Position numbers and translations under genes: made by a program. Shown here piece after piece: positions 1 through 64,000 of a DNA stretch of 64,000 bases. Source of the DNA: Moraxella lacunata (GTDB lineage: Bacteria > Pseudomonadota > Gammaproteobacteria > Pseudomonadales > Moraxellaceae). The notes beneath the pieces were generated by a model, which had not been told where the DNA came from, made no database searches, and saw only the letters and a list, made by a program, of their open reading frames with translations. The stretch lies in NCBI RefSeq assembly GCF_900453205.1, contig NZ_UGQU01000002.1, forward strand, positions 310,001 through 374,000. Reading direction: 5' to 3'. Position 1 is the first letter of the stretch, and each line of letters begins with the position of its first letter.

Positions 1-2
1 TT

Positions 3-1343
3 ATCATCGTCATCAGCCACGACCAAGCCTTTATGGATACCATTTGTACGCACATCGCCCACATCGAACACGGCACAATCACCCTTTATACAGGCAATTA
101 TAGCCAGTTTATCCGCACGCGTGCCGAACGTCTCGCCCAACAGCAACAAGCCTTTGAACGCCAAGAAGCGATTAAGGCTCACCTTGAAAACTTCATTCGC
201 CGTTTTGGGGCAAAAGCTACCAAAGCCAAACAAGCCCAAAGCCGTGTCAAACAGCTTGCGAACATGACCGACATCGCTCCTGTCATGGCGGACAGCGAAT
301 TTACCTTTAAATTTTATCCACCCAACTGCATTTCATCGCCACTCATCAGCTTAGATAATGCCACCGTTGGTTATGACAAACCTTTGATAAATAAAATAAA
401 TTTACAAATCACACCTGACACACGGCTTGGCGTACTTGGGGCAAATGGGGCAGGCAAATCCACACTCATTAAGGCGCTCGTTGGCGAGTTGCCACTCATC
501 GCTGGCACGCACAAAGTCTCTGACAACCTAAAACTGGGTTATTTTAACCAGCACCAAATGGACGCATTGGACGAATCTGCCACCCCGCTCATTTTGCTTC
601 GGCGACTGGCAGGGACGACATCGGACGCTGATTTACGGGCGTTTTTGGGTAGTTTTAATTTTAAAGGCGATAAGATTGACACGCCTTGCCGTCTGTTTTC
701 TGGGGGCGAAAAGGCACGGCTTACCCTTGCTCTTATCGTCTGGCAACGCCCCAACGTGCTGGTACTGGACGAGCCGACCAACCACCTAGACCTATCCATG
801 CGAAACGCTCTCATGCTCGCCCTACAAAACTTTGAGGGGGCGTTAATCCTAGTCTCGCACGATAGGGATTTGGCGATGAACGTCTGCGACAATCTCATGC
901 TGGTGGCGGACGGACGAGCGGACGAGTTCACAGGCGACATGGCGGACTATGCTGAGCATTTGCGTCAGGCTCGCCTTGCTAAAGTCGCCCAAAATAAGGC
1001 AGAAAACAAAGAAAACAAAGCCGACACCGCCACAACCGTCAGCGACAAACCTGCTTTATCCAAAGAAGAAATTCGCAAAAAAAATGCCGAAAACCGCCAA
1101 AAAACCGCCCCACTTCGTAAAGAGATTGAAAAATTAGAAAAAGAGCTCGACAAACTGACAAATGAGCTTGGCGAGATTGAACACGCCTTATCCGACCAAA
1201 GTCTCTACGATGACGACAATAAGGATAAATTGTTAAGCCTACTTGCCAAACAAAGCGAATGGCAAAAACAAGTGGCGGACATCGAAGAGAATCTACTGTT
1301 AAAAATGGACGAACTTGAAACGTTGGAGAGTGCTTTGTCGTGA
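3..1343 (+). CDS. ABC-F family ATPase, YheS/Uup-like (5' truncated by the window edge)
   Basis: Soluble ABC-F ATPases have two ATP-binding domains and no membrane domain, and act on ribosomes. The reading frame is open from the first bases, and the opening residues [12 protein letters not shown] are the H-loop of the first ABC domain, so that domain lies mostly outside the window. A linker follows, then a complete second ABC domain: Walker [10 protein letters not shown] near 436-462, signature SGGEKARL near 695-720, Walker B/D-loop [10 protein letters not shown] near 763-792 and H-loop VSHDRD near 850. The C-terminal 100 residues are Lys/Glu-rich and coiled-coil-like, as in YheS and Uup. The first Met (base 33) is internal to the gene, not its start. 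The family is certain; YheS versus Uup is not. Confidence 0.9.
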
Positions 1344-1987
1344 AAAAACAGCCCCCCAAACATGATTATTATGCCATTTTAGGCGTGCCAAAATCCGCCA
1401 GCACGGACGACATCAAGCACGCCTACCGCCAGCTTGCCAAACGCCACCACCCCGACCGTGCAGGCGAAGGCGAACAAATCGTGCTGATGAACGAAGCCTA
1501 CGCCACCCTAAAAGACCCCAAAAAACGTGCCGAATATGACGTGTATCACACCGTCTATTTTAGTGCGGTGGGCAAATTGACCCAAAAAATCAACCAAGAA
1601 CTCCAAAAATCGCCTACTGTCATGGCAAATTTGCAAAAATTTGAAACAAACGCCCAAAGATTTACCAACTTTGCCGAAAAGCGTATCCACGAATTGCAAA
1701 GAGATTGGCAAGCGGATAGGGGCATTTTTAAAAACGCCAAAACCCTATTTGCCAAAGCCCAAACCATCATCGCCCAAACTGCCAAAGAAGCGAGCAAACC
1801 CCCAAAAGACACCCTACCCACGCTCGTCATCAGTAAGGAGCTTAGTCAGCAGGGCGGGCAAATCACCTTTACCCATCAAGGTCGCACCGTTCGTACCACG
1901 CTCCCGCAGGATCTGACAGACGGCTCACAAATCAAGCTCACGATTGGGAGTGTGGGGGTGTGGTTTGTGATACGGATTGCCAATTAA
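1340..1987 (+). CDS. J-domain (DnaJ-like) co-chaperone
   Basis: A 215-residue protein with an N-terminal J domain (about residues 8-68) that carries the HPD motif at residues 37-39, used to stimulate DnaK ATPase activity. A charged Lys/Gln/Ala-rich middle follows. The C-terminal 55 residues form a short beta-rich segment ([18 protein letters not shown] and onward) that may be a remnant substrate-binding domain. There is no Gly/Phe-rich or zinc-finger region, so it is not DnaJ itself. It starts at GTG 1340, overlapping the TGA of the ABC-F gene by four bases (GTGA), which indicates translational coupling. Its substrate is unknown. Confidence 0.85.
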
Positions 1988-1989
1988 CA

Positions 1990-2152
1990 TATACCAACCG
2001 AACGATAAATTTGATACGGTTTTGTAGTTTTGTAGGGGCAAATCACATTTGCCCAATCAATACAGGTTTTAAACAAAAAAGGGCGAATATCATTCGCCCC
2101 TACCATAATCCAATGGTGAATTTTGTACCAGTCTTTAAATTCGGTTGGTATA
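1990..2152. repeat. 163-bp palindromic repeat element with 13-bp terminal inverted repeats
   Basis: The element is bounded by perfect inverted ends TATACCAACCGAA (1990-2002) and TTCGGTTGGTATA (2140-2152). Inside is a pair of palindromic cores, GTAGGGGCAAAT..ATTTGCCC (from 2032) and GGGCGAAT..ATTCGCCCCTAC (to 2103). It starts three bases after the stop of the J-domain gene. A related element starts one base after thrC (43517). No transposase is encoded, so it is a MITE-like or REP-like dispersed element that may also act as a transcription terminator. Confidence 0.7.
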
Positions 2153-2233
2153 CATTGATAGAAAAGTGCTGATGACTGGATTTTTATCAAAAAATTTTAT
2201 AAACTAAACCAAACTCATCAGCACCCAAACCCC

Positions 2234-5200
2234 ATGCCTCACATTGCCTACCTTGACCTAGAAATTGACAGCCATACCAAAAAGATGATGGACATTGGGG
2301 CGATTTTTGCTGATAAACATCTACATACCAGTAAAATGAATGAAATTATTAGCCAAATAAAAGACGCAGATTTTATTTGTGGGCATAATTTTTTAACTCA
2401 CGATTATACTTATATTCAATCGGATTTGCAAAGTATTAATAAAAATACCATAGACATTGTTGATACGCTCTATTTGTCCGCCTTATTATTTCCAAAAAGA
2501 CCTTATCACGCCCTAGATAAAGATTATAAAACAGATTTTGAAAACTCCAACAATCCTTTAAATGATTGTATCATTACCAAAGAGCTTTTGGAACAAGAAA
2601 TCATCGCTTTTCATCAATTATCAGAAAATTTAAAAATCATCTTTTATCAGTTATTAAAAGATAAAGCAGGGTTTGCACCATTTTTTAAAATTGTTAATTT
2701 TAATCAATACTGTTCATCAATCGTTACGCTCATTAAAAATCACTTTCAACATAAAATTTGTGAACATTCTATTTTAAATGAATTTTTTCAAAAATATCCG
2801 ATTGGGCTGTGTTATGTTTTGGCACTCATTGATTGTGATGAACGCCATTCTATTAGCCCAAGCTGGGTGTTATACAAACACCCAGAAATTGATTATATTT
2901 TTAATGAACTTCGTGCCACACCCTGTCATAAACCCTGTGTTTATTGCGATGATAAATTAAATGCCAAAAAAGCACTGGGTAAATATTTTGGTTATGATGA
3001 TTTTAGAAGTTATGATAACAAACCATTACAAGCACAGGCAGTACAATCCGCCATTAATGGTGAGTCTTTATTAGCGGTATTTCCCACAGGGGGTGGAAAA
3101 TCCATTACTTTTCAAATCCCTGCATTAATGGCTGGCGAAAATAAAAAAGGCTTGACGGTTATTATTTCGCCCTTGCAATCTTTAATGAAAGACCAAGTGG
3201 ATAATTTAGAAAATCGTGGCATTACCGAAGCAGTTACCATTAATGGACTGCTTGACCCCATAGAACGCCAAAAAGCCATAGAACGCATTAAAGACGGCAC
3301 GGCAAGTTTATTGTACATTTCGCCTGAAAGTTTGCGTTCTCGCACCATTGAAAATTTGGTATTGTTAAATAAAGATAGATTTTAAGGTTTTCCGTTCGGA
3401 CTGAGCTTGTCGAAGTCTAGGAAAACCGTTATGGTTCGACAAGCTCACCACGAACGGCTTTCTAGAAAAGTATACTCAATTAACAATACCGAAAATTTAA
3501 TTTTAAGTCGTACGGTGGCTCGTTTTGTGATTGATGAAGCTCATTGTTTTTCGGCGTGGGGGCAAGATTTTCGGGTGGATTATTTGTACATTGGCGAATT
3601 TATTAACCGCATTCAAAGTCAAAAAATGGTGGGGCTTAATATTCCTGTTTCTTGTTTTACGGCTACGGCAAAACCACAAGTGATTGATGATATTAAACAG
3701 TATTTTAAAGAACAACTGGATTTGGAATTAAAGTTATTTTCGGCAAGTGTTGAAAGAAAAAATTTGCAATATCAAGTTATTCCCCAAAATAATGAAGAAC
3801 AAAAATACCAAACACTGCGAGAACTGATTCAAATTTATGATTGTCCAACGATTATTTACGTGTCTCGCACCAAAAAAACCACAGACATTGCCACGCAATT
3901 ATCCCAAGACGGATTTAATGCCTTGCCCTATCACGGCAAAATGGACAGCGAATTAAAGATATTTAATCAAAATAGCTTTATCACAGGCGAAACGCAAATA
4001 ATGGTGGCAACGAGTGCGTTTGGAATGGGCGTAGACAAAAAAGATGTGGGCTTGGTGGTGCATTTTGAAATATCCGATTCTTTGGAAAATTATGTACAAG
4101 AAGCAGGGCGTGCAGGACGAGATGAAAATATACAAGCCAAATGCTATGTGTTATTTTCCAATGATGATTTGGATAAGCATTTTATTTTATTAAATCAAAC
4201 CAAAATATCACAAAAAGAAATCGGGCAAATATGGCGTGCCTTAAAAGAAAAGTTTGCCAAAAATAAAGCGATGTCCATTTCCGCCTTAGAAATTGCCCGC
4301 CAAGCAGGTTGGAATGATGAAATTAATGACATAGAAACGCGTGTTACCACTGCGATTAACGCCCTAGAAGAATCTGGCTATATCAAACGCGGGCAAAATA
4401 TGCCAAAAGTTTTTGCCAATAGTATTTTGTCGCCCAATGCCCAAACCGCCATTGAAAAAATCAACAATTCTACTTTAATTGCTTTTGATGATAAACAAAC
4501 CGCCATTCGTATTATCAAAAAACTCTTTTCACAAAGAAGTCAAAGGCAATTAACCGATGAACAAGCAGAATCCCGAGTGGATTATATTGCTGATGTTTTG
4601 GGATTACAAACCGAAAAAGTCGTCAAACTCATTACTTTAATGAGAAAAGAAGAAATCTTAGCCGACCAACAAGATTTGCAAGCCTATATTCCCAAAAATA
4701 GCCGAAGTTATCCGATTGTTAATAAAATCAATGAATTGTATGACATTGAGTGTTTATTATTGGAACAATTTCAACTGGGCGAAGGGGCATTATGCACAAG
4801 CCTAAAAGCACTCAACCATCAATTTGCCAATCAATATCATCATGATAAAATCAGTCCAAAAACCATTAAATCTTTACTTACTTTTTGGAAAATAAAAAAC
4901 TGGATAAAACGAGCCGAAGAGTCTTATCAAGAAATCAATTATGAGCTAAATCATTCTTATGATGATATTTTGGCTTTTATGCAAAATAAAAAAGAAAAAG
5001 CCATTTGGCTTGCAGGGTATTTATACCAATTGGCACAAGCACAAAATAAAGAAAAAAGCGATAAAAATGGCGATAAAAGTAATGAGACTTTGCCCGTTGA
5101 TTTTTCATTGGGCGAATTACAATCAGCGTTTTATAACAGTCAAAAAATAAAAATTAGCTTTGATGAGTTAGAAGATGCTTTATTTTATATTGCCAGAATG

Positions 5201-7180
5201 GGATTGATTAAGATTGACGGCGGTTTTTTGGTGATGTATCAACGGCTACATTTAACACGCCTAGAAATGGATAATCGCAAGCAATACACCAAAGACGATT
5301 ATAAAAAACTCTATCATTATTATGAAACTCGCCGTGAGCAAATTCATATTGTCGGTAAATATGCCAATTTAATGACCGAAAATCAAGAATCCGCCCTACA
5401 ACTTGTCAATGATTATTTTAGCCAAGAGTATCAAAAGTTTTTAAAAACCTATTTTAAAAACAGCGATATTTTAAATAAAAATATGACCGAACAACGCTTT
5501 AATGAGTGGTTTGGTAATCTATCAAGCGAGCAATTAGCCATTATTAATGACAATCAAAGTCAGCATATGGTGGTCTTTGCCACCGCAGGCAGTGGTAAAA
5601 CAAGGGTGCTGGTGCATAAATTGGCAAGTCTTTATCAAATGGAAGACATTAAACACGAGCAATTATTAATGCTCACCTTTTCTCGTGCCGCCGCCATAGA
5701 ATTTAAATCCCGTTTGGTGGAGCTTTTGGGTAATGCAGGGCGATTTATTGAAATTAAAACCTTTCATTCTTATTGTTTTGATTTATTGGGACGGGTTGGC
5801 GATTTAAAAGATGCCGATAAAATTATTGAACAAGCCATTTTAAAAATTAATAATGGCGAAGTAGAAGAAAGTCGTATTGCCAAGTTGGTGCTGGTCATTG
5901 ATGAAGCCCAAGATATGAATCAAATCCAATTTGAGTTAATTCAAACTTTAATGGCAAAAAATGAAGAAATGCGAGTGATTGCGGTGGGCGATGATGACCA
6001 AACCATTTATACTTTTATGGGGGCAAGTCCTGATTATATGGGGCGGTTGTGCAATATGGGGGCGACACGCCATTATTTAACTTATAATTATAGAAGCCAA
6101 AAATATATTGTGGATTTTTGCAATCGCTTTGCCAAAAATATCGACAATCGTCTAAAACAAGAAGAAATTATCGCCATTAATCCACCCAAAGACAACATAA
6201 AAGGCGTGCTATTTTCTGGCGATATAATGCCTTATTTGTTAGAGCAAATGAACCAAAAAAGTAAATTGGGTGGTAGCATTGGTATTTTGACCCAAACCAA
6301 TGAAGAGGCGATTGATATTTTAGGGCAATTACGACAAAATAAATTGCCGTGTAAATTGGTGCAAACCAATAACGGTTTTCAGATGCAAAATTTATTAGAA
6401 GTACGAGTATTTGAGCATTATCTAAATATTAGCGAATATCAATCTATGATTGATGAACAAACTTGGCAAAATGCCAAAGAAAAAGCAAATGATAGTTTTA
6501 AAAATAGCAAAAATCTATTTTTATTAAACAACATCATCAACAATTTTGAATTAGCAAATCCAACGCATAAATATATATCTGACTGGCAAGCATTTCTAAA
6601 AGAATCAAATCTAGAAGACTTTTATCAGGTAGAGGCAGGTATGATTTTTGTCTCCACCATTCATAAAGCCAAAGGGCGAGAATACGACAGTGTTTTTGTA
6701 TACTTGGACAATCCAAAATACCAAACAGACGATGAAAAAAGGGTGTTATATGTGGCTTTTTCTCGTGCTAAGTCAGATTTGACGATTTTGAGCAACCAAC
6801 AGTCAATCTTTGGTTTATGTGATAATAATCTGATTGATATGGAATGTTATAATGGAGGAGAATATCAAAATTCTGAACTTGCCTTGTATTTGACCCATAA
6901 AGATGTGAATTTGGGAAATTTTAAATATAATCAAGAAATCATTGAAAGATATTTAATTGCTGGTGATACAATGCCTGCAAATAATTTTGGGGTCTTTTAC
7001 AATCAAAAACAATTATTTGCGTTTTCTAAATCAAAGTTTATTCCTGCATTGGATAAATATTTAAAGAAAGGGTATCGTGTTATTGGTAGCGAAATCAACT
7101 TTATTGTTTTTTGGTATGATAAAAATACCCAAAAAGAATATCGGATTATTTTGCCAATCATATATTTGCAACGTTATTAA
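2234..7180 (+). pseudogene. DEDD exonuclease-RecQ-UvrD fusion helicase, interrupted by a MITE
   Basis: Removing the MITE and one target duplication (141 bp) restores a single frame of about 1601 residues. The N-terminal part looks like a DnaQ/RNase T-type 3'-5' exonuclease (YLDLEID with D8 and E10, then GHN and HD). It is followed by a RecQ helicase (Walker A FPTGGGKS near 3079; DEAH box VIDEAHCFSAWGQDF near 3529; helicase C domain with QEAGRAGRDE near 4100). The C-terminal part is a UvrD/Rep-type SF1 helicase (FATAGSGKT near 5577, VIDEAQDMNQ near 5895, VSTIHKAKGREYDSVFV near 6650). As it stands, translation stops at TAA 3383-3385 after RecQ motif I. The frame reopens at TTG 3407 or ATG 3431, so a fragment with an intact UvrD part could still be made. 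The gene is more AT-rich than its core neighbours. The family occurs in various bacteria, but its role is unclear. Confidence 0.85.
3358..3490. mobile_element. 133-bp MITE, copy 1 (inside the exonuclease-RecQ-UvrD gene)
   Basis: The ends are GGTATTGTTAA (3358-3368) and TTAACAATACC (3480-3490), a perfect 11-bp inverted repeat. It is flanked by the 8-bp direct repeat GAAAATTT (3350-3357 and 3491-3498), the target-site duplication. The interior holds a REP-like hairpin, TGAGCTTGTCGAA paired with TTCGACAAGCTCA, enclosed by CCGTTCG/CGAACGG. No coding capacity. The second copy at 53397-53529 differs by one base. Element plus duplication is 141 bp, a multiple of three, so the host frame is kept and the break is caused only by the TAA at 3383-3385. 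Confidence 0.92.
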
Positions 7181-7274
7181 TTTTATCACACAAACCATAC
7201 CAACAATCTATTTTGATTGAAAAATCATTACATTTGTACTAAAATAACTACTTTATTAATCAGCTATTATTAAC

Positions 7275-8243
7275 ATGACAACAACCACCTTTCGCCCACC
7301 CATTTGGCTCAAAAATCCCCACCTACAAACCATTTTGCCCCGTTATGTCGTCAAATACACGCCCAATTACACACGCAAGCTCATCAAAGATTCTTTGAAT
7401 GAAAGCGATGTGGCGTTTGATTACCTACTGACTGACGATGTCAAGGTGGACGGCAAATACCAAAAACCGCTCATCGTGCTTTTTCATGGCATGGAAGGGT
7501 CAAGCCAAAGCCACTATGCCAAAAACCTTGCCCATGCAGTACACGAGGCGGATTGTCATTTTGTGGTGGCACATTTTCGCTCGTGTGGCGGTGTGGCGGT
7601 CTCAGGCAAGGTGTTTTATAACGCAGGGGATACTGGCGAGATTCATCATAATTTAACCCATTTACAAAACGAATTTGCCCACATCTATGCCGTTGGCGTG
7701 TCTCTTGGGGGCAACGCCCTTGCCAAATACATGGGCGAATATGGCACAGACGTGATTTGTCAGCGTGCGGTGGTGGTATCCGCTCCTGTGGATTTGGCAA
7801 GCTCATCGGTGGCTATGGAGCGACTGCTCGGACGGCACATTTATACGCCTTATCTACTTAATCCCATTGTCAAAAAAGCCCTAGAAAACCGCCTAACACC
7901 TGATGAATTAAAGGCGTTAAAATCCGCCAAACGTTTGGGCGATTTTGACAATGTTTTTACCGCTCCCCGTCATGACTTTCGCTCCAAAAACGACTACTAT
8001 CGCCAGTCGTCTGCCTTGCCTTTTCTTATCCACATCAACAAACCCACGCTCATCATCACAGCCCAAGACGACCCCTTTTTGGGCGTAACTGCCGAACGCT
8101 CGGACGTGTCTGATGATGTGTGTCTATTGGACACCAGATATGGTGGGCATATTGGGTTTTTGGATTATGATTATCGCACTCGCTCGTTTGATATGGGCTT
8201 TATCGGTCGGCAAGTGATGGGGTTTTTTGGGGTGGGACAATGA
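7275..8243 (+). CDS. alpha/beta hydrolase of the YheT family
   Basis: A 322-residue predicted cytoplasmic hydrolase. The N-terminal RPPIWLKNPHLQTILP signature is typical of YheT. HGMEGSS near 7483 supplies the oxyanion-hole region, and GVSLGG near 7695 is the nucleophile elbow with catalytic Ser. The ending YGGHIGF contains the probable catalytic His, and the acid is likely within TAQDDPF. Substrates of YheT-type enzymes are poorly known; esterase activity has been proposed for the family. The downstream phosphoesterase gene overlaps its stop by four bases (ATGA), so the two are co-translated. ATG 7275 is the only reasonable start. Confidence 0.88.
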   Translation: MTTTTFRPPIWLKNPHLQTILPRYVVKYTPNYTRKLIKDSLNESDVAFDYLLTDDVKVDGKYQKPLIVLFHGMEGSSQSHYAKNLAHAVHEADCHFVVAHFRSCGGVAVSGKVFYNAGDTGEIHHNLTHLQNEFAHIYAVGVSLGGNALAKYMGEYGTDVICQRAVVVSAPVDLASSSVAMERLLGRHIYTPYLLNPIVKKALENRLTPDELKALKSAKRLGDFDNVFTAPRHDFRSKNDYYRQSSALPFLIHINKPTLIITAQDDPFLGVTAERSDVSDDVCLLDTRYGGHIGFLDYDYRTRSFDMGFIGRQVMGFFGVGQ

Positions 8244-9349
8244 GACGACTTTTCTTTTTAGTCACAACGATTTTACTCATTGAGCTGTTTACTTACATCG
8301 GAGCAAAGGGCATATTTTGGCTTATCAAACCTTATCTGCCCAATGCCAAAACGGCGGTGTTTGTGGGTATGTTTGTCATCACGCATTTGTTTTTGGTTAC
8401 GCTGTTTGTGGGCATGTTCCGCTTTGGTATGGGTTATATGGCGGTGTTATGGCTTGGCGTGTTAAGCATTATCATGACCACACTGCTTGTGATTGCCATA
8501 AAACACATCTCATCTTTTGGTACTATCATGGGCGGGGTAGATGGGGTGATGGTGCGTGTGTTTGGCGTGGCAAGCTTTATTGGATTGGTTAGCTTGTCCG
8601 TTTATAACGCCTACACGCCTGTGGTGCGACATCTATCCATGCAGATTGGCAAACCGATGAATCCTGTCAGGGTCGCTGTGGCAAGCGACACCCATTTGGG
8701 TTATTTGGTCGGCAGTCGCCAGCTTAACCGTTTGGCAGACATTTTAAAACGTGAAAAAGCAGACGTACTGCTCATGCCGGGCGACATTATGGATGATGAC
8801 ACGCACGTTTATCATGGCGAAAAAATGCACACCGCTTTTGACAATTTGGTCAAATCAGTCAATGGCAATCTCATCGCAAGCCTTGGCAATCATGACCTAT
8901 ATAACGCCAAAGAACGCCATGCCATTGTACAAGCGGTGCGTGATAGCGGAGCGATACTGCTTGATGACACCGCTCAGATGTTTATTATCAATGACACGCC
9001 GATGACGATTATCGGGCGATATGATGACCATTACGCCGACCGTCTGCCCACGCACGAGCTCATGCGTGGCGTGGATACTCGCTATCCTGTGATATTGCTT
9101 GACCATAGGCCGAGCCAGATTGACCAAAATGTACAACTGCCCATAGACCTACAAGTATCAGGGCATACCCACAACGGACAAGTTTTCCCTGCCAATTTTA
9201 TCGTCAAAGCCCTAAACCGTGTGGCATACGGACACGAAAAAATCAACGGTACGCATGTGGTGGTCTCATCAGGCTATGGCTTTTGGGGTGTGCCGTTTCG
9301 CTTGGGCTCACAAGCGGAAGTATGGATAATTGACATGCGTGGCAAGTGA
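8240..9349 (+). CDS. membrane-anchored metallophosphoesterase (YaeI/YkuE-like)
   Basis: A 369-residue protein. The first 130 residues hold about four hydrophobic membrane segments. The remainder is a calcineurin-like phosphoesterase domain with all metal-binding blocks: ASDTHLGY near 8684, GDIMDDD near 8779, GNHDLY near 8884 and GHTHNGQ near 9157. Relatives (YaeI, YkuE) have been linked to phosphodiesterase activity on lipid A precursors or cell-wall lipids; the substrate here is not determined. It overlaps the YheT-type gene by four bases, and transcription ends at the hairpin at 9362. Confidence 0.87.
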   Translation: MRRLFFLVTTILLIELFTYIGAKGIFWLIKPYLPNAKTAVFVGMFVITHLFLVTLFVGMFRFGMGYMAVLWLGVLSIIMTTLLVIAIKHISSFGTIMGGVDGVMVRVFGVASFIGLVSLSVYNAYTPVVRHLSMQIGKPMNPVRVAVASDTHLGYLVGSRQLNRLADILKREKADVLLMPGDIMDDDTHVYHGEKMHTAFDNLVKSVNGNLIASLGNHDLYNAKERHAIVQAVRDSGAILLDDTAQMFIINDTPMTIIGRYDDHYADRLPTHELMRGVDTRYPVILLDHRPSQIDQNVQLPIDLQVSGHTHNGQVFPANFIVKALNRVAYGHEKINGTHVVVSSGYGFWGVPFRLGSQAEVWIIDMRGK

Positions 9350-9361
9350 GAGTTTAAAATA

Positions 9362-9386
9362 AAAAAAGGGCATGACGCCCTTTTTT
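9362..9386. terminator. bidirectional intrinsic terminator
   Basis: Stem AAAAAAGGGC (9362-9371), loop ATGAC, stem GCCCTTTTTT (9377-9386). A T tract follows on both strands, so it serves the plus-strand phosphoesterase gene and the convergent secA. Confidence 0.85.
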
Positions 9387-9406
9387 GATGGTTATGTTTT
9401 TAAATG

Positions 9407-12271
9407 CTAAATCTTACCATGGCATTGCTTGTACTTTAAGCCACTACCACACGGACAGGGAGCATTACGGTTGATGTTGGCAGGGATAAAGACATCATCA
9501 GTATTTTGGGGTTCTGCGATATCACCCACATCTGTCATGCTTTGGTTGGTGTCAGTGCTAGTAGTATGACCGTTTGGCGTAAGATTTGGCATGGACGGTA
9601 CAGCACCGCCCAGACTGACCGTGATACGCTGAACGTTTTGGGTGGCTCGTGGGCGACTCTCATCGGTGGCAATCTCGCCTTCTAGCCCCATGTCATTATG
9701 CTCAAAATGCAGTCGCATCATCTCGGCTTGACGGCGACGTTCTTCTTCCATTTGGGCAATCTCTTCTGGGGTTGCGATATGCACCCGTGCCAAGTCCTGC
9801 ACCACGTCTGATTTAATCGCCCCAAGCATGGACTGGAACAAATCAAAAGATTCACGCTTATACTCTTGCTCGGGATTCTTTTGGGCGTAGCTACGCAAAT
9901 GAATGCCTTTACGGAGCTGATCCATTTGGGTCAAATGCTCTTTCCAATGGCGGTCAAGGTTACGGAGCATAAAATCACGCTCCAATCGGGCAGCATTTTG
10001 CTCGCCCATGGACTCACGTTTTTTCTGATAATGGGCGATGGCAAAATCAATAATCTTAGCACGCAAGCCCTCTTCATCAAGACGGCGGTCAGCATCTAGC
10101 CAATCATTAATCGGCATATAATAGCCAAAGGCGTCCTCAATCTCATCTTCTAGCCCGTCAATGTTCCACTGGTCATCGACCGAACCCTCTGGCACGAACT
10201 GCGTGATAAGGGCGTTATACACCTCATGGTGCATGGCTTTGATGGACTCTTGTAAATCAACCTCTTCTAGCAAGTCATCACGCTGTCCATAGATGACCTT
10301 ACGCTGTTCGTTAGCGACATCATCATATTTTAGCAGGCTTTTGCGAGCGTCAAAATCACGAGCTTCTACCTTGCCCTGTGCGTTCTCAATCGAGCGAGAC
10401 ACCATTTTATGCTCAATGGCTTCGTCCTCTTTTAGCCCCATGGCACGCATCATTGACACCACACGGTCGCCTGCAAAAATCCGCATCAAGTCATCTTCTA
10501 ATGACAAGAAAAAGCGAGACTGACCAGGGTCGCCTTGTCGCCCTGCACGCCCACGAAGCTGGTTATCAATACGACGTGATTCGTGGCGCTCAGAGCCGAT
10601 GATGTGCAGACCCCCTGCCGCTTTGACCGCTTCGTTACGAGCTTGCCATTGGCTTTGTAACTCGCTCTTTTGGGCATCGGTGAGTGCGTCCAAATCCTCT
10701 ATCTCCGCCTGCCAGTTACCACCTAGGATAATATCCGTACCACGTCCTGCCATGTTGGTGGCAATGGTTACCGCAGACGGTCTGCCTGCTTGGGCGATGA
10801 TTTCGGCTTCTCGTTCGTGCTGTTTGGCGTTTAGGACGTTGTGTTTAATACCAGCTTGGTCAAGCAAATACGACAGCTCCTCACTCGCCTCAATGGTTGC
10901 TGTACCAACAAGCACAGGGGCTCCTTTGGCGGTGATTTGGCGAATCTCACGGATAATGCCTTGATATTTGCCCAATTTAGATAAGAAAATCTGGTCGTTC
11001 AAATCCACACGAGCAATCGGACGGTGTGTGGGAATGATGACCACATCAATGTCATAAGTCGATTTAAACTCCGCCGCTTCGGTATCTGCTGTCCCTGTCA
11101 TGCCAGAGAGCTTGTCATACAGACGAAAATAGTTTTGGAACGTGGTGGTTGCCATGGTTTGGTTTTCGGCTTGAATCTCCACACCCTCTTTGGCTTCTAC
11201 CGCTTGGTGTAGCCCCTCGCTCCACCGTCTGCCCGGCATGGTACGCCCCGTGTTTTCGTCCACAATGACAATCTCGTTATCCTCAGAGATGATATAATGC
11301 ACGTTTTTAATAAACAGATGATGAGCTCTAATCGCCGCCTGCACATGAGCGAGCAGGGGCAAGCGAGCAGGGCTGTACAGGCTTTCTTTTTCGCCAAGCT
11401 CGCCTACTTCTATCAAGAATTTCTCAATTTTCTCATAGCCCTTTTCGCTAATCTCAATGGCTCGGTTTTTCTCATCAATCCAAAAATCCTCCGCCACGTT
11501 GTTTTTATTATCTTCTTCGTTGTCGGATTTTTTTAGGCGGGGAATGATGTTATTAATCAAGGCATACAGATGAGCCGAGTCTTCGGCTTGCCCTGAGATG
11601 ATGAGCGGTGTCCGAGCCTCATCAATCAAAATACTGTCAATCTCATCGATGATACAGTAATTGAGCGGACGCTGTTTTTTCTCATCTTTGCTAAACACCA
11701 TGTTATCACGCAGATAATCAAAACCGTATTCGTTATTGGTGCCATAAGTGATGTCAGCACGATAAGCATCAAATTTCTCATGGGGGGGCTGTTGGCTATA
11801 AATCACACCCACCGTCAGCCCCAAGAAGCTAAACAGCCCACGGTTTAGCTCAGCATCACGCCCTGCCAGATAGTCGTTCACGGTTACGACATGCACGCCC
11901 TTGCCACTGATGGCGTTTAGGTACATGGCAAGGGTTGCCATTAGGGTCTTACCCTCGCCCGTTTTCATCTCGGCAATCTTACCCTCGTGCAAGGTCATGC
12001 CACCGATGAGCTGGACGTCATAGTGTCTCATGCCGTTCACACGTTTGGACGCTTCACGGCACACGGCAAACGCCTCGGGCAAGAGCTTGTCAAGACTCTC
12101 ACCATTGGCATGACGGCTTTTAAACTCATCGGTTTTTTGGCGTAGCTCATCATCAGACAGTGCTGAGATTGTGGGTTCAAGGGCGTTAATCTTGTCCACC
12201 TGCTTTTGCATACGCTTTAATTCACGTTCGTTTTTGGTGCCGAATACAGCACTGATGGCTTTTGTTAGCAT
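9407..12271 (-). CDS. secA: preprotein translocase ATPase SecA
   Basis: SecA drives protein export through SecYEG. The protein is 954 residues from ATG 12271. It contains the DEAD-motor nucleotide fold ([13 protein letters not shown] near residue 100; [16 protein letters not shown]), the preprotein cross-linking domain, the second nucleotide fold ([21 protein letters not shown]), the helical scaffold and wing domains, and a C-terminal zinc-binding tail CPCGSG..CHG that binds SecB and phospholipids. A TTG four codons upstream (12283) is open, but ATG 12271 matches the usual family start and has GGA eight bases before it. It is convergent with the phosphoesterase gene, and hemL lies 79 bp upstream on the same strand. 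Confidence 0.97.
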
Positions 12272-12350
12272 GGTTTTTTCCAAATTGCACAGGGCAAAAT
12301 ATTTTATAACAGCAATACAATCAAATTATATGGTAGTCAATTTTAAAAAA

Positions 12351-13640
12351 TCAACCAATCAGCTCACCAAATGCCTTATCTGCACACACAAGTGTCCGCT
12401 CAATGTCGTCATCGGTATGGGCGATGGACATAAAGAATGCTTCAAAGGCAGACGGAGCAAGGTATATGCCCTGTTTTAGCATGGCATGGAAAAACTGGTT
12501 AAAGCGTTTGGTGTCGGCGCATGCCACGTCATTAAAGTTTTTGGGCAATTCTTTGGCAAAAAACAGCCCAAACATACCGCCTACATGACAACTTGCAAAA
12601 TCTATGCCGTGTTTGTCCGCCAGTGCTTGTAAGCCGTTTACCAGTTTGGCGGTTTTGGCGGTCAGTTCCTCATAAAAATTCGGACGAGTTAATTCATCAA
12701 ACATCGCCTTACCTGCACGCATGGCTAGGGGGTTACCAGACAGTGTCCCTGCTTGGTAGACACCGCCCAAGGGGGCGATACACTCCATAATCTCACGTTT
12801 ACCGCCAAACGCCCCCACAGGCAAGCCTGCCCCGATGATTTTACCAAAGGTGCTAAGGTCGGGGGTAATGCCAAAATGGTGGCTTGCTCCACGCAGTCCC
12901 ACACGAAAGCCCGTCATCACTTCATCAAAAATCAACACCGCCCCGTGCTTGGTACAAAGCTCACGCAAGGTGTTATGAAACTCTTGACTTGGGATAACCA
13001 TGTTCATGTTACCCGCTATCGGCTCTAAAATCACGCACGCAAATTCATCGCCAAATTTATCAAAGGCAGAACGCAGGGCATCAATGTCATTATAAGGCAA
13101 GGTTACGGTATGCTTGGCAAAATCAGCAGGTACGCCTTTTGATGTCGGCTCGCCAATGTCGAGCATTCCAGAGCCTGCCTTGACAAGCAGACTGTCCGAA
13201 TGCCCATGATAGCACCCTTCAAATTTGACAATCTTATCTCGCCCTGTATAGCCACGAGCCAAACGAATGGCACTCATGGTCGCCTCTGTGCCTGATGACA
13301 CCATGCGAATCAGCTCAATGTGTGGAATGATGTCGGCAATCAAATCCGCCATGGTCGTCTCAAAGGGCGTGGGAGCCCCAAAGGATAAGCCGTCATCACA
13401 GGCGAGCTTGACCGCATCGATGACCTTGGGGTGGGCATGTCCCAAAATCATAGGCCCCCACGAACCAACGTAATCAATATACTCACGCCCTTCGGTGTCG
13501 TACATATACGCACCTTTGGCACGGCTCACGAACACAGGCGTACCGCCCACCCCTGCAAAGGCACGCACGGGCGAGTTTACACCCCCCGGAATGTGGCGTT
13601 TGGCTTTTTCAAATAAGACTTGGTCGGCGGTAAGTGTCAT
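12351..13640 (-). CDS. hemL: glutamate-1-semialdehyde 2,1-aminomutase
   Basis: This PLP-dependent class III aminotransferase-fold enzyme converts glutamate-1-semialdehyde to 5-aminolevulinate in the C5 pathway of haem synthesis. The 429-residue length is normal. Visible motifs are [11 protein letters not shown] near the N-terminus, [21 protein letters not shown] (PLP-ring Asp) and [15 protein letters not shown] with the Schiff-base Lys. The start ATG 13640 has AGGA a few bases upstream. About 300 bp without a gene separates it from the divergent small-protein gene at 13960. Confidence 0.97.
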
Positions 13641-13959
13641 GGCAGTTCCTATATTATTAATAAAAAGAAAATGAATAAATCAGCCTATTTTATCATTTTT
13701 TGGCGTGACTGTCTGATTTGATTTTGCTTAATGGATGCTTGGTAAGAGATTGGAAATATTCATTCGTTTTGTTAAAAATAGAAATTTACAAAAATACTGA
13801 TGAATTTTACACAAAAATGCTATTTTTTATTTAAATTTTTCAAAAAAACCGATATAATAGTACAACAAATAACACAAAAAATATTTATCGTAATATTTAT
13901 TTACATAAAATTACAATAAATTGAGCAAAAAGCAAACATCAGTACCACGGAGATTTGAC
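13641..13959. other. AT-rich intergenic region with a probable promoter
   Basis: No gene was seen. The region is strongly AT-rich and carries TATAAT at 13853-13858, about 100 bp before the small membrane-protein gene, with only a weak -35 (TTTAAA near 13831). It should also hold the hemL promoter on the minus strand, which was not resolved. Confidence 0.4.
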
Positions 13960-14187
13960 ATGGTCATGAGCATAAACCCCAATGATTTTGTCAATGAGAA
14001 ATCAGTTGCCCCCATGAACGACAACAAACACCCCACCAAGCCAGAGCTTGACACGCTGACCGTCCAAAACATGGACAACAAAGAGCAAGGCTCGTCCCTT
14101 GTAGCGTTTTTAAAAAAACACCAAACCTTTTTAACACTCCAATGCGTGCTACTTATTTTGCTTGGGGTAAGTTTTTTGTTTTGGTGA
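13960..14187 (+). CDS. small protein with a C-terminal membrane segment, unknown function
   Basis: A predicted 75-residue protein. The first 50 residues are hydrophilic and the last 20 (LTLQCVLLILLGVSFLFW) form one hydrophobic helix ending almost at the C-terminus, so it should be tail-anchored with the N-terminus in the cytoplasm. ATG 13960 is preferred over an upstream in-frame TTG (13921) because GGAG stands seven bases before it. A clear terminator follows at 14213. No family was recognised. Confidence 0.65.
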   Translation: MVMSINPNDFVNEKSVAPMNDNKHPTKPELDTLTVQNMDNKEQGSSLVAFLKKHQTFLTLQCVLLILLGVSFLFW

Positions 14188-14212
14188 TTTAACGCCAACA
14201 AATCTATCCCAG

Positions 14213-14237
14213 CCCTGCCCAGTCGCAGGGTTTTTTT
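14213..14237 (+). terminator. intrinsic terminator
   Basis: Stem CCCTGC (14213-14218), loop CCAGTC approximately, stem GCAGGG (14225-14230), then seven T. It ends the small tail-anchored gene and overlaps the last codons of the convergent pseudouridine synthase gene. Confidence 0.8.
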
Positions 14238-15159
14238 ATAAAGCCAGATTTTGCTTTGATGTAAACTCCCACCGCTCGCCTGTGATGGGGTCGTTAAATA
14301 CAAGGTGTTTGGCAAGTAGTTGCAAAGGGTTGGTAAAGTCATCTTTGGCTTTATGACGGACTGATGGATAATAAGGGTCATGACAGATGGGTATGCCAAG
14401 ATGATTGAGATGAACTCTTAACTGATGAAGTTTACCCGTCGTGGGGCGAAGCTCGTATTTGGCAAGGTCGCCTTTGACCGCCAAAATATCGATGTGCGTG
14501 TGGGTATTGGCAGGTTTGTCAGCATTGACACGCATGACATAAAACGGCTCGCCACGCTCCAAATGCAGGCGAACATCTATCGGCATTGTTAATTTATGAT
14601 TAACAGTGGCGATGGCATGATACACCTTGGTGATGGCATGATGGGCAAATAAGGCTTGATACTGATGGCGTGTGGCGACATTTTTACTGATGAGTATCAG
14701 TCCTGCCGTCTCTCTGTCTAGCCTGTGAATGGGGGACAAATCGGCATTGCCCGTATCGGCTTTTAGGCGAGCAAGCAGGGTCTGTTTGACATAACTGCCC
14801 GATGGCGTTACCGCCAAAAAATGGGGCTTATCCACCACCATAAACTCATCATTTTCAAAGAGAATCTGATAATCAAACGGCACAATAATCTCATCTTGTA
14901 GCGTCCGATAATAATAAATCGTCCGCCCATGCACATAAGGTGTCTCTGCCGTCAAAGGGGCAACACCGCCTGTCATCTTACCCCCAATATCGCCCCAAAC
15001 ATCGCCACTCTCAAAGCGTGCCTGCCACTCATCAGGGCTGATATGGGGGAATTTTTGGCATAAAAACGCCAGTAGACTCTTGGGCTGATTGTTTAATTTT
15101 TCTAAATAAAGACGACTTGGAGAAATACCGTCTTTCACGGGCGGTGTGGTGTGGGGCAT
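14236..15159 (-). CDS. RluA-family RNA pseudouridine synthase
   Basis: A 307-residue enzyme that isomerises uridine to pseudouridine in RNA, probably rRNA or tRNA. Residues of about 1-90 form an S4-like N-terminal region. The catalytic domain has the RluA motif HRLDRETAG with the catalytic Asp, VVDKP upstream, and a C-terminal KLHQLRVHLNHLGIPI..DPYY block. Which position it modifies cannot be told from the sequence. It ends within the terminator of the convergent small gene. ATG 15159 is used; an ATG six codons further in has no better signal. Confidence 0.9.
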   Translation of the reverse strand: MPHTTPPVKDGISPSRLYLEKLNNQPKSLLAFLCQKFPHISPDEWQARFESGDVWGDIGGKMTGGVAPLTAETPYVHGRTIYYYRTLQDEIIVPFDYQILFENDEFMVVDKPHFLAVTPSGSYVKQTLLARLKADTGNADLSPIHRLDRETAGLILISKNVATRHQYQALFAHHAITKVYHAIATVNHKLTMPIDVRLHLERGEPFYVMRVNADKPANTHTHIDILAVKGDLAKYELRPTTGKLHQLRVHLNHLGIPICHDPYYPSVRHKAKDDFTNPLQLLAKHLVFNDPITGERWEFTSKQNLAL

Positions 15160-15223
15160 GGTGTGTTTTTTTGATTACGTTATCTTGACGCCATTTTATC
15201 ATATTTGTGATAGCGTGATGAGC

Positions 15224-15251
15224 TTGACATATCTAAATTTATAGATATAAT
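15224..15251 (+). promoter_or_regulatory. sigma-70 promoter of the ArsR-type gene
   Basis: TTGACA (15224-15229), a 16-base spacer and TATAAT (15246-15251). Both boxes match consensus exactly. The spacer is occupied by the palindromic operator described next, and the gene starts 30 bp downstream at 15281. Confidence 0.85.
15229..15248. promoter_or_regulatory. operator palindrome between the -35 and -10 boxes
   Basis: ATATCTA, six bases, TAGATAT: a perfect 7-bp inverted repeat with 13-bp centre-to-centre spacing. It overlaps the last base of the -35 box and half of the -10 box, so a bound repressor would block RNA polymerase. It is probably the binding site of the ArsR-type protein, which would be autoregulated. 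Confidence 0.75.
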
Positions 15252-15280
15252 GATATATTATTTTTAGCTTATCTGTATTC

Positions 15281-15607
15281 ATGAAATCCACTGATGTTTT
15301 TAAAGTGCTTGCCAACGATGTCCGCTATCAGATTTTGCTGTGGCTCAAAGACCCTGCCACACATTTTGGGGCGGACGCTTTGCGTTGCACAGAGACAGGC
15401 TTTGACGGTGGGATTTGCGTGGGTGTGATTGCCGAAAAATCAGGGCTTGCCCAGTCGGTGATTTCAAGTTATCTAGGTAGCCTACAACAAACAGGGCTAA
15501 TAGAGAGCAAACGCCTTGGCAAATGGACGTATTACCGCTACTGCCCAAGCGGTGTGGACGGCTTTATCCGCCAAGTGCGTGATGAGATTGGCGGGTTGTC
15601 TGATTAA
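15281..15607 (+). CDS. ArsR-family winged-helix transcriptional regulator
   Basis: A 108-residue dimeric DNA-binding protein. The helix-turn-helix region is AEKSGLAQSVISSYLGSLQQTGLIESKR in two adjoining parts, with the recognition helix around SVISSYLGSL, followed by the wing (GKWTYYRY). The classical metal-binding ELCVCDL box is missing. Instead there are Cys36, Cys46 and Cys88, which would fit a thiol- or electrophile-responsive sensor, but this is inference. It is read from a consensus promoter that contains its probable operator, and a degenerate copy of that operator lies before the next gene. The flavoenzymes downstream are the likely regulon. Confidence 0.87.
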   Translation: MKSTDVFKVLANDVRYQILLWLKDPATHFGADALRCTETGFDGGICVGVIAEKSGLAQSVISSYLGSLQQTGLIESKRLGKWTYYRYCPSGVDGFIRQVRDEIGGLSD

Positions 15608-15639
15608 AATAATTTGCCTTTTGCGGTGTGTTGATAATT

Positions 15640-15660
15640 GGGCGAATGCGATTTGCCCCC
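15640..15660. repeat. GGGCGAAT-type palindromic repeat
   Basis: GGGCGAAT GCG ATTTGCCCCC, a near-perfect 8-bp palindrome of the same type as the cores of the elements at 2032-2103 and 16948-16970. It lies between the ArsR-type and flavoenzyme genes. Confidence 0.55.
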
Positions 15661-15703
15661 ACCTATCCATTTAATCAAATAGCCCCAAAAATTTTGCCAA
15701 AAC

Positions 15704-15723
15704 ATATCTAAATTTTTATAAAT
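15704..15723. promoter_or_regulatory. second, degenerate copy of the ArsR-type operator
   Basis: ATATCTA, six bases, TATAAAT. The left half and spacing are the same as at 15229-15248, and five of seven bases of the right half agree. It lies 18 bp before the ATG of the flavin oxidoreductase gene, where a bound regulator could block initiation. Confidence 0.55.
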
Positions 15724-15741
15724 GTAAAAGCGAGAAAAACC

Positions 15742-16737
15742 ATGACCCAAACCACAACTGAGCTATCTATTTTAAATCTAGCCCCATTACGAGACGGCGA
15801 GACTTTTAACCAAGCGATTGACAACCTTGTGGACTTGGCACAGCTTGCCGAACGCACAGGCTACACTCGCTACTGGATTGCCGAACACCACAATATGCCC
15901 TATCTGGCAAGTTCCGCCACGAGCCTTTTAATCCAGCGTGTGCTTGACAAGACAAGCACAATCCGAGTGGGGTCGGGCGGTGTCATGCTCCCCAATCATT
16001 CGCCCTTTGTTGTTGCCGAGCAGTATGGCACGCTGGCAAGCCTATATCCTAACCGTGTGGATTTGGGGCTTGGGCGAGCCCCTGGTACTGACCCTGCCAC
16101 CGCCCGAGCCATTCGCCGTCATCAGGACGATTTTGCGATGAGTTTTCCTAGTGATATCAAAGAGTTGCAGTTTTATTTTGGCAATGACGACAGCGACAAA
16201 GTGCGAGCCTACCCTGCCAAAGGGCTAAACGTGCCACTGTATATCTTGGGTTCTAGCCCTGAGAGTGCGTATTTGGCGGCAGAGCTTGGTTTACCTTATG
16301 CCTTTGCGTCTCATTTTGCCCCACGCTTTTTGACGCAGGCGGTGGAGATTTACCGCAGGGAATTTAAGCCGTCTGACGTGCTTGACAAACCCAAAGTCAT
16401 CGTTGGGCTAAACGCCATTGTTGCCGATACCGACAGTGAAGCCGAGTTACTGGCAACCACCAGTTTGCAGTTTTTCTTAAATGTGGTAACGGGCGAACGC
16501 TCAGGCATGAAACCGCCTGCCCCTGACATTGAGAGCCATATTCCACCGCATATCCTATCCATGGCAAAGAGCATGACGGCGTGTAGCGTGATTGGCTCGC
16601 CACAGACGGTCAAAGCCCAGTTAGAGCAATTACAAAGCCAAGTCAATGCCGATGAATTTATGGCGGTCAGCTATATTTATGACAAAGACAAACAAGCTCG
16701 CTCGTATGAATTGCTTGCTGATGTGGTAAAAGGTTGA
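15742..16737 (+). CDS. luciferase-like (LLM class) flavin-dependent oxidoreductase
   Basis: A 331-residue TIM-barrel flavoprotein of the bacterial-luciferase superfamily. Family hallmarks are LSILNLAPLRDGET at the N-terminus, RYWIAEHHNMP near residue 50, IRVGSGGVMLPNHSP, LYPNRVDLGLGRAPGTD and a C-terminal VIGSP block. These enzymes use reduced FMN to oxidise small organic molecules or reduce partners, and this resembles the YhbW/MsnO8 group; the substrate is unknown. It lies downstream of an ArsR-type gene with a shared operator motif and upstream of an old-yellow-enzyme gene, suggesting a common response. The nearest Shine-Dalgarno-like sequence is only GCGAG. Confidence 0.9.
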   Translation: MTQTTTELSILNLAPLRDGETFNQAIDNLVDLAQLAERTGYTRYWIAEHHNMPYLASSATSLLIQRVLDKTSTIRVGSGGVMLPNHSPFVVAEQYGTLASLYPNRVDLGLGRAPGTDPATARAIRRHQDDFAMSFPSDIKELQFYFGNDDSDKVRAYPAKGLNVPLYILGSSPESAYLAAELGLPYAFASHFAPRFLTQAVEIYRREFKPSDVLDKPKVIVGLNAIVADTDSEAELLATTSLQFFLNVVTGERSGMKPPAPDIESHIPPHILSMAKSMTACSVIGSPQTVKAQLEQLQSQVNADEFMAVSYIYDKDKQARSYELLADVVKG

Positions 16738-16757
16738 TGTTGATGGCGCTGACCTTA

Positions 16758-16782
16758 TAGGGTGTGGAAAGCACGCCCCTAC
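16758..16782. repeat. TAGGG..CCCTA palindromic repeat
   Basis: TAGGGTGTG GAAAG CACGCCCCTA, one hairpin unit of the GTAGGGGCGTG type, 20 bp after the flavin oxidoreductase stop. It may serve as a weak terminator. Confidence 0.5.
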
Positions 16783-17028
16783 AAAAGCATTTTTTAAAAG
16801 GTAGAATTGGAGCAAATTGGGGATAATTTACCATAATGGCGTGTTGGGAAATTACATTTACCCAAAACCCTGCCCAAAAGTAGGATAGATTAACAATAGC
16901 ATGTTGTTTTATCATGGTTAAAAACCTAACATTTGATGCGTTTACAAGGACGAATGTGATTCGCCCCCACCGTTCAATTTAAAAACACCAATTTATCAAT
17001 TAACCATTTTATTTTAAAGAGAAAAATT
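16783..17028. other. intergenic region between the two flavoenzyme genes
   Basis: No gene was seen in about 250 bp. It holds a GGACGAATGTGATTCGCCCCC palindrome core at 16948-16970 (the same repeat type as at 15640). The OYE gene's own RBS (AAAGAGAAAA) is close to its ATG. Whether the OYE gene has its own promoter could not be judged. Confidence 0.4.
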
Positions 17029-18162
17029 ATGACTGACACCACCCCACTTTTTACCCCGTTTACCCTAAATAATGGCGTAGAAATCAAAAACCGCCTTGTC
17101 GTAGCCCCAATGACCCACTATGCGTCCAACCCTAACGGCACGTTATCCGATGAAGAGCGGGCGTTTTTGACAGGACGGTCGGACGATTTTGGCTTATTTA
17201 TCACGGCGGCGACTTTGGTGCACCCAAGCGGTAAAGCCTTTGTCGGTCAGCCGTCCGCCTATGATGAGAGCCATTTGGCAAGCCTGACCGAAACCGCCAA
17301 TATCATTAAAAAAGGCGGTGCAAAGGCGATTTTGCAAATTCATCATGGCGGTTATCAGTCGCTTGCCCAGTTTGGCGAGGTTATCGCTCCGTCTGACATA
17401 GACAACGGCAAACAGTCCGCCCGAGCCATGAGCGTGGACGAGATACAGACAGTCATCACAGGCTTTGGCGTGGCAACCGACCTTGCCATACGCGCAGGAT
17501 TTGATGGCGTGGAGATTCATGGGGCGAATAATTATCTTATTCAGCAGTTTTTCTCGCCCCAAGCCAACAAGCGAGATGATGAGTGGGGTGGGAGCTTGGA
17601 GAATCGCTTGCGTTTCCCCAAAGCCGTTATCAAAACGGTCAATGAAACAAAAGCCAAACACAACAAGGCAGAATTTATCGTGGGCTATCGTTTTTCGCCA
17701 GAAGAAGCAGGCGATGATGGCTTGACGATGGCGGATGCGTTTGATTTGATTGATGCTTTGGTGGATGAGCCTTTGCAATATTTGCACGTCTCGTTGTGGG
17801 ATTTTTATAAAAAGGCGAGACGTGGGGCGGACACCAATTTGACTCGTATAGAACAGCTCTATGCCCGCATTGGTGGCAAGTTACCGCTCATTGGCGTGGG
17901 TTGTCTGCTCTCTGCCGATGACGTGGTGCGTGCGTATGATACAGGCTGGGTAGAATTTATCGCTGTGGGTAAGGCGGTCATGATAAATCCCAATTTTGCC
18001 ACGCTATTAAAGGCAGGCGACACCGACAAAATCGCCACGCACATCGACCCCGAGCGTAACGACATCTACAAAATCCCAAGCCAGCTTTGGGCGTATCAGC
18101 AAAAAGGGCTTGCCTATCTACCGCCATTAAAGGGCAAAGAGTGGCAACCTTTGGATATGTGA
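17029..18162 (+). CDS. NADH:flavin oxidoreductase, old yellow enzyme family
   Basis: A 377-residue FMN TIM-barrel enzyme that reduces activated double bonds such as enones and quinone-like electrophiles with NAD(P)H. Visible features are the N-terminal PFTLNNGVEIKNRLVVAPMTHY FMN region, the substrate-side HHGGYQS (second His replaced by Gly compared with the H-x-x-H/N pair of some members), the family signature GFDGVEIHGANNYLIQQFFSP near residue 160 with the WGGSLENRLRF block, and a C-terminal FIAVGKAVMINP. It shares its strand with the ArsR-type and LLM genes, and is followed after 78 bp by the short-peptide gene. Confidence 0.92.
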   Translation: MTDTTPLFTPFTLNNGVEIKNRLVVAPMTHYASNPNGTLSDEERAFLTGRSDDFGLFITAATLVHPSGKAFVGQPSAYDESHLASLTETANIIKKGGAKAILQIHHGGYQSLAQFGEVIAPSDIDNGKQSARAMSVDEIQTVITGFGVATDLAIRAGFDGVEIHGANNYLIQQFFSPQANKRDDEWGGSLENRLRFPKAVIKTVNETKAKHNKAEFIVGYRFSPEEAGDDGLTMADAFDLIDALVDEPLQYLHVSLWDFYKKARRGADTNLTRIEQLYARIGGKLPLIGVGCLLSADDVVRAYDTGWVEFIAVGKAVMINPNFATLLKAGDTDKIATHIDPERNDIYKIPSQLWAYQQKGLAYLPPLKGKEWQPLDM

Positions 18163-18240
18163 TGAGCATATTTCAAAAAGGGCGAAATGATTCACCCAAT
18201 CTAATTTTTTAATTCTATAAACCCTAACTAGGAGATACCC

Positions 18241-18393
18241 ATGACAAATTCACAAGCGATTGATTTGGATGATTTAAACCTTGATGAGCTGGATTTTAAC
18301 ACCATGCTTGGCGATTTGGCGGACGTGAGCGTGGTCGGCGGATTTGATGGCGACAATGATGACGGCTGTGAAGGCGGTGCGTGTAAGATTTAG
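18241..18393 (+). CDS. 50-residue acidic peptide with Gly-Gly motif and Cys-rich end
   Basis: This gene is short but supported by a strong Shine-Dalgarno sequence (AGGAG at about 18229-18233, seven bases before ATG) and a hairpin 20 bp after its stop. The N-terminal 30 residues are acidic and leucine-rich (IDLDDLNLDELDF), ending in VVGG. The last 16 residues (FDGDNDDGCEGGACKI) are Gly/Asp-rich with two Cys. This layout resembles double-glycine leader peptides of bacteriocin or other modified-peptide precursors, but no maturation or export gene was seen nearby. It follows the OYE gene and may share its transcript. Function unknown; translation is likely, a peptide natural product is only a hypothesis. 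Confidence 0.6.
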   Translation: MTNSQAIDLDDLNLDELDFNTMLGDLADVSVVGGFDGDNDDGCEGGACKI

Positions 18394-18412
18394 ATTACCC
18401 AAATCTTTTGAC

Positions 18413-18451
18413 GATTTAATCAGGTCTTGGAATGCAAGAGCTGATTAAATC
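18413..18451. terminator. long hairpin after the short-peptide gene
   Basis: GATTTAATCAG (18413-18423) pairs perfectly with CTGATTAAATC (18441-18451), with a further inner TCTTG/CAAGA pairing. There is no strong T tract after it, so it may be a terminator or an mRNA-stabilising structure. Confidence 0.55.
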
Positions 18452-18545
18452 ACTTTAAAATCAACAATCATTACTTCCAAATACGCTACCCAAATGATAA
18501 AAACCTTGCTATACTAACCTTATGGCAATTATCATAACGTAAATC

Positions 18546-18950
18546 ATGAGCGACAACACCAATAATCAAAACTGGCAAGAATTTCAAGAACTTAGCAATC
18601 AACGCATCTTATCAGAACAGCCTGATAATACAGTCACCACTAACACAATCAAACCACACCAACTCACACCTTCGGAACAAAATACCACAGTTTTTGATAC
18701 GCAAGGCATGGCACTCATCTTTGGCATTGGGGCTTTTATCATTTCCCTTATCTGTCTTTATACTGTTCTTAAAAACTCCAAAAACAACCAACAAGACAAA
18801 CCTAATAAACTAAGAATAAAACGCAAAAGCTCAGCTCCGTTTGGCATTCGCCCAGAATTTTTGGAAGAAACCAAAAGTGAAAGACAACACCGAATTGCAC
18901 AGCGTAAAAAATACGGAATATTTGACAAAGACGGCAAACGCTTAAAATAA
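18546..18950 (+). CDS. single-span membrane protein of unknown function
   Basis: A 134-residue protein. The first 55 residues are hydrophilic and Asn/Thr/Gln-rich, with one membrane helix at about residues 57-79 (ALIFGIGAFIISLICLYTVL), then a strongly basic tail (KLRIKRKSS; RQHRIAQRKKYG). The charge pattern suggests that the C-terminus is cytoplasmic. A possible -10 (TATACT) lies near 18510. No family was recognised. Confidence 0.65.
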   Translation: MSDNTNNQNWQEFQELSNQRILSEQPDNTVTTNTIKPHQLTPSEQNTTVFDTQGMALIFGIGAFIISLICLYTVLKNSKNNQQDKPNKLRIKRKSSAPFGIRPEFLEETKSERQHRIAQRKKYGIFDKDGKRLK

Positions 18951-19082
18951 ATGCCTATTGTCACTTTTGATTGATTTTTCATTGATTATTTCCGTCATAA
19001 CCCACACAAACAGCAACAAGCAAAAAACAGTAAAACCCCCATAAATTTGTTATAATATTCTTTTAACTTGAAGAACAACAAC

Positions 19083-19577
19083 ATGAAACTGACCAATTAT
19101 AGCGATTATGCTCTGCGTTCTTTGATTTATCTGGCGGTAACGCCCAAAGATGGCGAGCTTGCCAACATTGACGACATCGCCCAAGCCTATGACATCTCAA
19201 AAAGTCATCTCACCAAAATCATTCATCAGCTGGGTAAATTGGGCTACATTGAGAGCGTGCGTGGCAAAGGTGGGGGCATTCGCCTAGCCAAAGACCCAAG
19301 CGAGATTAACATCGGGCAACTCATTCGCCATACCGAGAGCGATTTTGGTATATTACAATGCTTAGATGACAACTCCAAAAACACAGACGGCAAAATCAGC
19401 TTGGTCAATATCGGCGATGATACCAACAGCTGTATCATCTCGCCTGCCTGCCGTTTAAAAGGTGTGTTTTATAAAGCCATGCTTGCCTTTGTGACGGTGC
19501 TAGATGGCTACACCCTTGCTGACGTGCTGGTCAATGACAAAGAGTTATTGACACTTTTGGATAAAAATATGGGATAG
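19083..19577 (+). CDS. Rrf2-family iron-sulfur regulator, NsrR-like
   Basis: A 164-residue winged-helix repressor. MKLTNYSDYALRSLIYLA is the classic Rrf2/NsrR start, with a helix-turn-helix near residues 29-60 (IAQAYDISKSHLTKIIHQL). Three cysteines, Cys93, Cys117 and Cys123, match the cluster ligands of NsrR, and CIISPACRLKGV is the usual second and third ligand block. The gap between the first and second Cys is 23 residues, compared with about 4 in Escherichia coli NsrR. ATG 19083 is preferred to an upstream TTG (19068) by homology. TATAAT at 19051-19056 is a probable -10 box. NO or iron-sulfur sensing is likely; targets are unknown. Confidence 0.85.
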   Translation: MKLTNYSDYALRSLIYLAVTPKDGELANIDDIAQAYDISKSHLTKIIHQLGKLGYIESVRGKGGGIRLAKDPSEINIGQLIRHTESDFGILQCLDDNSKNTDGKISLVNIGDDTNSCIISPACRLKGVFYKAMLAFVTVLDGYTLADVLVNDKELLTLLDKNMG

Positions 19578-19580
19578 GTA

Positions 19581-19650
19581 TTTGTAAGCATATACTGACA
19601 AAACTTTGCGATTTTTGCGTATTTTCTTATGGTCGTCATTTTGGCATAAT
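19581..19650 (+). promoter_or_regulatory. conserved promoter block of small transcript A
   Basis: This block is repeated 2830 bp downstream (22411-22480). It includes TTTGCGATTTTTGCGTATTTTC and ends with TGGCATAAT, an extended -10. The ten or so bases in the middle of the spacer are different but equal in length in the two copies, as expected for a promoter spacer between TTTTCT (19622-19627) and CATAAT (19645-19650). Confidence 0.55.
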
Positions 19651-19656
19651 ACACCC

Positions 19657-19790
19657 ATCAGCAAGGAGATGGCAAATGGATAAGCCAACATGGATGAACG
19701 CTGATATTATGGACAACCCAATGGAACACCGCAGGTAGCAAAACCCCATAACAAAAGCCACAAATGACCCCCATTTGTGGCTTTGTTTTT
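19657..19790 (+). ncRNA. candidate small transcript A (about 130 nt)
   Basis: A short unit starts about 7 bases after the -10 CATAAT and ends at an intrinsic terminator. The hairpin AAAGCCACAAATG (19754-19766) pairs perfectly with CATTTGTGGCTTT (19772-19784) and is followed by GTTTTT. Its 5' part is nearly identical to candidate B at 22487. It could be a regulatory RNA, a peptide mRNA or both. It lies between the Rrf2-type gene and the convergent tex. Confidence 0.5.
19676..19738 (+). CDS. 20-codon reading frame in small transcript A
   Basis: ATG 19676 is preceded by AGGAG ten bases upstream (GCAAGGAGATGGCAA). The predicted peptide is MDKPTWMNADIMDNPMEHRR. The ribosome-binding site and first codons are conserved with frame B (MDTPPRMTAD..), while the rest diverges. 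Both share M-D-x-P and A-D. No homologue is known to me. Confidence 0.4.
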   Translation: MDKPTWMNADIMDNPMEHRR

Positions 19791-19859
19791 GTTGTTAGAT
19801 TTATACATGACAAAACAAAGGTGAGCAACCCCACCTTTATTCTTAACGACTAACCCAAA

Positions 19860-22220
19860 CTATTTAAGCCCCGCCTGCTGTAATAACGCCCCAAAACTGC
19901 CCACTTTGACAGGTTCGTTTTTAGGTTTGTTAAATTCACGTTTTGGCTTATTGTTGGGCTTGTTGTTTGGTTTGGCATTTGACTTGTCTTTAAATTCTTT
20001 ATCCGCTTTATCGGACTTTGAGACGTCTTTTTTGTCAGGCGATTTCATAGAAAGCCCAATGCGACCTCTTGGCTCGTCCACCGATAGCACACGCACTTTG
20101 ACGATGTCTTGGGGTTTGACTATGTCCGCAGGGTCAGCGACAAAACTGTCGGACAACTCAGAGATATGCACAAGCCCGTCTTGGTGTACGCCAATATCCA
20201 CAAAACAGCCAAACGCAGTTACGTTCGTTACCACGCCTTCTAGCTCCATGCCGATTTGCAAGTGCCCCATTTCGCTCACGTCATCACGGAATTTGGCGGT
20301 TTTAAATTCGCCACGGGGGTCATGGGCAGGTTTGGCAAGCTCGGCAAGCACCGTGGCAAGCTGGCTAAAATTGTCCGTGCTGTCATTTAGCGATTTGGCA
20401 AGGGTCTCGTTGCCCAGCACGTCCGACAGCGATTTGTCCGCCTTACGCAAAATCTCATAAACAAGCCCATAACTCTCAGGGTGTACGCCTGTTGCGTCCA
20501 GTGGCTCGGTGCCGTCTTTGATACGCAAAAATCCTGCCGACTGCTCAAAAGTCTTGACACCCAAGCGTGGTACGGCTTTTAGCTCTTCACGGTTTTTAAA
20601 TGCCCCATTGGTACGGCGATAGTTCACGATTTGTTGGGCGACATTTTTGTTCAGCCCTGCGATATGGGCAAGAATGGCAGGGCTTGCCGTGTTCACGTCC
20701 ACGCCCACCGCATTCACACAGTCTTCGGTTACTTTGTCAAGGCTAGATTCTAGCTCGGCTTGATTGACATCGTGCTGATATTGCCCCACGCCGATTGCCT
20801 TTGGCTCAACCTTGACAAGCTCGGATAAAGGGTCTTGCAATCGTCTGGCGATAGACACCGCCCCACGCACCGACACATCAAGCTCGGGTAGCTCGTGACT
20901 TGCAATCTCACTTGCCGAATACACGCTCGCCCCCGCCTCACTCACCACCACCGCTTTGGCAGATAGGCTGTTCTCGCTAATCACCGACCTCACAAGCTCG
21001 TCCGATTCACGGCTTGCTGTGCCGTTGCCAATGGCGACAAGCTCCACGCCATAATCAGCAATGAGTTTGGCAATCACCGCCTTTGCCTTGTCGGTCGTGG
21101 GGTCGATAAAGGGATACACGGTATCGGTCGCCACGACATCGCCTGTGCTGTCAATCACCGCCATTTTTACGCCATGACGGATACCAGGGTCCACGCCTAG
21201 GATAACTTTGCGTCCAGCAGGGGCGGTCATGAGTAGGTGTTTTAGGTTTTGGGCAAATACGCCAATGGCGTGCGTCTCAGCGTCCAGTCGTCTTTCGGTC
21301 AATAGGCGATGCTCTATCTGTGGTCGCCATTTGGCATTCCATAATCTGTCTGCCGTCTCGCTCAAAAACTGCCCACGCTCGTCCGTATCGCTCGCCCCAA
21401 AAGTGGTTTTGATTTGGGCGATAAACGGCTCATCTTCGCCAAGCACGGATAAGACAAGCACGTTTGCCTGTCTGCCACGAAGCATGGCAAGTAGGCGATG
21501 ATTGGAGAGTTTGGCAAAGGTTTCGGTATGGTCAAAATAGTCTTTGAATTTCTCGCCTGCCTCTCGTTTTTCTTCGCCCACAAGCTTAGAGTGAATGCTT
21601 GCCGTGGCGTTAAAGCCTGTTCGCACCTTGTCAAACAAATCTAAGTTTAACGCCCATTCATCAAGAATAATCGCTTGCACGCCTGATAGTTGTAGCTCAC
21701 GAGTACTATAATCCACATCAAAGCTCTCGCCCTGCTCGTCCGTTACCGTGCTAACAGGGGTGTAATCAGATAGTGCCGTATCCAAACTCTCCCCTGCCAA
21801 AATCCGCTCGGCAATCGGGCGAAGTCCTGCCAAAGTCGCCTTAGCCGACAAGGTACGGCGTTTTGGGCGGTAGGGCTCATAAATCGCTTCAAGTTCCAAT
21901 TTACTCATGGCGTTTTTGACACGCAGGGTAAGTTCGTCCGTTAGGGCGTTTTGGGCGGTCAAAAGGTCAAATACTTTGTTACGGCGAACCTCCAAATCCC
22001 GCTCGTGCGTTAGGGCTTTTTCTAGGGTACGAAGCATATCATCATCAAGTCCGCCTGTTTTGTCCTTACGATAACGGGCGATGAATGGCACGCTCGCCCC
22101 TTCGTCTAATAAGTCGGCAAAGGCTTGAACCTGCTCGGCACGCACACCATGGTCTGTGGCAAGTTTTTGGTAGATGGCGGTGTGGTTGATGGTATTAGGG
22201 CTTGTGGCTTGGGTATCCAT
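19860..22220 (-). CDS. tex: Tex-family S1-domain RNA-binding protein
   Basis: A 786-residue nucleic-acid-binding protein related to the transcription accessory protein Tex and the Spt6 core. Order: N-terminal Tex domain (EGASVPFIARYRKDKTGG), YqgF/RNase H-like fold (ILGVDPGIRHGVKMAVID), helix-hairpin-helix modules (NTASPAILAHIAGLNKNVAQQI; VPRLGVKTFEQSAGFLRI) and an S1 domain (GVVTNVTAFGCFVDIGVHQDGLVHISEL). The tail of about 50 residues is a low-complexity basic Asn-Lys-Pro region (NNKPNNKPKREFNKPK). ATG 22220 agrees with the family. The gene is flanked on both sides by the paralogous small transcription units. Confidence 0.95.
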   Translation of the reverse strand: MDTQATSPNTINHTAIYQKLATDHGVRAEQVQAFADLLDEGASVPFIARYRKDKTGGLDDDMLRTLEKALTHERDLEVRRNKVFDLLTAQNALTDELTLRVKNAMSKLELEAIYEPYRPKRRTLSAKATLAGLRPIAERILAGESLDTALSDYTPVSTVTDEQGESFDVDYSTRELQLSGVQAIILDEWALNLDLFDKVRTGFNATASIHSKLVGEEKREAGEKFKDYFDHTETFAKLSNHRLLAMLRGRQANVLVLSVLGEDEPFIAQIKTTFGASDTDERGQFLSETADRLWNAKWRPQIEHRLLTERRLDAETHAIGVFAQNLKHLLMTAPAGRKVILGVDPGIRHGVKMAVIDSTGDVVATDTVYPFIDPTTDKAKAVIAKLIADYGVELVAIGNGTASRESDELVRSVISENSLSAKAVVVSEAGASVYSASEIASHELPELDVSVRGAVSIARRLQDPLSELVKVEPKAIGVGQYQHDVNQAELESSLDKVTEDCVNAVGVDVNTASPAILAHIAGLNKNVAQQIVNYRRTNGAFKNREELKAVPRLGVKTFEQSAGFLRIKDGTEPLDATGVHPESYGLVYEILRKADKSLSDVLGNETLAKSLNDSTDNFSQLATVLAELAKPAHDPRGEFKTAKFRDDVSEMGHLQIGMELEGVVTNVTAFGCFVDIGVHQDGLVHISELSDSFVADPADIVKPQDIVKVRVLSVDEPRGRIGLSMKSPDKKDVSKSDKADKEFKDKSNAKPNNKPNNKPKREFNKPKNEPVKVGSFGALLQQAGLK

Positions 22221-22410
22221 AATATCCTACTGTATGAGAATGATAAATGTGCTATTATAACAAGTTTTGGGGGTGTTTGATAGGCGCAAATCCACGCCCC
22301 GATTTGTCCATTTTCATCCATTTTACACAAGGTGCCACCATGATTACCTTTGTCATTTTGCTGATATTGGCGTGCGAGCGTTGATAAAGGGGTTTGGGGC
22401 ATGATTTGCG

Positions 22411-22480
22411 TTTGTGAGCATATACTTACAAAACTTTGCGATTTTTGCGTATTTTCTTACAAGATAACTTTTGGCATAAT
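22411..22480 (+). promoter_or_regulatory. conserved promoter block of small transcript B
   Basis: Same block as at 19581-19650: identical TTTTGCGTATTTTC stretch, TTTTCT at 22452-22457, 17 bases, CATAAT at 22475-22480 with an extended -10 TG. By hand count about 76 of the first 90 bases agree with copy A. Confidence 0.55.
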
Positions 22481-22486
22481 ACACCC

Positions 22487-22606
22487 ATCAGCAAGGAAGA
22501 CGGCACATGGATACGCCGCCACGGATGACCGCTGATACACGAACCACGGATGATGGACGGACTGCAAAACCCATACGGTAAGCCCTAACGCAAGTTGGGG
22601 CTTTAT
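22487..22606 (+). ncRNA. candidate small transcript B (about 115 nt)
   Basis: Same organisation as candidate A: conserved promoter, CATCAGCAAGGA leader with a strong Shine-Dalgarno sequence, a short reading frame and a hairpin AGCCCTAAC (22581-22589) with GTTGGGGCT (22594-22602) followed by TTAT. The stop codon of the frame overlaps the first base of the hairpin. It lies upstream of the Tat-exported flavoprotein gene (22700) but appears to terminate before it. Confidence 0.5.
22507..22581 (+). CDS. 24-codon reading frame in small transcript B
   Basis: ATG 22507 is preceded by AAGGAAGA. The predicted peptide begins MDTPPRMTADTRTTDDGR and ends AKPIR. Start region and RBS match frame A; the remainder is different and more basic/Thr-rich. 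Whether it is translated is unknown. Confidence 0.4.
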   Translation: MDTPPRMTADTRTTDDGRTAKPIR

Positions 22607-22699
22607 CGTTTTCAAAAACTTCTATCTATACCCATCACTTTTTCATTGATTTTTTAAAATTTTGCGTTACAATCTATCTTTTTATCACCTGCTTAAATA

Positions 22700-24628
22700 A
22701 TGAACAAACGCATCACTCGCCGTGATTTTTTAAACGGCTCAGCCCTACTCATCACCTCCCTTGCCACAGGCACACTGACCGCTTGCAGTGATGACACTCC
22801 CACACCACAGGCAGACACCCCCAAAACCAGTGGCAGTACCCCACCGCCAACCGCCAAAACCAGCTCCAACTATCCACCCGAACTGACAGGCTTGCGTGGC
22901 AATCATGCAGGCAGTTATGATGTCGCTCATGAGATGGCATGGAAAAAAGTACAGTTTGACGTCTCAGGCGAGAGCGTGTCAGAGACGGTAGATTTGGTTG
23001 TGGTCGGGGCAGGCATTAGCGGTCTTGCCAGTGCCTATTTTTACCAAAAAAAATTTCCCAGTGCCAAAATCTTGGTATTGGATAACCATGATGACTTCGG
23101 CGGTCATGCCAAACGCAATGAGTTTAGCGAGAGTGTTGATGGTAAAGACATCTTTCGCATCAGCTATGGCGGTAGTGAATCCATCGACACCCCAAGCGAA
23201 TACAGCAAAGAAGCCATGGGACTACTCAATGAGCTTGGTATTGATGTACAAAAATTCTACACCTATTATGACCAAGATTATTTTAAAAATCTAGGCATGA
23301 ACAAGCAGGGCGTGTTTTTTAATAAAGCCACCTTTGGACAAAGCGTGGTGCTGTCCGATAAGCCCAATGCTGACAACGCCACAGAGCTGTTTGCCAAAGC
23401 TCCTTTATCAGATACGGACAAAACCGCCTTGATAGAGCTATACACCACTCCCAAAGACTATTTGGGCGACATGGCACTGGGCGAGCGAGAAGACTATCTA
23501 CAATCCATCAGTTATGATAAATTTTTAAAAGACCATGTCAAACTCCCCCAAGGAGCGATGGCGTATATGGAAGAGCTTTGTTTGGAATACTGGGGATTTA
23601 ACATTGATGGTCTGTCAGCTTATGATGCCTTTTATGAAGGCTATGCAGGGCTTGAATTATCAGGGTTAGAAGCCGATGACGATGGCGAGAGCGAGCCTTA
23701 TATTTTTCACTTTCCTGACGGCAATGCCTCCATCGCTCGCCTACTGGTTAAAAAGATGATACCTGCAGTTGTCGCCAACCCCGACCACGCCAACGGCAAA
23801 AGCGAGATGGAAGCCATCGTATTGGACAAATTTGACTACACCAAGCTTGACACGCCCGAGCAGCCTGTCAATATCCGCCTAAATGCCACCGCCGTCCAAG
23901 TCAAAAACATCGAAACCGACGGCAAAAAGGGCGTGATGATAGGCTACAAAAAAGACGGCAAACTCCACCGTGTGGACGCTCGCCACTGCATCTTAGCATG
24001 TCAGCATGGCATGATACCATTTATCGATAACGACCTACCCCAAACCCAAAAGGATGACCACTTACAAAACATCCGCATACCCATGATTTATACCAAAATC
24101 TTGGTCAAGGATTGGCAAGCCTTTAAAAAGCTCGGTGCATGGCAGTTTTACACCCCCAAAGCCCCTTATTGCTTTATCATGATAGATTATCCTGTAAGCA
24201 TGGGCGATTATCACTACCCCAAAGACCCGAGCGAGCCTATGGTTGTTCATATGGCACGCATTGCTGTACCTTATGGTACAGGCAAAGACGTGCGTGAAGC
24301 TTGTAAAATCGGACGCTCCGAGCTGTACCGAGCCAGTTATCATGACCTAGAAAAGCAAGCCCTTGACCAACTGCGTGAGATGTACGACGTGGTAGGAGAG
24401 AATCTTGACGACAAGATTCTTGCCATCACCATCAACCGCTGGGGGCATGGATACAGCTATGAACGCAACGTCTTATTTGACAAAGATGATATTGCTGGCA
24501 AAACACTAGATAGCGTCAAACAAGCTCATGACAATATCCACATGGCAAACTCTGATGCCGACTGGATGCCTTATGCTGATGGAGCGATAGACCAAGCGTG
24601 GCGAGCCGTCCAAGAGATTAAGGCATAA
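22700..24628 (+). CDS. Tat-exported FAD-dependent amine oxidoreductase, spermidine dehydrogenase-like
   Basis: A 642-residue flavoprotein. The start MNKRITRRDFLNGSALLITS is a twin-arginine signal, and LTAC at about residues 26-29 could be a lipoprotein cleavage site, so the enzyme is periplasmic and perhaps lipid-anchored. A Thr/Pro-rich linker follows. RGNHAGSYDVAHEMAW then precedes an FAD-binding Rossmann motif VVVGAGISGLASAYFY at about residues 98-115, with VLDNHDDFGGHAKRNEF. The C-terminal NRWGHGY block is typical of flavin amine oxidases of the SpdH type. Polyamine oxidation is the best guess, but substrate choice is not certain. Transcription ends at the hairpin at 24651. Confidence 0.82.
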   Translation: MNKRITRRDFLNGSALLITSLATGTLTACSDDTPTPQADTPKTSGSTPPPTAKTSSNYPPELTGLRGNHAGSYDVAHEMAWKKVQFDVSGESVSETVDLVVVGAGISGLASAYFYQKKFPSAKILVLDNHDDFGGHAKRNEFSESVDGKDIFRISYGGSESIDTPSEYSKEAMGLLNELGIDVQKFYTYYDQDYFKNLGMNKQGVFFNKATFGQSVVLSDKPNADNATELFAKAPLSDTDKTALIELYTTPKDYLGDMALGEREDYLQSISYDKFLKDHVKLPQGAMAYMEELCLEYWGFNIDGLSAYDAFYEGYAGLELSGLEADDDGESEPYIFHFPDGNASIARLLVKKMIPAVVANPDHANGKSEMEAIVLDKFDYTKLDTPEQPVNIRLNATAVQVKNIETDGKKGVMIGYKKDGKLHRVDARHCILACQHGMIPFIDNDLPQTQKDDHLQNIRIPMIYTKILVKDWQAFKKLGAWQFYTPKAPYCFIMIDYPVSMGDYHYPKDPSEPMVVHMARIAVPYGTGKDVREACKIGRSELYRASYHDLEKQALDQLREMYDVVGENLDDKILAITINRWGHGYSYERNVLFDKDDIAGKTLDSVKQAHDNIHMANSDADWMPYADGAIDQAWRAVQEIKA

Positions 24629-24650
24629 GTGGAAAAGCCTTAATAAAACA

Positions 24651-24677
24651 AAAGAGCTTGAACACCAAGCTCTTTTT
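24651..24677. terminator. intrinsic terminator (bidirectional)
   Basis: AAAGAGCTTG (24651-24660), loop AACAC, CAAGCTCTTT (24666-24675) and further T. It serves the flavoprotein gene and, on the other strand, recF, which ends 28 bp away. Confidence 0.85.
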
Positions 24678-24700
24678 ATCGCTTATTTATTACACATTCT

Positions 24701-24716
24701 TGTTTCACGTGGAACA
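24701..24716. promoter_or_regulatory. parS-like site 1
   Basis: TGTTTCACGTGGAACA, 15 of 16 bases match the ParB-binding consensus TGTTTCACGTGAAACA. It covers the last codons and stop of recF. Confidence 0.8.
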
Positions 24717-25850
24717 CTCATCTGGCGTGATATTACCCTGTTTCACGTGAAACTTTTTAAGGCTCTTTGGCTCATACAGGGCTGATATTTTTTCGGCGAT
24801 TATCTCTACCGTCTCATCTTGTAAGCTGGTTATCATGAGCTGACAAGGCAGTGACAGTAGCGTATCAAGTAGCAAATCCATCGCCTCCGCATCAAGCTCC
24901 GCATCAATGTCATCAACAAGCACCACAGGCTGTATCTGCTGATACGCACACATCACTTGTAGTTGCGAGAGTCTTAGAGCGATGACGAGCAGTTTTTTCT
25001 CGCCCCGAGAGAGCACATCCACCGCCTGACTTTTGATTTGTCCGCCATCGCCAGACTGCTTTAACATCACCATCACATCAGCACGATGAGCCCCCACGCG
25101 GGTATAACCCAGCTCCATGTCAGAGTCCAAACGAGACGCCAGTACACAGAGCAGTCCTGCCTTATCATCAAAACCTGCTTGATAGGACAGATAAATATCG
25201 CCTTGGTAATGTGGTAGCAGTCGCCCCATCATCTCATCAAAGCACACCTGCCACCGCTCAAAGACCGCCTGCCGACATCGGTGTAGTTTATCTGCATGAT
25301 ACGCCAGCTGACTGTCCCATGCCCGCACTTCACCGCCTCGCTCACGCACACGGGGCGATTTTAGTAATAGATTTCGCTGTTTAAGCAGTCGCTGATAGGC
25401 AAGCCATTCTCCATAAAACTCCTGTTTCACGTGAAACGTCAGCCAGTCCAACATCTGCCGTCTGGCATGACTGCCCTCTTCTAACACCGCCATGCCACCG
25501 GGGTCAATGGGCAACACTGGCAAGGCATAAGTCAGTGGACTTTGAGTGGCTACGGTTTGCCCATTGAGTTTTAACACTGTCGTTGCCAGCTGTCGCTCAT
25601 CCAGATTTTTTTGCACCGCCAGCATGTCAGACCCTGTCATCGCCCACACCGTGCAGGATTTTTGATGATGACTGATGTAGCGTTTGGGTTCGTGATGACG
25701 AAAAGTTTTACCCCGAGACAACAAAAACACCGCCTCTAAAAGCGATGTTTTGCCACTGCCATTACGCCCCACGAACACATTACAATCAGCGAGTGTCAGA
25801 CTTATCTGAGCTAGGTTGCGTACATGGGTGATTTGAAGCTGTGTGATCAT
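24705..25850 (-). CDS. recF: DNA replication and repair protein RecF
   Basis: RecF is an SMC-like ATPase that helps load RecA at gaps. The 381-residue protein has Walker A GRNGSGKTSLLEA near residue 35, a signature in VDVLSRGEKKLLVIAL and Walker B QPVVLVDDIDAELD. ATG 25850, just 10 bp after the dnaN stop, is chosen because ITQLQITHVRNL is the conserved RecF start; a longer in-frame extension would run into dnaN. Three parS-like sites lie in or at the end of the gene, giving FHVKQ near residue 140 and FHVKQGNITPDE at the C-terminus. gyrB, often next in other genomes, is not present. Confidence 0.95.
   Translation of the reverse strand: MITQLQITHVRNLAQISLTLADCNVFVGRNGSGKTSLLEAVFLLSRGKTFRHHEPKRYISHHQKSCTVWAMTGSDMLAVQKNLDERQLATTVLKLNGQTVATQSPLTYALPVLPIDPGGMAVLEEGSHARRQMLDWLTFHVKQEFYGEWLAYQRLLKQRNLLLKSPRVRERGGEVRAWDSQLAYHADKLHRCRQAVFERWQVCFDEMMGRLLPHYQGDIYLSYQAGFDDKAGLLCVLASRLDSDMELGYTRVGAHRADVMVMLKQSGDGGQIKSQAVDVLSRGEKKLLVIALRLSQLQVMCAYQQIQPVVLVDDIDAELDAEAMDLLLDTLLSLPCQLMITSLQDETVEIIAEKISALYEPKSLKKFHVKQGNITPDECST
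24739..24754. promoter_or_regulatory. parS-like site 2
   Basis: TGTTTCACGTGAAACT, 15 of 16 consensus bases, inside the recF 3' end, 22 bp from site 1. It encodes the FHVKQ residues near the C-terminus. Confidence 0.85.
25423..25438. promoter_or_regulatory. parS-like site 3
   Basis: TGTTTCACGTGAAACG, 15 of 16 consensus bases, inside recF. On the coding strand it specifies TFHVKQ in the middle of the protein. Confidence 0.85.
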
Positions 25851-25860
25851 GCCCTGCCCA

Positions 25861-27003
25861 TCACACACGCATGGGCATGACGACATATTGATAGTTGTGG
25901 TCATCGCCCACTTGATAAATGCGTGTCGGACTGGTCGGATGTACCATTTCTAGGCGGATGTCGCCCTCTAACACATTTAGCACAGCACGCAAATAGGACT
26001 CATTAAATGAAATCTCAATCGGCTCGCCTGTGTAATTGACTGCCACCTCTTCTCTGGCTTCGTCTTGCTCACGGTTGGTTGAGATGACATCCACCGTCTC
26101 GCTTTTGGTAAAGTGCAGTAGCACGCCAGGGGAGTCTTTGGTGTTTACCACCGCCACCCGACGCAAGACCTCGACCATGCTGTCTTTATTAAAAATGGCG
26201 ATTTTATCGTTATTGGTTGGCATGACACGGCGATAGTCGGGGAATTTACCCTCAATCAAACGGGCGGTCAAAGATATCATCATTTGCCCGCCAAAGTTTA
26301 AACTGACGGTCAAAAAGTCGTTATCTAACCCCAAAGTTACCATGTCGCCATTTTCTTCGGCGGTTTTTAGTAGGTCGGTCAAGAGCTTTTCTAACCCACT
26401 GACCGCCTTACCCGGGATGATGACTTTGGTTTCATCATGGCTGTCCGCCAAAGTTTGATACGCCACCGCCAAACGATGTCCATCGGTTGCCACCGCGGTC
26501 AGTTTATCGCCCTCAATCTCAAAGAGCAGTCCTGTCAAGTAGTGGCGTACATCTTGGGTCGCCATGGCAAAGCGGGTGTGCTTGATAAGATTAAATAGGG
26601 TATCGCGTCCGATTTTGACCAGCTTTTCTGAACGTGGCTCGCCAATACTTGGATAATCCTGAGCAGGTAGAGTGCTGAGCATGTATTTACCCTTACCACT
26701 GGTGATGTGACAGCGACTGCCTGCCACTTCAATGCTGACCATATTATCAGGCAGAGCTTTACAAATGCCAAAAAACTTATCCGCAGGAATGGTTACCGCC
26801 CCTGTCGTCACGCACGCCCCCTCAGGCAGACTGATGACATTGGTCAGCTCCACCTCCAAATCGGACGCGGTCATCGTCAGGCTTTGTGGTTCTAACACGA
26901 GTTTTAGGTTGCCTAAAATTGCCATTTGGTGATGATTATCCACCGCCTCAATGATGAGCGTTATGGCTTTGATGAGCAGGGTTTTATCAATGACTAATTT
27001 CAT
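25861..27003 (-). CDS. dnaN: DNA polymerase III beta subunit (sliding clamp)
   Basis: The ring-shaped processivity clamp, 380 residues, normal length, with three repeated clamp domains. Recognisable features are MKLVIDKTLLIKAITLI at the start, TDGHRLAVA in the second domain and a C-terminal YVVMPMRV. It lies downstream of dnaA on the same strand but is separated from it by 343 bp containing a MITE-like element. recF follows after 10 bp. Confidence 0.97.
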   Translation of the reverse strand: MKLVIDKTLLIKAITLIIEAVDNHHQMAILGNLKLVLEPQSLTMTASDLEVELTNVISLPEGACVTTGAVTIPADKFFGICKALPDNMVSIEVAGSRCHITSGKGKYMLSTLPAQDYPSIGEPRSEKLVKIGRDTLFNLIKHTRFAMATQDVRHYLTGLLFEIEGDKLTAVATDGHRLAVAYQTLADSHDETKVIIPGKAVSGLEKLLTDLLKTAEENGDMVTLGLDNDFLTVSLNFGGQMMISLTARLIEGKFPDYRRVMPTNNDKIAIFNKDSMVEVLRRVAVVNTKDSPGVLLHFTKSETVDVISTNREQDEAREEVAVNYTGEPIEISFNESYLRAVLNVLEGDIRLEMVHPTSPTRIYQVGDDHNYQYVVMPMRV

Positions 27004-27029
27004 AAAAATCCTTAATATTTACAAAAATG

Positions 27030-27295
27030 TAGGGCGTGTTGAATATTGGTATTTACAATGAAAAATAGGAGAAATCGCCCGTTTTTCAAGGAAAAGTCCG
27101 CAGTTGATATTGCAATATCAACAAGGATTTTGACTTCGAGCCACAATCGGTCCACTTAATTTTAAAAATTAAGTTAAAATCTTAAAAATTTATATGATTA
27201 AGTGGTCGGATAGCCATTTTTCATGCAAAAATTGACAAAAGCGTTAAATTTTCATCGTTTTTATAAATAATGTTATCAATGTTCAGCACGCCCTA
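27030..27295. mobile_element. MITE-like element between dnaA and dnaN
   Basis: The ends TAGGGCGTGTTGAA (27030-27043) and TTCAGCACGCCCTA (27282-27295) form an imperfect 14-bp inverted repeat with one mismatch. Within are a perfect 20-bp palindrome GTTGATATTGCAATATCAAC (27103-27122) and a longer hairpin CCACTTAA..TTAAGTGG. No reading frame of note is present. The remaining intergenic sequence is AT-rich. Resemblance to insertion-sequence ends suggests a non-autonomous or internally deleted element. The TA at each end may be the target duplication. Confidence 0.6.
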
Positions 27296-27346
27296 ATACG
27301 TCTATTATAACAAACTTCACACCGCATTTCATGATGGCTGTTACCA

Positions 27347-28906
27347 TCAAGCAAATTCAAGCGTGGCAAGTAAGGCCTGGTAGTCTTTTTCTACCGATGA
27401 CTCCTCAGCTCGCAGTTCGCTAATTTTCTCGCAAGCATGCATGACCGTGGTATGGTCTCGTCCGCCAAACACCTGCCCTATCTCAGGAAAACTGTCTTGG
27501 GTCAGCTCACGCACCAGTGCCATCGCCATCTGACGGGGGCGAGCAATGTTGCGAGCCCGTTTTTTACCAATCAAATCTTTGACCGACACGCCATAATACT
27601 CCGCCACCAAGTCACGGATGTTCTCTGCATTGACCGCCCTTGCTCGTGCTTCAATGCGGTCTTTGATGGCGTGACGCACCAGCGAGAGTGTCACCTCACC
27701 GCCCACCAATAGAGCATTGGCACGCACTTGGTTTAACGCCCCTTCTAATCGGCGGACATCGGGGGGCATGTTTTGTGCCATAAAAATCGCACAGTCTTTG
27801 GGCAGCTCCATGCCAAGCAAAGTCGCCTTTTTTTGCAAAATTTGCATACGCATTTCAATGTCAGGCGGTTCAATGGCAAGCGACAACCCACCCTCAAAGC
27901 GTGACAAAAAGCGCGTGTCAAAATCCTGCATTTGGGATGGCGGTCTGTCAGACGCCAAAATCAAGCGTTTATCACCTTTGGTGAATTCGCCAAATAGCAT
28001 CATCAAAAACTGCGAGACTTTCGGGCCGTTTTTGTTGTTAATCATGTGCACGTCATCAACGATGAGCAAATCTGCTTGACAAATCCGCCGAAGCAAAGAA
28101 TCCGCCCCACCCTCACCCCCACGCAAGGCGTTAATGGTCACCTTAAAAAACTGATCTTTACTAAAATAACACACCAAAAGCCCGGCACGCTCATAACGAT
28201 GAGCCACCGCATGCATGAGATGAGTCTTACCCAGCCCTGATGAACCATAGATAAAATACAAATGCGTGTCGTGCTTGACAGCCTTATCGGTCAGATTTTT
28301 GGTTAGCTCTTGGCAGGCGTTATATGCCAGTGCATTAGACTTACCCTTGACAAAATTTTCAAAGGTAAACCGCTCTTCTAAGGACTGACTCTCTTCAATG
28401 CTCGTCGGTTTTTTTGGTGATTTGAGCTTTTGTTTTTTAGGGGATTTATCTACCTTACCGCTTTTTGGCACAAGGGGCATGACCCGAAGGGCGACACCTG
28501 ACACATCCTGACCACCACCATCTGCCAGACGTGCCACCACCGCACAGATTTTGTCATAATAATGCGTCTCAATGCGACGGATAAACACATCATTAATGGC
28601 GAACAATACCAGCGTCTCATCAGCAAATACAGGCTTTAAGGAGCGTAGCCACTGATTAAGCTCACTCTCTTTTAGCTCATGTTTTAGCTCAGATAAGCAC
28701 GACTGCCAAAACAGCTCAGCATCGACATCATGCTTTTGAACATCGCCAACCATGTCGTCATCACCCACCCCATTATCCGCCACGCCTTTGTCATCGACAG
28801 CAGGGGCGTCATTTTTCTGACCAACACTCACATCCATACCAACACCCACCTTATCAGACGGTAGATGTTCTGGCATGACTTCATCGAATAGCGATATGTT
28901 TTGCAT
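27347..28906 (-). CDS. dnaA: chromosomal replication initiator DnaA
   Basis: AAA+ ATPase that binds the DnaA boxes at oriC. The 519 residues exceed the usual 450-470. Domain I starts only at about residue 64 (FWQSCLSELKHELKESELNQWL), so the first 60 residues are an acidic Asp/Gly/Val-rich extension of unknown role. A shorter start (Met24 or Met52) cannot be excluded. The Lys-rich domain II is followed by the AAA+ domain with Walker A YGSSGLGKTHLM, Walker B LLIVDDVHMI and domain IV ending in GGRDHTTVMHACEKI, the DnaA-box-binding signature. The start is adjacent to oriC. Confidence 0.95.
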   Translation of the reverse strand: MQNISLFDEVMPEHLPSDKVGVGMDVSVGQKNDAPAVDDKGVADNGVGDDDMVGDVQKHDVDAELFWQSCLSELKHELKESELNQWLRSLKPVFADETLVLFAINDVFIRRIETHYYDKICAVVARLADGGGQDVSGVALRVMPLVPKSGKVDKSPKKQKLKSPKKPTSIEESQSLEERFTFENFVKGKSNALAYNACQELTKNLTDKAVKHDTHLYFIYGSSGLGKTHLMHAVAHRYERAGLLVCYFSKDQFFKVTINALRGGEGGADSLLRRICQADLLIVDDVHMINNKNGPKVSQFLMMLFGEFTKGDKRLILASDRPPSQMQDFDTRFLSRFEGGLSLAIEPPDIEMRMQILQKKATLLGMELPKDCAIFMAQNMPPDVRRLEGALNQVRANALLVGGEVTLSLVRHAIKDRIEARARAVNAENIRDLVAEYYGVSVKDLIGKKRARNIARPRQMAMALVRELTQDSFPEIGQVFGGRDHTTVMHACEKISELRAEESSVEKDYQALLATLEFA

Positions 28907-29215
28907 GATAAATTAACTCAAATAACAAACTTGGGTAAGCAAAATCTAACTGAAAACGAATTTAAGTGATTAGCCAGAACACAGCCAGCCCACTTTTCAT
29001 ATTTACATTCACCCAAACATCATTAGAAACCAAAAGTTATGATTTAAAATAATCATAACGATAAGTTTTTGATAAAAAATAATTAAAATACAAGTTAGGC
29101 GAAAAATCCTGCAATTCTTGGTAATTGTATTATTTTTAATCAAATACCAACTTGCCCGCCCTTAAATTTTTGCCTATAATACCACAAATTTGACATTTTT
29201 CAACGATAATTTTTC

Positions 29216-29420
29216 TGTGGATAAGTTTGTGGATAAGTTTGTGGATAAGTAAAAAAAGAACTTATTCACATTTTATCCACAAGTTATATACAGGTTTATC
29301 AACAATATAAATATATGATTTTTATAAAATTTTAATACTTATCCACAGAAATATTCAACCCTTATTATTATTATTTTTATATTAAAATAAAAAATAAGTC
29401 AGTAGCAAATCTGTGGATAA
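29216..29420. promoter_or_regulatory. cluster of eight DnaA boxes
   Basis: TGTGGATAA at 29216-29224, 29228-29236, 29240-29248 and 29412-29420. TTATCCACA at 29273-29281 and 29339-29347. Near-boxes TTATTCACA (29262-29270) and TTATCAACA (29296-29304). The first three are in phase with 12-bp spacing and the same orientation; the next four point the other way. Confidence 0.92.
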
Positions 29421-29519
29421 CTTTTTAAGATAATTTAAAAGTTACTATATTTTGACTGTCAAAACAAATCACATGTCATAATACAAACCATCAAAAAAAC
29501 CAAACTTTTAAAAATTAAC

Positions 29520-29548
29520 TTGACTTTGGCACATCTTTTTAGTAAAAT
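29520..29548 (+). promoter_or_regulatory. rpmH promoter
   Basis: TTGACT (29520-29525), 17 bases, TAAAAT (29543-29548), about 140 bp before rpmH. Confidence 0.65.
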
Positions 29549-29683
29549 CCATAGGTTTTTCGCCAAACATTAATTTATAAGCACATTGATTGATAATTAG
29601 TCTGGAGGCTTGACTGTTTGGTTAAACATAACCCATCACAAAAAAACGGCTTCTGCAGAGCCTGTGATACAACCTTAAGGTGA

Positions 29684-29821
<138 letters not shown>

Positions 29822-29842
29822 TCTTATAGATTATCACAGATT

Positions 29843-29870
29843 AAGCACCCTTTTTTGGGTGCTTTTGTTT
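29843..29870 (+). terminator. rpmH terminator
   Basis: AAGCACCC (29843-29850), T-rich loop, GGGTGCTT (29857-29864), then TTGTTT. Confidence 0.85.
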
Positions 29871-29927
29871 GTCCAAATTTTGCCTTAAAAGTTTGTAACT
29901 TTAGGATTTTATATGTTGGATAAACCA

Positions 29928-29956
29928 TTGACGAAACGCACTAAGCCTTGTATGAT
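29928..29956 (+). promoter_or_regulatory. rnpA promoter
   Basis: TTGACG (29928-29933), 17-base spacer, TATGAT (29951-29956), 25 bp before rnpA. It explains how rnpA-yidD-yidC can be expressed beyond the rpmH terminator. Confidence 0.75.
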
Positions 29957-29980
29957 AGTTTGATTTAATACGTTTATGCC

Positions 29981-30370
29981 ATGACAAGTCCGCAACTTAC
30001 CCCGCCATTTTGCTTTACCAAAGCTCAGCGTCTGCTTAGCCCCAATGACTTTAAACGGGTGTTTGATAATCCTATCAAAAAAATCCACTCAGAGCATTTG
30101 CTTCTATTTGTCCAAGCAGGTGCGTCCGAGCAAACCCACGCCCGCTTGGGGCTTGCCATTACCAAAAAGAAGGTTAAGCTTGCGGTCATGCGTAATCGAC
30201 TAAAACGGCTCACTCGTGAACACTTTCGCCATACAGCCCCCACGCTTGGGGCGGTGGATGTGGTGCTGATTGTTAAGAAAAACTACACAAAAGAGATTGA
30301 CCTAAATGGCGAGCTGACACATATTTTTGAAAAATTATCTACCCTGTTTTCTGCGGATAATTCTCGGTAA
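29981..30370 (+). CDS. rnpA: ribonuclease P protein component
   Basis: The small protein subunit of RNase P, which trims 5' leaders from tRNA precursors. The 129 residues include the RNR-type signature KKKVKLAVMRNRLKRLTREHFR at about residues 60-82 (split here by its central KLAVMRNR), and an N-terminal FCFTKAQRLLSPNDFKRVF. It sits directly between rpmH and yidD, as in most bacteria. Confidence 0.95.
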   Translation: MTSPQLTPPFCFTKAQRLLSPNDFKRVFDNPIKKIHSEHLLLFVQAGASEQTHARLGLAITKKKVKLAVMRNRLKRLTREHFRHTAPTLGAVDVVLIVKKNYTKEIDLNGELTHIFEKLSTLFSADNSR

Positions 30371-30378
30371 TTTTGGTC

Positions 30379-30708
30379 ATGCTTGTCAAATTTTTACTGC
30401 TTATCATCAAATTTTATCAAAAAGCAATCAGTCCGCTTGTCCCTGCTCGCTGTCGGTTTTATCCAACTTGTTCAGTTTATGGCATACACGCCCTAAAATG
30501 GCATGGCGTGCGTGGCATACCGCTTGTTATTAGGCGGATTTTTCGGTGTCAGCCGTGGGGTGGTTCGGGGGTGGATTTTGTGCCGTTACCTTTGGCTTGT
30601 TATCGTTACGTGCATTGTGATGATACTGCCCTTGTCCGATTTGCCAATAGGGGTGTTTATAAAGACCGCACAAGTTATCAAGCGGTTAGAAATCAGATGA
30701 TGAAGTAG
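30379..30708 (+). CDS. yidD: membrane protein insertion efficiency factor YidD
   Basis: A 109-residue protein that assists YidC-dependent membrane insertion. It has the conserved IKFYQKAISP and CRFYPTCSVYGIHALKWHG block with its cysteines. The usual C-terminus of YidD is about residue 80; here the final 40 residues (from GSGVDFVPLPL) are longer and carry no known motif. ATG 30379 is preferred over a TTG two codons upstream. It starts eight bases after rnpA. Confidence 0.9.
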   Translation: MLVKFLLLIIKFYQKAISPLVPARCRFYPTCSVYGIHALKWHGVRGIPLVIRRIFRCQPWGGSGVDFVPLPLACYRYVHCDDTALVRFANRGVYKDRTSYQAVRNQMMK

Positions 30709-30871
30709 CGAGCTGTCTTTATTAAAGTTTTTAAAAATCAACAACTTATCATTTTATAAAAAGTTAGCCTGTAAGTAAATATAAGTAAATGCTAGGTTTT
30801 TTGGCAAAAATTTAGTAAAATGGCGGATTTAGATTTTTATGGGTGGTTGTCCGCCCCAATCAGGACTGTTT

Positions 30872-32515
30872 ATGCAAAAGATTTTTCGGACTTTGATTAT
30901 CATTGCGATGCTCATCACATCGTATTTGCTTATCTTGGCTTGGCAAAAAGACTATGGCGGTCAAGCACCCACCCCTGCTCAGGCGACCTCGGTTGCAGGC
31001 TCGGATTTGGCACCTGCCACAGGCGATTTGCCTGCCTCCGCCTCCACTCCAACTGCCCCTGCCAGTACCAATCTTATCTCGGTCAGCACCGATGTGTATG
31101 ACATCAAAATCAATCCTGTGGGCGGTGATGTGGTCTATGCAGGGCTAAAACAGTACGCCAAAACGTTGGGCGGTGATGAAGCCTTTGCCATTTTGGAGAC
31201 AGACGCTCGCACCTATGTCGCTCAGTCGCTCATCGGCGGGGTGGACGGCATTGACACGCAGTCAGGACGTGCCACGTACACCAGTCCAAGTCAGAGCTAT
31301 GCCTTGACGGGCGACACCTTGTCTGTGCCATTGACGTACAGCAAAGATGGGCTGACCATTACCAAAACTTATACCTTTACCAAGGGCGGCTACCCCATCA
31401 AAGTAACTCACAACATCAATAACGTGAGCGGTAAGGACTTTAATGGCGAGTTGTTTGTGCAATTAAAACGAGACAACAGCAAAGACCCTGGTCTTGCCGA
31501 CAAAGGCATGATGGGCATTGCCACGCATTTGGGTGGTGCTTGGGGGACGGCTGATGAGCCTTATAACAAGCTTAAATTCAAAGACTTCAACGATGGCGAG
31601 ATTACCAAAAACGCCCAAAACAGTACCGATGGCTGGGTGGCGATGGTTCAGCACTATTTTGTCTCAGCGTGGGCACCCGACAACCACAAGCCCGTCTTTT
31701 TTAGTCGCACCAGTGGCAACGACAACTACATCGGCTATCAAAGCCTCATCAGCGTTGCCAATGGCAAACAGATGAGCGTGGATGATACGCTTTATGTGGG
31801 ACCAAAAGTGCAATCACAACTGTCTGCTGTCGCCCCAAGCCTTGATAAAACAGTAGATTATGGCATATTTTGGCCAATCTCAAAGCCGATGTTCCTAATT
31901 CTTGATGCTCTGCACAAAATCTTGGGTAACTGGGGCTGGGCAATTGTTGGCTTGACGATTATTGTCAAAATTGCTCTGTTTTGGCTATCCAACAAAAGCT
32001 ATGTGTCTATGGCAAAAATGCGTGCCATTGCCCCCAAATTAGAAGCCCTAAAAGAAAAGCACGGCGATGATCGCATGGCGATGAGTCAGGCGATGATGCA
32101 GTTGTATCGTGATGAGAAAGTCAATCCGATGGCGGGCTGTTTGCCAATACTTCTACAAATGCCGATTTTCTTGGGATTGTACTGGTGTTTGGTGGAGAGT
32201 GTGGAGCTACGCCACGCCCCTTGGATGCTATGGATTCAAGACCTATCAGCGATGGATCCGTGGTTTATTTTGCCAATCATCATGATGGCAACCATGTATT
32301 TTCAACAACTGCTAAACCCACAACCCACCGACCCCATGCAGGCTAAGATGATGAAAATCATGCCCTTGATTTTTGGGGTGTTTATGCTGTTTTTCCCCGC
32401 AGGTTTGGTGCTATATTGGACGGTAAACAACCTGTTTAGCATGGCTCATCAGCAGTTTGTTAATAAGCGAGTTGAAAAAGCCTACAACAAACCTGTCAAA
32501 GTGTTATCCGATTGA
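30872..32515 (+). CDS. yidC: membrane protein insertase YidC
   Basis: Inserts and folds inner-membrane proteins with or without SecYEG. The protein is 547 residues from ATG 30872 (AGGA upstream). One N-terminal membrane segment (FRTLIIIAMLITSYLLILAW) is followed by a large periplasmic P1 domain at about residues 70-340 and a conserved C-terminal region with five segments, including ILGNWGWAIVGLTIIVKIALFW, CLPILLQMPIFLGLYW and FMLFFPAGLVLYWTVNN. An upstream in-frame ATG (30839) would add 11 residues without a good RBS. Confidence 0.96.
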   Translation: MQKIFRTLIIIAMLITSYLLILAWQKDYGGQAPTPAQATSVAGSDLAPATGDLPASASTPTAPASTNLISVSTDVYDIKINPVGGDVVYAGLKQYAKTLGGDEAFAILETDARTYVAQSLIGGVDGIDTQSGRATYTSPSQSYALTGDTLSVPLTYSKDGLTITKTYTFTKGGYPIKVTHNINNVSGKDFNGELFVQLKRDNSKDPGLADKGMMGIATHLGGAWGTADEPYNKLKFKDFNDGEITKNAQNSTDGWVAMVQHYFVSAWAPDNHKPVFFSRTSGNDNYIGYQSLISVANGKQMSVDDTLYVGPKVQSQLSAVAPSLDKTVDYGIFWPISKPMFLILDALHKILGNWGWAIVGLTIIVKIALFWLSNKSYVSMAKMRAIAPKLEALKEKHGDDRMAMSQAMMQLYRDEKVNPMAGCLPILLQMPIFLGLYWCLVESVELRHAPWMLWIQDLSAMDPWFILPIIMMATMYFQQLLNPQPTDPMQAKMMKIMPLIFGVFMLFFPAGLVLYWTVNNLFSMAHQQFVNKRVEKAYNKPVKVLSD

Positions 32516-32534
32516 TATTTGACAATCCCAAACC

Positions 32535-32560
32535 AATCCGCCTGTCTGGGCGGATTTTTT
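32535..32560 (+). terminator. yidC terminator
   Basis: AATCCGCC (32535-32542), loop TGTCTG, GGCGGATT (32549-32556), T run. It lies between yidC and mnmE, which argues against an mnmE start upstream of it. Confidence 0.85.
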
Positions 32561-32616
32561 GTGGGCAAAGTTGGTTAAATAGTGGTAAAATGACAAAAAT
32601 TTTATCAACTACCACT

Positions 32617-34101
32617 ATGCCAAATCAATCTCAACAACCCACCATTGTCGCCATCGCAAGCCCTATCGGTCAAGGCGGTGTGGGCGTGATTCGCCTGTCG
32701 GGTCGCGCCGCCTATACCATTGGCTGTGCCATATCGGGCAAATCGGCTCTCACCCCACGCCACGCCCATTTTGCCAAATTTAAGGACAACACGGGGGTGG
32801 TCATCGATGAAGGGGTCATCATCTACTTTAACGCTCCGCATTCGTTCACAGGCGAAGACGTGGTGGAACTCCAAGGACATGGCGGTATGGTCTTGCAGAA
32901 CCTGCTTTTGGCTCGCTGTTTTGAGCTTGGGGCAAGGCAGGCAACCGCAGGGGAGTTTTCCTTGCGTGCCTTTGAAAATGACAAAATTGACCTAGTACAA
33001 GCCGAAGCGATAGCGGACGCCATTTCTGCCACGAGTGTCGCTCAGGCAAGCAGTGCCATGCGTTCGCTCTCTGGTGAATTTTCCAAAAAAATCAATGATT
33101 TATCCGAGAAAATCGCCAACATTCGCCTATATGTGGAAGCGAGCATTGATTTTCCTGATGAAGATGACGTGGAATTTTTGTCGGACGGAGTGATTGAGTC
33201 CAAAATAGATGAGATTTTGCGTGCCATTGATGACATTTTGGCAACCGCCAAGCAAGGTCAGCTCTTGCGAGACGGGGTGCAGGTGGTGCTGGCAGGTCGC
33301 CCCAACGCTGGCAAATCAAGCCTGCTAAACCGCCTAGCAGGGGTGGAGCGTGCCATTGTTACCGACATTGCAGGGACGACACGAGACACGCTGTCCGAGA
33401 CACTGGTACTGGACGGTTTGACCGTGCATTTGACCGACACCGCAGGGCTTCGAGATACGTCCGATAAGGTGGAGAAAATCGGCATTGACCGTGCCAAATC
33501 CGCCGTCAAACAAGCCGATATTTTGTTGTTTGTCTATGATGTCAGTAGCGAGAGTGAACCATTTGCCCTTGCCAAAGAGCTGTTTGCCGATATTATTGAT
33601 GAAATTGGCATGGAGAATTTTGAGCGTAAATTGGTGATGATTGCCAATAAAGCCGATTTATTGGGCGATGTTTCACGTGAAACAATGGCTAATTTTAACC
33701 ATGATGATAATCATAATGGCGAAAATGTTCCACGTGAAACCATGCAAAATAGTTTAAACAACCAAGACAATGCTAATGTTCCACGTGAAACAATCAGCCA
33801 AATCCGAGTTTCCTGCACCACAGGGCAAGGGCTTGATGAGTTGGTGGGTTTATTAAAAGACAAGGTGGGCTTTCATCCGCCAGAGAACAGTCTCATCGCC
33901 CGCACTCGCCACATTGACGCCCTAAAACGTGCCAAAGCTCACGCCACAGACGCTCACACTCAGCTTGTCGTCTATCAGGCGGGGGAGTTGGTGGCGGAGA
34001 GCCTGAGACTTTCGCAAACGGCATTGGGCGAGATTACAGGGCAGATGACGGCAGATGAACTGCTTGGGCGGATTTTTTCAAGTTTTTGTATCGGAAAATA
34101 G
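32617..34101 (+). CDS. mnmE: tRNA uridine-5-carboxymethylaminomethyl modification GTPase MnmE
   Basis: With MnmG it modifies U34 of certain tRNAs. The length is 494 residues compared with about 454 in Escherichia coli. The N-terminal folate-binding domain (TIVAIASPIGQGGVGVIRLSG), the central helical domain, the G domain (AGRPNAGKSSLLNRLAG; DTAGLR; NKAD at about 345-348) and the terminal CIGK are all present. Between NKAD and the last G motif there is an extra segment (about residues 351-392) that contains three parS-like sites read as VSRET, VPRET, VPRET separated by Asn/Asp-rich spacers. ATG 32617 fits the family start; ATG 32590 is possible. No clear Shine-Dalgarno sequence was seen for either. 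Confidence 0.95.
   Translation: MPNQSQQPTIVAIASPIGQGGVGVIRLSGRAAYTIGCAISGKSALTPRHAHFAKFKDNTGVVIDEGVIIYFNAPHSFTGEDVVELQGHGGMVLQNLLLARCFELGARQATAGEFSLRAFENDKIDLVQAEAIADAISATSVAQASSAMRSLSGEFSKKINDLSEKIANIRLYVEASIDFPDEDDVEFLSDGVIESKIDEILRAIDDILATAKQGQLLRDGVQVVLAGRPNAGKSSLLNRLAGVERAIVTDIAGTTRDTLSETLVLDGLTVHLTDTAGLRDTSDKVEKIGIDRAKSAVKQADILLFVYDVSSESEPFALAKELFADIIDEIGMENFERKLVMIANKADLLGDVSRETMANFNHDDNHNGENVPRETMQNSLNNQDNANVPRETISQIRVSCTTGQGLDELVGLLKDKVGFHPPENSLIARTRHIDALKRAKAHATDAHTQLVVYQAGELVAESLRLSQTALGEITGQMTADELLGRIFSSFCIGK
33669..33684. promoter_or_regulatory. parS-like site 4 (perfect)
   Basis: TGTTTCACGTGAAACA, 16 of 16 bases, inside mnmE; read as DVSRET. Confidence 0.9.
33726..33741. promoter_or_regulatory. 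parS-like site 5
   Basis: TGTTCCACGTGAAACC, 14 of 16 bases, inside mnmE; read as NVPRET. Confidence 0.75.
33777..33792. promoter_or_regulatory. parS-like site 6
   Basis: TGTTCCACGTGAAACA, 15 of 16 bases, inside mnmE; read as NVPRET. Confidence 0.82.
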
Positions 34102-34110
34102 GAGAGCGAT

Positions 34111-34596
34111 GTGCATTGTCCGTTTTGTAGTGCCATAGACACCAAAGTGATTGACTCACGCCTTGCCGCCGAAGGGTCGCAGGTTCGCCGTCGTCGCCAA
34201 TGTACCGAGTGTGGCGAGCGGTTTACCACGTTTGAAGTCATGGAAGTGGTTATGCCCCGTATCATCAAAAGCAATGGCTTGCGTGAGCCTTATGATTATA
34301 ACAAACTTCGCCGTTCTATGGCATTGCCCCTGCAAAAACGTCCTGTGAGCATTGACGAGATAGATACAATCGTACACCGAATAGAGCAACGTCTACGCCA
34401 AACAGGCGAACGTGAAGTATCTAGCAAGGTGCTTGGCGAGATTGTCATGGCAGAACTCAAAGTTATTGATGATGTCGCCTATGTGCGATTTGCCAGCGTC
34501 TATCGGGACTTTCAGGACATTGAAGCCTTTAAGGCGGAACTTGAAAATTTTCCCCCAAAAAGTGATAATGGCAAAGATGGGAATGGTGGGTTATAA
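34111..34596 (+). CDS. nrdR: transcriptional repressor NrdR
   Basis: ATP/dATP-responsive repressor of ribonucleotide reductase genes. The 161 residues have the N-terminal zinc ribbon HCPFC..C..C with [17 protein letters not shown], and an ATP-cone domain ([18 protein letters not shown]). The start is GTG 34111, giving the usual MHCPFC, with GGAGAG upstream. An overlapping ATG one base earlier is out of frame. No NrdR box was located in the window. It follows mnmE after 9 bp. Confidence 0.96.
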
Positions 34597-34637
34597 GGTG
34601 TTTTTAAGACACCAACCTAATTTTTAAGGAAAAACCA

Positions 34638-35186
34638 ATGAGTTTAAAACAAGCCAAAACCCTAATGACCCAAGATGAATTTTGGGATATTATCGCTAAA
34701 TCTGATAAAGGCGAAAATTTACACGAAGTGCTAAGCAAATTTAGCGATGATAAGATTTTTGGCTATTGTTATTGGTGGGATTATTTTCATACCATTTCTT
34801 ATAAATCGGATTTGTGGGCGGTGGCTTATGTGGTTATGGGCGATTGTGATGATGATAACTTTGATGATTTTCGTTATTGGCTAATATTTCAAGGGCGAGA
34901 AGTGTTTGAAAGTGCAATGAAAGATGTGGATAGTTTGTGTGAAGTTTTTGAAAAAATGGGGGATAATGATTATCCTGCAAGGTCGGAAGAGATGACCGAT
35001 ACACCGCAAGAGATTATTGACGAAAGACACGGCGATGACGCATTTTATGAAATGGAAGAATTGTATTCGGATTTGTATTTAGATTATCCAAAGATTAATT
35101 TTGATTGGGACAAAGACGATGAAAACTCCATTCGCCAAATTTGCCCTAAGACTTTTGATAAATGGTGGGGGAATGATAGTTTTTAA
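34638..35186 (+). CDS. DUF4240-type protein
   Basis: A 182-residue acidic, Asp/Trp-rich soluble protein. The region MTQDEFWDIIAKSDKG to LIFQGREVFESAM has the DUF4240 pattern found in small cytoplasmic proteins of unknown function that often lie near other orphan genes. RBS AAGGAAAAA stands before ATG 34638. The composition is clearly more AT-rich than nrdR before it, suggesting acquisition. Family assignment is by memory of the pattern and not tested. Confidence 0.65.
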   Translation: MSLKQAKTLMTQDEFWDIIAKSDKGENLHEVLSKFSDDKIFGYCYWWDYFHTISYKSDLWAVAYVVMGDCDDDNFDDFRYWLIFQGREVFESAMKDVDSLCEVFEKMGDNDYPARSEEMTDTPQEIIDERHGDDAFYEMEELYSDLYLDYPKINFDWDKDDENSIRQICPKTFDKWWGNDSF

Positions 35187-35236
35187 GGGGTAAAGTGGTT
35201 TTTATATAAATCCCAAGTAATCATTTGGAGTGTTCA

Positions 35237-35776
35237 ATGATAACTATAGAAACACACATTAATCAAGTCCAATCTTTACTTAATGAATTGGATTTAAAGA
35301 AGAAATGCCAATTTTCGGCTTGGTGTTGCAATGATATTTTAAAAAATGAAAATATCAAGCAAGCCTTATTTGAAATCACCAAGACGCACGCCAATTACCA
35401 AATGTTACAAGCTGTTATTTCGGCGTGTTGGTATGATTATACGCTGATTAATCACAAGCCAACCTTAGAATTACTTGATGAAATGCAGTTTAATTCAGAA
35501 GAATACCCAAATTTTTGGCTTGAATTGGAAAGTTTGAATGAATTATTGATTGCGGTGGAGTGTATTATCAATGGAATTTTATCCAATGAAGTTGCTTATT
35601 TTGCTAATGTTGCAGAAAATTTGATTAATTATAAAGATTTATTAGCTGAATATCCCATTTCTGATGATGGTTTTATTGAAAAACAAAATTATCAAAAAGA
35701 ATATGATATTCAAATCCAATTTCTTAATGACTTAAAAGACAATGAAATAGATGATTTAAACAAATATAGAGATTAG
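35237..35776 (+). CDS. DUF416 (YjaG)-like protein
   Basis: A 179-residue predicted cytoplasmic helical protein. The C-terminal half resembles YjaG-type proteins: a segment of alternating Ala/Leu helices (LIAVECIINGILSNEVAYFANVA) and then an EYDIQIQFLNDL block close to the YjaG ending. ATG 35237 is preferred to an upstream TTG (35225) because GGAG is six bases before it. AT-rich, like the preceding gene. Function unknown; the family call is tentative. Confidence 0.6.
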   Translation: MITIETHINQVQSLLNELDLKKKCQFSAWCCNDILKNENIKQALFEITKTHANYQMLQAVISACWYDYTLINHKPTLELLDEMQFNSEEYPNFWLELESLNELLIAVECIINGILSNEVAYFANVAENLINYKDLLAEYPISDDGFIEKQNYQKEYDIQIQFLNDLKDNEIDDLNKYRD

Positions 35777-35856
35777 ATTTATTTTCTTAATCTAATTTAT
35801 GCTTATTGTATTTAAACATTATTTAATCAAACCATTTATTTAATTTAAAACCTAAA

Positions 35857-36966
35857 ATGACAACCCTATCTCTACTTGACCCAACCCTAATCGCCCAGCT
35901 CTCCCCCATTTTGCCAGATGATGAACGCTTTATGGCAATGGCAATAAATGAAGCCGAAAAAGGCGAATTTACCACTCGCCCCAATCCTGCGGTGGGCTGT
36001 GTGATTGTTAAGAATAACTTAATAATTGGCAAAGGCTTTCACCCCAAAGCAGGTTATCCCCATGCCGAAGTATTTGCTCTAAATGACGTCAAAAATAACG
36101 GTCAAGATATAGAAGGGGCGACCGCTTATGTAACGCTTGAACCGTGTAGTCATTTTGGTCGCACGCCCCCCTGTGCGGGTGCCTTGATAAAAAGTGGCGT
36201 GGCTCGGGTGGTTATCGCAACGCTTGACCCTAATCCACAGGTGGCGGGCAAGGGCGTGGAAATGCTGTTAAATGCAAGCATATCGGTGTCGCTTGGCGTG
36301 TGCGAGCGTGAAGCCAAAGAGCTGAATAAAGGCTTTTTAAAGGCAATGGCGACAGGTTTGCCTTTTGTCCGCCTAAAAATGGGCATTAGCCTAGACGGTC
36401 GCATTGCCATGCAAAATGGGCAGTCTAAATGGATGACGGGCGAATTATCTCGCAGGGACGTGCAAAACTTGCGTGCCAAAAGTGGGGCGATTATCACAGG
36501 CTCAAATACGATTATCGCCGATAACCCTGCCCTAACCGTGCGTTTGCCTGATGTGGAACTTGATAATATCGGCACAACCGCCATACCACAACCCAAAATC
36601 GTGGTGATAGATAGATGTGGCAGGTTGTCGCCTGATGATGATTTTACGGTACTCAAAAACCCTAATACGATGATTTGGCAAGATGATTTACCTGCTCTTT
36701 TAAAAACGCTCGTGGCAAAGTATCAATGCCATGATGTGCTGGTGGAGACAGGGGCGACGCTTGCCACAAGTTTTTTAAGCCAAAACTTGGTAGATGAGCT
36801 TATCATTTATCAAGCTCCTTGCCTTTTGGGGGTGACTGCCCGTCCGATGTTTGGGGGGCAGTTTGAGCGGTTGCAGGATAAGCTAAATTTTACGCTTGTA
36901 GATGTAGAGCGGCTTGGTGATGATGTTAAGATGATTTTTCTCCCAAAAAACTTATCCACAACTTGA
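35857..36966 (+). CDS. ribD: bifunctional diaminohydroxyphosphoribosylaminopyrimidine deaminase / 5-amino-6-(5-phosphoribosylamino)uracil reductase
   Basis: Carries out the deamination and reduction steps of riboflavin synthesis. It is 369 residues. The N-terminal deaminase domain has zinc-binding HAEVFAL and EPCSHFGRTPPC. The C-terminal reductase domain has MGISLDGRIAM and the ETGATLATSFL region. ribE follows after 380 bp. No FMN riboswitch was recognised upstream. A DnaA box (36952-36960) lies in its last codons. Confidence 0.96.
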   Translation: MTTLSLLDPTLIAQLSPILPDDERFMAMAINEAEKGEFTTRPNPAVGCVIVKNNLIIGKGFHPKAGYPHAEVFALNDVKNNGQDIEGATAYVTLEPCSHFGRTPPCAGALIKSGVARVVIATLDPNPQVAGKGVEMLLNASISVSLGVCEREAKELNKGFLKAMATGLPFVRLKMGISLDGRIAMQNGQSKWMTGELSRRDVQNLRAKSGAIITGSNTIIADNPALTVRLPDVELDNIGTTAIPQPKIVVIDRCGRLSPDDDFTVLKNPNTMIWQDDLPALLKTLVAKYQCHDVLVETGATLATSFLSQNLVDELIIYQAPCLLGVTARPMFGGQFERLQDKLNFTLVDVERLGDDVKMIFLPKNLSTT

Positions 36967-37001
36967 TTGCTTAAATGATTGAGCAAAAATTTGGCAAAAA
37001 A

Positions 37002-37017
37002 TGTTCCACGTGAAACT
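37002..37017. promoter_or_regulatory. parS-like site 7
   Basis: TGTTCCACGTGAAACT, 14 of 16 bases, intergenic. Confidence 0.75.
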
Positions 37018-37094
37018 GTGGAAAACTTTTTAAAAATCGACGGTTTTGATTAAAAACAGGATTTGATAACACGCCATAAGCCTTGATTTTAAAG

Positions 37095-37110
37095 TGTTCC
37101 ACGTGAAACC
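37095..37110. promoter_or_regulatory. parS-like site 8
   Basis: TGTTCCACGTGAAACC, 14 of 16 bases, intergenic. Confidence 0.75.
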
Positions 37111-37125
37111 AAAAACAGCTAACCA

Positions 37126-37141
37126 TGTTCCACATGAAACA
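37126..37141. promoter_or_regulatory. parS-like site 9
   Basis: TGTTCCACATGAAACA, 14 of 16 bases, intergenic, 15 bp from site 8. It is the only site lacking the central CACGTG. Confidence 0.6.
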
Positions 37142-37207
37142 TCTTTGGGTTGTGGATAAGTTCAATGGATTATTTATAAAAGGTCAATGGTTAAAAAGTT
37201 ATCCACA

Positions 37208-37346
37208 ACTTATTTATAAAAATTTCCTAGATTTTTTATGGAATTTAAGGTGGGTAAAGCAGAATGTTTCATAGATAAATGATTAATTTTTTAAATCATG
37301 TGCAAAACAGCAAATCATTTAAAAAACCAATCATAAAAGGTAAGCC
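37208..37346. other. remainder of the ribD-ribE intergenic region
   Basis: AT-rich; no gene seen. Probably holds the ribE promoter, not resolved. Confidence 0.3.
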
Positions 37347-38012
37347 ATGTTTACAGGTATCATAGAGACGACAGGCACGCTGACCGCCATTACGCCCACG
37401 GGGGGCGATGTGCGATTGACCATTTCTGCCCCCGAGCTTGATTTTGGTGATGTCAAATTGGGCGACTCCATTGCGTCCAATGGCATTTGCTTGACGGTGG
37501 TGGCGATAGACGGCAACAGCTATTCGGTAGATGTTTCACGTGAAACATTAGCCATTTCCGCCCTAAACGTTTGGAAAGTGGGCGACACGCTCAACCTAGA
37601 AAAAGCCATGCTCCCAACCACTCGTTTTGGCGGGCATATCGTGGCAGGTCATGTGGACGGCGTGGGCAAAATCGCCAAAATCGCCAAAGACGCTCGCTCG
37701 GTCTATATCGAAGTCGCCCTACCGTCCGAGCTGATGAAATATACCGCCGACAAAGGCTCAATCACGGTGGACGGCATTAGTCTGACGACCAACCGCATAA
37801 AACCGTCTGAAAATATCGTCTGCCTAAACATCATTCCCCATACGGCTGAGATGACGAACATCGCACGGCATTGGACGGTGGGGCGAGCGGTGAATATCGA
37901 AGTGGATTTGGTGGCACGGTATTTGGAACGCTTGCTATTGGGGCAAAAGGCAGAGACCACGCCAAAAAGTAATATTACAATGGAATTTTTGGCGAAAAAT
38001 GGGTTTGGGTGA
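37347..38012 (+). CDS. ribE: riboflavin synthase alpha chain
   Basis: Dismutates two lumazine molecules to riboflavin. The 221 residues show two repeated lumazine-binding folds, each beginning around MFTGIIE.. and HIVAGHVDGVG, and SIASNGICLTVV / SITVDGISLT. A perfect parS-like site (37532-37547) lies in the coding sequence and reads DVSRETLAI. The gene is often called ribC or ribE. The next gene starts 13 bp after its stop. Confidence 0.95.
   Translation: MFTGIIETTGTLTAITPTGGDVRLTISAPELDFGDVKLGDSIASNGICLTVVAIDGNSYSVDVSRETLAISALNVWKVGDTLNLEKAMLPTTRFGGHIVAGHVDGVGKIAKIAKDARSVYIEVALPSELMKYTADKGSITVDGISLTTNRIKPSENIVCLNIIPHTAEMTNIARHWTVGRAVNIEVDLVARYLERLLLGQKAETTPKSNITMEFLAKNGFG
37532..37547. promoter_or_regulatory. 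parS-like site 10 (perfect)
   Basis: TGTTTCACGTGAAACA, 16 of 16 bases, inside ribE; read as DVSRET. Confidence 0.9.
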
Positions 38013-38025
38013 TGGAGAATTAACT

Positions 38026-38520
38026 ATGCAAAATACTAAACTTTGCCAAAATATTTTTGATGATATTCAAAAAATTGCCTTTTTTAAACAATGCTCTACC
38101 CAAAAAGAATGCTTGTATAAAAATATTCGCTATGTTGATTATGATATAATGGAAAAATCCATTAACTCTTTGGCATGGGAAAATTACACCTTAGAGCAAG
38201 CCAATCAAATGAGTGAATATTTATTCAAGAAAGCCAATCAAGACTTTCAATGTTGGAATGATTATGCTGAAACATTTAGAAGTCAATGGGCAACCTTTGA
38301 ACCTATTGTGTATCAAGCAATTAAAGACAAGCAGTTGCCAATAGATATTATGGTGAGTGTTCAGTGGGATTTGGGTCATTATTATATAATGAAGTCATTT
38401 TATCGGCATAAGTTACCTAAGTTTTTTGAGTATTTATTTTTGATTTATCAATCGGGTTTTTTGCCTTGTGGGATTGATGATTATGAAAATTTTGATGACC
38501 CAATTATTTTGATATATTAA
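38026..38520 (+). CDS. hypothetical AT-rich protein
   Basis: A 164-residue predicted cytoplasmic protein, Tyr/Phe/Cys-rich and acidic. ATG 38026 is preferred over an upstream start (37999, overlapping ribE) because GGAG stands eight bases before it. No family was recognised. The AT content and codon choice differ from ribE and resemble the other accessory genes of this segment. The following 125 bp contain small imperfect hairpins (GGTGCATATCACGCACC; GGTGTATCATACACACC). Confidence 0.6.
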   Translation: MQNTKLCQNIFDDIQKIAFFKQCSTQKECLYKNIRYVDYDIMEKSINSLAWENYTLEQANQMSEYLFKKANQDFQCWNDYAETFRSQWATFEPIVYQAIKDKQLPIDIMVSVQWDLGHYYIMKSFYRHKLPKFFEYLFLIYQSGFLPCGIDDYENFDDPIILIY

Positions 38521-38645
38521 TGGTAAGGTGCATATCACGCACCAATTTAAGGCATAAAACCCAAGCGGTGTATCATACACACCTTATGACCGTAATAAAT
38601 TTTGCGGTAATTTTTAAGTTTTTAATAGATTAAATAGAGTAAAAA

Positions 38646-39632
38646 ATGAACAATAACAACAAATTACGCCTAATCTTCGCAGGCACACCAGAATTTGCCA
38701 AAGTCGCTTTGCAAGCCTTGATTGACAAGGCGGACGAGCTTAATTTGGACATTGTGGCGGTCTATACTCAGCCTGATAGAAAGGCAGGACGAGGGCAAAA
38801 ATTGACCGCCAGCCCCGTCAAAGAGCTTGCCCTTGCCCATAATATCCCTGTGGAACAGCCGATAAGTTTTAGCTTAAAGCATGAAAACGGGCAGGTTTCA
38901 CGTGAAACACTTGCCAATTATCGTCCTGATGTGATGATAGTCTGTGCGTACGGTTTGATTTTACCACTTGGCGTGCTGGGTACCCCGACTTATGGTTGTC
39001 TTAACATTCACGGCTCGCTACTGCCTAGGTGGCGTGGGGCAGCTCCCATTCATCGTTCAATTTTGGCGGGCGATACGACCACAGGCATTACCATCATGCA
39101 GATGAATCAAGGGCTTGACACGGGCGATATGCTCTATAAACTCCCTTGCGACATTACGGACACCGACACAACCCAAACGCTTCATGACAAATTGGCGGAT
39201 TTGGGCGGTGTGGCGATGATAACGGTACTGAAAGATTTGGCGACTTATCAAGCCAATGCCGAGCCACAAGACGACAGTCTTGCCAATTATGCCCAAAAAG
39301 TAAGCACCGATGAAGGGCAAATCAACTGGCAAAATTCTGCTCATCACATTAACCGTCAAATCCGTGCGTTAAATGCGTTTGCCTTTTTAAATGGCGAGCG
39401 TATCAAGGTGCTAGAATGCACGCCCATAAAGCCCGACCAAACCACAACCGAGACGGCAGGGAAGATTGTGAGTGTGGGGCGAAAGGCAGTGCTGGTGGCG
39501 TGTGGTGCTGATGACAATGGCGATAAACATTTGATAAATATCACAAAAATGCAATGGGCAGGGGGCAAGCCTTTGACCGCCGAGCAAATTGCGGTGGGTG
39601 ATAAATTAAAAGACGGTGAGATTTTTGAATAA
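38646..39632 (+). CDS. fmt: methionyl-tRNA formyltransferase
   Basis: Formylates initiator Met-tRNA using 10-formyltetrahydrofolate. It has 328 residues, the usual length. The catalytic HGSLLPRWRGAAPI region is at about residue 122, with preceding CAYGLILP and following GLDTGDML. A parS-like site (38894-38909) lies in the coding sequence and reads QVSRET near residue 86. The deformylase gene def is not adjacent; it is 18 kb downstream. Confidence 0.97.
   Translation: MNNNNKLRLIFAGTPEFAKVALQALIDKADELNLDIVAVYTQPDRKAGRGQKLTASPVKELALAHNIPVEQPISFSLKHENGQVSRETLANYRPDVMIVCAYGLILPLGVLGTPTYGCLNIHGSLLPRWRGAAPIHRSILAGDTTTGITIMQMNQGLDTGDMLYKLPCDITDTDTTQTLHDKLADLGGVAMITVLKDLATYQANAEPQDDSLANYAQKVSTDEGQINWQNSAHHINRQIRALNAFAFLNGERIKVLECTPIKPDQTTTETAGKIVSVGRKAVLVACGADDNGDKHLINITKMQWAGGKPLTAEQIAVGDKLKDGEIFE
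38894..38909. promoter_or_regulatory. parS-like site 11
   Basis: GGTTTCACGTGAAACA, 15 of 16 bases, inside fmt; read as QVSRET. Confidence 0.85.
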
Positions 39633-39952
39633 TGACAACGGCAACTGTTTTTTGTGAAAATTGGCAAATAGATTGTTGTGGTGACCCTTTTAAAATTGGC
39701 GATAATGTGGAATGGGATTGTAATTATACTTATGATGATTATCGCATTAAAGAAGCACAATATGAATATGAAGCTCATCTTGAAGCAGAAGTGATTATTC
39801 GTGGCGTAGTTGCCGAAATCTATGATGTCGCTTTTGAACAAAAAGACGGTGCTGTTTTTTCTTATGCAATTAAACCAATAGAGCAAGTAACAAGATTTGG
39901 CACGACTAGCGGTTTTTTGGCTGTTTTGCATAATGTAGAAGTGATAAAATAG
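39632..39952 (+). CDS. DUF6578-like small protein
   Basis: A 106-residue protein whose ATG shares one base with the fmt stop (TAATG). It resembles DUF6578-type proteins, which start with an ENWQIDCCGDPFKIGDNVEW-like block. Two adjacent Cys (residues 15-16 approximately) and acidic character are visible. AT-rich relative to fmt. Function unknown. Confidence 0.5.
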   Translation: MTTATVFCENWQIDCCGDPFKIGDNVEWDCNYTYDDYRIKEAQYEYEAHLEAEVIIRGVVAEIYDVAFEQKDGAVFSYAIKPIEQVTRFGTTSGFLAVLHNVEVIK

Positions 39953-39956
39953 GAAT

Positions 39957-41282
39957 ATGATGAATAAAAATTTACCCGTCCGAGCCAATATTATTTTAAC
40001 CCTTGAAAAAATTAATCAAGGGCAATCCTTAGCATTATTATTGGACGATTTATTAAATGCCGTCAAAGATAATGAAAAAGGCTTTACCCACGAATTATTA
40101 TTAGGCACGCTTCGCCATTGGCACGCCATTAGTCGCATTGGCGAGAGTTTAATAAAACAGCCCCCAACTGATATTGGCATTACCTGTGCTTTAAATATGG
40201 GCTTGTATGAAATTTTATATATGAATACGCCCGATTATGCCATTATTAACGAAACATTAAATGCGGTCAAATCTTTAAATAAAAATTATGGCGTGGGACT
40301 TATTAACGCCATATTGCGAAAAGTGGCGGACAAAAAAGAAAAATTCGCCAAAAAGGTCAATAAAAATCACAGTCTGCCTAATTGGCTTGCCAAAGAATTA
40401 AAGCAAGATTGGGGTGAATATTATGAAAGTTTGGGGCAAAATCTGCGAAAACCCGCTCCGATATTTTTGCGTGTTAATGGCAAATTTAGCACGCTTACAT
40501 ATTATGCCAATCTACTAAATTCTGCCGATATCGCCTATGAAATCCTACCACTTGGCATAGCAGACGAGCGTGTGATTAAGCTGACCACTTCACAAAAAGT
40601 GCAATTCCTGCCGCATTTTCAAGACGGTTTTGTGAGTGTACAAGACCGTCATGCACAGCTTTGTGGGTATATTTTAAAGGTATTAAATCTACCCAAAAAC
40701 CTAAGGTTATTGGACGCTTGCACCGCCCCAGGGGGGAAACTCGCCCAACTGCTTGAACTGTCAAACGATGTGTTTCACGTGGAACATATCACGGCACTGG
40801 ATAATGACGAAAAACGCCTAAACCGTGTGCATGACAACTTGGCTCGCTTGGGGTTGGCGGGCAAGGCGGACGTGATTTGTGCGGACGGTACGAGCTATCG
40901 CACGGACACGCCCTTTGATGTCATCGTGCTTGACGCTCCGTGTACCGCCACGGGGGTTATCAGGCGACACCCTGACATTGCTCTACTTCGCACCGAGCAA
41001 GATGTCGCCCAAACGGTCGCCTTACAAGCTAAAATTTTACAAAATCTGTGGCAAAATCTGGCGGTGGGCGGGCATTTACTCTATATTACCTGCTCCTTGT
41101 TGAAGGCGGAAAACGAACGCCAAATGACAAATTTCCTTGCCAGTACGCCAAACGCCAAAGCGGTGGATTTTGAATTAACTCTGCCTAATCAAATCAAGCA
41201 AGCGGTGGGTTATCAATGTTTGCCGTTAAATGACGATGACGGCGACGGGTTTTATTATGCGTTGCTACAAAAAGTGGATTAA
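39957..41282 (+). CDS. rsmB: 16S rRNA (cytosine-967-C5)-methyltransferase RsmB
   Basis: SAM-dependent methyltransferase for 16S rRNA C967. The 441 residues comprise an N-terminal NusB-like helical domain (about 1-140) and a Fmu/NOL1-type catalytic domain: LDACTAPGGKLAQLLEL (SAM site), VLDAPCTATGVIRRHPD (catalytic Cys pair) and YITCSLLKAENE. A parS-like site (40771-40786) reads VFHVEH. The first 450 bp use AT-rich codons and the rest is more GC-rich, which hints at recombination. Confidence 0.95.
   Translation: MMNKNLPVRANIILTLEKINQGQSLALLLDDLLNAVKDNEKGFTHELLLGTLRHWHAISRIGESLIKQPPTDIGITCALNMGLYEILYMNTPDYAIINETLNAVKSLNKNYGVGLINAILRKVADKKEKFAKKVNKNHSLPNWLAKELKQDWGEYYESLGQNLRKPAPIFLRVNGKFSTLTYYANLLNSADIAYEILPLGIADERVIKLTTSQKVQFLPHFQDGFVSVQDRHAQLCGYILKVLNLPKNLRLLDACTAPGGKLAQLLELSNDVFHVEHITALDNDEKRLNRVHDNLARLGLAGKADVICADGTSYRTDTPFDVIVLDAPCTATGVIRRHPDIALLRTEQDVAQTVALQAKILQNLWQNLAVGGHLLYITCSLLKAENERQMTNFLASTPNAKAVDFELTLPNQIKQAVGYQCLPLNDDDGDGFYYALLQKVD
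40771..40786. promoter_or_regulatory. parS-like site 12
   Basis: TGTTTCACGTGGAACA, 15 of 16 bases, inside rsmB; read as VFHVEH. Confidence 0.8.
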
Positions 41283-41433
41283 AGGCAAAATAAATGATAA
41301 TATGAACATTATTTTTTAATGAAATAGATAACCAACCGCCAAAATCATTTGTCAAGATTATATCAATTTAGATAGATAAGCATTTGAAGACAAATATCAG
41401 ATGTATTGTGGTCGATAAATAATAGGAGTTGTT

Positions 41434-41664
41434 ATGGATATTAAGCCAATACAAACCATTGAACAAGCCGTTCAATACATACAATCCATTCCAGTCCAAA
41501 GACAGCAAGGTATTTTTGATTATTTGTATGCTGATATGATTGATTATCAAAGCAAATCAAAAACAAATCAAGAAAAACGCCAATTTGGATTATATCAAGG
41601 TAAAGGCAGTTTTAAGTTGTCTGATGATTGGGAGATGAGTGAAGAAGAGTTATTGGGATTATAA
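41434..41664 (+). CDS. probable antitoxin of a VapBC-like pair
   Basis: A 76-residue protein whose end (RQFGLYQGKGSFKLSDDWEMSEEELLGL in two parts) resembles the DUF2281/antitoxin tail that binds PIN toxins. The start ATG 41434 has a GGAG RBS. It is followed after one base by the PIN-domain gene, the usual antitoxin-toxin order. No helix-turn-helix was seen. The preceding 150 bp have no gene and may hold an autoregulated promoter. Confidence 0.75.
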   Translation: MDIKPIQTIEQAVQYIQSIPVQRQQGIFDYLYADMIDYQSKSKTNQEKRQFGLYQGKGSFKLSDDWEMSEEELLGL

Positions 41665-41665
41665 C

Positions 41666-42070
41666 ATGAAAAATCAGTACGTTATAGATACACATATTTT
41701 TCTGTGGTTAGTTTTTAATCCTGATAAAATCAATGATAAAATCAGACGTTTATTAGAAGATAAAAACAATCAAGTTTTTATCTGTAATACCAGTTTTTGG
41801 GAAATTTCCATTAAATATAATCTGGGTAAATTGGATTTAAATGGTGTATCGCCCAAAGAATTGCCTAATATTGCCCTAAAAATGGGTATTGAAATTATAC
41901 AAGTTAATCATGATATTATGGCAAACTTTTATCAATTGCCAAAAGTAGAAAAACATAAAGACCCATTTGATAGAATTATGATTTATTATTGTATTTATCA
42001 TAAATTAACATTGGTTTCTATTGATGATAAATGCAATGAATATCAAAAGTTTGGTTTGGATTTAATATAA
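41666..42070 (+). CDS. PIN-domain ribonuclease toxin, VapC-like
   Basis: A 134-residue PIN-fold RNase. The conserved acidic residues are in YVIDTHIFLW (D8), EISIKYNLGKL (E), FDRIMIYYC (D near residue 99) and LVSIDDKC (D near residue 119), the quartet expected for Mg-dependent cleavage. ATG 41666 is just one base from the antitoxin stop; the longer frame from 41639 would run into the antitoxin gene. The pair lies between rsmB and thrC and is AT-rich. Confidence 0.87.
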   Translation: MKNQYVIDTHIFLWLVFNPDKINDKIRRLLEDKNNQVFICNTSFWEISIKYNLGKLDLNGVSPKELPNIALKMGIEIIQVNHDIMANFYQLPKVEKHKDPFDRIMIYYCIYHKLTLVSIDDKCNEYQKFGLDLI

Positions 42071-42094
42071 TTTTTTAATTTAAAAGGTACTTTT

Positions 42095-43516
42095 ATGAAC
42101 TATATCAGCACTCGTGGCAATACCGCTCCCATGCAATTTAGCGATGTTTTACTTATGGGGCTTGCCCCTGACGGCGGTTTGATGCTACCCGAGACTTACC
42201 CACAGATTGACCGTGCGACTTTGGATAAATGGCGGTCGCTGTCTTATACCGAGCTTGCTTTTGAGATTATGTCGCTGTTTGCCACCGATATTCCAAGCGA
42301 TGATTTAAAGGCACTCATTGACAAAACCTACACCAAAACCGCCTTTGGCACGGACGAGATTACCCCTGTTCGCACATTAAAAGACGGCATTAAAATTTTG
42401 GAATTATCCAATGGTGTAACGCTTGCTTTTAAAGACATGGCAATGCAATTTTTGGGTAATGCCTTTGAATATGTCCTAAAACAAAAAAACAAACGCCTAA
42501 CCATTATCGGAGCAACGTCTGGCGATACAGGCAGTGCCGCTGAATATGCCTTGCGTGGTAAAGATAATATTGATGTCTTTATGATGTCGCCACACGGCAA
42601 AATGAGTGAATTTCAGCGAGCTCAAATGTATAGCCTTATGGACGATAATATCCACAATATCGCCATTGACGGTATGTTTGATGATTGTCAAGACATTGTT
42701 AAAGCCATTCAGCAAGATAAAGCATTTAAAGACAAATATCAAATTGGCACGGTTAATTCTATTAACTGGGGTCGTATTTTGGCTCAAATTGTTTATTATT
42801 TTAAAGGCTATTTTAATGCCACCAATAATAATGACGAGCGGGTAAGTTTTTGTGTGCCGTCTGGTAATTTTGGTAATGTCTGTGCAGGTCATATTGCCCG
42901 TGAAATGGGATTGCCAATTGCCCGCTTAATTGTGGCAACCAATGAAAATGATGTATTAAATGAATTTTTTAAAACAGGTAAATACATTCCAAGAAAGGCA
43001 AGCGAGACTTATGTAACGTCTAGTCCGTCTATGGATATTTCAAAAGCGTCTAATTTTGAGCGGTTTATTTATTTGCTGATTGGCAAAAATGGCGATGAAT
43101 TAAATCATCTGTGGCAAGATGTAAATAGTGGTAAAGGCTTTGATTTGTCGCATTTATTAAATGATGCTACCAATAAATATGGCTTTGTGTCGGGTAAATC
43201 CACGCACGCTGACCGCATTGCCACGATTAAGGCGGTGTGGGAGAGCGATAAGGATTTGTTAGACCCGCACACGGCAGATGGCGTCAAAGTCGCCCGTGAA
43301 GTGCGTCTGGCTGATGAAGTGATTGTCGTTGCCGAGACGGCATTGCCTGCCAAATTTGCCGAGACCATTATAGAAGCGGTTGGGCAGATTGATATTCCAC
43401 GTCCCGAGCATACCAAAGACATTGAAAGCCTACCCCAAAAAGTCGTGGTGCTTGATAATAAGGCAGAGCTGGTTAAAGAGCAGATTGAGAAGTTTGTGAA
43501 GTTTGTGAAGTTGTGA
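42095..43516 (+). CDS. thrC: threonine synthase
   Basis: PLP enzyme converting O-phosphohomoserine to threonine. The 473 residues match the longer gammaproteobacterial type. The start MNYISTRG..APDGGLMLPE, LAFKDMAMQFLGN with the PLP Lys at about residue 115, and GATSGDTGSAA for phosphate binding are visible. The middle of the gene (about 42400-43200) is richer in AT than both ends. A palindromic element begins one base after the stop. Confidence 0.95.
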   Translation: MNYISTRGNTAPMQFSDVLLMGLAPDGGLMLPETYPQIDRATLDKWRSLSYTELAFEIMSLFATDIPSDDLKALIDKTYTKTAFGTDEITPVRTLKDGIKILELSNGVTLAFKDMAMQFLGNAFEYVLKQKNKRLTIIGATSGDTGSAAEYALRGKDNIDVFMMSPHGKMSEFQRAQMYSLMDDNIHNIAIDGMFDDCQDIVKAIQQDKAFKDKYQIGTVNSINWGRILAQIVYYFKGYFNATNNNDERVSFCVPSGNFGNVCAGHIAREMGLPIARLIVATNENDVLNEFFKTGKYIPRKASETYVTSSPSMDISKASNFERFIYLLIGKNGDELNHLWQDVNSGKGFDLSHLLNDATNKYGFVSGKSTHADRIATIKAVWESDKDLLDPHTADGVKVAREVRLADEVIVVAETALPAKFAETIIEAVGQIDIPRPEHTKDIESLPQKVVVLDNKAELVKEQIEKFVKFVKL

Positions 43517-43666
43517 TATACACCCAAGAAACTTTAAAATTACTACAAATATAATGATGTGTGGACGTAGGGGCGTGCTGAGCACGCCTTGTATAGTAAT
43601 ATCATCAAAGGGTGTGCTCAGCACACCCCTACAAACCCGTGATAAATATCAAGTTGGTTGGGTATA
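43517..43666. repeat. palindromic repeat element after thrC
   Basis: About 150 bp with imperfect ends TATACACCC..GGGTATA. The core has two hairpin units, GTAGGGGCGTGCTGAGCACGCC (from 43567) and GGGTGTGCTCAGCACACCCCTAC (to 43632); the two ends of the core also pair with each other. Related to the element at 1990-2152. No gene. Confidence 0.6.
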
Positions 43667-43667
43667 A

Positions 43668-43698
43668 AAAGCCATTTTAGAAATAAGATGGCTTTTTA
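43668..43698 (+). terminator. terminator downstream of thrC
   Basis: AAAGCCAT, 12-base loop, ATGGCTTT followed by TT. Directly after the palindromic element. Confidence 0.7.
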
Positions 43699-44032
43699 CA
43701 TATTGATGGTAAGATTTTTTTGACATTTGGTGGTGAAATCATACAAAACTTAAAACCATCCAATAGCATAACGTTTGCCGTTTGACATAAAATTTGTCAT
43801 TTAACGCATCATGGTAAGGTGTGCAGGGTCTATGAAGTGTGGTAGTTTGGACTGTTGGGGTTTTAAATTGGCTAAATTTTTTTAGAAGTTGTATTTTTGT
43901 CGGAAAGTTACCGCCAAATAATGATAAAATAGTTAATATTTTTTTACATTTTGTGGTATGCTAAGCAAGATTTTAGCAAGTTCGTCTTTTTCTAAAAAGA
44001 CACACTTGTTGCCTTTAATAATGGATAATGAT
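43699..44032. other. intergenic region before the LysM gene
   Basis: About 330 bp with no gene supported. Contains AT-rich sequence and a possible -10 (GATAAAAT near 43923). An in-frame extension of the LysM gene (from 43958) is open but would place residues before the signal peptide. Confidence 0.35.
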
Positions 44033-45121
44033 ATGAAGCTAACAGCCCTAAAAAGCCTGATGACTGCTTGCCTAATCGGTGGCGTGATGATGTCATCAGC
44101 CCATGCAAACAACCCTGCTCCAACCATCAAAGCAGACGCCCCCAACCGCTACACTGTCAAAAAAGGCGATACACTGTGGGACATCTCTGGTAAATATCTG
44201 AGTGCACCGCACAGATGGCGTGAGATTTGGGCAACCAATAAACAAGTCAAAAACCCACATCTTATCTACCCTGGTGATATCCTTATCATGTGTATCATTA
44301 AGGGTCAGACCTTGGTCGGCGTGGACACAGGTGAGGGCTGTGCAGGCATTGAAAAGCAAATGCAAGAGGTAGCGCCCAGTGAACCAGTTCGTCTGACACC
44401 GCTAGAAGGTAGTGTGCCACCTATTCCATTATCAAATATCCGTCATTGGCTTGACCGTTCGGTGATTGTCAATCCCGATGATTTTGAGACGACCCCTTAT
44501 GTACTGGCGTCCAAAAAAGGCAATCTTATTACCGCAACAGGCGACAAGATTTATGTCAAAGGGGCGCTGCTTACCCCAGGTCAGACTTATGGCGTGTATC
44601 GCAAGTCCGAGCCTTATGTAGATGTGCAGACAGGTACGGTGATTGGGCTAGAAGCGGTGCAAGTAGCTCGTGGTATCGTGACTGATGTGGCGGGCAATGG
44701 TGTATCAAGTATTCAAATCACCCAGTCATTCGACACAGAGATTCGTGAAGGCGACCGCGTATTCTCTGAGGTATCAACCCAGCTTCCTGTGGTGTTCTAT
44801 CCTGCCCCTGCTGAGGTGACTCGTGGCGGTAGCATTGCACGCGTGATGGGTAGTATCGGCAGTGCTGCCAAAGGCAGTGTGGTCGCCATCAATATCGGTG
44901 CTGCTCAAGGAGCAAGAGCGGGTCACGTTCTTGATGTCTATCGTAAAGGGGCATTGGTGCGTGACATTCGTGATAACGACACGCCAGTACGCCTACCTAG
45001 CGAAAAAGCAGGTCAGGTAATGGTATTTAAAGTGTTTGACCATATCAGTTATGCTTATGTTCTCTCATCAGAGTTGCCACTAAGCAAGGGCGACCAGTTG
45101 GTGCCACCGCCTTATCTATAA
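44033..45121 (+). CDS. secreted LysM-domain protein
   Basis: A 362-residue exported protein. The signal peptide (MKLTALKSLMTACLIGGVMM, cleaved after SSAHA) is followed by a LysM peptidoglycan-binding domain at about residues 39-87 (YTVKKGDTLWDISGKYLSAPHRW). The remainder is beta-rich and unassigned (residues 130-362). A LysM gene before dprA is a common gammaproteobacterial arrangement. The longer ATG at 43958 would precede the signal; ATG 44021 or 44033 fits better. Likely role in envelope structure or septum-associated activity; not proven. Confidence 0.85.
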   Translation: MKLTALKSLMTACLIGGVMMSSAHANNPAPTIKADAPNRYTVKKGDTLWDISGKYLSAPHRWREIWATNKQVKNPHLIYPGDILIMCIIKGQTLVGVDTGEGCAGIEKQMQEVAPSEPVRLTPLEGSVPPIPLSNIRHWLDRSVIVNPDDFETTPYVLASKKGNLITATGDKIYVKGALLTPGQTYGVYRKSEPYVDVQTGTVIGLEAVQVARGIVTDVAGNGVSSIQITQSFDTEIREGDRVFSEVSTQLPVVFYPAPAEVTRGGSIARVMGSIGSAAKGSVVAINIGAAQGARAGHVLDVYRKGALVRDIRDNDTPVRLPSEKAGQVMVFKVFDHISYAYVLSSELPLSKGDQLVPPPYL

Positions 45122-45145
45122 TTCATTGACAAATAGTGATGTATT

Positions 45146-45181
45146 AAAATTGCCAGTACGCTTGTATTGGCAATTTTATTT
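45146..45181 (+). terminator. terminator after the LysM gene
   Basis: AAAATTGCCA (45146-45155), loop, TGGCAATTTT (45168-45177), then ATTTT. Confidence 0.8.
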
Positions 45182-45252
45182 TGTCAATGAAATTTTATAA
45201 AAAAGACAGTAGTGATATAATGCAAGCCTGTCATTTAACATAAGAAACAAAC

Positions 45253-46410
45253 ATGAGTTATCAAACGCTAGATGAGACATCCGCCACGCTTGCTTTGTGG
45301 TATGTGGTAAATACTTCTTTGACCGCCTTTTATAAATTGACCGAGCAATTTGGCGGTGCAAAGCAGGCTCTGACAGAAGGGCTTGGGGCATGGCAGGAGC
45401 TTGGTGTGCATAACGCCCACATCAAAAGATGGCAGGATGTTGATGACGTCATGGCGATGGTAGCCAGACTGCATGATGAAGCAGGGCGTGGGGTGTACGG
45501 CATGCTTTTGATGGATGATGAGCGTTATCCTGAAATACTCAGACAAATGTATGACCCACCACCAGTGCTTTTTTATCGTGGGGAGGTGACACGCTTGTCG
45601 GATAGGCAGGTGGCAGTCGTCGGCAGTCGTTCTCCCACAGAGTTTGCTTATCAGATGACTTTTAATATGGCAGAATATTTGGCTTATCAGGGGCTAACCA
45701 TCACCAGTGGACTGGCAGGCGGTATCGATAAGGCGGCACATCTGGGCGGATTATCAAATGGACGGGGGCAGACGGTGGGGGTGATGGGAACAGGCATTGA
45801 TGTGTGCTATCCTAAAAACCACAATGCTCTGTATGCTCAGATTATTAATGAGGGTGGCTGTCTCATTAGCGAGCTGCTGCCCGCCACGCCCGCCACCAAG
45901 CACAACTTTCCACGCCGTAACCGTCTGGTGGCAGGGTTATCACTTGCCACGCTGGTCACCGAAGCCACCATTGCCAGTGGTTCGCTCATCACCGCACGCC
46001 TGACCGCAGAGCAAGGTAAGCAAGTTTTCGCTGTGCCTAGCTCTATCGATAATGTTAATGCCGAGGGCTGTCATCATCTCATCCGTGAAGGGGCGACCCT
46101 GATTTACCACCCCAGTCAGATTATTGATGAACTTAGTGGAAGTGTGATGGGCTATAACGCCCTACCCAAAACCTTCTCTCGGGGTGTTTCAGCCCTTGAT
46201 AATGCTCATGAAAAACTCCCTGTGTCCGCACCAGTTGCCATTGCACCCCATTTGCAGGGCGTGTTTGATAAGTTATCCAATCAGCCGACTGACCTAGATA
46301 CACTTGTGGCGGCGACCGCTTTGGATGTTGGGACATTGCTGGCGTCTTTGTTGGAGCTTGAAATGATTGGTATGGTAAAAGTGGTTGGGGGTCGCTATGA
46401 GCGAGCATGA
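45253..46410 (+). CDS. dprA: DNA processing protein DprA
   Basis: Loads RecA on incoming single strands in natural transformation. It has 385 residues: an N-terminal helical region, the extended Rossmann fold with VAVVGSRSPTEFAY, ITSGLAGGIDKAAHLGGL, GVMGTGIDVCYPKNH and FPRRNRLVAGLS, and a C-terminal winged-helix-like DprA domain (NQPTDLDTLVAATALDVGTLLASL). It overlaps tsaC by 14 bp. Its presence fits with natural competence in Moraxella, but other competence genes are outside the window. Confidence 0.95.
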   Translation: MSYQTLDETSATLALWYVVNTSLTAFYKLTEQFGGAKQALTEGLGAWQELGVHNAHIKRWQDVDDVMAMVARLHDEAGRGVYGMLLMDDERYPEILRQMYDPPPVLFYRGEVTRLSDRQVAVVGSRSPTEFAYQMTFNMAEYLAYQGLTITSGLAGGIDKAAHLGGLSNGRGQTVGVMGTGIDVCYPKNHNALYAQIINEGGCLISELLPATPATKHNFPRRNRLVAGLSLATLVTEATIASGSLITARLTAEQGKQVFAVPSSIDNVNAEGCHHLIREGATLIYHPSQIIDELSGSVMGYNALPKTFSRGVSALDNAHEKLPVSAPVAIAPHLQGVFDKLSNQPTDLDTLVAATALDVGTLLASLLELEMIGMVKVVGGRYERA

Positions 46411-47005
46411 ATGTATCACTCACAGTGCTGATGTGGCGTATGAATGGGTCATGCAAGGTAGGATTTTGGCTTATCCTACCGAGAGTGTATGGGGGCTGGG
46501 CTGTCATGCTTTTGATGTGCAGGCGGTAAATAAGCTTCTTGCCCTAAAACAACGCCCTGTCGAAAAGGGCGTGATTGTACTGACTTCGGATGAATCATGC
46601 ATTGATGTATTTTTGAAAAATCTGCCGAAGGCTCGCCAAAATGACGTCATCAAAAGTTGGGCGTGTGCCGATGACAGACGGCAGGCGAGTACGTGGCTGT
46701 TTGATATCCCTGATGGGGTTGATATTCCCCAATGCGTGCGTGGCAAACATGAGAGTCTTGCCATTCGGGTGATTCACCACGCTAAAATCGCCAAATTATG
46801 TGATTTGCTTGCTACTCATGATAACAATCCGTTTGGCTTTTTGGTATCTACCAGTTGTAATGTTGGTGGGCAAGCCCCTGCCCATGACTTTGAGACGGCG
46901 TGGCGTTATTTTGGGGATGAAGTCTGTTATCTGCTCGGCGATACGCTAGGCTATGATAAACCCAGTCAAATCATTCATGCCAGTACAGGGCAGGTGGTGC
47001 GATAG
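46397..47005 (+). CDS. tsaC: Sua5/YciO/YrdC family protein, threonylcarbamoyl-AMP synthase
   Basis: Produces threonylcarbamoyl-AMP for the t6A37 modification of ANN-decoding tRNAs. The protein is 202 residues, the single-domain TsaC length. ILAYPTESVWGLGC near residue 28 and KQRPVEKGVIVL match the YrdC core. ATG 46397 overlaps the end of dprA by 14 bp; a TTG at 46385 is possible but less likely. The two genes are co-transcribed and end at the hairpin at 47022. Confidence 0.9.
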   Translation: MSEHECITHSADVAYEWVMQGRILAYPTESVWGLGCHAFDVQAVNKLLALKQRPVEKGVIVLTSDESCIDVFLKNLPKARQNDVIKSWACADDRRQASTWLFDIPDGVDIPQCVRGKHESLAIRVIHHAKIAKLCDLLATHDNNPFGFLVSTSCNVGGQAPAHDFETAWRYFGDEVCYLLGDTLGYDKPSQIIHASTGQVVR

Positions 47006-47021
47006 TTTTGACAGTAATAAA

Positions 47022-47050
47022 AAAACCCTTTGTGTGATACAAAGGGTTTT
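47022..47050 (+). terminator. terminator after tsaC
   Basis: AAAACCCTTTGT (47022-47033), loop TGATAC approximately, ACAAAGGGTTTT (47039-47050). Confidence 0.85.
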
Positions 47051-47085
47051 GGCTTTTTAAAGCAAGCAGATTGCTTGGATATCAG

Positions 47086-47268
47086 TTAGATACCAGCGGC
47101 AGCTTTAAAAGCGGCTTCATCAAAGTCTTCGCTGTGAGTCACAACCACAGTGCCTTTGTCGATGTTTACGTTAACAAATTTAACGCCAGTAACGGTTTCG
47201 GTTTTGGCAACCAGAGCGTCAGCAGCAGCTTGGTCGGCAACAGTTAGATTGAATTGAGATTGTGGCAT
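47086..47268 (-). CDS. 60-residue HMA-like small protein without the CxxC motif
   Basis: A 60-residue protein with MPQSQFNLTVADQAAADALV and a beta-alpha-beta-beta-alpha pattern (VKFVNVNIDKGTVVVTH; FDEAAFKAAAGI) like small metallochaperone folds, but the metal-binding Cys pair is absent. ATG 47268 has GGAG seven bases upstream and is favoured over a start four codons upstream. The composition is neutral and the gene looks real, being Ala-rich with high coding-like GC at third positions. Function unknown. Confidence 0.65.
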   Translation of the reverse strand: MPQSQFNLTVADQAAADALVAKTETVTGVKFVNVNIDKGTVVVTHSEDFDEAAFKAAAGI

Positions 47269-47280
47269 AATATACTCCAT

Positions 47281-47724
47281 GGGTAAATGAGAATGGTGGG
47301 AATGTGTTTAAATGAGATGAGTTTGAACCAGCTCATCATTTAGAACTTAGTCTTATTTTAATTGATATTAAGCTTTGTGCAATAAAATACAGATAAAATG
47401 CCGTAAACTAAGCCTTAATAGCATTGATTTTACAAGCAATTACAATGTAAACTAATGTAACCTAAAATTGGCGATTTGCCACGTATTTCAACCATTTTGA
47501 TGGTGCGATTAACAAAAATATTGATGAAAATGGCGTTTTGTTAATCAATTTTAATGCGTATTTTAAAAGTTTTAAATAACTATTCCTTATACATTATGTG
47601 CCAAAAAGTTTGTTTTTCTTACTAAGTTGTGATTTAATAGCCGTGCTGAATAATAGCATTTTTTATTTATCACCTAAACACTTGATAAAGTTGGATTTTA
47701 TTGAGTTTTTTAAAAGGAAGGATT
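47281..47724. other. intergenic region before the AbgT-type gene
   Basis: About 440 bp, AT-rich, no gene supported. It should carry the divergent promoters of the HMA-like and transporter genes. A possible -10 (TAGACT-like) was not resolved. AAGGAAGG stands before the transporter ATG. Confidence 0.35.
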
Positions 47725-49296
47725 ATGCAAGAAAAAGCAACATCTTCTCGCATGCAGAGATTTTTAAAGGGCGTAGAGTGGCTTGGCAATCTGTTGCCAC
47801 ACCCTGCCATTTTATTTGTATGGATGTCAGTTATTTTGCTCGTACTATCGGCAATCATGTCGATGATGGGCGTATCGGTGGCTGACCCACGCCCAGAAGG
47901 GGCAAAGGGGCGTAGTGAAGACGGCATGATTTATGTTGTCAATCTCTTAAATGGCGACGGGCTTGCCAAGATTGTTGAGAATCTTGTGTCCAATTTCACA
48001 GGCTTTGTGCCACTGGGGACGGTGCTTGTCGCTCTGCTTGGGGTGGGTATTGCTGAGCGGTCAGGCATGATTTCGGCAGCCCTTCGGGGGCTTGTCATGA
48101 ACGCCCCGCCAAAGATGGTTACTTTTGTCATTGTTTTTGCAGGTATTATGTCAAACACCGCTGCTGAGCTTGGCTATGTGGTGCTGATTCCGTTGGCGGC
48201 GATGATTTTTCATTCGTTGGGCAGACATCCGCTGGCAGGACTTGCCGCTGCCTTTGCAGGCGTGTCGGGTGGTTATAGTGCCAACTTATTGCTTGGTACG
48301 GTTGACCCACTACTGTCGGGTATTAGCCAAGAAGCGGCACGCATCATTGACCCTGACTATGTCGTGGGAGCAGAAGCCAACTGGTATTTTATGGCGGCAA
48401 GTACGTTTTTGGTAAGTGGTATTGGCTACTTTGTCACCGAAAAAATCGTGGAGCCATCACTGGGTAAATACAACCCTGATGACGCCGATGACCCAAGCGT
48501 GCTTGATAGCAAGGTGGAGCGACTGACCGCCTTAGAAAAGAAGGGACTGGTTTGGTCGGGCGTGTCCATGCTGATTTTTTGTTTGCTACTGGCATGGACG
48601 ATTGTGCCTGCAGACGGGATTTTAAGACATCCTGAGACAGGGCTTGTGGCAGGCTCGCCATTTTTGCATGGGATTGTGGTGTTTATCTTTGTGTTCTTTG
48701 CCATTCCAGGGATTGTGTATGGTAAGATTACAGGCACCATCAAGAGCAATGATGACGTGGTGGATGCCATGAGTGCTGCCATGAGTTCGCTCAGTATGTA
48801 CATCGTGCTGGTGTTTTTTGCTGCCCAGTTTACCGCCTTTTTTAATTGGTCAAACATCGGTTCGGTCATGGCGGTATCGGGAGCGAATTTCCTAAATGAC
48901 ATCGGACTGACAGGACCTTTGTTGCTCGTGGGCTTTATCCTGATTTGTGCTTTTGTCAATCTTATGCTCGGCTCGGCATCAGCTCAGTGGGCGATTACCG
49001 CACCGATTTTTGTACCCATGCTCATGCTGACAGGCTATGCCCCAGAGATGATTCAGGCGGCGTATCGTATCGGTGATAGTAGCACCAACATCATCACACC
49101 GATGATGAGCTACTTTGGGCTTATCATGGCGGTGGCGATTCGTTACAAAAAAGACACAGGGGTCGGCACGCTCATGTCGCTCATGATTCCGTACTCGCTC
49201 TTGTTCTTGGTGGGGTGGACAGCGTTGTTCTGCATTTGGGTGTTTGTCTTAGGCTTGCCCGTAGGACCAGGGGCTGCGACTTATTATACACCTTAA
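47725..49296 (+). CDS. AbgT-family transporter
   Basis: A 523-residue inner-membrane protein with about 11-13 hydrophobic segments. The AbgT family includes the p-aminobenzoyl-glutamate importer AbgT and the drug exporter MtrF. Segments such as WLGNLLPHPAILFVWMSVIL, FVIVFAGIMSNTAAELGYVV and GSASAQWAITAPIFVPMLML are typical. ATG 47725 has GGAAGG upstream; the in-frame TTG at 47701 is disregarded. Substrate direction cannot be told from the sequence. Confidence 0.88.
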   Translation: MQEKATSSRMQRFLKGVEWLGNLLPHPAILFVWMSVILLVLSAIMSMMGVSVADPRPEGAKGRSEDGMIYVVNLLNGDGLAKIVENLVSNFTGFVPLGTVLVALLGVGIAERSGMISAALRGLVMNAPPKMVTFVIVFAGIMSNTAAELGYVVLIPLAAMIFHSLGRHPLAGLAAAFAGVSGGYSANLLLGTVDPLLSGISQEAARIIDPDYVVGAEANWYFMAASTFLVSGIGYFVTEKIVEPSLGKYNPDDADDPSVLDSKVERLTALEKKGLVWSGVSMLIFCLLLAWTIVPADGILRHPETGLVAGSPFLHGIVVFIFVFFAIPGIVYGKITGTIKSNDDVVDAMSAAMSSLSMYIVLVFFAAQFTAFFNWSNIGSVMAVSGANFLNDIGLTGPLLLVGFILICAFVNLMLGSASAQWAITAPIFVPMLMLTGYAPEMIQAAYRIGDSSTNIITPMMSYFGLIMAVAIRYKKDTGVGTLMSLMIPYSLLFLVGWTALFCIWVFVLGLPVGPGAATYYTP

Positions 49297-49310
49297 TCTT
49301 GCCAGATAAT

Positions 49311-49343
49311 AAAAATCCCTTGTTTGATGACAGGGGATTTTTT
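49311..49343 (+). terminator. terminator after the AbgT-type gene
   Basis: AAAAATCCC (49311-49319), loop TTGTTTGATGACA approximately, GGGGATTTTTT (to 49343). Confidence 0.75.
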
Positions 49344-49615
49344 AAAGTGGCTTACCAAGCCATTTACCAAACCGATTTGCTAAATCATCTAAAATCAGTT
49401 TGGTTCGTTGGGAGATGTTTTTGCAAAATATGCTGAGCAAAAGTGTGTAGGGGTGATGATGGTGTCAATTTTTATGGTGTATGGCGATGGGTTTGGCAGG
49501 GGTTTTTTGATGGTTTTTAAAAATTTATCACAAAAATTTAAAAAACCCCTTGCATTTTTGCCAAACTTTGCTATAATCATCGCCCACAGCTTTTGGCAAA
49601 TTTGTCAATCAAAAC

Positions 49616-49705
49616 GGTGACGTGGGTGAGTGGCTGAAACCACATCCCTGCTAAGGATGCATACGGGAAACTGTATCGAGGGTTCGAATCCCTCCGTCAC
49701 CGCCA
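49616..49705 (+). tRNA. tRNA-Ser(GCT)
   Basis: A 90-nt class II tRNA including encoded CCA. Acceptor stem GGTGACG (49616-49622) with CGTCACC (49695-49701), discriminator G and CCA. Anticodon GCT at 49650-49652 in loop CTGCTAA, long variable arm (ATACGGGAAACTGTAT) and TTCGAATC T loop. It decodes AGC/AGU Ser codons. No terminator directly after it; it may be processed from a longer transcript. Confidence 0.97.
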
Positions 49706-49733
49706 TTTATTTTAAAAAATAAATAAAAAAGGC

Positions 49734-49761
49734 TTGACATACTAAATTTTTAGTGTATAAT
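49734..49761 (+). promoter_or_regulatory. tRNA-Arg promoter
   Basis: TTGACA (49734-49739), 16 bases, TATAAT (49756-49761), both consensus, 48 bp before tRNA-Arg. Confidence 0.85.
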
Positions 49762-49809
49762 AGCCGACCACAACAAGTGGTAAAGATTGATAATCACATC
49801 AGTTGTACT

Positions 49810-49886
49810 GCACCCGTAGCTCAGTTGGATAGAGCACTTGGCTACGAACTAAGGGGTCGGGAGTTCGAATCTCTCCGGGTGCGCCA
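49810..49886 (+). tRNA. tRNA-Arg(ACG)
   Basis: A 77-nt tRNA with encoded CCA. Acceptor stem GCACCCG (49810-49816) with CGGGTGC (49876-49882), D loop AGTTGGATAGA, anticodon ACG (49844-49846) and TTCGAATC T loop. The wobble A is expected to become inosine by TadA, reading CGU/CGC/CGA. It is followed by a terminator. Confidence 0.97.
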
Positions 49887-49892
49887 TATACC

Positions 49893-49926
49893 AAACACCA
49901 AAACTTGATTAAGTTTTGGTGTTTTT
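49893..49926 (+). terminator. tRNA-Arg terminator
   Basis: AAACACCAAAACTT (49893-49906), loop GATT, AAGTTTTGGTGTTT (49911-49924), T run. Confidence 0.88.
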
Positions 49927-50323
49927 ATTTGTGTGGGTTTATCAAATGGGTTTATGAAAATAATTTGATGGCTTAACATGGTATAAATTTAGGTTTGGCT
50001 TAATTTTTAAATTACAGTATCAAAAATTTAAAATTACCACAAATTCACAATGTATAGATGTAGGGGCTGGCTTTGCAAGCCTTGAAAGATGGCGTGTTTA
50101 ACACGCCCCTACTAGTCTGTGGCAAATATTAAGCTCGTTAAGCATAAGTCGTCAAATAGCCATTTTATGTAAAACGGATGAAAGCGTGACATTTTGTCAA
50201 ACGCCAATAAAATAGTATTAATGACAATCGCACCCTAAGACTTTACACATAAAAGCGTCATAAATATTCAACACACCTCAAAGTCATGGTAAAATAAAGC
50301 CTATTTTGACTCTATTTATCACC
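49927..50323. repeat. intergenic region with a GTAGGGGC palindromic core
   Basis: No gene in about 400 bp. The core at 50060-50112 has two hairpin units, GTAGGGGCTGGCTTTGCAAGCC and GGCGTGTTTAACACGCCCCTAC. Flanking sequence (AAATTACCACAAATT; CTGTGGCAAATATTAAGC) resembles that at 43530-43650. The stretch after 50140 (GTCAAATAGCCATTTTATG) resembles the right part of the element between dnaA and dnaN (GGATAGCCATTTTTCATG). Confidence 0.5.
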
Positions 50324-50980
50324 ATGGCTAAAAAAAACAAAACCCCAAAACCCCGTCCATCACAGACACACAGCGAAGATGAGCCCATACAGGTGGACCC
50401 TGATGAGCTACCTGTCATCGCCAAACCCTTGGTGCGAGTGATGGCACTGTTGTATGACGGCATGCTGATATTGGCAATGTTGTTTTTGGCGGGGACGATT
50501 GGGGCGGTGATCGGTACGCTGTTGTTTATGGAAGTAGGAACAGACTCGGCACATGCCCAAAGACTGCCAACTTGGTATCAAAATGGGGTTATGACACCGC
50601 TGTTTGTGCTGACCTTGATAGGTTTTTATGGGTTGTTTTGGCGAAAATCAGGGCAGACGCTCGGCATGCAGACATGGCGATTAAAGACGGTGGATAACGC
50701 AGGACATCTGCTGACGTGGGCACAAAGCACACGCCGTATCATCAGTGCCTGTCTACTACCCATACTCTGTGCGACCATCGGTGGGGTGCTACATGGCTCA
50801 CGACTGGCGGTGCTGATGAGTGCCATGCTTGGGTTTTTGTTTAATTATCTGTTTTGTGCATTCAATACTCGGGGGCTTGCGGTGCATGACATGCTGTCTA
50901 ACACCATTACCCTAAAAGTCCCCAAAATCCAGCATGAAAGCCTGTGGCAGGCATGGCGTAAAAAACAAGAAGCCCCCTAA
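50324..50980 (+). CDS. RDD-family membrane protein
   Basis: A 218-residue protein. The first 30 residues are hydrophilic and Lys/Pro-rich. The RDD domain follows with about four hydrophobic segments: VRVMALLYDGMLILAMLFLA contains the Arg-Asp pair, and YGLFWRKSGQTLGMQTWRLK and NTRGLAVHDMLSNTIT are family blocks. RDD proteins are of varied or unknown function. ATG 50324 is preferred to a TTG at 50306. Confidence 0.82.
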   Translation: MAKKNKTPKPRPSQTHSEDEPIQVDPDELPVIAKPLVRVMALLYDGMLILAMLFLAGTIGAVIGTLLFMEVGTDSAHAQRLPTWYQNGVMTPLFVLTLIGFYGLFWRKSGQTLGMQTWRLKTVDNAGHLLTWAQSTRRIISACLLPILCATIGGVLHGSRLAVLMSAMLGFLFNYLFCAFNTRGLAVHDMLSNTITLKVPKIQHESLWQAWRKKQEAP

Positions 50981-50995
50981 TAAACAAGAAATCTA

Positions 50996-51029
50996 AAAAT
51001 CGCCCAGTCTGTGTGGATTGGGCGATTTT
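50996..51029 (+). terminator. terminator after the RDD gene
   Basis: AAAATCGCCCA (50996-51006), loop, TGGGCGATTTT (51019-51029). Confidence 0.8.
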
Positions 51030-51083
51030 ATATAAGGGCTTTTAATTTTTTAAAGTTTGCCATATTGTTACTTTGACATCCAA

Positions 51084-51120
51084 ATAAAAAACCTATTTAC
51101 CAAAAATGGGTAAATAGGTT
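51084..51120 (-). terminator. terminator of the minus-strand secreted-protein gene
   Basis: AACCTATTTACC (51090-51101), loop, GGTAAATAGGTT (51109-51120). On the minus strand it is followed by TTTTTTAT, directly downstream of the gene at 51156-51563. Confidence 0.8.
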
Positions 51121-51155
51121 GGAGAAACAAAAACAAGTAAAAAATCAGCCATCAA

Positions 51156-51563
51156 TTAACGTGGGTTTACAACCACGTTTTGGTCGGTATTAATGATAAT
51201 CTCAGAAGGTCTGTCCACAACGATACGCACTTCATTAGGGTTTACTTGGTGGGCGTTGCGGTAGTTGTCATAGGCTTCGGTGCAGCCCACACAACGAGAG
51301 AGTGCCGACCAAGGTTTGACAACCAAAGTCTCATAAGAACTCTCCACGCTACCTGATGCCATAGAAAATGGCAAGCCTACCGCGTGAAGGGCTGTGCCTG
51401 CAACCGCACCCACCAATTGTAGGGGTTTGGCAACGGTAATATCAAGTACCGCAGAGCCGTAAGTAGGGCCAAAATCTTCTTCATCAATCTCAATGGCAGC
51501 GTGAGCGGTGGTACTAATAAGAGCGGTGGCAGTCAGTGCTAATAGTGTGTGTTTGATTTTCAT
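51156..51563 (-). CDS. small secreted protein of unknown function
   Basis: A 135-residue protein with an N-terminal signal peptide (MKIKHTLLALTATALISTTA, cleaved after HA), so it is exported. The mature part is acidic at first (IEIDEEDFG), with a hydrophobic central helix (PLQLVGAVAGTALHAVGLPF) and two Cys in SRCVGCTEAY. Similar small proteins are annotated only as hypothetical in Moraxellaceae as far as I recall. It has its own terminator. Confidence 0.65.
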   Translation of the reverse strand: MKIKHTLLALTATALISTTAHAAIEIDEEDFGPTYGSAVLDITVAKPLQLVGAVAGTALHAVGLPFSMASGSVESSYETLVVKPWSALSRCVGCTEAYDNYRNAHQVNPNEVRIVVDRPSEIIINTDQNVVVNPR

Positions 51564-51742
51564 GAGAGTATCCTAATGGGGGCGATTTGCCCAAGATAGA
51601 TTTATGCTAATATTAAAACAAGTTCCGTCCATATTATCAAGCTTATTTTGCCAAAAAGTGGGTGGACGGTAAAATTTTCCGACAAGGGGTAAACAAATCA
51701 GTAACATTTGGCGACGTCTGATGATTACCAACAGTTGATAAA

Positions 51743-52597
51743 TCAAACAGTGGGATTAACAGCTGGGTTAAGTGGCTGACAGCTCGGGCAGTACACACTG
51801 GCTCGCCCACCGATTTTAATGTTTTCCAAAATCTCATGACACACCGTACACGGCTCACCTGCCCGCCCATAAGCCAGTAGAATTTGCTGAAAATAGCCCG
51901 TTTTGCCTGCCCCCACGGTAAAGTCCCGAAGACTTGACCCACCTTGTTCGATGGAGCGAGCGAGTATCGCCTTGATGTTATTGACCAGTACGGCCATCTT
52001 GTCTTTATCTATCTGATGGGCAGGCATGGCAGGGTGTATGCCTGACATGAACAGGCTCTCTACCGCATAGATGTTGCCCACACCGACCACGATGGACTGC
52101 TCCATGATGACGGATTTGATGGGGCGAGCGATGGGTCGTTTGGGGTTTTTATGAATCATCCTATACAGATAGTCGGCATCAAAGGCATCATCCAAAGGCT
52201 CTACCCCAAGTTTGTCAAGATAACGCTCAGCATCATCTGCCCACATCACCATGCCAAAACGTCTGGGGTCATGATAATGCAAACGCACCGATGAATCATC
52301 AAAGCCAAAGATGACGTGGTCATGCTTGCGTGGGGCAAGGGCGTCATGCTGTTGCAGACTGCCTGACATGCCCAAATGAATGAGCAGGCGCAGGGGTGAG
52401 CCGTTTTTATTAAAATCAAGCAGTAGGTATTTGGCACGGCGAACCACACGCACAAGTTTTGCCCCGACAAGCTTGTCTAGGTCGTCTGGTATTACTTCAC
52501 GCAGGCGATAACCTGACGTGTAAATGTCGCTGACACGCTGACCGATGAGTGGGGCAAGGCTGGCTTTGGTCGTTTCAACTTCGGGTAATTCAGGCAT
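51743..52597 (-). CDS. mutM: formamidopyrimidine-DNA glycosylase
   Basis: Removes 8-oxoguanine and formamidopyrimidines. The 284 residues start MPELPEVETT; mature Pro is the catalytic nucleophile and Glu the next residue. The H2TH region (VVGVGNIYAVESLF) and a zinc finger CTVC..CPSC at the C-terminus are present. The following 180 bp contain only a likely promoter. Also known as fpg. Confidence 0.97.
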   Translation of the reverse strand: MPELPEVETTKASLAPLIGQRVSDIYTSGYRLREVIPDDLDKLVGAKLVRVVRRAKYLLLDFNKNGSPLRLLIHLGMSGSLQQHDALAPRKHDHVIFGFDDSSVRLHYHDPRRFGMVMWADDAERYLDKLGVEPLDDAFDADYLYRMIHKNPKRPIARPIKSVIMEQSIVVGVGNIYAVESLFMSGIHPAMPAHQIDKDKMAVLVNNIKAILARSIEQGGSSLRDFTVGAGKTGYFQQILLAYGRAGEPCTVCHEILENIKIGGRASVYCPSCQPLNPAVNPTV

Positions 52598-52777
52598 GAT
52601 TGGGGTTCTAACAAATCGGACAAGAGTAATAAATGGCTATTTGCTTTTGTGTCTAGGTTTGTTATTATAGCTAATTTTGAGAAAGAATGCCATTGGCTGG
52701 GTTTGTGATGTTTTGTGTGGTTATCAAAGCATTTGTTTGTATTTATCAAACGGTAAAGATATTTTAAAAGGAAAAAT

Positions 52778-53257
52778 ATGACAAAGTATCCAACCCCAAA
52801 AATCATCATCGCTTATGCCTTATTTACAGGCTTATTAAGTGGTCTTCTAACCTTGCCATTTGTTAGCCTTTTTATGACAAGTCGTAATGATTGGGGTTAT
52901 TTGGCTATTTATTTTTATTGGTGGTTTTTGGTGAGTTTAGTACCTACCTTGTTAAGCGGTATTGTGATTAGCTATTTTAAAATCATCATCAAAAGACCCT
53001 TTGACTATTTGAAGCCTTTTGGTGTTGCATTTTTGGTATTTTTTATTTTGGGGTTGGTGTTTATTGGCGTTTTGGCACTTATGGAAATTGATTCAAGATT
53101 GTTGAAATTTGAAAGTGCTATCTACTTTATCATGCTAATATTTTGCATTGCATTGCATTGCATTGCATTGCATTGCATTGATAAGCGGAGTGTCATCAAC
53201 CATATTAGCCAAATTTATTTTTCCAAAATATTAAAAGGAAAATTTTATGAACAATAA
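52778..53257 (+). CDS. small membrane protein with a pentanucleotide repeat (frame-altered)
   Basis: About 159 residues with four membrane segments (IIIAYALFTGLLSGLLTLPF; YLAIYFYWWFLVSLVPTLLS; GVAFLVFFILGLVFIGVLAL; AIYFIMLIFCIALHC). A TTGCA repeat at 53143-53180 changes the frame. In the present frame the end reads CIDKRSVINHIS, whereas another frame reads ALISGVSSTILAKFIFPKY, matching the C-terminus of the neighbouring paralogue (ISTILAKFILPKY-type). One more repeat unit or two fewer would connect the two. RBS AAAAGGAAAA. No known function. Confidence 0.65.
   Translation: MTKYPTPKIIIAYALFTGLLSGLLTLPFVSLFMTSRNDWGYLAIYFYWWFLVSLVPTLLSGIVISYFKIIIKRPFDYLKPFGVAFLVFFILGLVFIGVLALMEIDSRLLKFESAIYFIMLIFCIALHCIALHCIDKRSVINHISQIYFSKILKGKFYEQ
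53143..53180. repeat. pentanucleotide tandem repeat (TTGCA), 7 full units plus TTG
   Basis: 38 bp of perfect 5-bp repeats in the coding region of the small membrane-protein gene. Such a unit, not divisible by three, changes the frame whenever copy number changes. See the corresponding finding. Confidence 0.95.
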
Positions 53258-53804
53258 TAAAGAAAACAAATACCCAACTTTAAAAGTCATTATGCTTTAT
53301 CCATTATTAGGTGGTGCTATTTTTTGTGTTATTGTCATTGCTATAATGTTTTTAATTTTATTAAATAGTGGTGTTGCTTTTTCATTAGAATATTTTGGTA
53401 TTGTTAAATAAAGATAGATTTTAAGGTTTTCCGTTTGGACTGAGCTTGTCGAAGTCTAGGAAAACCGTTATGGTTCGACAAGCTCACCACGAACGGCTTT
53501 CTAGAAAAGTATACTCAATTAACAATACCAATATTTTTATTTTTATTTAATGACATTTTCTTGGATTGGATGTATTTTAAATTTAATCATTGCTTTTATT
53601 TTTATTATTTTTAAAATCAAAATCATCAACAAAAATTATGCTAAAATTTTTGGCATAGGGTTTTTTATATACTTCTTGTCCAGTTTTTTATTTTTTCATT
53701 CTGATATGAATGTAGGTCAGGCACTTGTATTTGTTCTAGGTTGTGGTTTATTTGGTGGAGTGTCATCAACCATATTAGCCAAATTTATTTTACCAAAATA
53801 TTAA
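53247..53804 (+). pseudogene. paralogous small membrane protein interrupted by a MITE
   Basis: Removing the 133-bp element and one target duplication restores a frame of about 138 residues: KYPTLKVIMLYPLLGGAIF.. (paralogous to KYPTPKIIIAYALFTGLLS of the preceding gene), ..LEYFYFYLMTFSWIGC.. and the end GGVSSTILAKFILPKY. As it stands, translation ends inside the element at TAA after GIVK, and the frame reopens at 53550. The preceding intergenic sequence (AAAATATTAAAAGGAAAATTTTATGAA) is repeated at the next gene, showing tandem duplication. Confidence 0.8.
53397..53529. mobile_element. 133-bp MITE, copy 2
   Basis: Same as copy 1 (3358-3490) except one base (TTTGG for TTCGG near 53435). Ends GGTATTGTTAA and TTAACAATACC. 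Flanked by the 8-bp direct repeat AATATTTT (53389-53396 and 53530-53537). Confidence 0.92.
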
Positions 53805-53816
53805 AAGAGAAATTTT

Positions 53817-54191
53817 ATGAATAAAAATAAAATCATCATTCATCTTGCCCTATTATCAGCCGTCATTGTTGGTGCTATTTTATATTTTTATATATTTAAT
53901 GATTATCAAGAAATACTTACAAATAATTGGATTTCCTTAATTTTTATCGTAATTGTTATTCATATATTGATAGAATTATTTTTTAAAGTGCTTTTAAAAT
54001 ATTTTCAAGAAAAAATTCCTCATACTTTTAAAAAAGAAAATTCACTACCTACCACACCAATGCAATGGAAAATTTATAATTTTGCAATGATGTTTTTTGT
54101 GGGAATGTATGTTTTGTTTTTTGTGGTTTTGGGGCTTGCTATTTTGGTTCTTGGCGGAATGTGGTTGTGGGCGTATTATTTTGGCAATTGA
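53817..54191 (+). CDS. small membrane protein of unknown function
   Basis: A 124-residue protein with three hydrophobic segments (HLALLSAVIVGAILYFYIF; SLIFIVIVIHILIELFF; MFFVGMYVLFFVVLGLAILV). It shares its position and leader sequence (AAAAGAGAAATTTTATGAAT) with the two preceding genes, and may belong to the same group, though its sequence is not clearly paralogous. AT-rich. Confidence 0.6.
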   Translation: MNKNKIIIHLALLSAVIVGAILYFYIFNDYQEILTNNWISLIFIVIVIHILIELFFKVLLKYFQEKIPHTFKKENSLPTTPMQWKIYNFAMMFFVGMYVLFFVVLGLAILVLGGMWLWAYYFGN

Positions 54192-54289
54192 ATGTTTTTC
54201 TTGCCCAAACCCAAAAATAATGCGATAATAGCAAGTTAAATCCCTTGTTTTTATTTTGTAATTTTTCTTTTTAAATCAAAAGGATAGCT

Positions 54290-55951
54290 ATGGCTCAATA
54301 TATCTATACGATGAACAAAGTGTCCAAAATCGTTCCGCCAAAACGGGAGATTTTAAAGGACATTTCGCTTTCTTTCTTTCCGGGTGCCAAGATTGGCGTT
54401 TTGGGTCTCAACGGTGCAGGTAAATCCACCCTGCTACGCATTATGGCAGGTGTGGACACAGAGTACAATGGCGAAGCTCGTCCGCAGGCGGGCATTAAGG
54501 TCGGCTATCTGCCCCAAGAACCCCAGCTTGACCCCAACAAAACCGTGCGTGAAAATGTGGAAGATGGCGTGCGTGAAGCCCTAGACGCCCTAGAACGCCT
54601 TAACCAAATCTATGCCGAATATGCCGAGCCTGATGCCGATTTTGACAAACTTGCCGCCGAGCAAGGCAAAATGGAAGACATCATTCAAGCGTGGGACGCT
54701 CACAACCTAAACACTCAGCTTGAAAAAGCGGCGGACGCACTTCGCTTGCCACCGTGGGACGCTGACGTGTCTAAGCTGTCAGGGGGCGAAAAACGCCGTG
54801 TTGCCCTGTGCCGTCTGCTCCTGTCTAAGCCTGATATGCTCCTGCTTGACGAGCCGACCAACCATTTGGACGCAGAATCTGTGGCGTGGCTAGAACGTTT
54901 CTTAAAAGACTACTCTGGCACGATTGTGGCGATTACCCATGACCGCTATTTCCTTGACAATGTCGCCGAGTGGATTTTGGAGCTTGACCGTGGCTATGGC
55001 TATCCTTATCAAGGCAACTACACTGAGTGGCTAGAACAAAAAAATAAACGCCTAGAACAAGAGCAAAAGCAAGAAGAAGCCTTTGCTAAGGCGTTAAAAC
55101 AAGAGCTAGAATGGGTGCGTAAAAACCAAAAAGGTCAGCAAGCCAAATCCAAATCTCGCCTTGAACGCTTTGAGGAGATGAACTCTCGTGAGTTTCAACA
55201 GCGTAATGAGACGGCGGAGATTTATATTCCACCAGGACCAAGACTTGGCAATAAAGTGATTGAAGTCAATAATATCTCAAAATCCTTTGGCGACCGCCTG
55301 CTTTATGAAAACCTATCGTTTAGCGTGCCACCCATGGCGATTGTCGGTATTGTGGGGCCAAACGGTGCCGGTAAAACGACCCTATTTAATATGATTACGG
55401 GCAAAGACAAACCCGACACCGGCACGGTAGAAGTGGGCGAGAGCGTAAAAGTCGCCTATGTGGGGCAGGTCAGAGATGAGCTTGACGACAACAAAACCGT
55501 GTGGGAAGAGGTCTCAGACGGACTTGACATGATTACCGTGGGCGAGTACACCACGCCAAGCCGTGCTTATATCGGACGCTTTAACTTTAAGGGTCAAGAC
55601 CAACAAAAACGTGTGGGCAGTCTGTCAGGCGGTGAGCGTAACCGCCTACAACTTGCCAAAACCCTAAAACAAGGGGCGAACGTTATCCTACTTGACGAAC
55701 CGTCCAACGACCTAGATGTCGAGACCTTGCGTGCCCTAGAAGATGCCATTGAAGTCTTCCCTGGTACGGTAATGGTGGTCTCGCACGACCGCTGGTTCTT
55801 AGACCGTATTTGTACGCATATTTTGTCGTTTGAAAATGAACAGCCTGAATTTTTTGACGGCAATTACACTGAATACGAAAAATGGCGTAAAGAGCGACTT
55901 GGGGCAGATGCCACGCCTAAGCGGATGAAATATAAGAAGATTGGGGGTTGA
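54290..55951 (+). CDS. ettA: energy-dependent translational throttle protein EttA
   Basis: ABC-F protein that gates translation initiation according to the ATP/ADP ratio. The 553 residues contain two ABC domains: [12 protein letters not shown] (residue 42 approximately), [26 protein letters not shown]; then GPNGAGKTTLF, LSGGERNRLQLAKTL, LLDEPSNDLD, with the arm region between. The first residues AQYIYTMNKVSKIVPPKREILKDI are characteristic of EttA. A terminator follows at 55969. RBS AAAAGGATAGCT before ATG. Confidence 0.96.
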   Translation: MAQYIYTMNKVSKIVPPKREILKDISLSFFPGAKIGVLGLNGAGKSTLLRIMAGVDTEYNGEARPQAGIKVGYLPQEPQLDPNKTVRENVEDGVREALDALERLNQIYAEYAEPDADFDKLAAEQGKMEDIIQAWDAHNLNTQLEKAADALRLPPWDADVSKLSGGEKRRVALCRLLLSKPDMLLLDEPTNHLDAESVAWLERFLKDYSGTIVAITHDRYFLDNVAEWILELDRGYGYPYQGNYTEWLEQKNKRLEQEQKQEEAFAKALKQELEWVRKNQKGQQAKSKSRLERFEEMNSREFQQRNETAEIYIPPGPRLGNKVIEVNNISKSFGDRLLYENLSFSVPPMAIVGIVGPNGAGKTTLFNMITGKDKPDTGTVEVGESVKVAYVGQVRDELDDNKTVWEEVSDGLDMITVGEYTTPSRAYIGRFNFKGQDQQKRVGSLSGGERNRLQLAKTLKQGANVILLDEPSNDLDVETLRALEDAIEVFPGTVMVVSHDRWFLDRICTHILSFENEQPEFFDGNYTEYEKWRKERLGADATPKRMKYKKIGG

Positions 55952-55968
55952 TTTAGCTTTCAATAATA

Positions 55969-55998
55969 AAAACAGCGACTTAAATGGGTCGCTGTTTT
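55969..55998 (+). terminator. ettA terminator
   Basis: AAAACAGCGAC (55969-55979), loop, GTCGCTGTTTT (55988-55998). Confidence 0.85.
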
Positions 55999-56035
55999 GG
56001 TGTACACAATTAAAAAAATATGGTTTAAAGAAATA

Positions 56036-57559
56036 ATGTTAAACAGAAATTTTTTAAGAAAAATCAAAATTGATAATATTTTAAAATATTTGGAATTAGC
56101 GACAAAGCTTGTCGCAATTATAATTATTGTTGCTACGATAATTGGTGGTTTAAATATTTACTCTTATCTAAAAGACATTAACCATTTATTTTTGTTTTCT
56201 GATGTAGTTGGAATATCGTACGCTTCCGTCTCTGCTTTAATTTCTTATTTTTTATTTGTATTTGTAGTCTCTCTTGGTTTTTTATCGCCATTTATCATAC
56301 CAGTATTTCTGTTAATTATAAGTAATGATGGTAACAAAAATAACAATACAACCAATAAAACAACCAATAGAAATCCAAAATCTCTATTCAATCCAAGCGA
56401 AAGATTATTAAAATTTATAACAAATATTAAATCACTATTGCAGTTTGGCATTTTGTGCATAAGTCCTATATGTCTTATTGCAATTCCACTATTGCCAATT
56501 ATGCTAATCATCTTTATTGTTTGTTCTTTTCCATTTTATGTTATAAACTTTATTATTAAAGAATTTTTCTTTGGAAAAGAAAGGATTTTATCATTTAATT
56601 TATTATCAAAGTTTATACATTGGATTTCATTCTTGTGTACAATTAGCATTACAATAATTGTATTTTTTGGCAACGACTTCTTAAAAATACTTTTATATGG
56701 AATTATAATATTTTTCATTGTAATATCTTTTTTGTATACAAGATTATTTATAAAAAATATATATGATAATAATGTATTAATTTCTGAAAAATTGCTCTTG
56801 ATAATCGTTTTATCGTTTATGTCAATATCTCCTTCATTATTACATTTTTTATTTGTGGTTTATCCTACGGTTAATATCATTAAATATGAAATTGCTGTTA
56901 TTTTATTTTATATATTTAGCATTTTTCTATTTGGTCTATCTTGTCTTTTATCACATATCACAATTTATGATTATTTTCAAGAAAAGAAATTTGATTATAC
57001 AAAAAAATATAATATGAAATTGATTGTTGTAAATTTCATACCTGTTTTTATATATGTATTGTACTTGTCATATTTTTCATCTTATAATATGTCTCTATAC
57101 TCATTAAGATTTATAGAAAAACCCCAAGACTCATCTTGGTATCTTATTCATAATGGCAATACCAATTCTAATACAATAAATGGACTAACTCAAACAGATA
57201 TCACAAAAGCAAAAGAGATTTTTAATGCTCAAAATTGTGATGGCTTGACTGATAAAGTGCAAGAGAATTGCAAAAATGATAATAAACAAATCTTTAACCA
57301 AAGACAAAATGCTCTTTATGGTTATATGGCGTGGAATTTGGGTAACACCAAAGTATTTTGCCCTGTGTCGGTGGATTTCTTTAAGTTTACTGCTGATGAA
57401 GAAAGTCGAATCAATCAGTCAAAAGATATCGCAAAAACAAAAACCCAACAGGAAAAATCCGCCAAATGTCTTGTGATTGACGGCAAATATTTACAACCTG
57501 TTAGTGAGCATTATTTGGGCCAAATGATGTTGTGTGAAAAAATCCATAAAAACACATAA
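56036..57559 (+). CDS. large AT-rich multi-span membrane protein, unknown function
   Basis: A 507-residue protein with about nine hydrophobic segments (for example [60 protein letters not shown]) and a soluble C-terminal region of about 100 residues with Cys ([29 protein letters not shown]). ATG 56036 is used; a TTG at 55997 would start within the ettA terminator. Very AT-rich, an obvious compositional outlier next to ettA and def. No family recognised. Confidence 0.65.
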
Positions 57560-57648
57560 ATTTAAAGTTTGGTGGCGGTTTTTTGTCTTTTTTCAGGCTA
57601 TTTTTACCAACAACAAAGACCGTCAAACCACGATAATCCCAAATCCAT

Positions 57649-57677
57649 TTTACCAAAACCCAATTTTCCGATATAAT
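57649..57677 (+). promoter_or_regulatory. probable def promoter
   Basis: TTTACC (57649-57654), 17 bases, TATAAT (57672-57677), 27 bp before the def ATG. Confidence 0.55.
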
Positions 57678-57704
57678 ACCCCAAAACCAACGACAAGAGA
57701 CATT

Positions 57705-58217
57705 ATGGCACTATTACCCATTTTACATTATCCTGACCCACGTTTGCGTACTGTGGCAAGCGAGGTTGGCGAGATTACTGATGAGATTAAGACCTTAATC
57801 AGCGACATGTTTGAGACCATGTATGATGCCAAGGGCATTGGGCTGGCAGCGACACAGGTGGACAGGCACGTGCAAGTGGTAACCATGGATCTCGCCAAAG
57901 AAGGCGAAGAACCACAGCCCAAGGTGTACATCAACCCCAAAGTCACGCCACTGACCGATGAGCTTGTCCCTTATAAAGAGGGCTGTTTGTCCATTCCTGA
58001 GGTGTATGATGACGTCAGTCGCCCTGCTCGTGTGCAGATTGATGCCTTAGATGCTGACGGCAAGCCATTTAGCGTTGAGGCGGATGGGCTGTTGGCAGTA
58101 TGCATTCAGCATGAGCTTGACCACCTAAAAGGCATTGTGTTTGTGGATTATTTATCCCGCCTAAAACAAGACCGTGCCAGAGAAAAGGTGCGTAAAGTGG
58201 TCGCCAAAAAAGGCTGA
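57705..58217 (+). CDS. def: peptide deformylase
   Basis: Removes the formyl group from new polypeptides. The protein has 170 residues from ATG 57705; the motifs are GIGLAATQ (residue 44 approximately), EGCLSIPE with the metal-binding Cys, and QHELDHLKG with the catalytic Glu and metal-binding His. A longer in-frame start (57534) exists but lies outside the family length. fmt, the partner in many genomes, is 18 kb away. A terminator follows. Confidence 0.96.
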
Positions 58218-58259
58218 TGTGCAAGCGTTCATAGATAGCCCAAGATGGATATCCAGTAA

Positions 58260-58294
58260 AAAACCAAACAACAAAGCGTTGTTTGGTTTTTGTG
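58260..58294. terminator. terminator between def and ompR
   Basis: AAAACCAAACAAC (58260-58272), loop AAAGC, GTTGTTTGGTTTT (58278-58290), T run. It serves def and, on the opposite strand, the ompR gene. Confidence 0.85.
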
Positions 58295-58297
58295 TTA

Positions 58298-59044
58298 TTA
58301 GCTCTCTGCCCCATCAGGGACAAAGACATAACCCACACCCCACACCGTTTGGATGTAGCGAGCCTGAGATGGGTTGTCTTCGATGAGTCGTCTTAGGCGT
58401 GAGACCTGCACGTCAATCGAACGCTCCATCGCTCCCCATTCACGCCCACGGGCTAGGTTCATGAGTTTGTCACGGGTCAGTGGCTCTCTGGGGTGCTGAA
58501 CGAGTGCTTTTAGAACACTAAACTCGCCCGTGGTTAGGGTGACGACATTGCCGTCTTTTTTTAGGGTGCGAGTGGACAAATCAAGTGTCCAAGAACCGAA
58601 CTCAACCACTTCCATCTGCTGAGATGGGGCTCCGGGCAGCTCTCGGTTATGACGGCGAAGCACTGCTTTGATACGAGCCAGTAGCTCTTTGGGATTAAAG
58701 GGCTTGGGCAGGTAGTCGTCCGCCCCTGCTTCCAGCCCTGCGATGCGGTCGGTGTCCGAGCCTTTGGCGGTCAGCATGATGATGGGAATATCGGCATTAT
58801 CGGCACGCAGGCGTTTGCAGATGGCGATACCGTCTTCGTCAGGCAACATCAAATCAAGCACGATGAGTGAGAACATCTCACGTTGCATGAGTTTATCCAT
58901 CTGCTTGCCATCATGGCACGCACGTACGGTAAAGCCATCATCTTCTAAAAATCGCTGTAATAAGGCACGCAGTCTGGCGTCATCATCAACGACTAAGATA
59001 CGATGACTGGCATTTGGGTTTGGATTGGCGTTATCTTCGGTCAT
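58298..59044 (-). CDS. ompR: OmpR-family response regulator
   Basis: A 248-residue response regulator. The receiver domain has the acidic pocket VVDDD (Asp residues 19-21 approximately), phosphorylation site LIVLDLMLPDEDG (Asp near 63) and the switch Lys in YLPKPF. The winged-helix output domain has SFLTTGEFSVLKALV-type and RSIDVQVSRLRRLIEDN sequences of OmpR/PhoB. The close match of the receiver and the output region supports OmpR itself. No histidine kinase lies downstream; the gene ends at the bidirectional terminator. Confidence 0.9.
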   Translation of the reverse strand: MTEDNANPNPNASHRILVVDDDARLRALLQRFLEDDGFTVRACHDGKQMDKLMQREMFSLIVLDLMLPDEDGIAICKRLRADNADIPIIMLTAKGSDTDRIAGLEAGADDYLPKPFNPKELLARIKAVLRRHNRELPGAPSQQMEVVEFGSWTLDLSTRTLKKDGNVVTLTTGEFSVLKALVQHPREPLTRDKLMNLARGREWGAMERSIDVQVSRLRRLIEDNPSQARYIQTVWGVGYVFVPDGAES

Positions 59045-59370
59045 GTGTCACCCCTGATAATTATAGGCTATTAGTTTACAACATTACACAAAAAATTGTA
59101 ACTGTTTTTGATAAATAATATTTTAAGGTTAAATCATATCGAATGATTAAAAATCTAAAAACTGACGAATTATCATACCATGATGAGTGCCAAAAGTCGG
59201 TAATATTTTGGTAAATGGGTTTGGTCAATACCTTTAATTTGTCAATGCACCTTGTATGGCATGCCATGTACAGCGATAAGCGTATAAACAGGCTTTTATC
59301 CCAATAAAATTTGTGTTAGCATAAGGACATATTTTTAACCCTTTAATATCAATCATTAAGGACATACCCC
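59045..59370. other. intergenic region upstream of ompR
   Basis: About 325 bp with no gene supported, AT-rich, between divergent ompR and GNAT genes. Promoters for both are expected, but no high-quality boxes were resolved. ATTAAGGACATACCCC precedes the GNAT ATG. Confidence 0.35.
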
Positions 59371-59646
59371 ATGACTAACATCACCCGCAACCCTGCCACA
59401 CAGCGGTTTGAAGTGACCATTAACGGACATACTGGCTTTTTAAGCTATGAAGTCGTCGATGATGATACCCTAAACTATAACCACACCATCGTCCCCAAAG
59501 AGCTGGGCGGACGTGGACTGGGTACGGCATTGGTCAAACATGCCTTGGACTATGCCCGTGATAATGGCAAAAAAGTCGTGCCAAGCTGTTCTTTTGTGGC
59601 AAGCTACATCGACAGACGAGACGAATACCAGTCACTGTTGGCGTGA
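59371..59646 (+). CDS. small GNAT-type N-acetyltransferase (YjdJ-like)
   Basis: A 91-residue minimal GNAT fold. The acetyl-CoA-binding block GGRGLGTALVKHALDYARDNG (about residues 46-66) and the C-terminal VVPSCSFVASYIDRRDEYQ are as in YjdJ/NATD1-type proteins. RBS AAGGAC. Substrate unknown. It is separated from phhB by a 120-bp gap. Confidence 0.87.
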   Translation: MTNITRNPATQRFEVTINGHTGFLSYEVVDDDTLNYNHTIVPKELGGRGLGTALVKHALDYARDNGKKVVPSCSFVASYIDRRDEYQSLLA

Positions 59647-59768
59647 GTACATTGCGATAATCGTTTACAAAAATGTTGGTAAATTTGCCAAAAATTTTGC
59701 CGAAATTTTGAAGATTTTGGTAAAATGGCTTGGTGTATTTTTATCTTTTACCTAACCAAAGGAATATC

Positions 59769-60071
59769 ATGAGCAGTCTTACCGCAGACCAAGTTGCCTT
59801 ACAATTAGAAAGATTGCAAGGCTGGGCATTGGATGGCAATAGCCTTGTCAAGACCTATGAATTTGCCAGTTTTGCTGACGTCATCGCCTTTACCACCCGT
59901 GTGGCGTTCTATTGTGAAGAGCTAGAACATTACCCCACGTGGGAGAACACCTATACTTTGCTCAAAGTACGCATTGGCGAGGCTGACCAATATGAAGTGC
60001 ATGGGCGAGACATTCAGCTTGCCAAACGCATGGAAATGGCAAGGGGTGTGGTCTTTGATAAAAAAGATTAA
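59769..60071 (+). CDS. phhB: pterin-4a-carbinolamine dehydratase
   Basis: Dehydrates 4a-hydroxytetrahydrobiopterin to regenerate the pterin cofactor. The 100-residue chain includes the family blocks LERLQGWAL, SFADVIAFTTRVAFYCEELEHYPTW (catalytic His-rich region, here EHYPTW) and GRDIQLAKRMEMAR. ATG 59769 with GGAATATC; a longer ORF from 59730 is not supported. No phenylalanine hydroxylase gene lies in the window. Confidence 0.9.
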   Translation: MSSLTADQVALQLERLQGWALDGNSLVKTYEFASFADVIAFTTRVAFYCEELEHYPTWENTYTLLKVRIGEADQYEVHGRDIQLAKRMEMARGVVFDKKD

Positions 60072-60086
60072 AGCGAAATTAATTTG

Positions 60087-60120
60087 AAAAATGGGTGTCA
60101 TTACCCATTTTTGTGTTTTT
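60087..60120 (+). terminator. terminator after phhB
   Basis: AAAAATGGGT (60087-60096), loop GTCATT, ACCCATTTTT (60103-60112), then TGTGTTTTT. Confidence 0.8.
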
Positions 60121-60409
60121 AGATTTTAGAAATTGTTTTAAAACTCTGCCAACTCCCCATTATACATAAATTCCCCAATCAAAATAGGTCTTTTTACAAA
60201 GACTTACAAACCTTGCCATCAATCTCACACAGCTGATTTTTTGACTACATTTCAATCATAAAACCCCCTATTTTTTAACAGACAAACGCCCCAAAACTCG
60301 CTACAATCATCATCAGATTTTAAATTTAGATTTTATAATCGGACGGTTAAATTCAATCAATCATTTGATTGATGATTGGCCATTTAGCAATCAAGTTAAG
60401 GAGTTTGTT
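60121..60409. other. intergenic region upstream of the baeRF-like gene
   Basis: About 290 bp with no gene seen. TTTATAAT near 60331 is a likely -10. An 18-bp palindrome follows (next entry). AAGGAG precedes ATG 60410. Confidence 0.35.
60356..60373. promoter_or_regulatory. palindrome upstream of the baeRF-like gene (possible operator)
   Basis: ATCAATCA, TT, TGATTGAT: perfect 8-bp inverted repeat, 36 bp before the ATG and about 20 bp after a possible -10. Could be an operator or an mRNA hairpin. Confidence 0.45.
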
Positions 60410-61519
60410 ATGAAAGCAACATTGAAAAACCTAAAATCTGCCCGTGGCAATCCTGCCGTGAGTATCTTTGTCAAAACTCACCGCACTCACCCAGAAAATG
60501 AGCAAGACCATATTGCTCTAAAAAATCAGCTAAAAGTCGCCGAAGAGCGTATCGCAAACGAGCATGACAAACGCATAAGCGATGCCATCATGGAGCTTAT
60601 CCATGCCAAAACAGATGAGCTTGACCATAATTATAACCTAGATACGCTTGCTATTTTTGCCAACGAAAATGAAGCTCAAGTGTTGCGTTTGCCATTTGAT
60701 GCCAAAGAGCGTGTGATTTTAGGCGAAAAATTTGCCACCAGAGACTTGGTGCGTGATATGTCTGAGGCGGTGCATTATTATGTACTTGTGATTACAAGCG
60801 AATATGCTCGCCTGATTGAGGCGACCAACGACCGTGTGGTCAAAGAGATTGGAAATACAAGCGAACGTCAAGCCCAAATGAGTGAGCTGACTTTCCCAAT
60901 CAAAAACACAAGTCTGCCTACAGGTTCAAAAGCCGACCGCACGGGCTCATCGGATGACGACAGCTATCTAAAAGAGTTCATGAACCGTGTGGACAAGAGT
61001 ATGCAGGAGTTTCGTAATATTGACCCGTTGCCTGTGATTTTGGTGGGAGATAGCCGTACTTTGGGCTTTTATGAGCAGGTAGTGGACAACGACAGCTTTA
61101 TCATTGGCAAGGTTGATCACCTGCCCAACCTAAAAGACGGACGTGCCGAAGACATCGTGGCAGGCGTACAAGACGTGGTGGAGACTCAGCGTCTGACTCG
61201 CTATGAGACTGCCCAAGGCGAGCTTGAAAAAGCTCGTAACGAGAAGATGGTACGCACCGATTTACAACAAATCTACCGCTCAGCGGTTGAAGGCAATGCC
61301 GTCAAACTCTTAGTGCGTCAAGGACACATCGTGCCTGCGACCATTGATGAGGCTGCTTTGACCTTGCTTGTGGCGGACGATGCGACAGCGGACGGCGTAA
61401 CCGATGATGCGGTCAGCGAGATTATTGAGATAGTCAGCCACAATGGCGGTGAAGTGGTGTTTGTCCCACAGGACAAAATGGACGAAAAAGAGCCGATTGC
61501 CCTTATCACTCGCTACTAA
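60410..61519 (+). CDS. baeRF-type protein (bacterial eRF1-like family)
   Basis: A 369-residue soluble protein. The first residues KATLKNLKSARGNPAVSIFVKTHRTHP and the later VLGDSRTLGFYEQ-type, VEGNAVKLLVRQGHIVPA and FVPQDKMDEKEPIALITRY segments resemble the bacterial archaeo-eukaryotic release-factor (baeRF) group, whose members have domain-2/3-like folds of eRF1. Their role is not established; a link to ribosome rescue or stress has been proposed. ATG 60410 has AAGGAG seven bases upstream; the longer start at 60365 overlaps a palindrome. Confidence 0.7.
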   Translation: MKATLKNLKSARGNPAVSIFVKTHRTHPENEQDHIALKNQLKVAEERIANEHDKRISDAIMELIHAKTDELDHNYNLDTLAIFANENEAQVLRLPFDAKERVILGEKFATRDLVRDMSEAVHYYVLVITSEYARLIEATNDRVVKEIGNTSERQAQMSELTFPIKNTSLPTGSKADRTGSSDDDSYLKEFMNRVDKSMQEFRNIDPLPVILVGDSRTLGFYEQVVDNDSFIIGKVDHLPNLKDGRAEDIVAGVQDVVETQRLTRYETAQGELEKARNEKMVRTDLQQIYRSAVEGNAVKLLVRQGHIVPATIDEAALTLLVADDATADGVTDDAVSEIIEIVSHNGGEVVFVPQDKMDEKEPIALITRY

Positions 61520-61532
61520 TTAGCACTTGAAC

Positions 61533-61561
61533 AAAAACCCATCATTTTTGGTGGGTTTTTT
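61533..61561 (+). terminator. terminator after the baeRF-like gene
   Basis: AAAAACCCA (61533-61541), loop, TGGGTTTTT (61552-61560), T. Confidence 0.75.
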
Positions 61562-61603
61562 GGTGTTTTTGTGATAAATTATCTTTTTTGTATTTATAAA
61601 ATT

Positions 61604-62341
61604 ATGAGCACACTAACCATCACAAGTTACAACATTCACAAAGGTATGTCGCCCCTAAACCGCCTTGTCATCATGACACAATTGGGGCAAGCATTGGCAG
61701 GAGTATCGCCTGATGTCTTGTGCTTACAAGAAGTCTCTGGGCAAAACCTAAAGCGGGTTTTGGCGTACAACGAATACCCAAGCCAATCCCAGCATGAGTG
61801 GTTTGGGGAGTTTTTGGGTTTGACCAATAGCTATGGCAAAAATGCCGAGTACACACACGGTCATCATGGTAATGCCACGCTCTCACGCCACCCCCTAGAC
61901 CCCAAGCACAATGTCAATATCACGGTCAATCGCCTTGAAAAACGGGGTGTGCTACATTCTGAAATTGATGTCAATGGGCAAAAAATGGTGATTCTAAACG
62001 CCCATCTAAACCTACTCCATCGTGATAGAATTAAGCAGTATAAGGCAATAGGCGACTATATCACAGGCGAGCTTGATGATGGCACACCGCTGATTTTGGC
62101 AGGGGATTTTAATGATTGGTCAAAAAAATCGGACGATTTTTTGGGCGGTCTTGGGCTTGTTGAAGTGTTTGGCAAGTTGTATGGCAAACACCCTGCCACT
62201 TTCCCTGCCAAATTACCCATGATTAGCCTAGACCGCATTTATGTGCGACATCTAACCGTCAAAAATGCGATTGTGCATGGCGGTGTTCCGTGGGCGGATT
62301 TGTCCGACCATTTGCCGATTACAGCGGTGGTGGAGGTTTAG
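61604..62341 (+). CDS. endonuclease/exonuclease/phosphatase-family hydrolase
   Basis: A 245-residue EEP-fold enzyme. Motifs: SYNIHKGMS (Asn), LCLQEVSGQ (catalytic Glu), ILNAHLNL, LAGDFNDW (Asp/Asn), SLDRIYV (Asp) and SDHLPI (catalytic His). Substrates in this family range from DNA to phospholipids; cytoplasmic, no signal peptide. ATG 61604 is preferred to a longer reading frame from 61571, though no Shine-Dalgarno sequence is evident. It is a neighbour of the baeRF-like gene and mltG. Confidence 0.87.
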   Translation: MSTLTITSYNIHKGMSPLNRLVIMTQLGQALAGVSPDVLCLQEVSGQNLKRVLAYNEYPSQSQHEWFGEFLGLTNSYGKNAEYTHGHHGNATLSRHPLDPKHNVNITVNRLEKRGVLHSEIDVNGQKMVILNAHLNLLHRDRIKQYKAIGDYITGELDDGTPLILAGDFNDWSKKSDDFLGGLGLVEVFGKLYGKHPATFPAKLPMISLDRIYVRHLTVKNAIVHGGVPWADLSDHLPITAVVEV

Positions 62342-62416
62342 GGTGATGGTGTTAAATTTGCCCATTTGCTCCAAATTTTTGCTACAATAGCTCATTATTC
62401 TTACAAGTTTTGACTT

Positions 62417-63526
62417 ATGCCAAAATCCAAAGCGCCCAAAGACACCGCCCATAAATCCAAAAAATTTCCAAAAAAACGCTTCGCCATGATGTGGTTGCCC
62501 TTTGTTGTGCTTGGGTTGACTGTTGTTTGGTTTTTGATTGTATATTTTAGTGTTTTTGCCAAGACCGACCGCCCCGCCCAGACTTTGACGGTGGATAAGG
62601 GCGACACTTATCATAGCCTGCTTGTCAAGGACAAATGGCAGACCAGTCCGCTTGCGTCGAGCACTGCCACACGATTGTATCTTAAATTTCATGCCAAAGG
62701 CAACCTAGAAACAGGAGCATACCAAATCCCACAGGGGGCGAGCCTTGCCGATGTGGTCAAGATTTTGGGGCAGGGGGCAGAGGTTGCCATGATAAAGGTG
62801 CAAATCATCGAAGGCAGGACGGTCAAAGACCTATACCACACCCTAAAAACGACCGATGGGGTCAAGCTTGAACTACTCACACCGCTCCTGTCGGATGCTG
62901 ATGGGTATTCATGGGTGGATGTGGCACGAGACAATGCCAAAGTTGCCAAAGCTCTAAATGTCAGCACGCCCAACGGCAACCTAGAAGGGCAATTCGCCCC
63001 GAATACCTACTTTTTTAATCAAGGCACTTCCGACATCGCCATTTTAAAAAAACTGCACACCGACCAAATGGCGATACTTGATAAGGCATGGACACAGCGT
63101 GATGAGAACTTGCCTTACAAGACACCTTATGAAGCTCTCATCATGGCAAGTATCATCGAAAAAGAAACAGGCATCAAATCCGAGCGAAATGACGTATCAG
63201 CCGTATTTGTCAATCGCTTACGTCAAGGCATGAGACTACAAACCGACCCGACCATTATCTACGGGCTATTTGACCGCTATGATGGTAAGATTTATAAATC
63301 CAACATCGCTGAGCGAACCGATTATAACACTTACCAAATAGACGGCTTACCGCCCACGCCCATTGCCCTGCCGTCTGCCGAAGCGATACAGGCGACCATG
63401 CACCCGTCCGATGTGCCATATATCTACTTTGTGGCGACAGGTAAGGGCGGTCATAAATTTAGCGTAACGCTTGATGAGCATAACAAAGCGGTGGCGGAAT
63501 ATCGTAAAGTGATGGCGGAGAAATAG
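62417..63526 (+). CDS. mltG: endolytic murein transglycosylase MltG
   Basis: Cleaves new glycan strands at the inner membrane. The protein of 369 residues has a basic cytoplasmic start, one membrane segment (MMWLPFVVLGLTVVWFLIVY, residues 24-44 approximately), an extracytoplasmic LysM-like region and the YceG domain with catalytic Glu in ASIIEKETGI (near residue 240), followed by NRLRQGMRLQTDPTIIYG. tmk follows after 2 bp, as in many gammaproteobacteria. Confidence 0.95.
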   Translation: MPKSKAPKDTAHKSKKFPKKRFAMMWLPFVVLGLTVVWFLIVYFSVFAKTDRPAQTLTVDKGDTYHSLLVKDKWQTSPLASSTATRLYLKFHAKGNLETGAYQIPQGASLADVVKILGQGAEVAMIKVQIIEGRTVKDLYHTLKTTDGVKLELLTPLLSDADGYSWVDVARDNAKVAKALNVSTPNGNLEGQFAPNTYFFNQGTSDIAILKKLHTDQMAILDKAWTQRDENLPYKTPYEALIMASIIEKETGIKSERNDVSAVFVNRLRQGMRLQTDPTIIYGLFDRYDGKIYKSNIAERTDYNTYQIDGLPPTPIALPSAEAIQATMHPSDVPYIYFVATGKGGHKFSVTLDEHNKAVAEYRKVMAEK

Positions 63527-63528
63527 CA

Positions 63529-64000
63529 ATGAACCAACCACCCAAATTCATCACCTTTGAAGGCACCGAAGGCGTGGGCAAAACCACTGCCGTTGATGGC
63601 TTTTGTGCCAAACTTGACAGTCTTGGCATTGCCCATATTCGCACCCGTGAACCAGGGGGCAGTCCGCTTGCCGAAGACTTGCGTAAGATTTTGCTGGATA
63701 ACAAAACCCACATCAATAACGACACCGAACTTCTTTTGATGTTTACCGCCCGTGCTGACCATTTGCACCGCACCATTTTACCAGCACTCTCGGACGGCAA
63801 ATGGGTGATTTGCGACCGTTTTTTTGACAGCACCGTGGCGTATCAAGGCTTTGGACGGTTTGGGGGCGATGAGCGTGAACTTGCCAAGATTGAACGGCTT
63901 ATCGCTGACTTTATCCCAAGACAGCCTGATTTGACCTTTTGGCTTGATTTAGACCCTGCCATTGGCTTGGAGCGAGCAGGTAAGCGAAGTGTAGCCGACC
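63529..64000 (+). CDS. tmk: thymidylate kinase (3' truncated by the window edge)
   Basis: Phosphorylates dTMP to dTDP. The visible 157 codons contain the P-loop FEGTEGVGKTT, the TREPGGSPLAEDLRK block and CDRFFDSTVAYQGFGR of the nucleotide-binding lid region. The start ATG 63529 lies two bases after the mltG stop (TAGCAATG). The frame is open to the window end and is therefore partial. Confidence 0.95.
   Translation, partial: MNQPPKFITFEGTEGVGKTTAVDGFCAKLDSLGIAHIRTREPGGSPLAEDLRKILLDNKTHINNDTELLLMFTARADHLHRTILPALSDGKWVICDRFFDSTVAYQGFGRFGGDERELAKIERLIADFIPRQPDLTFWLDLDPAIGLERAGKRSVAD

Follow-up and report, generated by a model that had tools for sequence, protein, structure and literature searches.

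What is the 133-bp sequence that interrupts two different genes in the window (the whole 64,000-nucleotide stretch of Moraxella DNA analysed here), and what has moved it? The genome holding the window, G000, comprises 2.83 Mb in six contigs. An earlier note on this DNA had described two copies of a MITE, and its coordinates, the one-base difference (at element position 40), the 11-bp ends and the flanking 8-bp repeats were all reproduced. Both copies end in perfect 11-bp GGTATTGTTAA, have their core at element positions 28-105 and sit inside ORFs whose frame resumes past the element, as had also been reported. The features of the two loci are as follows.

3350..3357, no strand: target duplication, left copy, GAAAATTT
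3358..3490, + strand: MITE copy 1, 133 bp, the same sequence as 62 others among 65 distinct contexts
3358..3384, + strand: left arm, an IS1-family end, 25/27 bases shared with the left arm of a 140-bp MITE
3385..3462, + strand: core, an inverted palindrome pair (REPIN-like), common to MITEs with other ends
3463..3490, + strand: right arm, an IS1-family end, matching the 140-bp MITE at 22 of the final 25 bases (22/27)
3491..3498, no strand: target duplication, right copy, GAAAATTT
2234..3385, + strand: interrupted helicase gene, 5' part, DEAD domain, stopping at a MITE-internal TAA
3491..7180, + strand: interrupted helicase gene, 3' part, Helicase_C and UvrD helicase domains
53389..53396, no strand: target duplication, left copy, AATATTTT
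53397..53529, + strand: MITE copy 2, 133 bp, element position 40 C to T
53424..53501, + strand: core of copy 2
53530..53537, no strand: target duplication, right copy, AATATTTT
53247..53804, + strand: interrupted ORF, 142 host codons stop to stop

In the host frame the helicase copy has 398 codons upstream of the element and at least 433 downstream. The copy at 53397 has 54 codons upstream and 88 downstream, within an ORF that perhaps encodes a small membrane protein with neighbouring paralogs, judged by eye. Comparison of empty sites, which the earlier note had proposed, found the helicase locus unoccupied in the congener G002. The G002 homologue is an uninterrupted 1622-aa frame with 90% identity over the 374-residue 5' piece and, at the DNA level, its alignments to the two flanks overlap by exactly 8 bases, one copy of GAAAGTTT. 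G011 and G016 are more distant, and there too the aligned helicase flanks lie too close together to accommodate the element. The 5' piece was matched in 8 of the 22 genus genomes, G000 included, and most of it only in G002, G011, G016 and G010 besides G000. G000 itself also offers an empty site: its copy at C6:937087 lies within an IS1 transposase gene, and an intact copy of that IS is uninterrupted and holds one TGTTATGG.

The whole genome was searched for the 133-bp sequence, as the earlier note had suggested, and 67 copies were found: the 22-base left-end pattern, with zero mismatches, occurred 67 times in G000, far above chance, and GGTATTGTTAA occurred 162 times against once for its reversed control. 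Sixty five distinct contexts were read out of these copies. The remaining two share long identical flanks with listed ones (608 plus 480 bases, and at least 1500 plus 239) and are therefore located in duplicated stretches. Sixty three contexts are identical over 133 bp to the copy at 3358 and two differ by one base, which points to a very recent burst and supports the recent movement that had been proposed. With its short non-coding sequence, 11-bp inverted ends and 67 dispersed copies, the element is indeed a MITE. An 8-bp target duplication, as claimed for the two window copies, holds for most contexts: 55 of 65 carry a perfect 8-bp duplication, four carry 7 bp and two carry 9 bp, with an exact flanking repeat absent in the other four. 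The perfect duplications average 80% A+T (53 counted) versus 57% for the window. Neighbouring copies within 2.5 kb of one another numbered 9 pairs against 3.8 expected, a count reached in 0.9% of simulations; the corresponding figures were 12 against 7.4 within 5 kb (4.9%) and 3 against 1.5 within 1 kb (19%).

Individual loci include a tandem pair of 133-bp copies with an 8-bp gap at C3:83412-83685 (L023), the outer left flank of which lacks a duplication. At C6:494674-495280 (L005), two copies face opposite ways with about 0.34 kb between them; one of them lacks a target duplication altogether, and the pair looks as if it had been rearranged.

The end-pattern search of G000 also recovered a 779-bp element with 8-bp duplications in the copies read, its ends being GGTATTGTTAAA and GGCATTGTTAAA (also given as GGCATTGTTAAACT and GGTATTGTTAAAAA). 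The search for a full-length element that had been recommended thus yields a resident IS1-family candidate, and the placing of the parent outside the window is upheld. In this element an InsA-like ORF is followed, beyond an A run, by an InsB'-like frame shifted by -1, which we take to be the arrangement of programmed frameshifting in IS1. The InsA piece scores 114.2 bits with NCBIfam NF033558 (IS1 family, cut-off 100); the InsB' piece scores 98.4 bits, just below that cut-off, and 66.9 bits with Pfam DDE_Tnp_IS1. InsB' was found identical at 7 places in G000 and has some match in 11 of the 22 genus genomes, many of them distant. Target duplications of the IS1 family are 8-9 bp long, and this length was found both for the MITE and for the copies of the 779-bp IS that were read. 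A co-resident parent combines the same ends with an IS1 transposase, as expected of an IS1-family derivative. The IS1595 or IS66 parentage suggested earlier does not stand, since the resident full-length elements with the same ends encode IS1-family transposase; the InsA piece scores only 23 bits for IS1595 (cut-off 75) versus 114 for IS1, and zero IS66 models were among its matches at E 0.001. A plasmid search with the 133-bp MITE gave zero matches, and one with the 779-bp IS gave two weak IS1-family matches.

A closer relative of the arms is a 140-bp MITE of G000. In a 27-base comparison of each arm, this MITE agrees with the 133-bp element at 25 bases (left) and 22 (right), against 19 (left) and 17 (right) for the resident IS ends compared with the 133-bp element. 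As the match to the resident IS ends reaches just 17-19 of 27, another IS1-family transposase could be the mover. The core of the 140-bp MITE is unrelated (TGTAGGGGCG...), and the two sequences part at the core edges. The 140-bp MITE has some match in 12 of the 22 genus genomes, and its type of core also occurs without IS1 arms (L221, L222, L232).

The core of the 133-bp element is likewise found apart from its arms. With the whole element as query at least 16 of the 22 genus genomes were matched, and G000, G002, G007 and G011 had 39-44 matches each, among the matches listed; in congeners the matches listed are mostly confined to approximately positions 28-106. The core match search scored about 39 first-look candidates per genome. 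From it we chose, not at random, 69 distinct full-length core contexts, with 7 partial ones and repeats set aside. Recognised arms lie on both sides in 15 contexts of type A, 30 of type B and one of type C (the IS1 arms of the 133-bp element); 14 of the 69 have no recognised arms and nine have a single or mixed label. The arm-label search was loose, so that some C labels are due to chance; L148 (M. oblonga), with a C label on one side, is a true relative (97% over 117 bases). The A arms resemble, at 19/24 each side, the ISAba3-like ends given in the available text of PMC6382973. Elements with A arms have 8-bp duplications in 10/10 cases, and these arms match a 793-bp element in G000 that encodes a 232-aa IS1-family transposase (NF033558, 181.5 bits) and has a duplication of its own of 7/8 by eye. 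Elements with B arms have 3-bp duplications in 17/20 cases. In G011 the B arms match an element roughly 844 bp long. Two pieces of it hit the IS5-family model NF033581, at 41.6 and 91.1 bits, both below the whole-protein cut-off of 140; this relative is a single sighting, with the transposase frame in two pieces and one end imperfect. Within G011, L131 (A arms) and L134 (B arms) carry one and the same 81-bp core. Taken together, the arm and core comparisons give the same arms with different cores and the same core with different arms.

These MITEs also occur close to, or are entered by, other elements. In G000, 17 bp separate a 133-bp copy from an A-type MITE (L099, approximately C5:163811-163943); the latter has an 8-bp duplication. 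In G015, the left arm of L180 is B-like and the right one A-like, and a TAGGGGCGAA unit adjoins it; L180 was set aside as evidence of a hybrid, as it may be a nested element. In G011 the core is itself a site of insertion: at L203:130-1540 and L211:130-1540 it holds an IS110-family element (NF033542, 221 bits) that has a long leader. Where both sides were read, the insertion point is CCCT/GAGC, in a B-type MITE at L203 and in an A-type MITE at L211, and the same IS110-family end lies beside the core at five more places (L139, L140, L157, L163, L164).

A tree of 70 cores carrying five arm labels is poorly resolved, with 7/55 inner branches starred. The labels require 23 changes on it against a shuffled mean of 32.8, a value as low being reached in 0/200 shuffles. 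The B label alone requires 11 changes versus 22.2 when shuffled, and the A label alone, which is hardly clustered, 13 versus 14.9. Ten A-B changes are needed, and in two sets of identical cores the members carry differing arm labels. The labels being more clustered than when shuffled, core exchange appears limited; the tree shows some mixing of arm labels and no more.

We consider it likely that the 133-bp element is a non-autonomous IS1-family MITE that originated through an exchange of cores and is moved in trans by an IS1 transposase. The observations that bear on this are the copy number, identity, duplications, empty sites, resident parent and arm/core combinations. An older IS1-family MITE of the 140-bp type would probably have lost its core to a REPIN-like palindrome pair, one that circulates in Moraxella within several kinds of transposon ends; we infer that the palindromes were where the cores were swapped, by recombination or by template switching. 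Transposase would be provided in trans by the resident 779-bp IS1-family element, and this enzyme would insert the MITE at AT-rich sites, mostly with 8-bp duplications. The same arrangement might instead reflect insertion of an A- or B-type MITE into a 140-bp-type MITE, with later deletion of the inner arms and the old core. Nested or adjacent MITEs are known here (L154; C4:181095 and C4:618046 adjoin 133-bp copies), and the right side of the element still has some sequence that can be aligned to the A arm of L131 and L138. However, two deletions are required, both ending at core edges, and no intermediates were seen, which makes this origin unlikely.

The core itself is an inverted pair of foldable palindromic units, as in a REPIN. 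Folding of the whole 133-bp element gives z of -6.5 and -8.7 on its two strands. In a set of 58 distinct cores from Moraxella, pairing is present in 216/232 cells of the local stem, with some two-sided changes, and in 427/450 of the outer stem and 956/1044 between the units, in both cases with mostly one-sided changes; all of these counts come from few independent events and without a shuffle control. The pattern TTCGACARGCTCANNNCGAAC occurs in 10/299 genomes of a phylum sample, including G000 (reversed control 0). Outside the genus, an inverted pair with its units 35-75 bases apart was found in 19/20 places from 6 genomes, these places having been chosen, some because the listing already displayed a pair. 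The flanks of these outside units share nothing, by eye, and the unit there looks like a plain REPIN. The inverted pair, the local stem with its two-sided changes and the pairs in six genomes outside the genus would all suit a core that is itself mobile as a REPIN via a Y1 transposase and has invaded MITEs independently. Against this, the RAYT transposase model (PF01797, Y1_Tnp) had zero matches in G000, whereas it was matched in 11 of the 22 genus genomes; we regard such independent invasion as quite improbable, and the present burst was probably driven by an IS1-family enzyme. Least probable of all is a Type II MITE, in which two solitary IS1-family ends flanking a resident palindrome pair began moving together with no 140-bp exchange: the arm-less cores offer a substrate and Type II MITEs are described as a random convergence of ends in the available text of PMC6382973, but the agreement of the arms with the 140-bp MITE (25 and 22 of 27 bases) extends well beyond the terminal repeat, unlike chance convergence.

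Formation of the 133-bp element by core exchange leads to a broader and much more tentative suggestion, namely that some REP-like pairs without a transposase of their own persist by changing vehicle between MITEs of unrelated IS families. What replicates over the long term would then be the core rather than the ends, with the 133-bp burst as its latest vehicle; we offer this as a possibility, with more doubt than belief. The available text of PMC3733652 does not settle how palindromes that lack a dedicated transposase come to spread, and offers borrowed transposases as one option. Here, one palindrome pair is enclosed by IS1-type ends in some elements and by IS5-like ends in others, the duplication length differing between the two, and one of its vehicles is freshly amplified to 67 copies, which makes the borrowed-transposase idea directly testable. 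It also suggests that MITEs be classified by ends and by core separately.

Several known systems share part of this pattern. MITEAba12, as described in the available text of PMC6382973, is also a small Moraxellaceae MITE of uniform length with AT-rich targets, stops in six frames and a co-resident IS credited with its movement. It has ISAba12 ends, 9-bp duplications, a variable centre and 90 copies spread over many genomes, whereas the 133-bp element has IS1-family ends, a core common to several MITEs and 67 nearly identical copies in one genome. That REP elements occur within a MITE and serve as IS targets is already known from QMITE2 of Coxiella burnetii, a MITE containing a repetitive extragenic palindrome that is a target of IS1111 and that also has short end-less copies (PMC5896051, PMC10969869, portions available). 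QMITE2 is, however, described in the available portion of PMC5896051 with one kind of ends, whereas the Moraxella core lies within ends of several IS families. The core resembles REPINs in being an inverted palindrome doublet capable of a long hairpin, but REPINs are RAYT-linked according to the available text of PMC3116915, whereas G000 lacks a PF01797 match and its doublet is enclosed by transposon ends. The CGTC REPs are dispersed palindromes without a dedicated transposase, for which the authors raised mobilisation by transposases of a broad spectrum of kinds; their layout of tag and short loop is absent, by eye, from the Moraxella units, and the available text of PMC3733652 does not contain the word Moraxella. 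A literature search of titles and abstract openings, with few subscription journals, contained no report of the 133-bp element, nor, within the same scope, of a palindrome pair or core spanning MITE ends of different IS families. The study of TIMEs (PMC4133298), to go by its title, reportedly deals with mosaic non-autonomous elements, derived from the Tn3 family.

What, then, does the element do to the genes it enters? Stops are present in all six of its frames, the first beginning 8-43 bases in, so that an entered gene is truncated. The earlier note held that the insertions are always in frame and that only a TAA within the element stops the host frame. The first statement is uninformative: 133+8 is 141, divisible by three, so the frame is bound to survive wherever the duplication is 8 bp long, and it is lost in the six of 65 contexts with 7- or 9-bp duplications. 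In-frame insertion was accordingly rejected as a functional trait, on this arithmetic and on the six-frame stops. The second is correct at 3358, where the single in-frame stop is the TAA at 3383-3385, and fails at 53397, where there are five stops. A preference for genes was also rejected, as 28/65 contexts lie inside long ORFs (150 codons or more, of which 15 or more on either side, a threshold that the 142 codons at 53397 do not reach) versus 826/1106 sampled window positions; long ORFs are thus entered less than random placement predicts. The orientation of the copies inside them is 16 to 12. A scan of 3200-3650 found one promoter-like site, located outside the element, and no terminator-like site, and delivery of a promoter or terminator by the element was rejected on this basis. 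An Rfam search of the window returned two tRNAs and nothing else. Adjoining the second MITE, seven consecutive GCATT pentamers occupy 53145-53179 of the window within the ORF at 52778-53257; a change in their number would shift the frame of this ORF, making phase variation possible.
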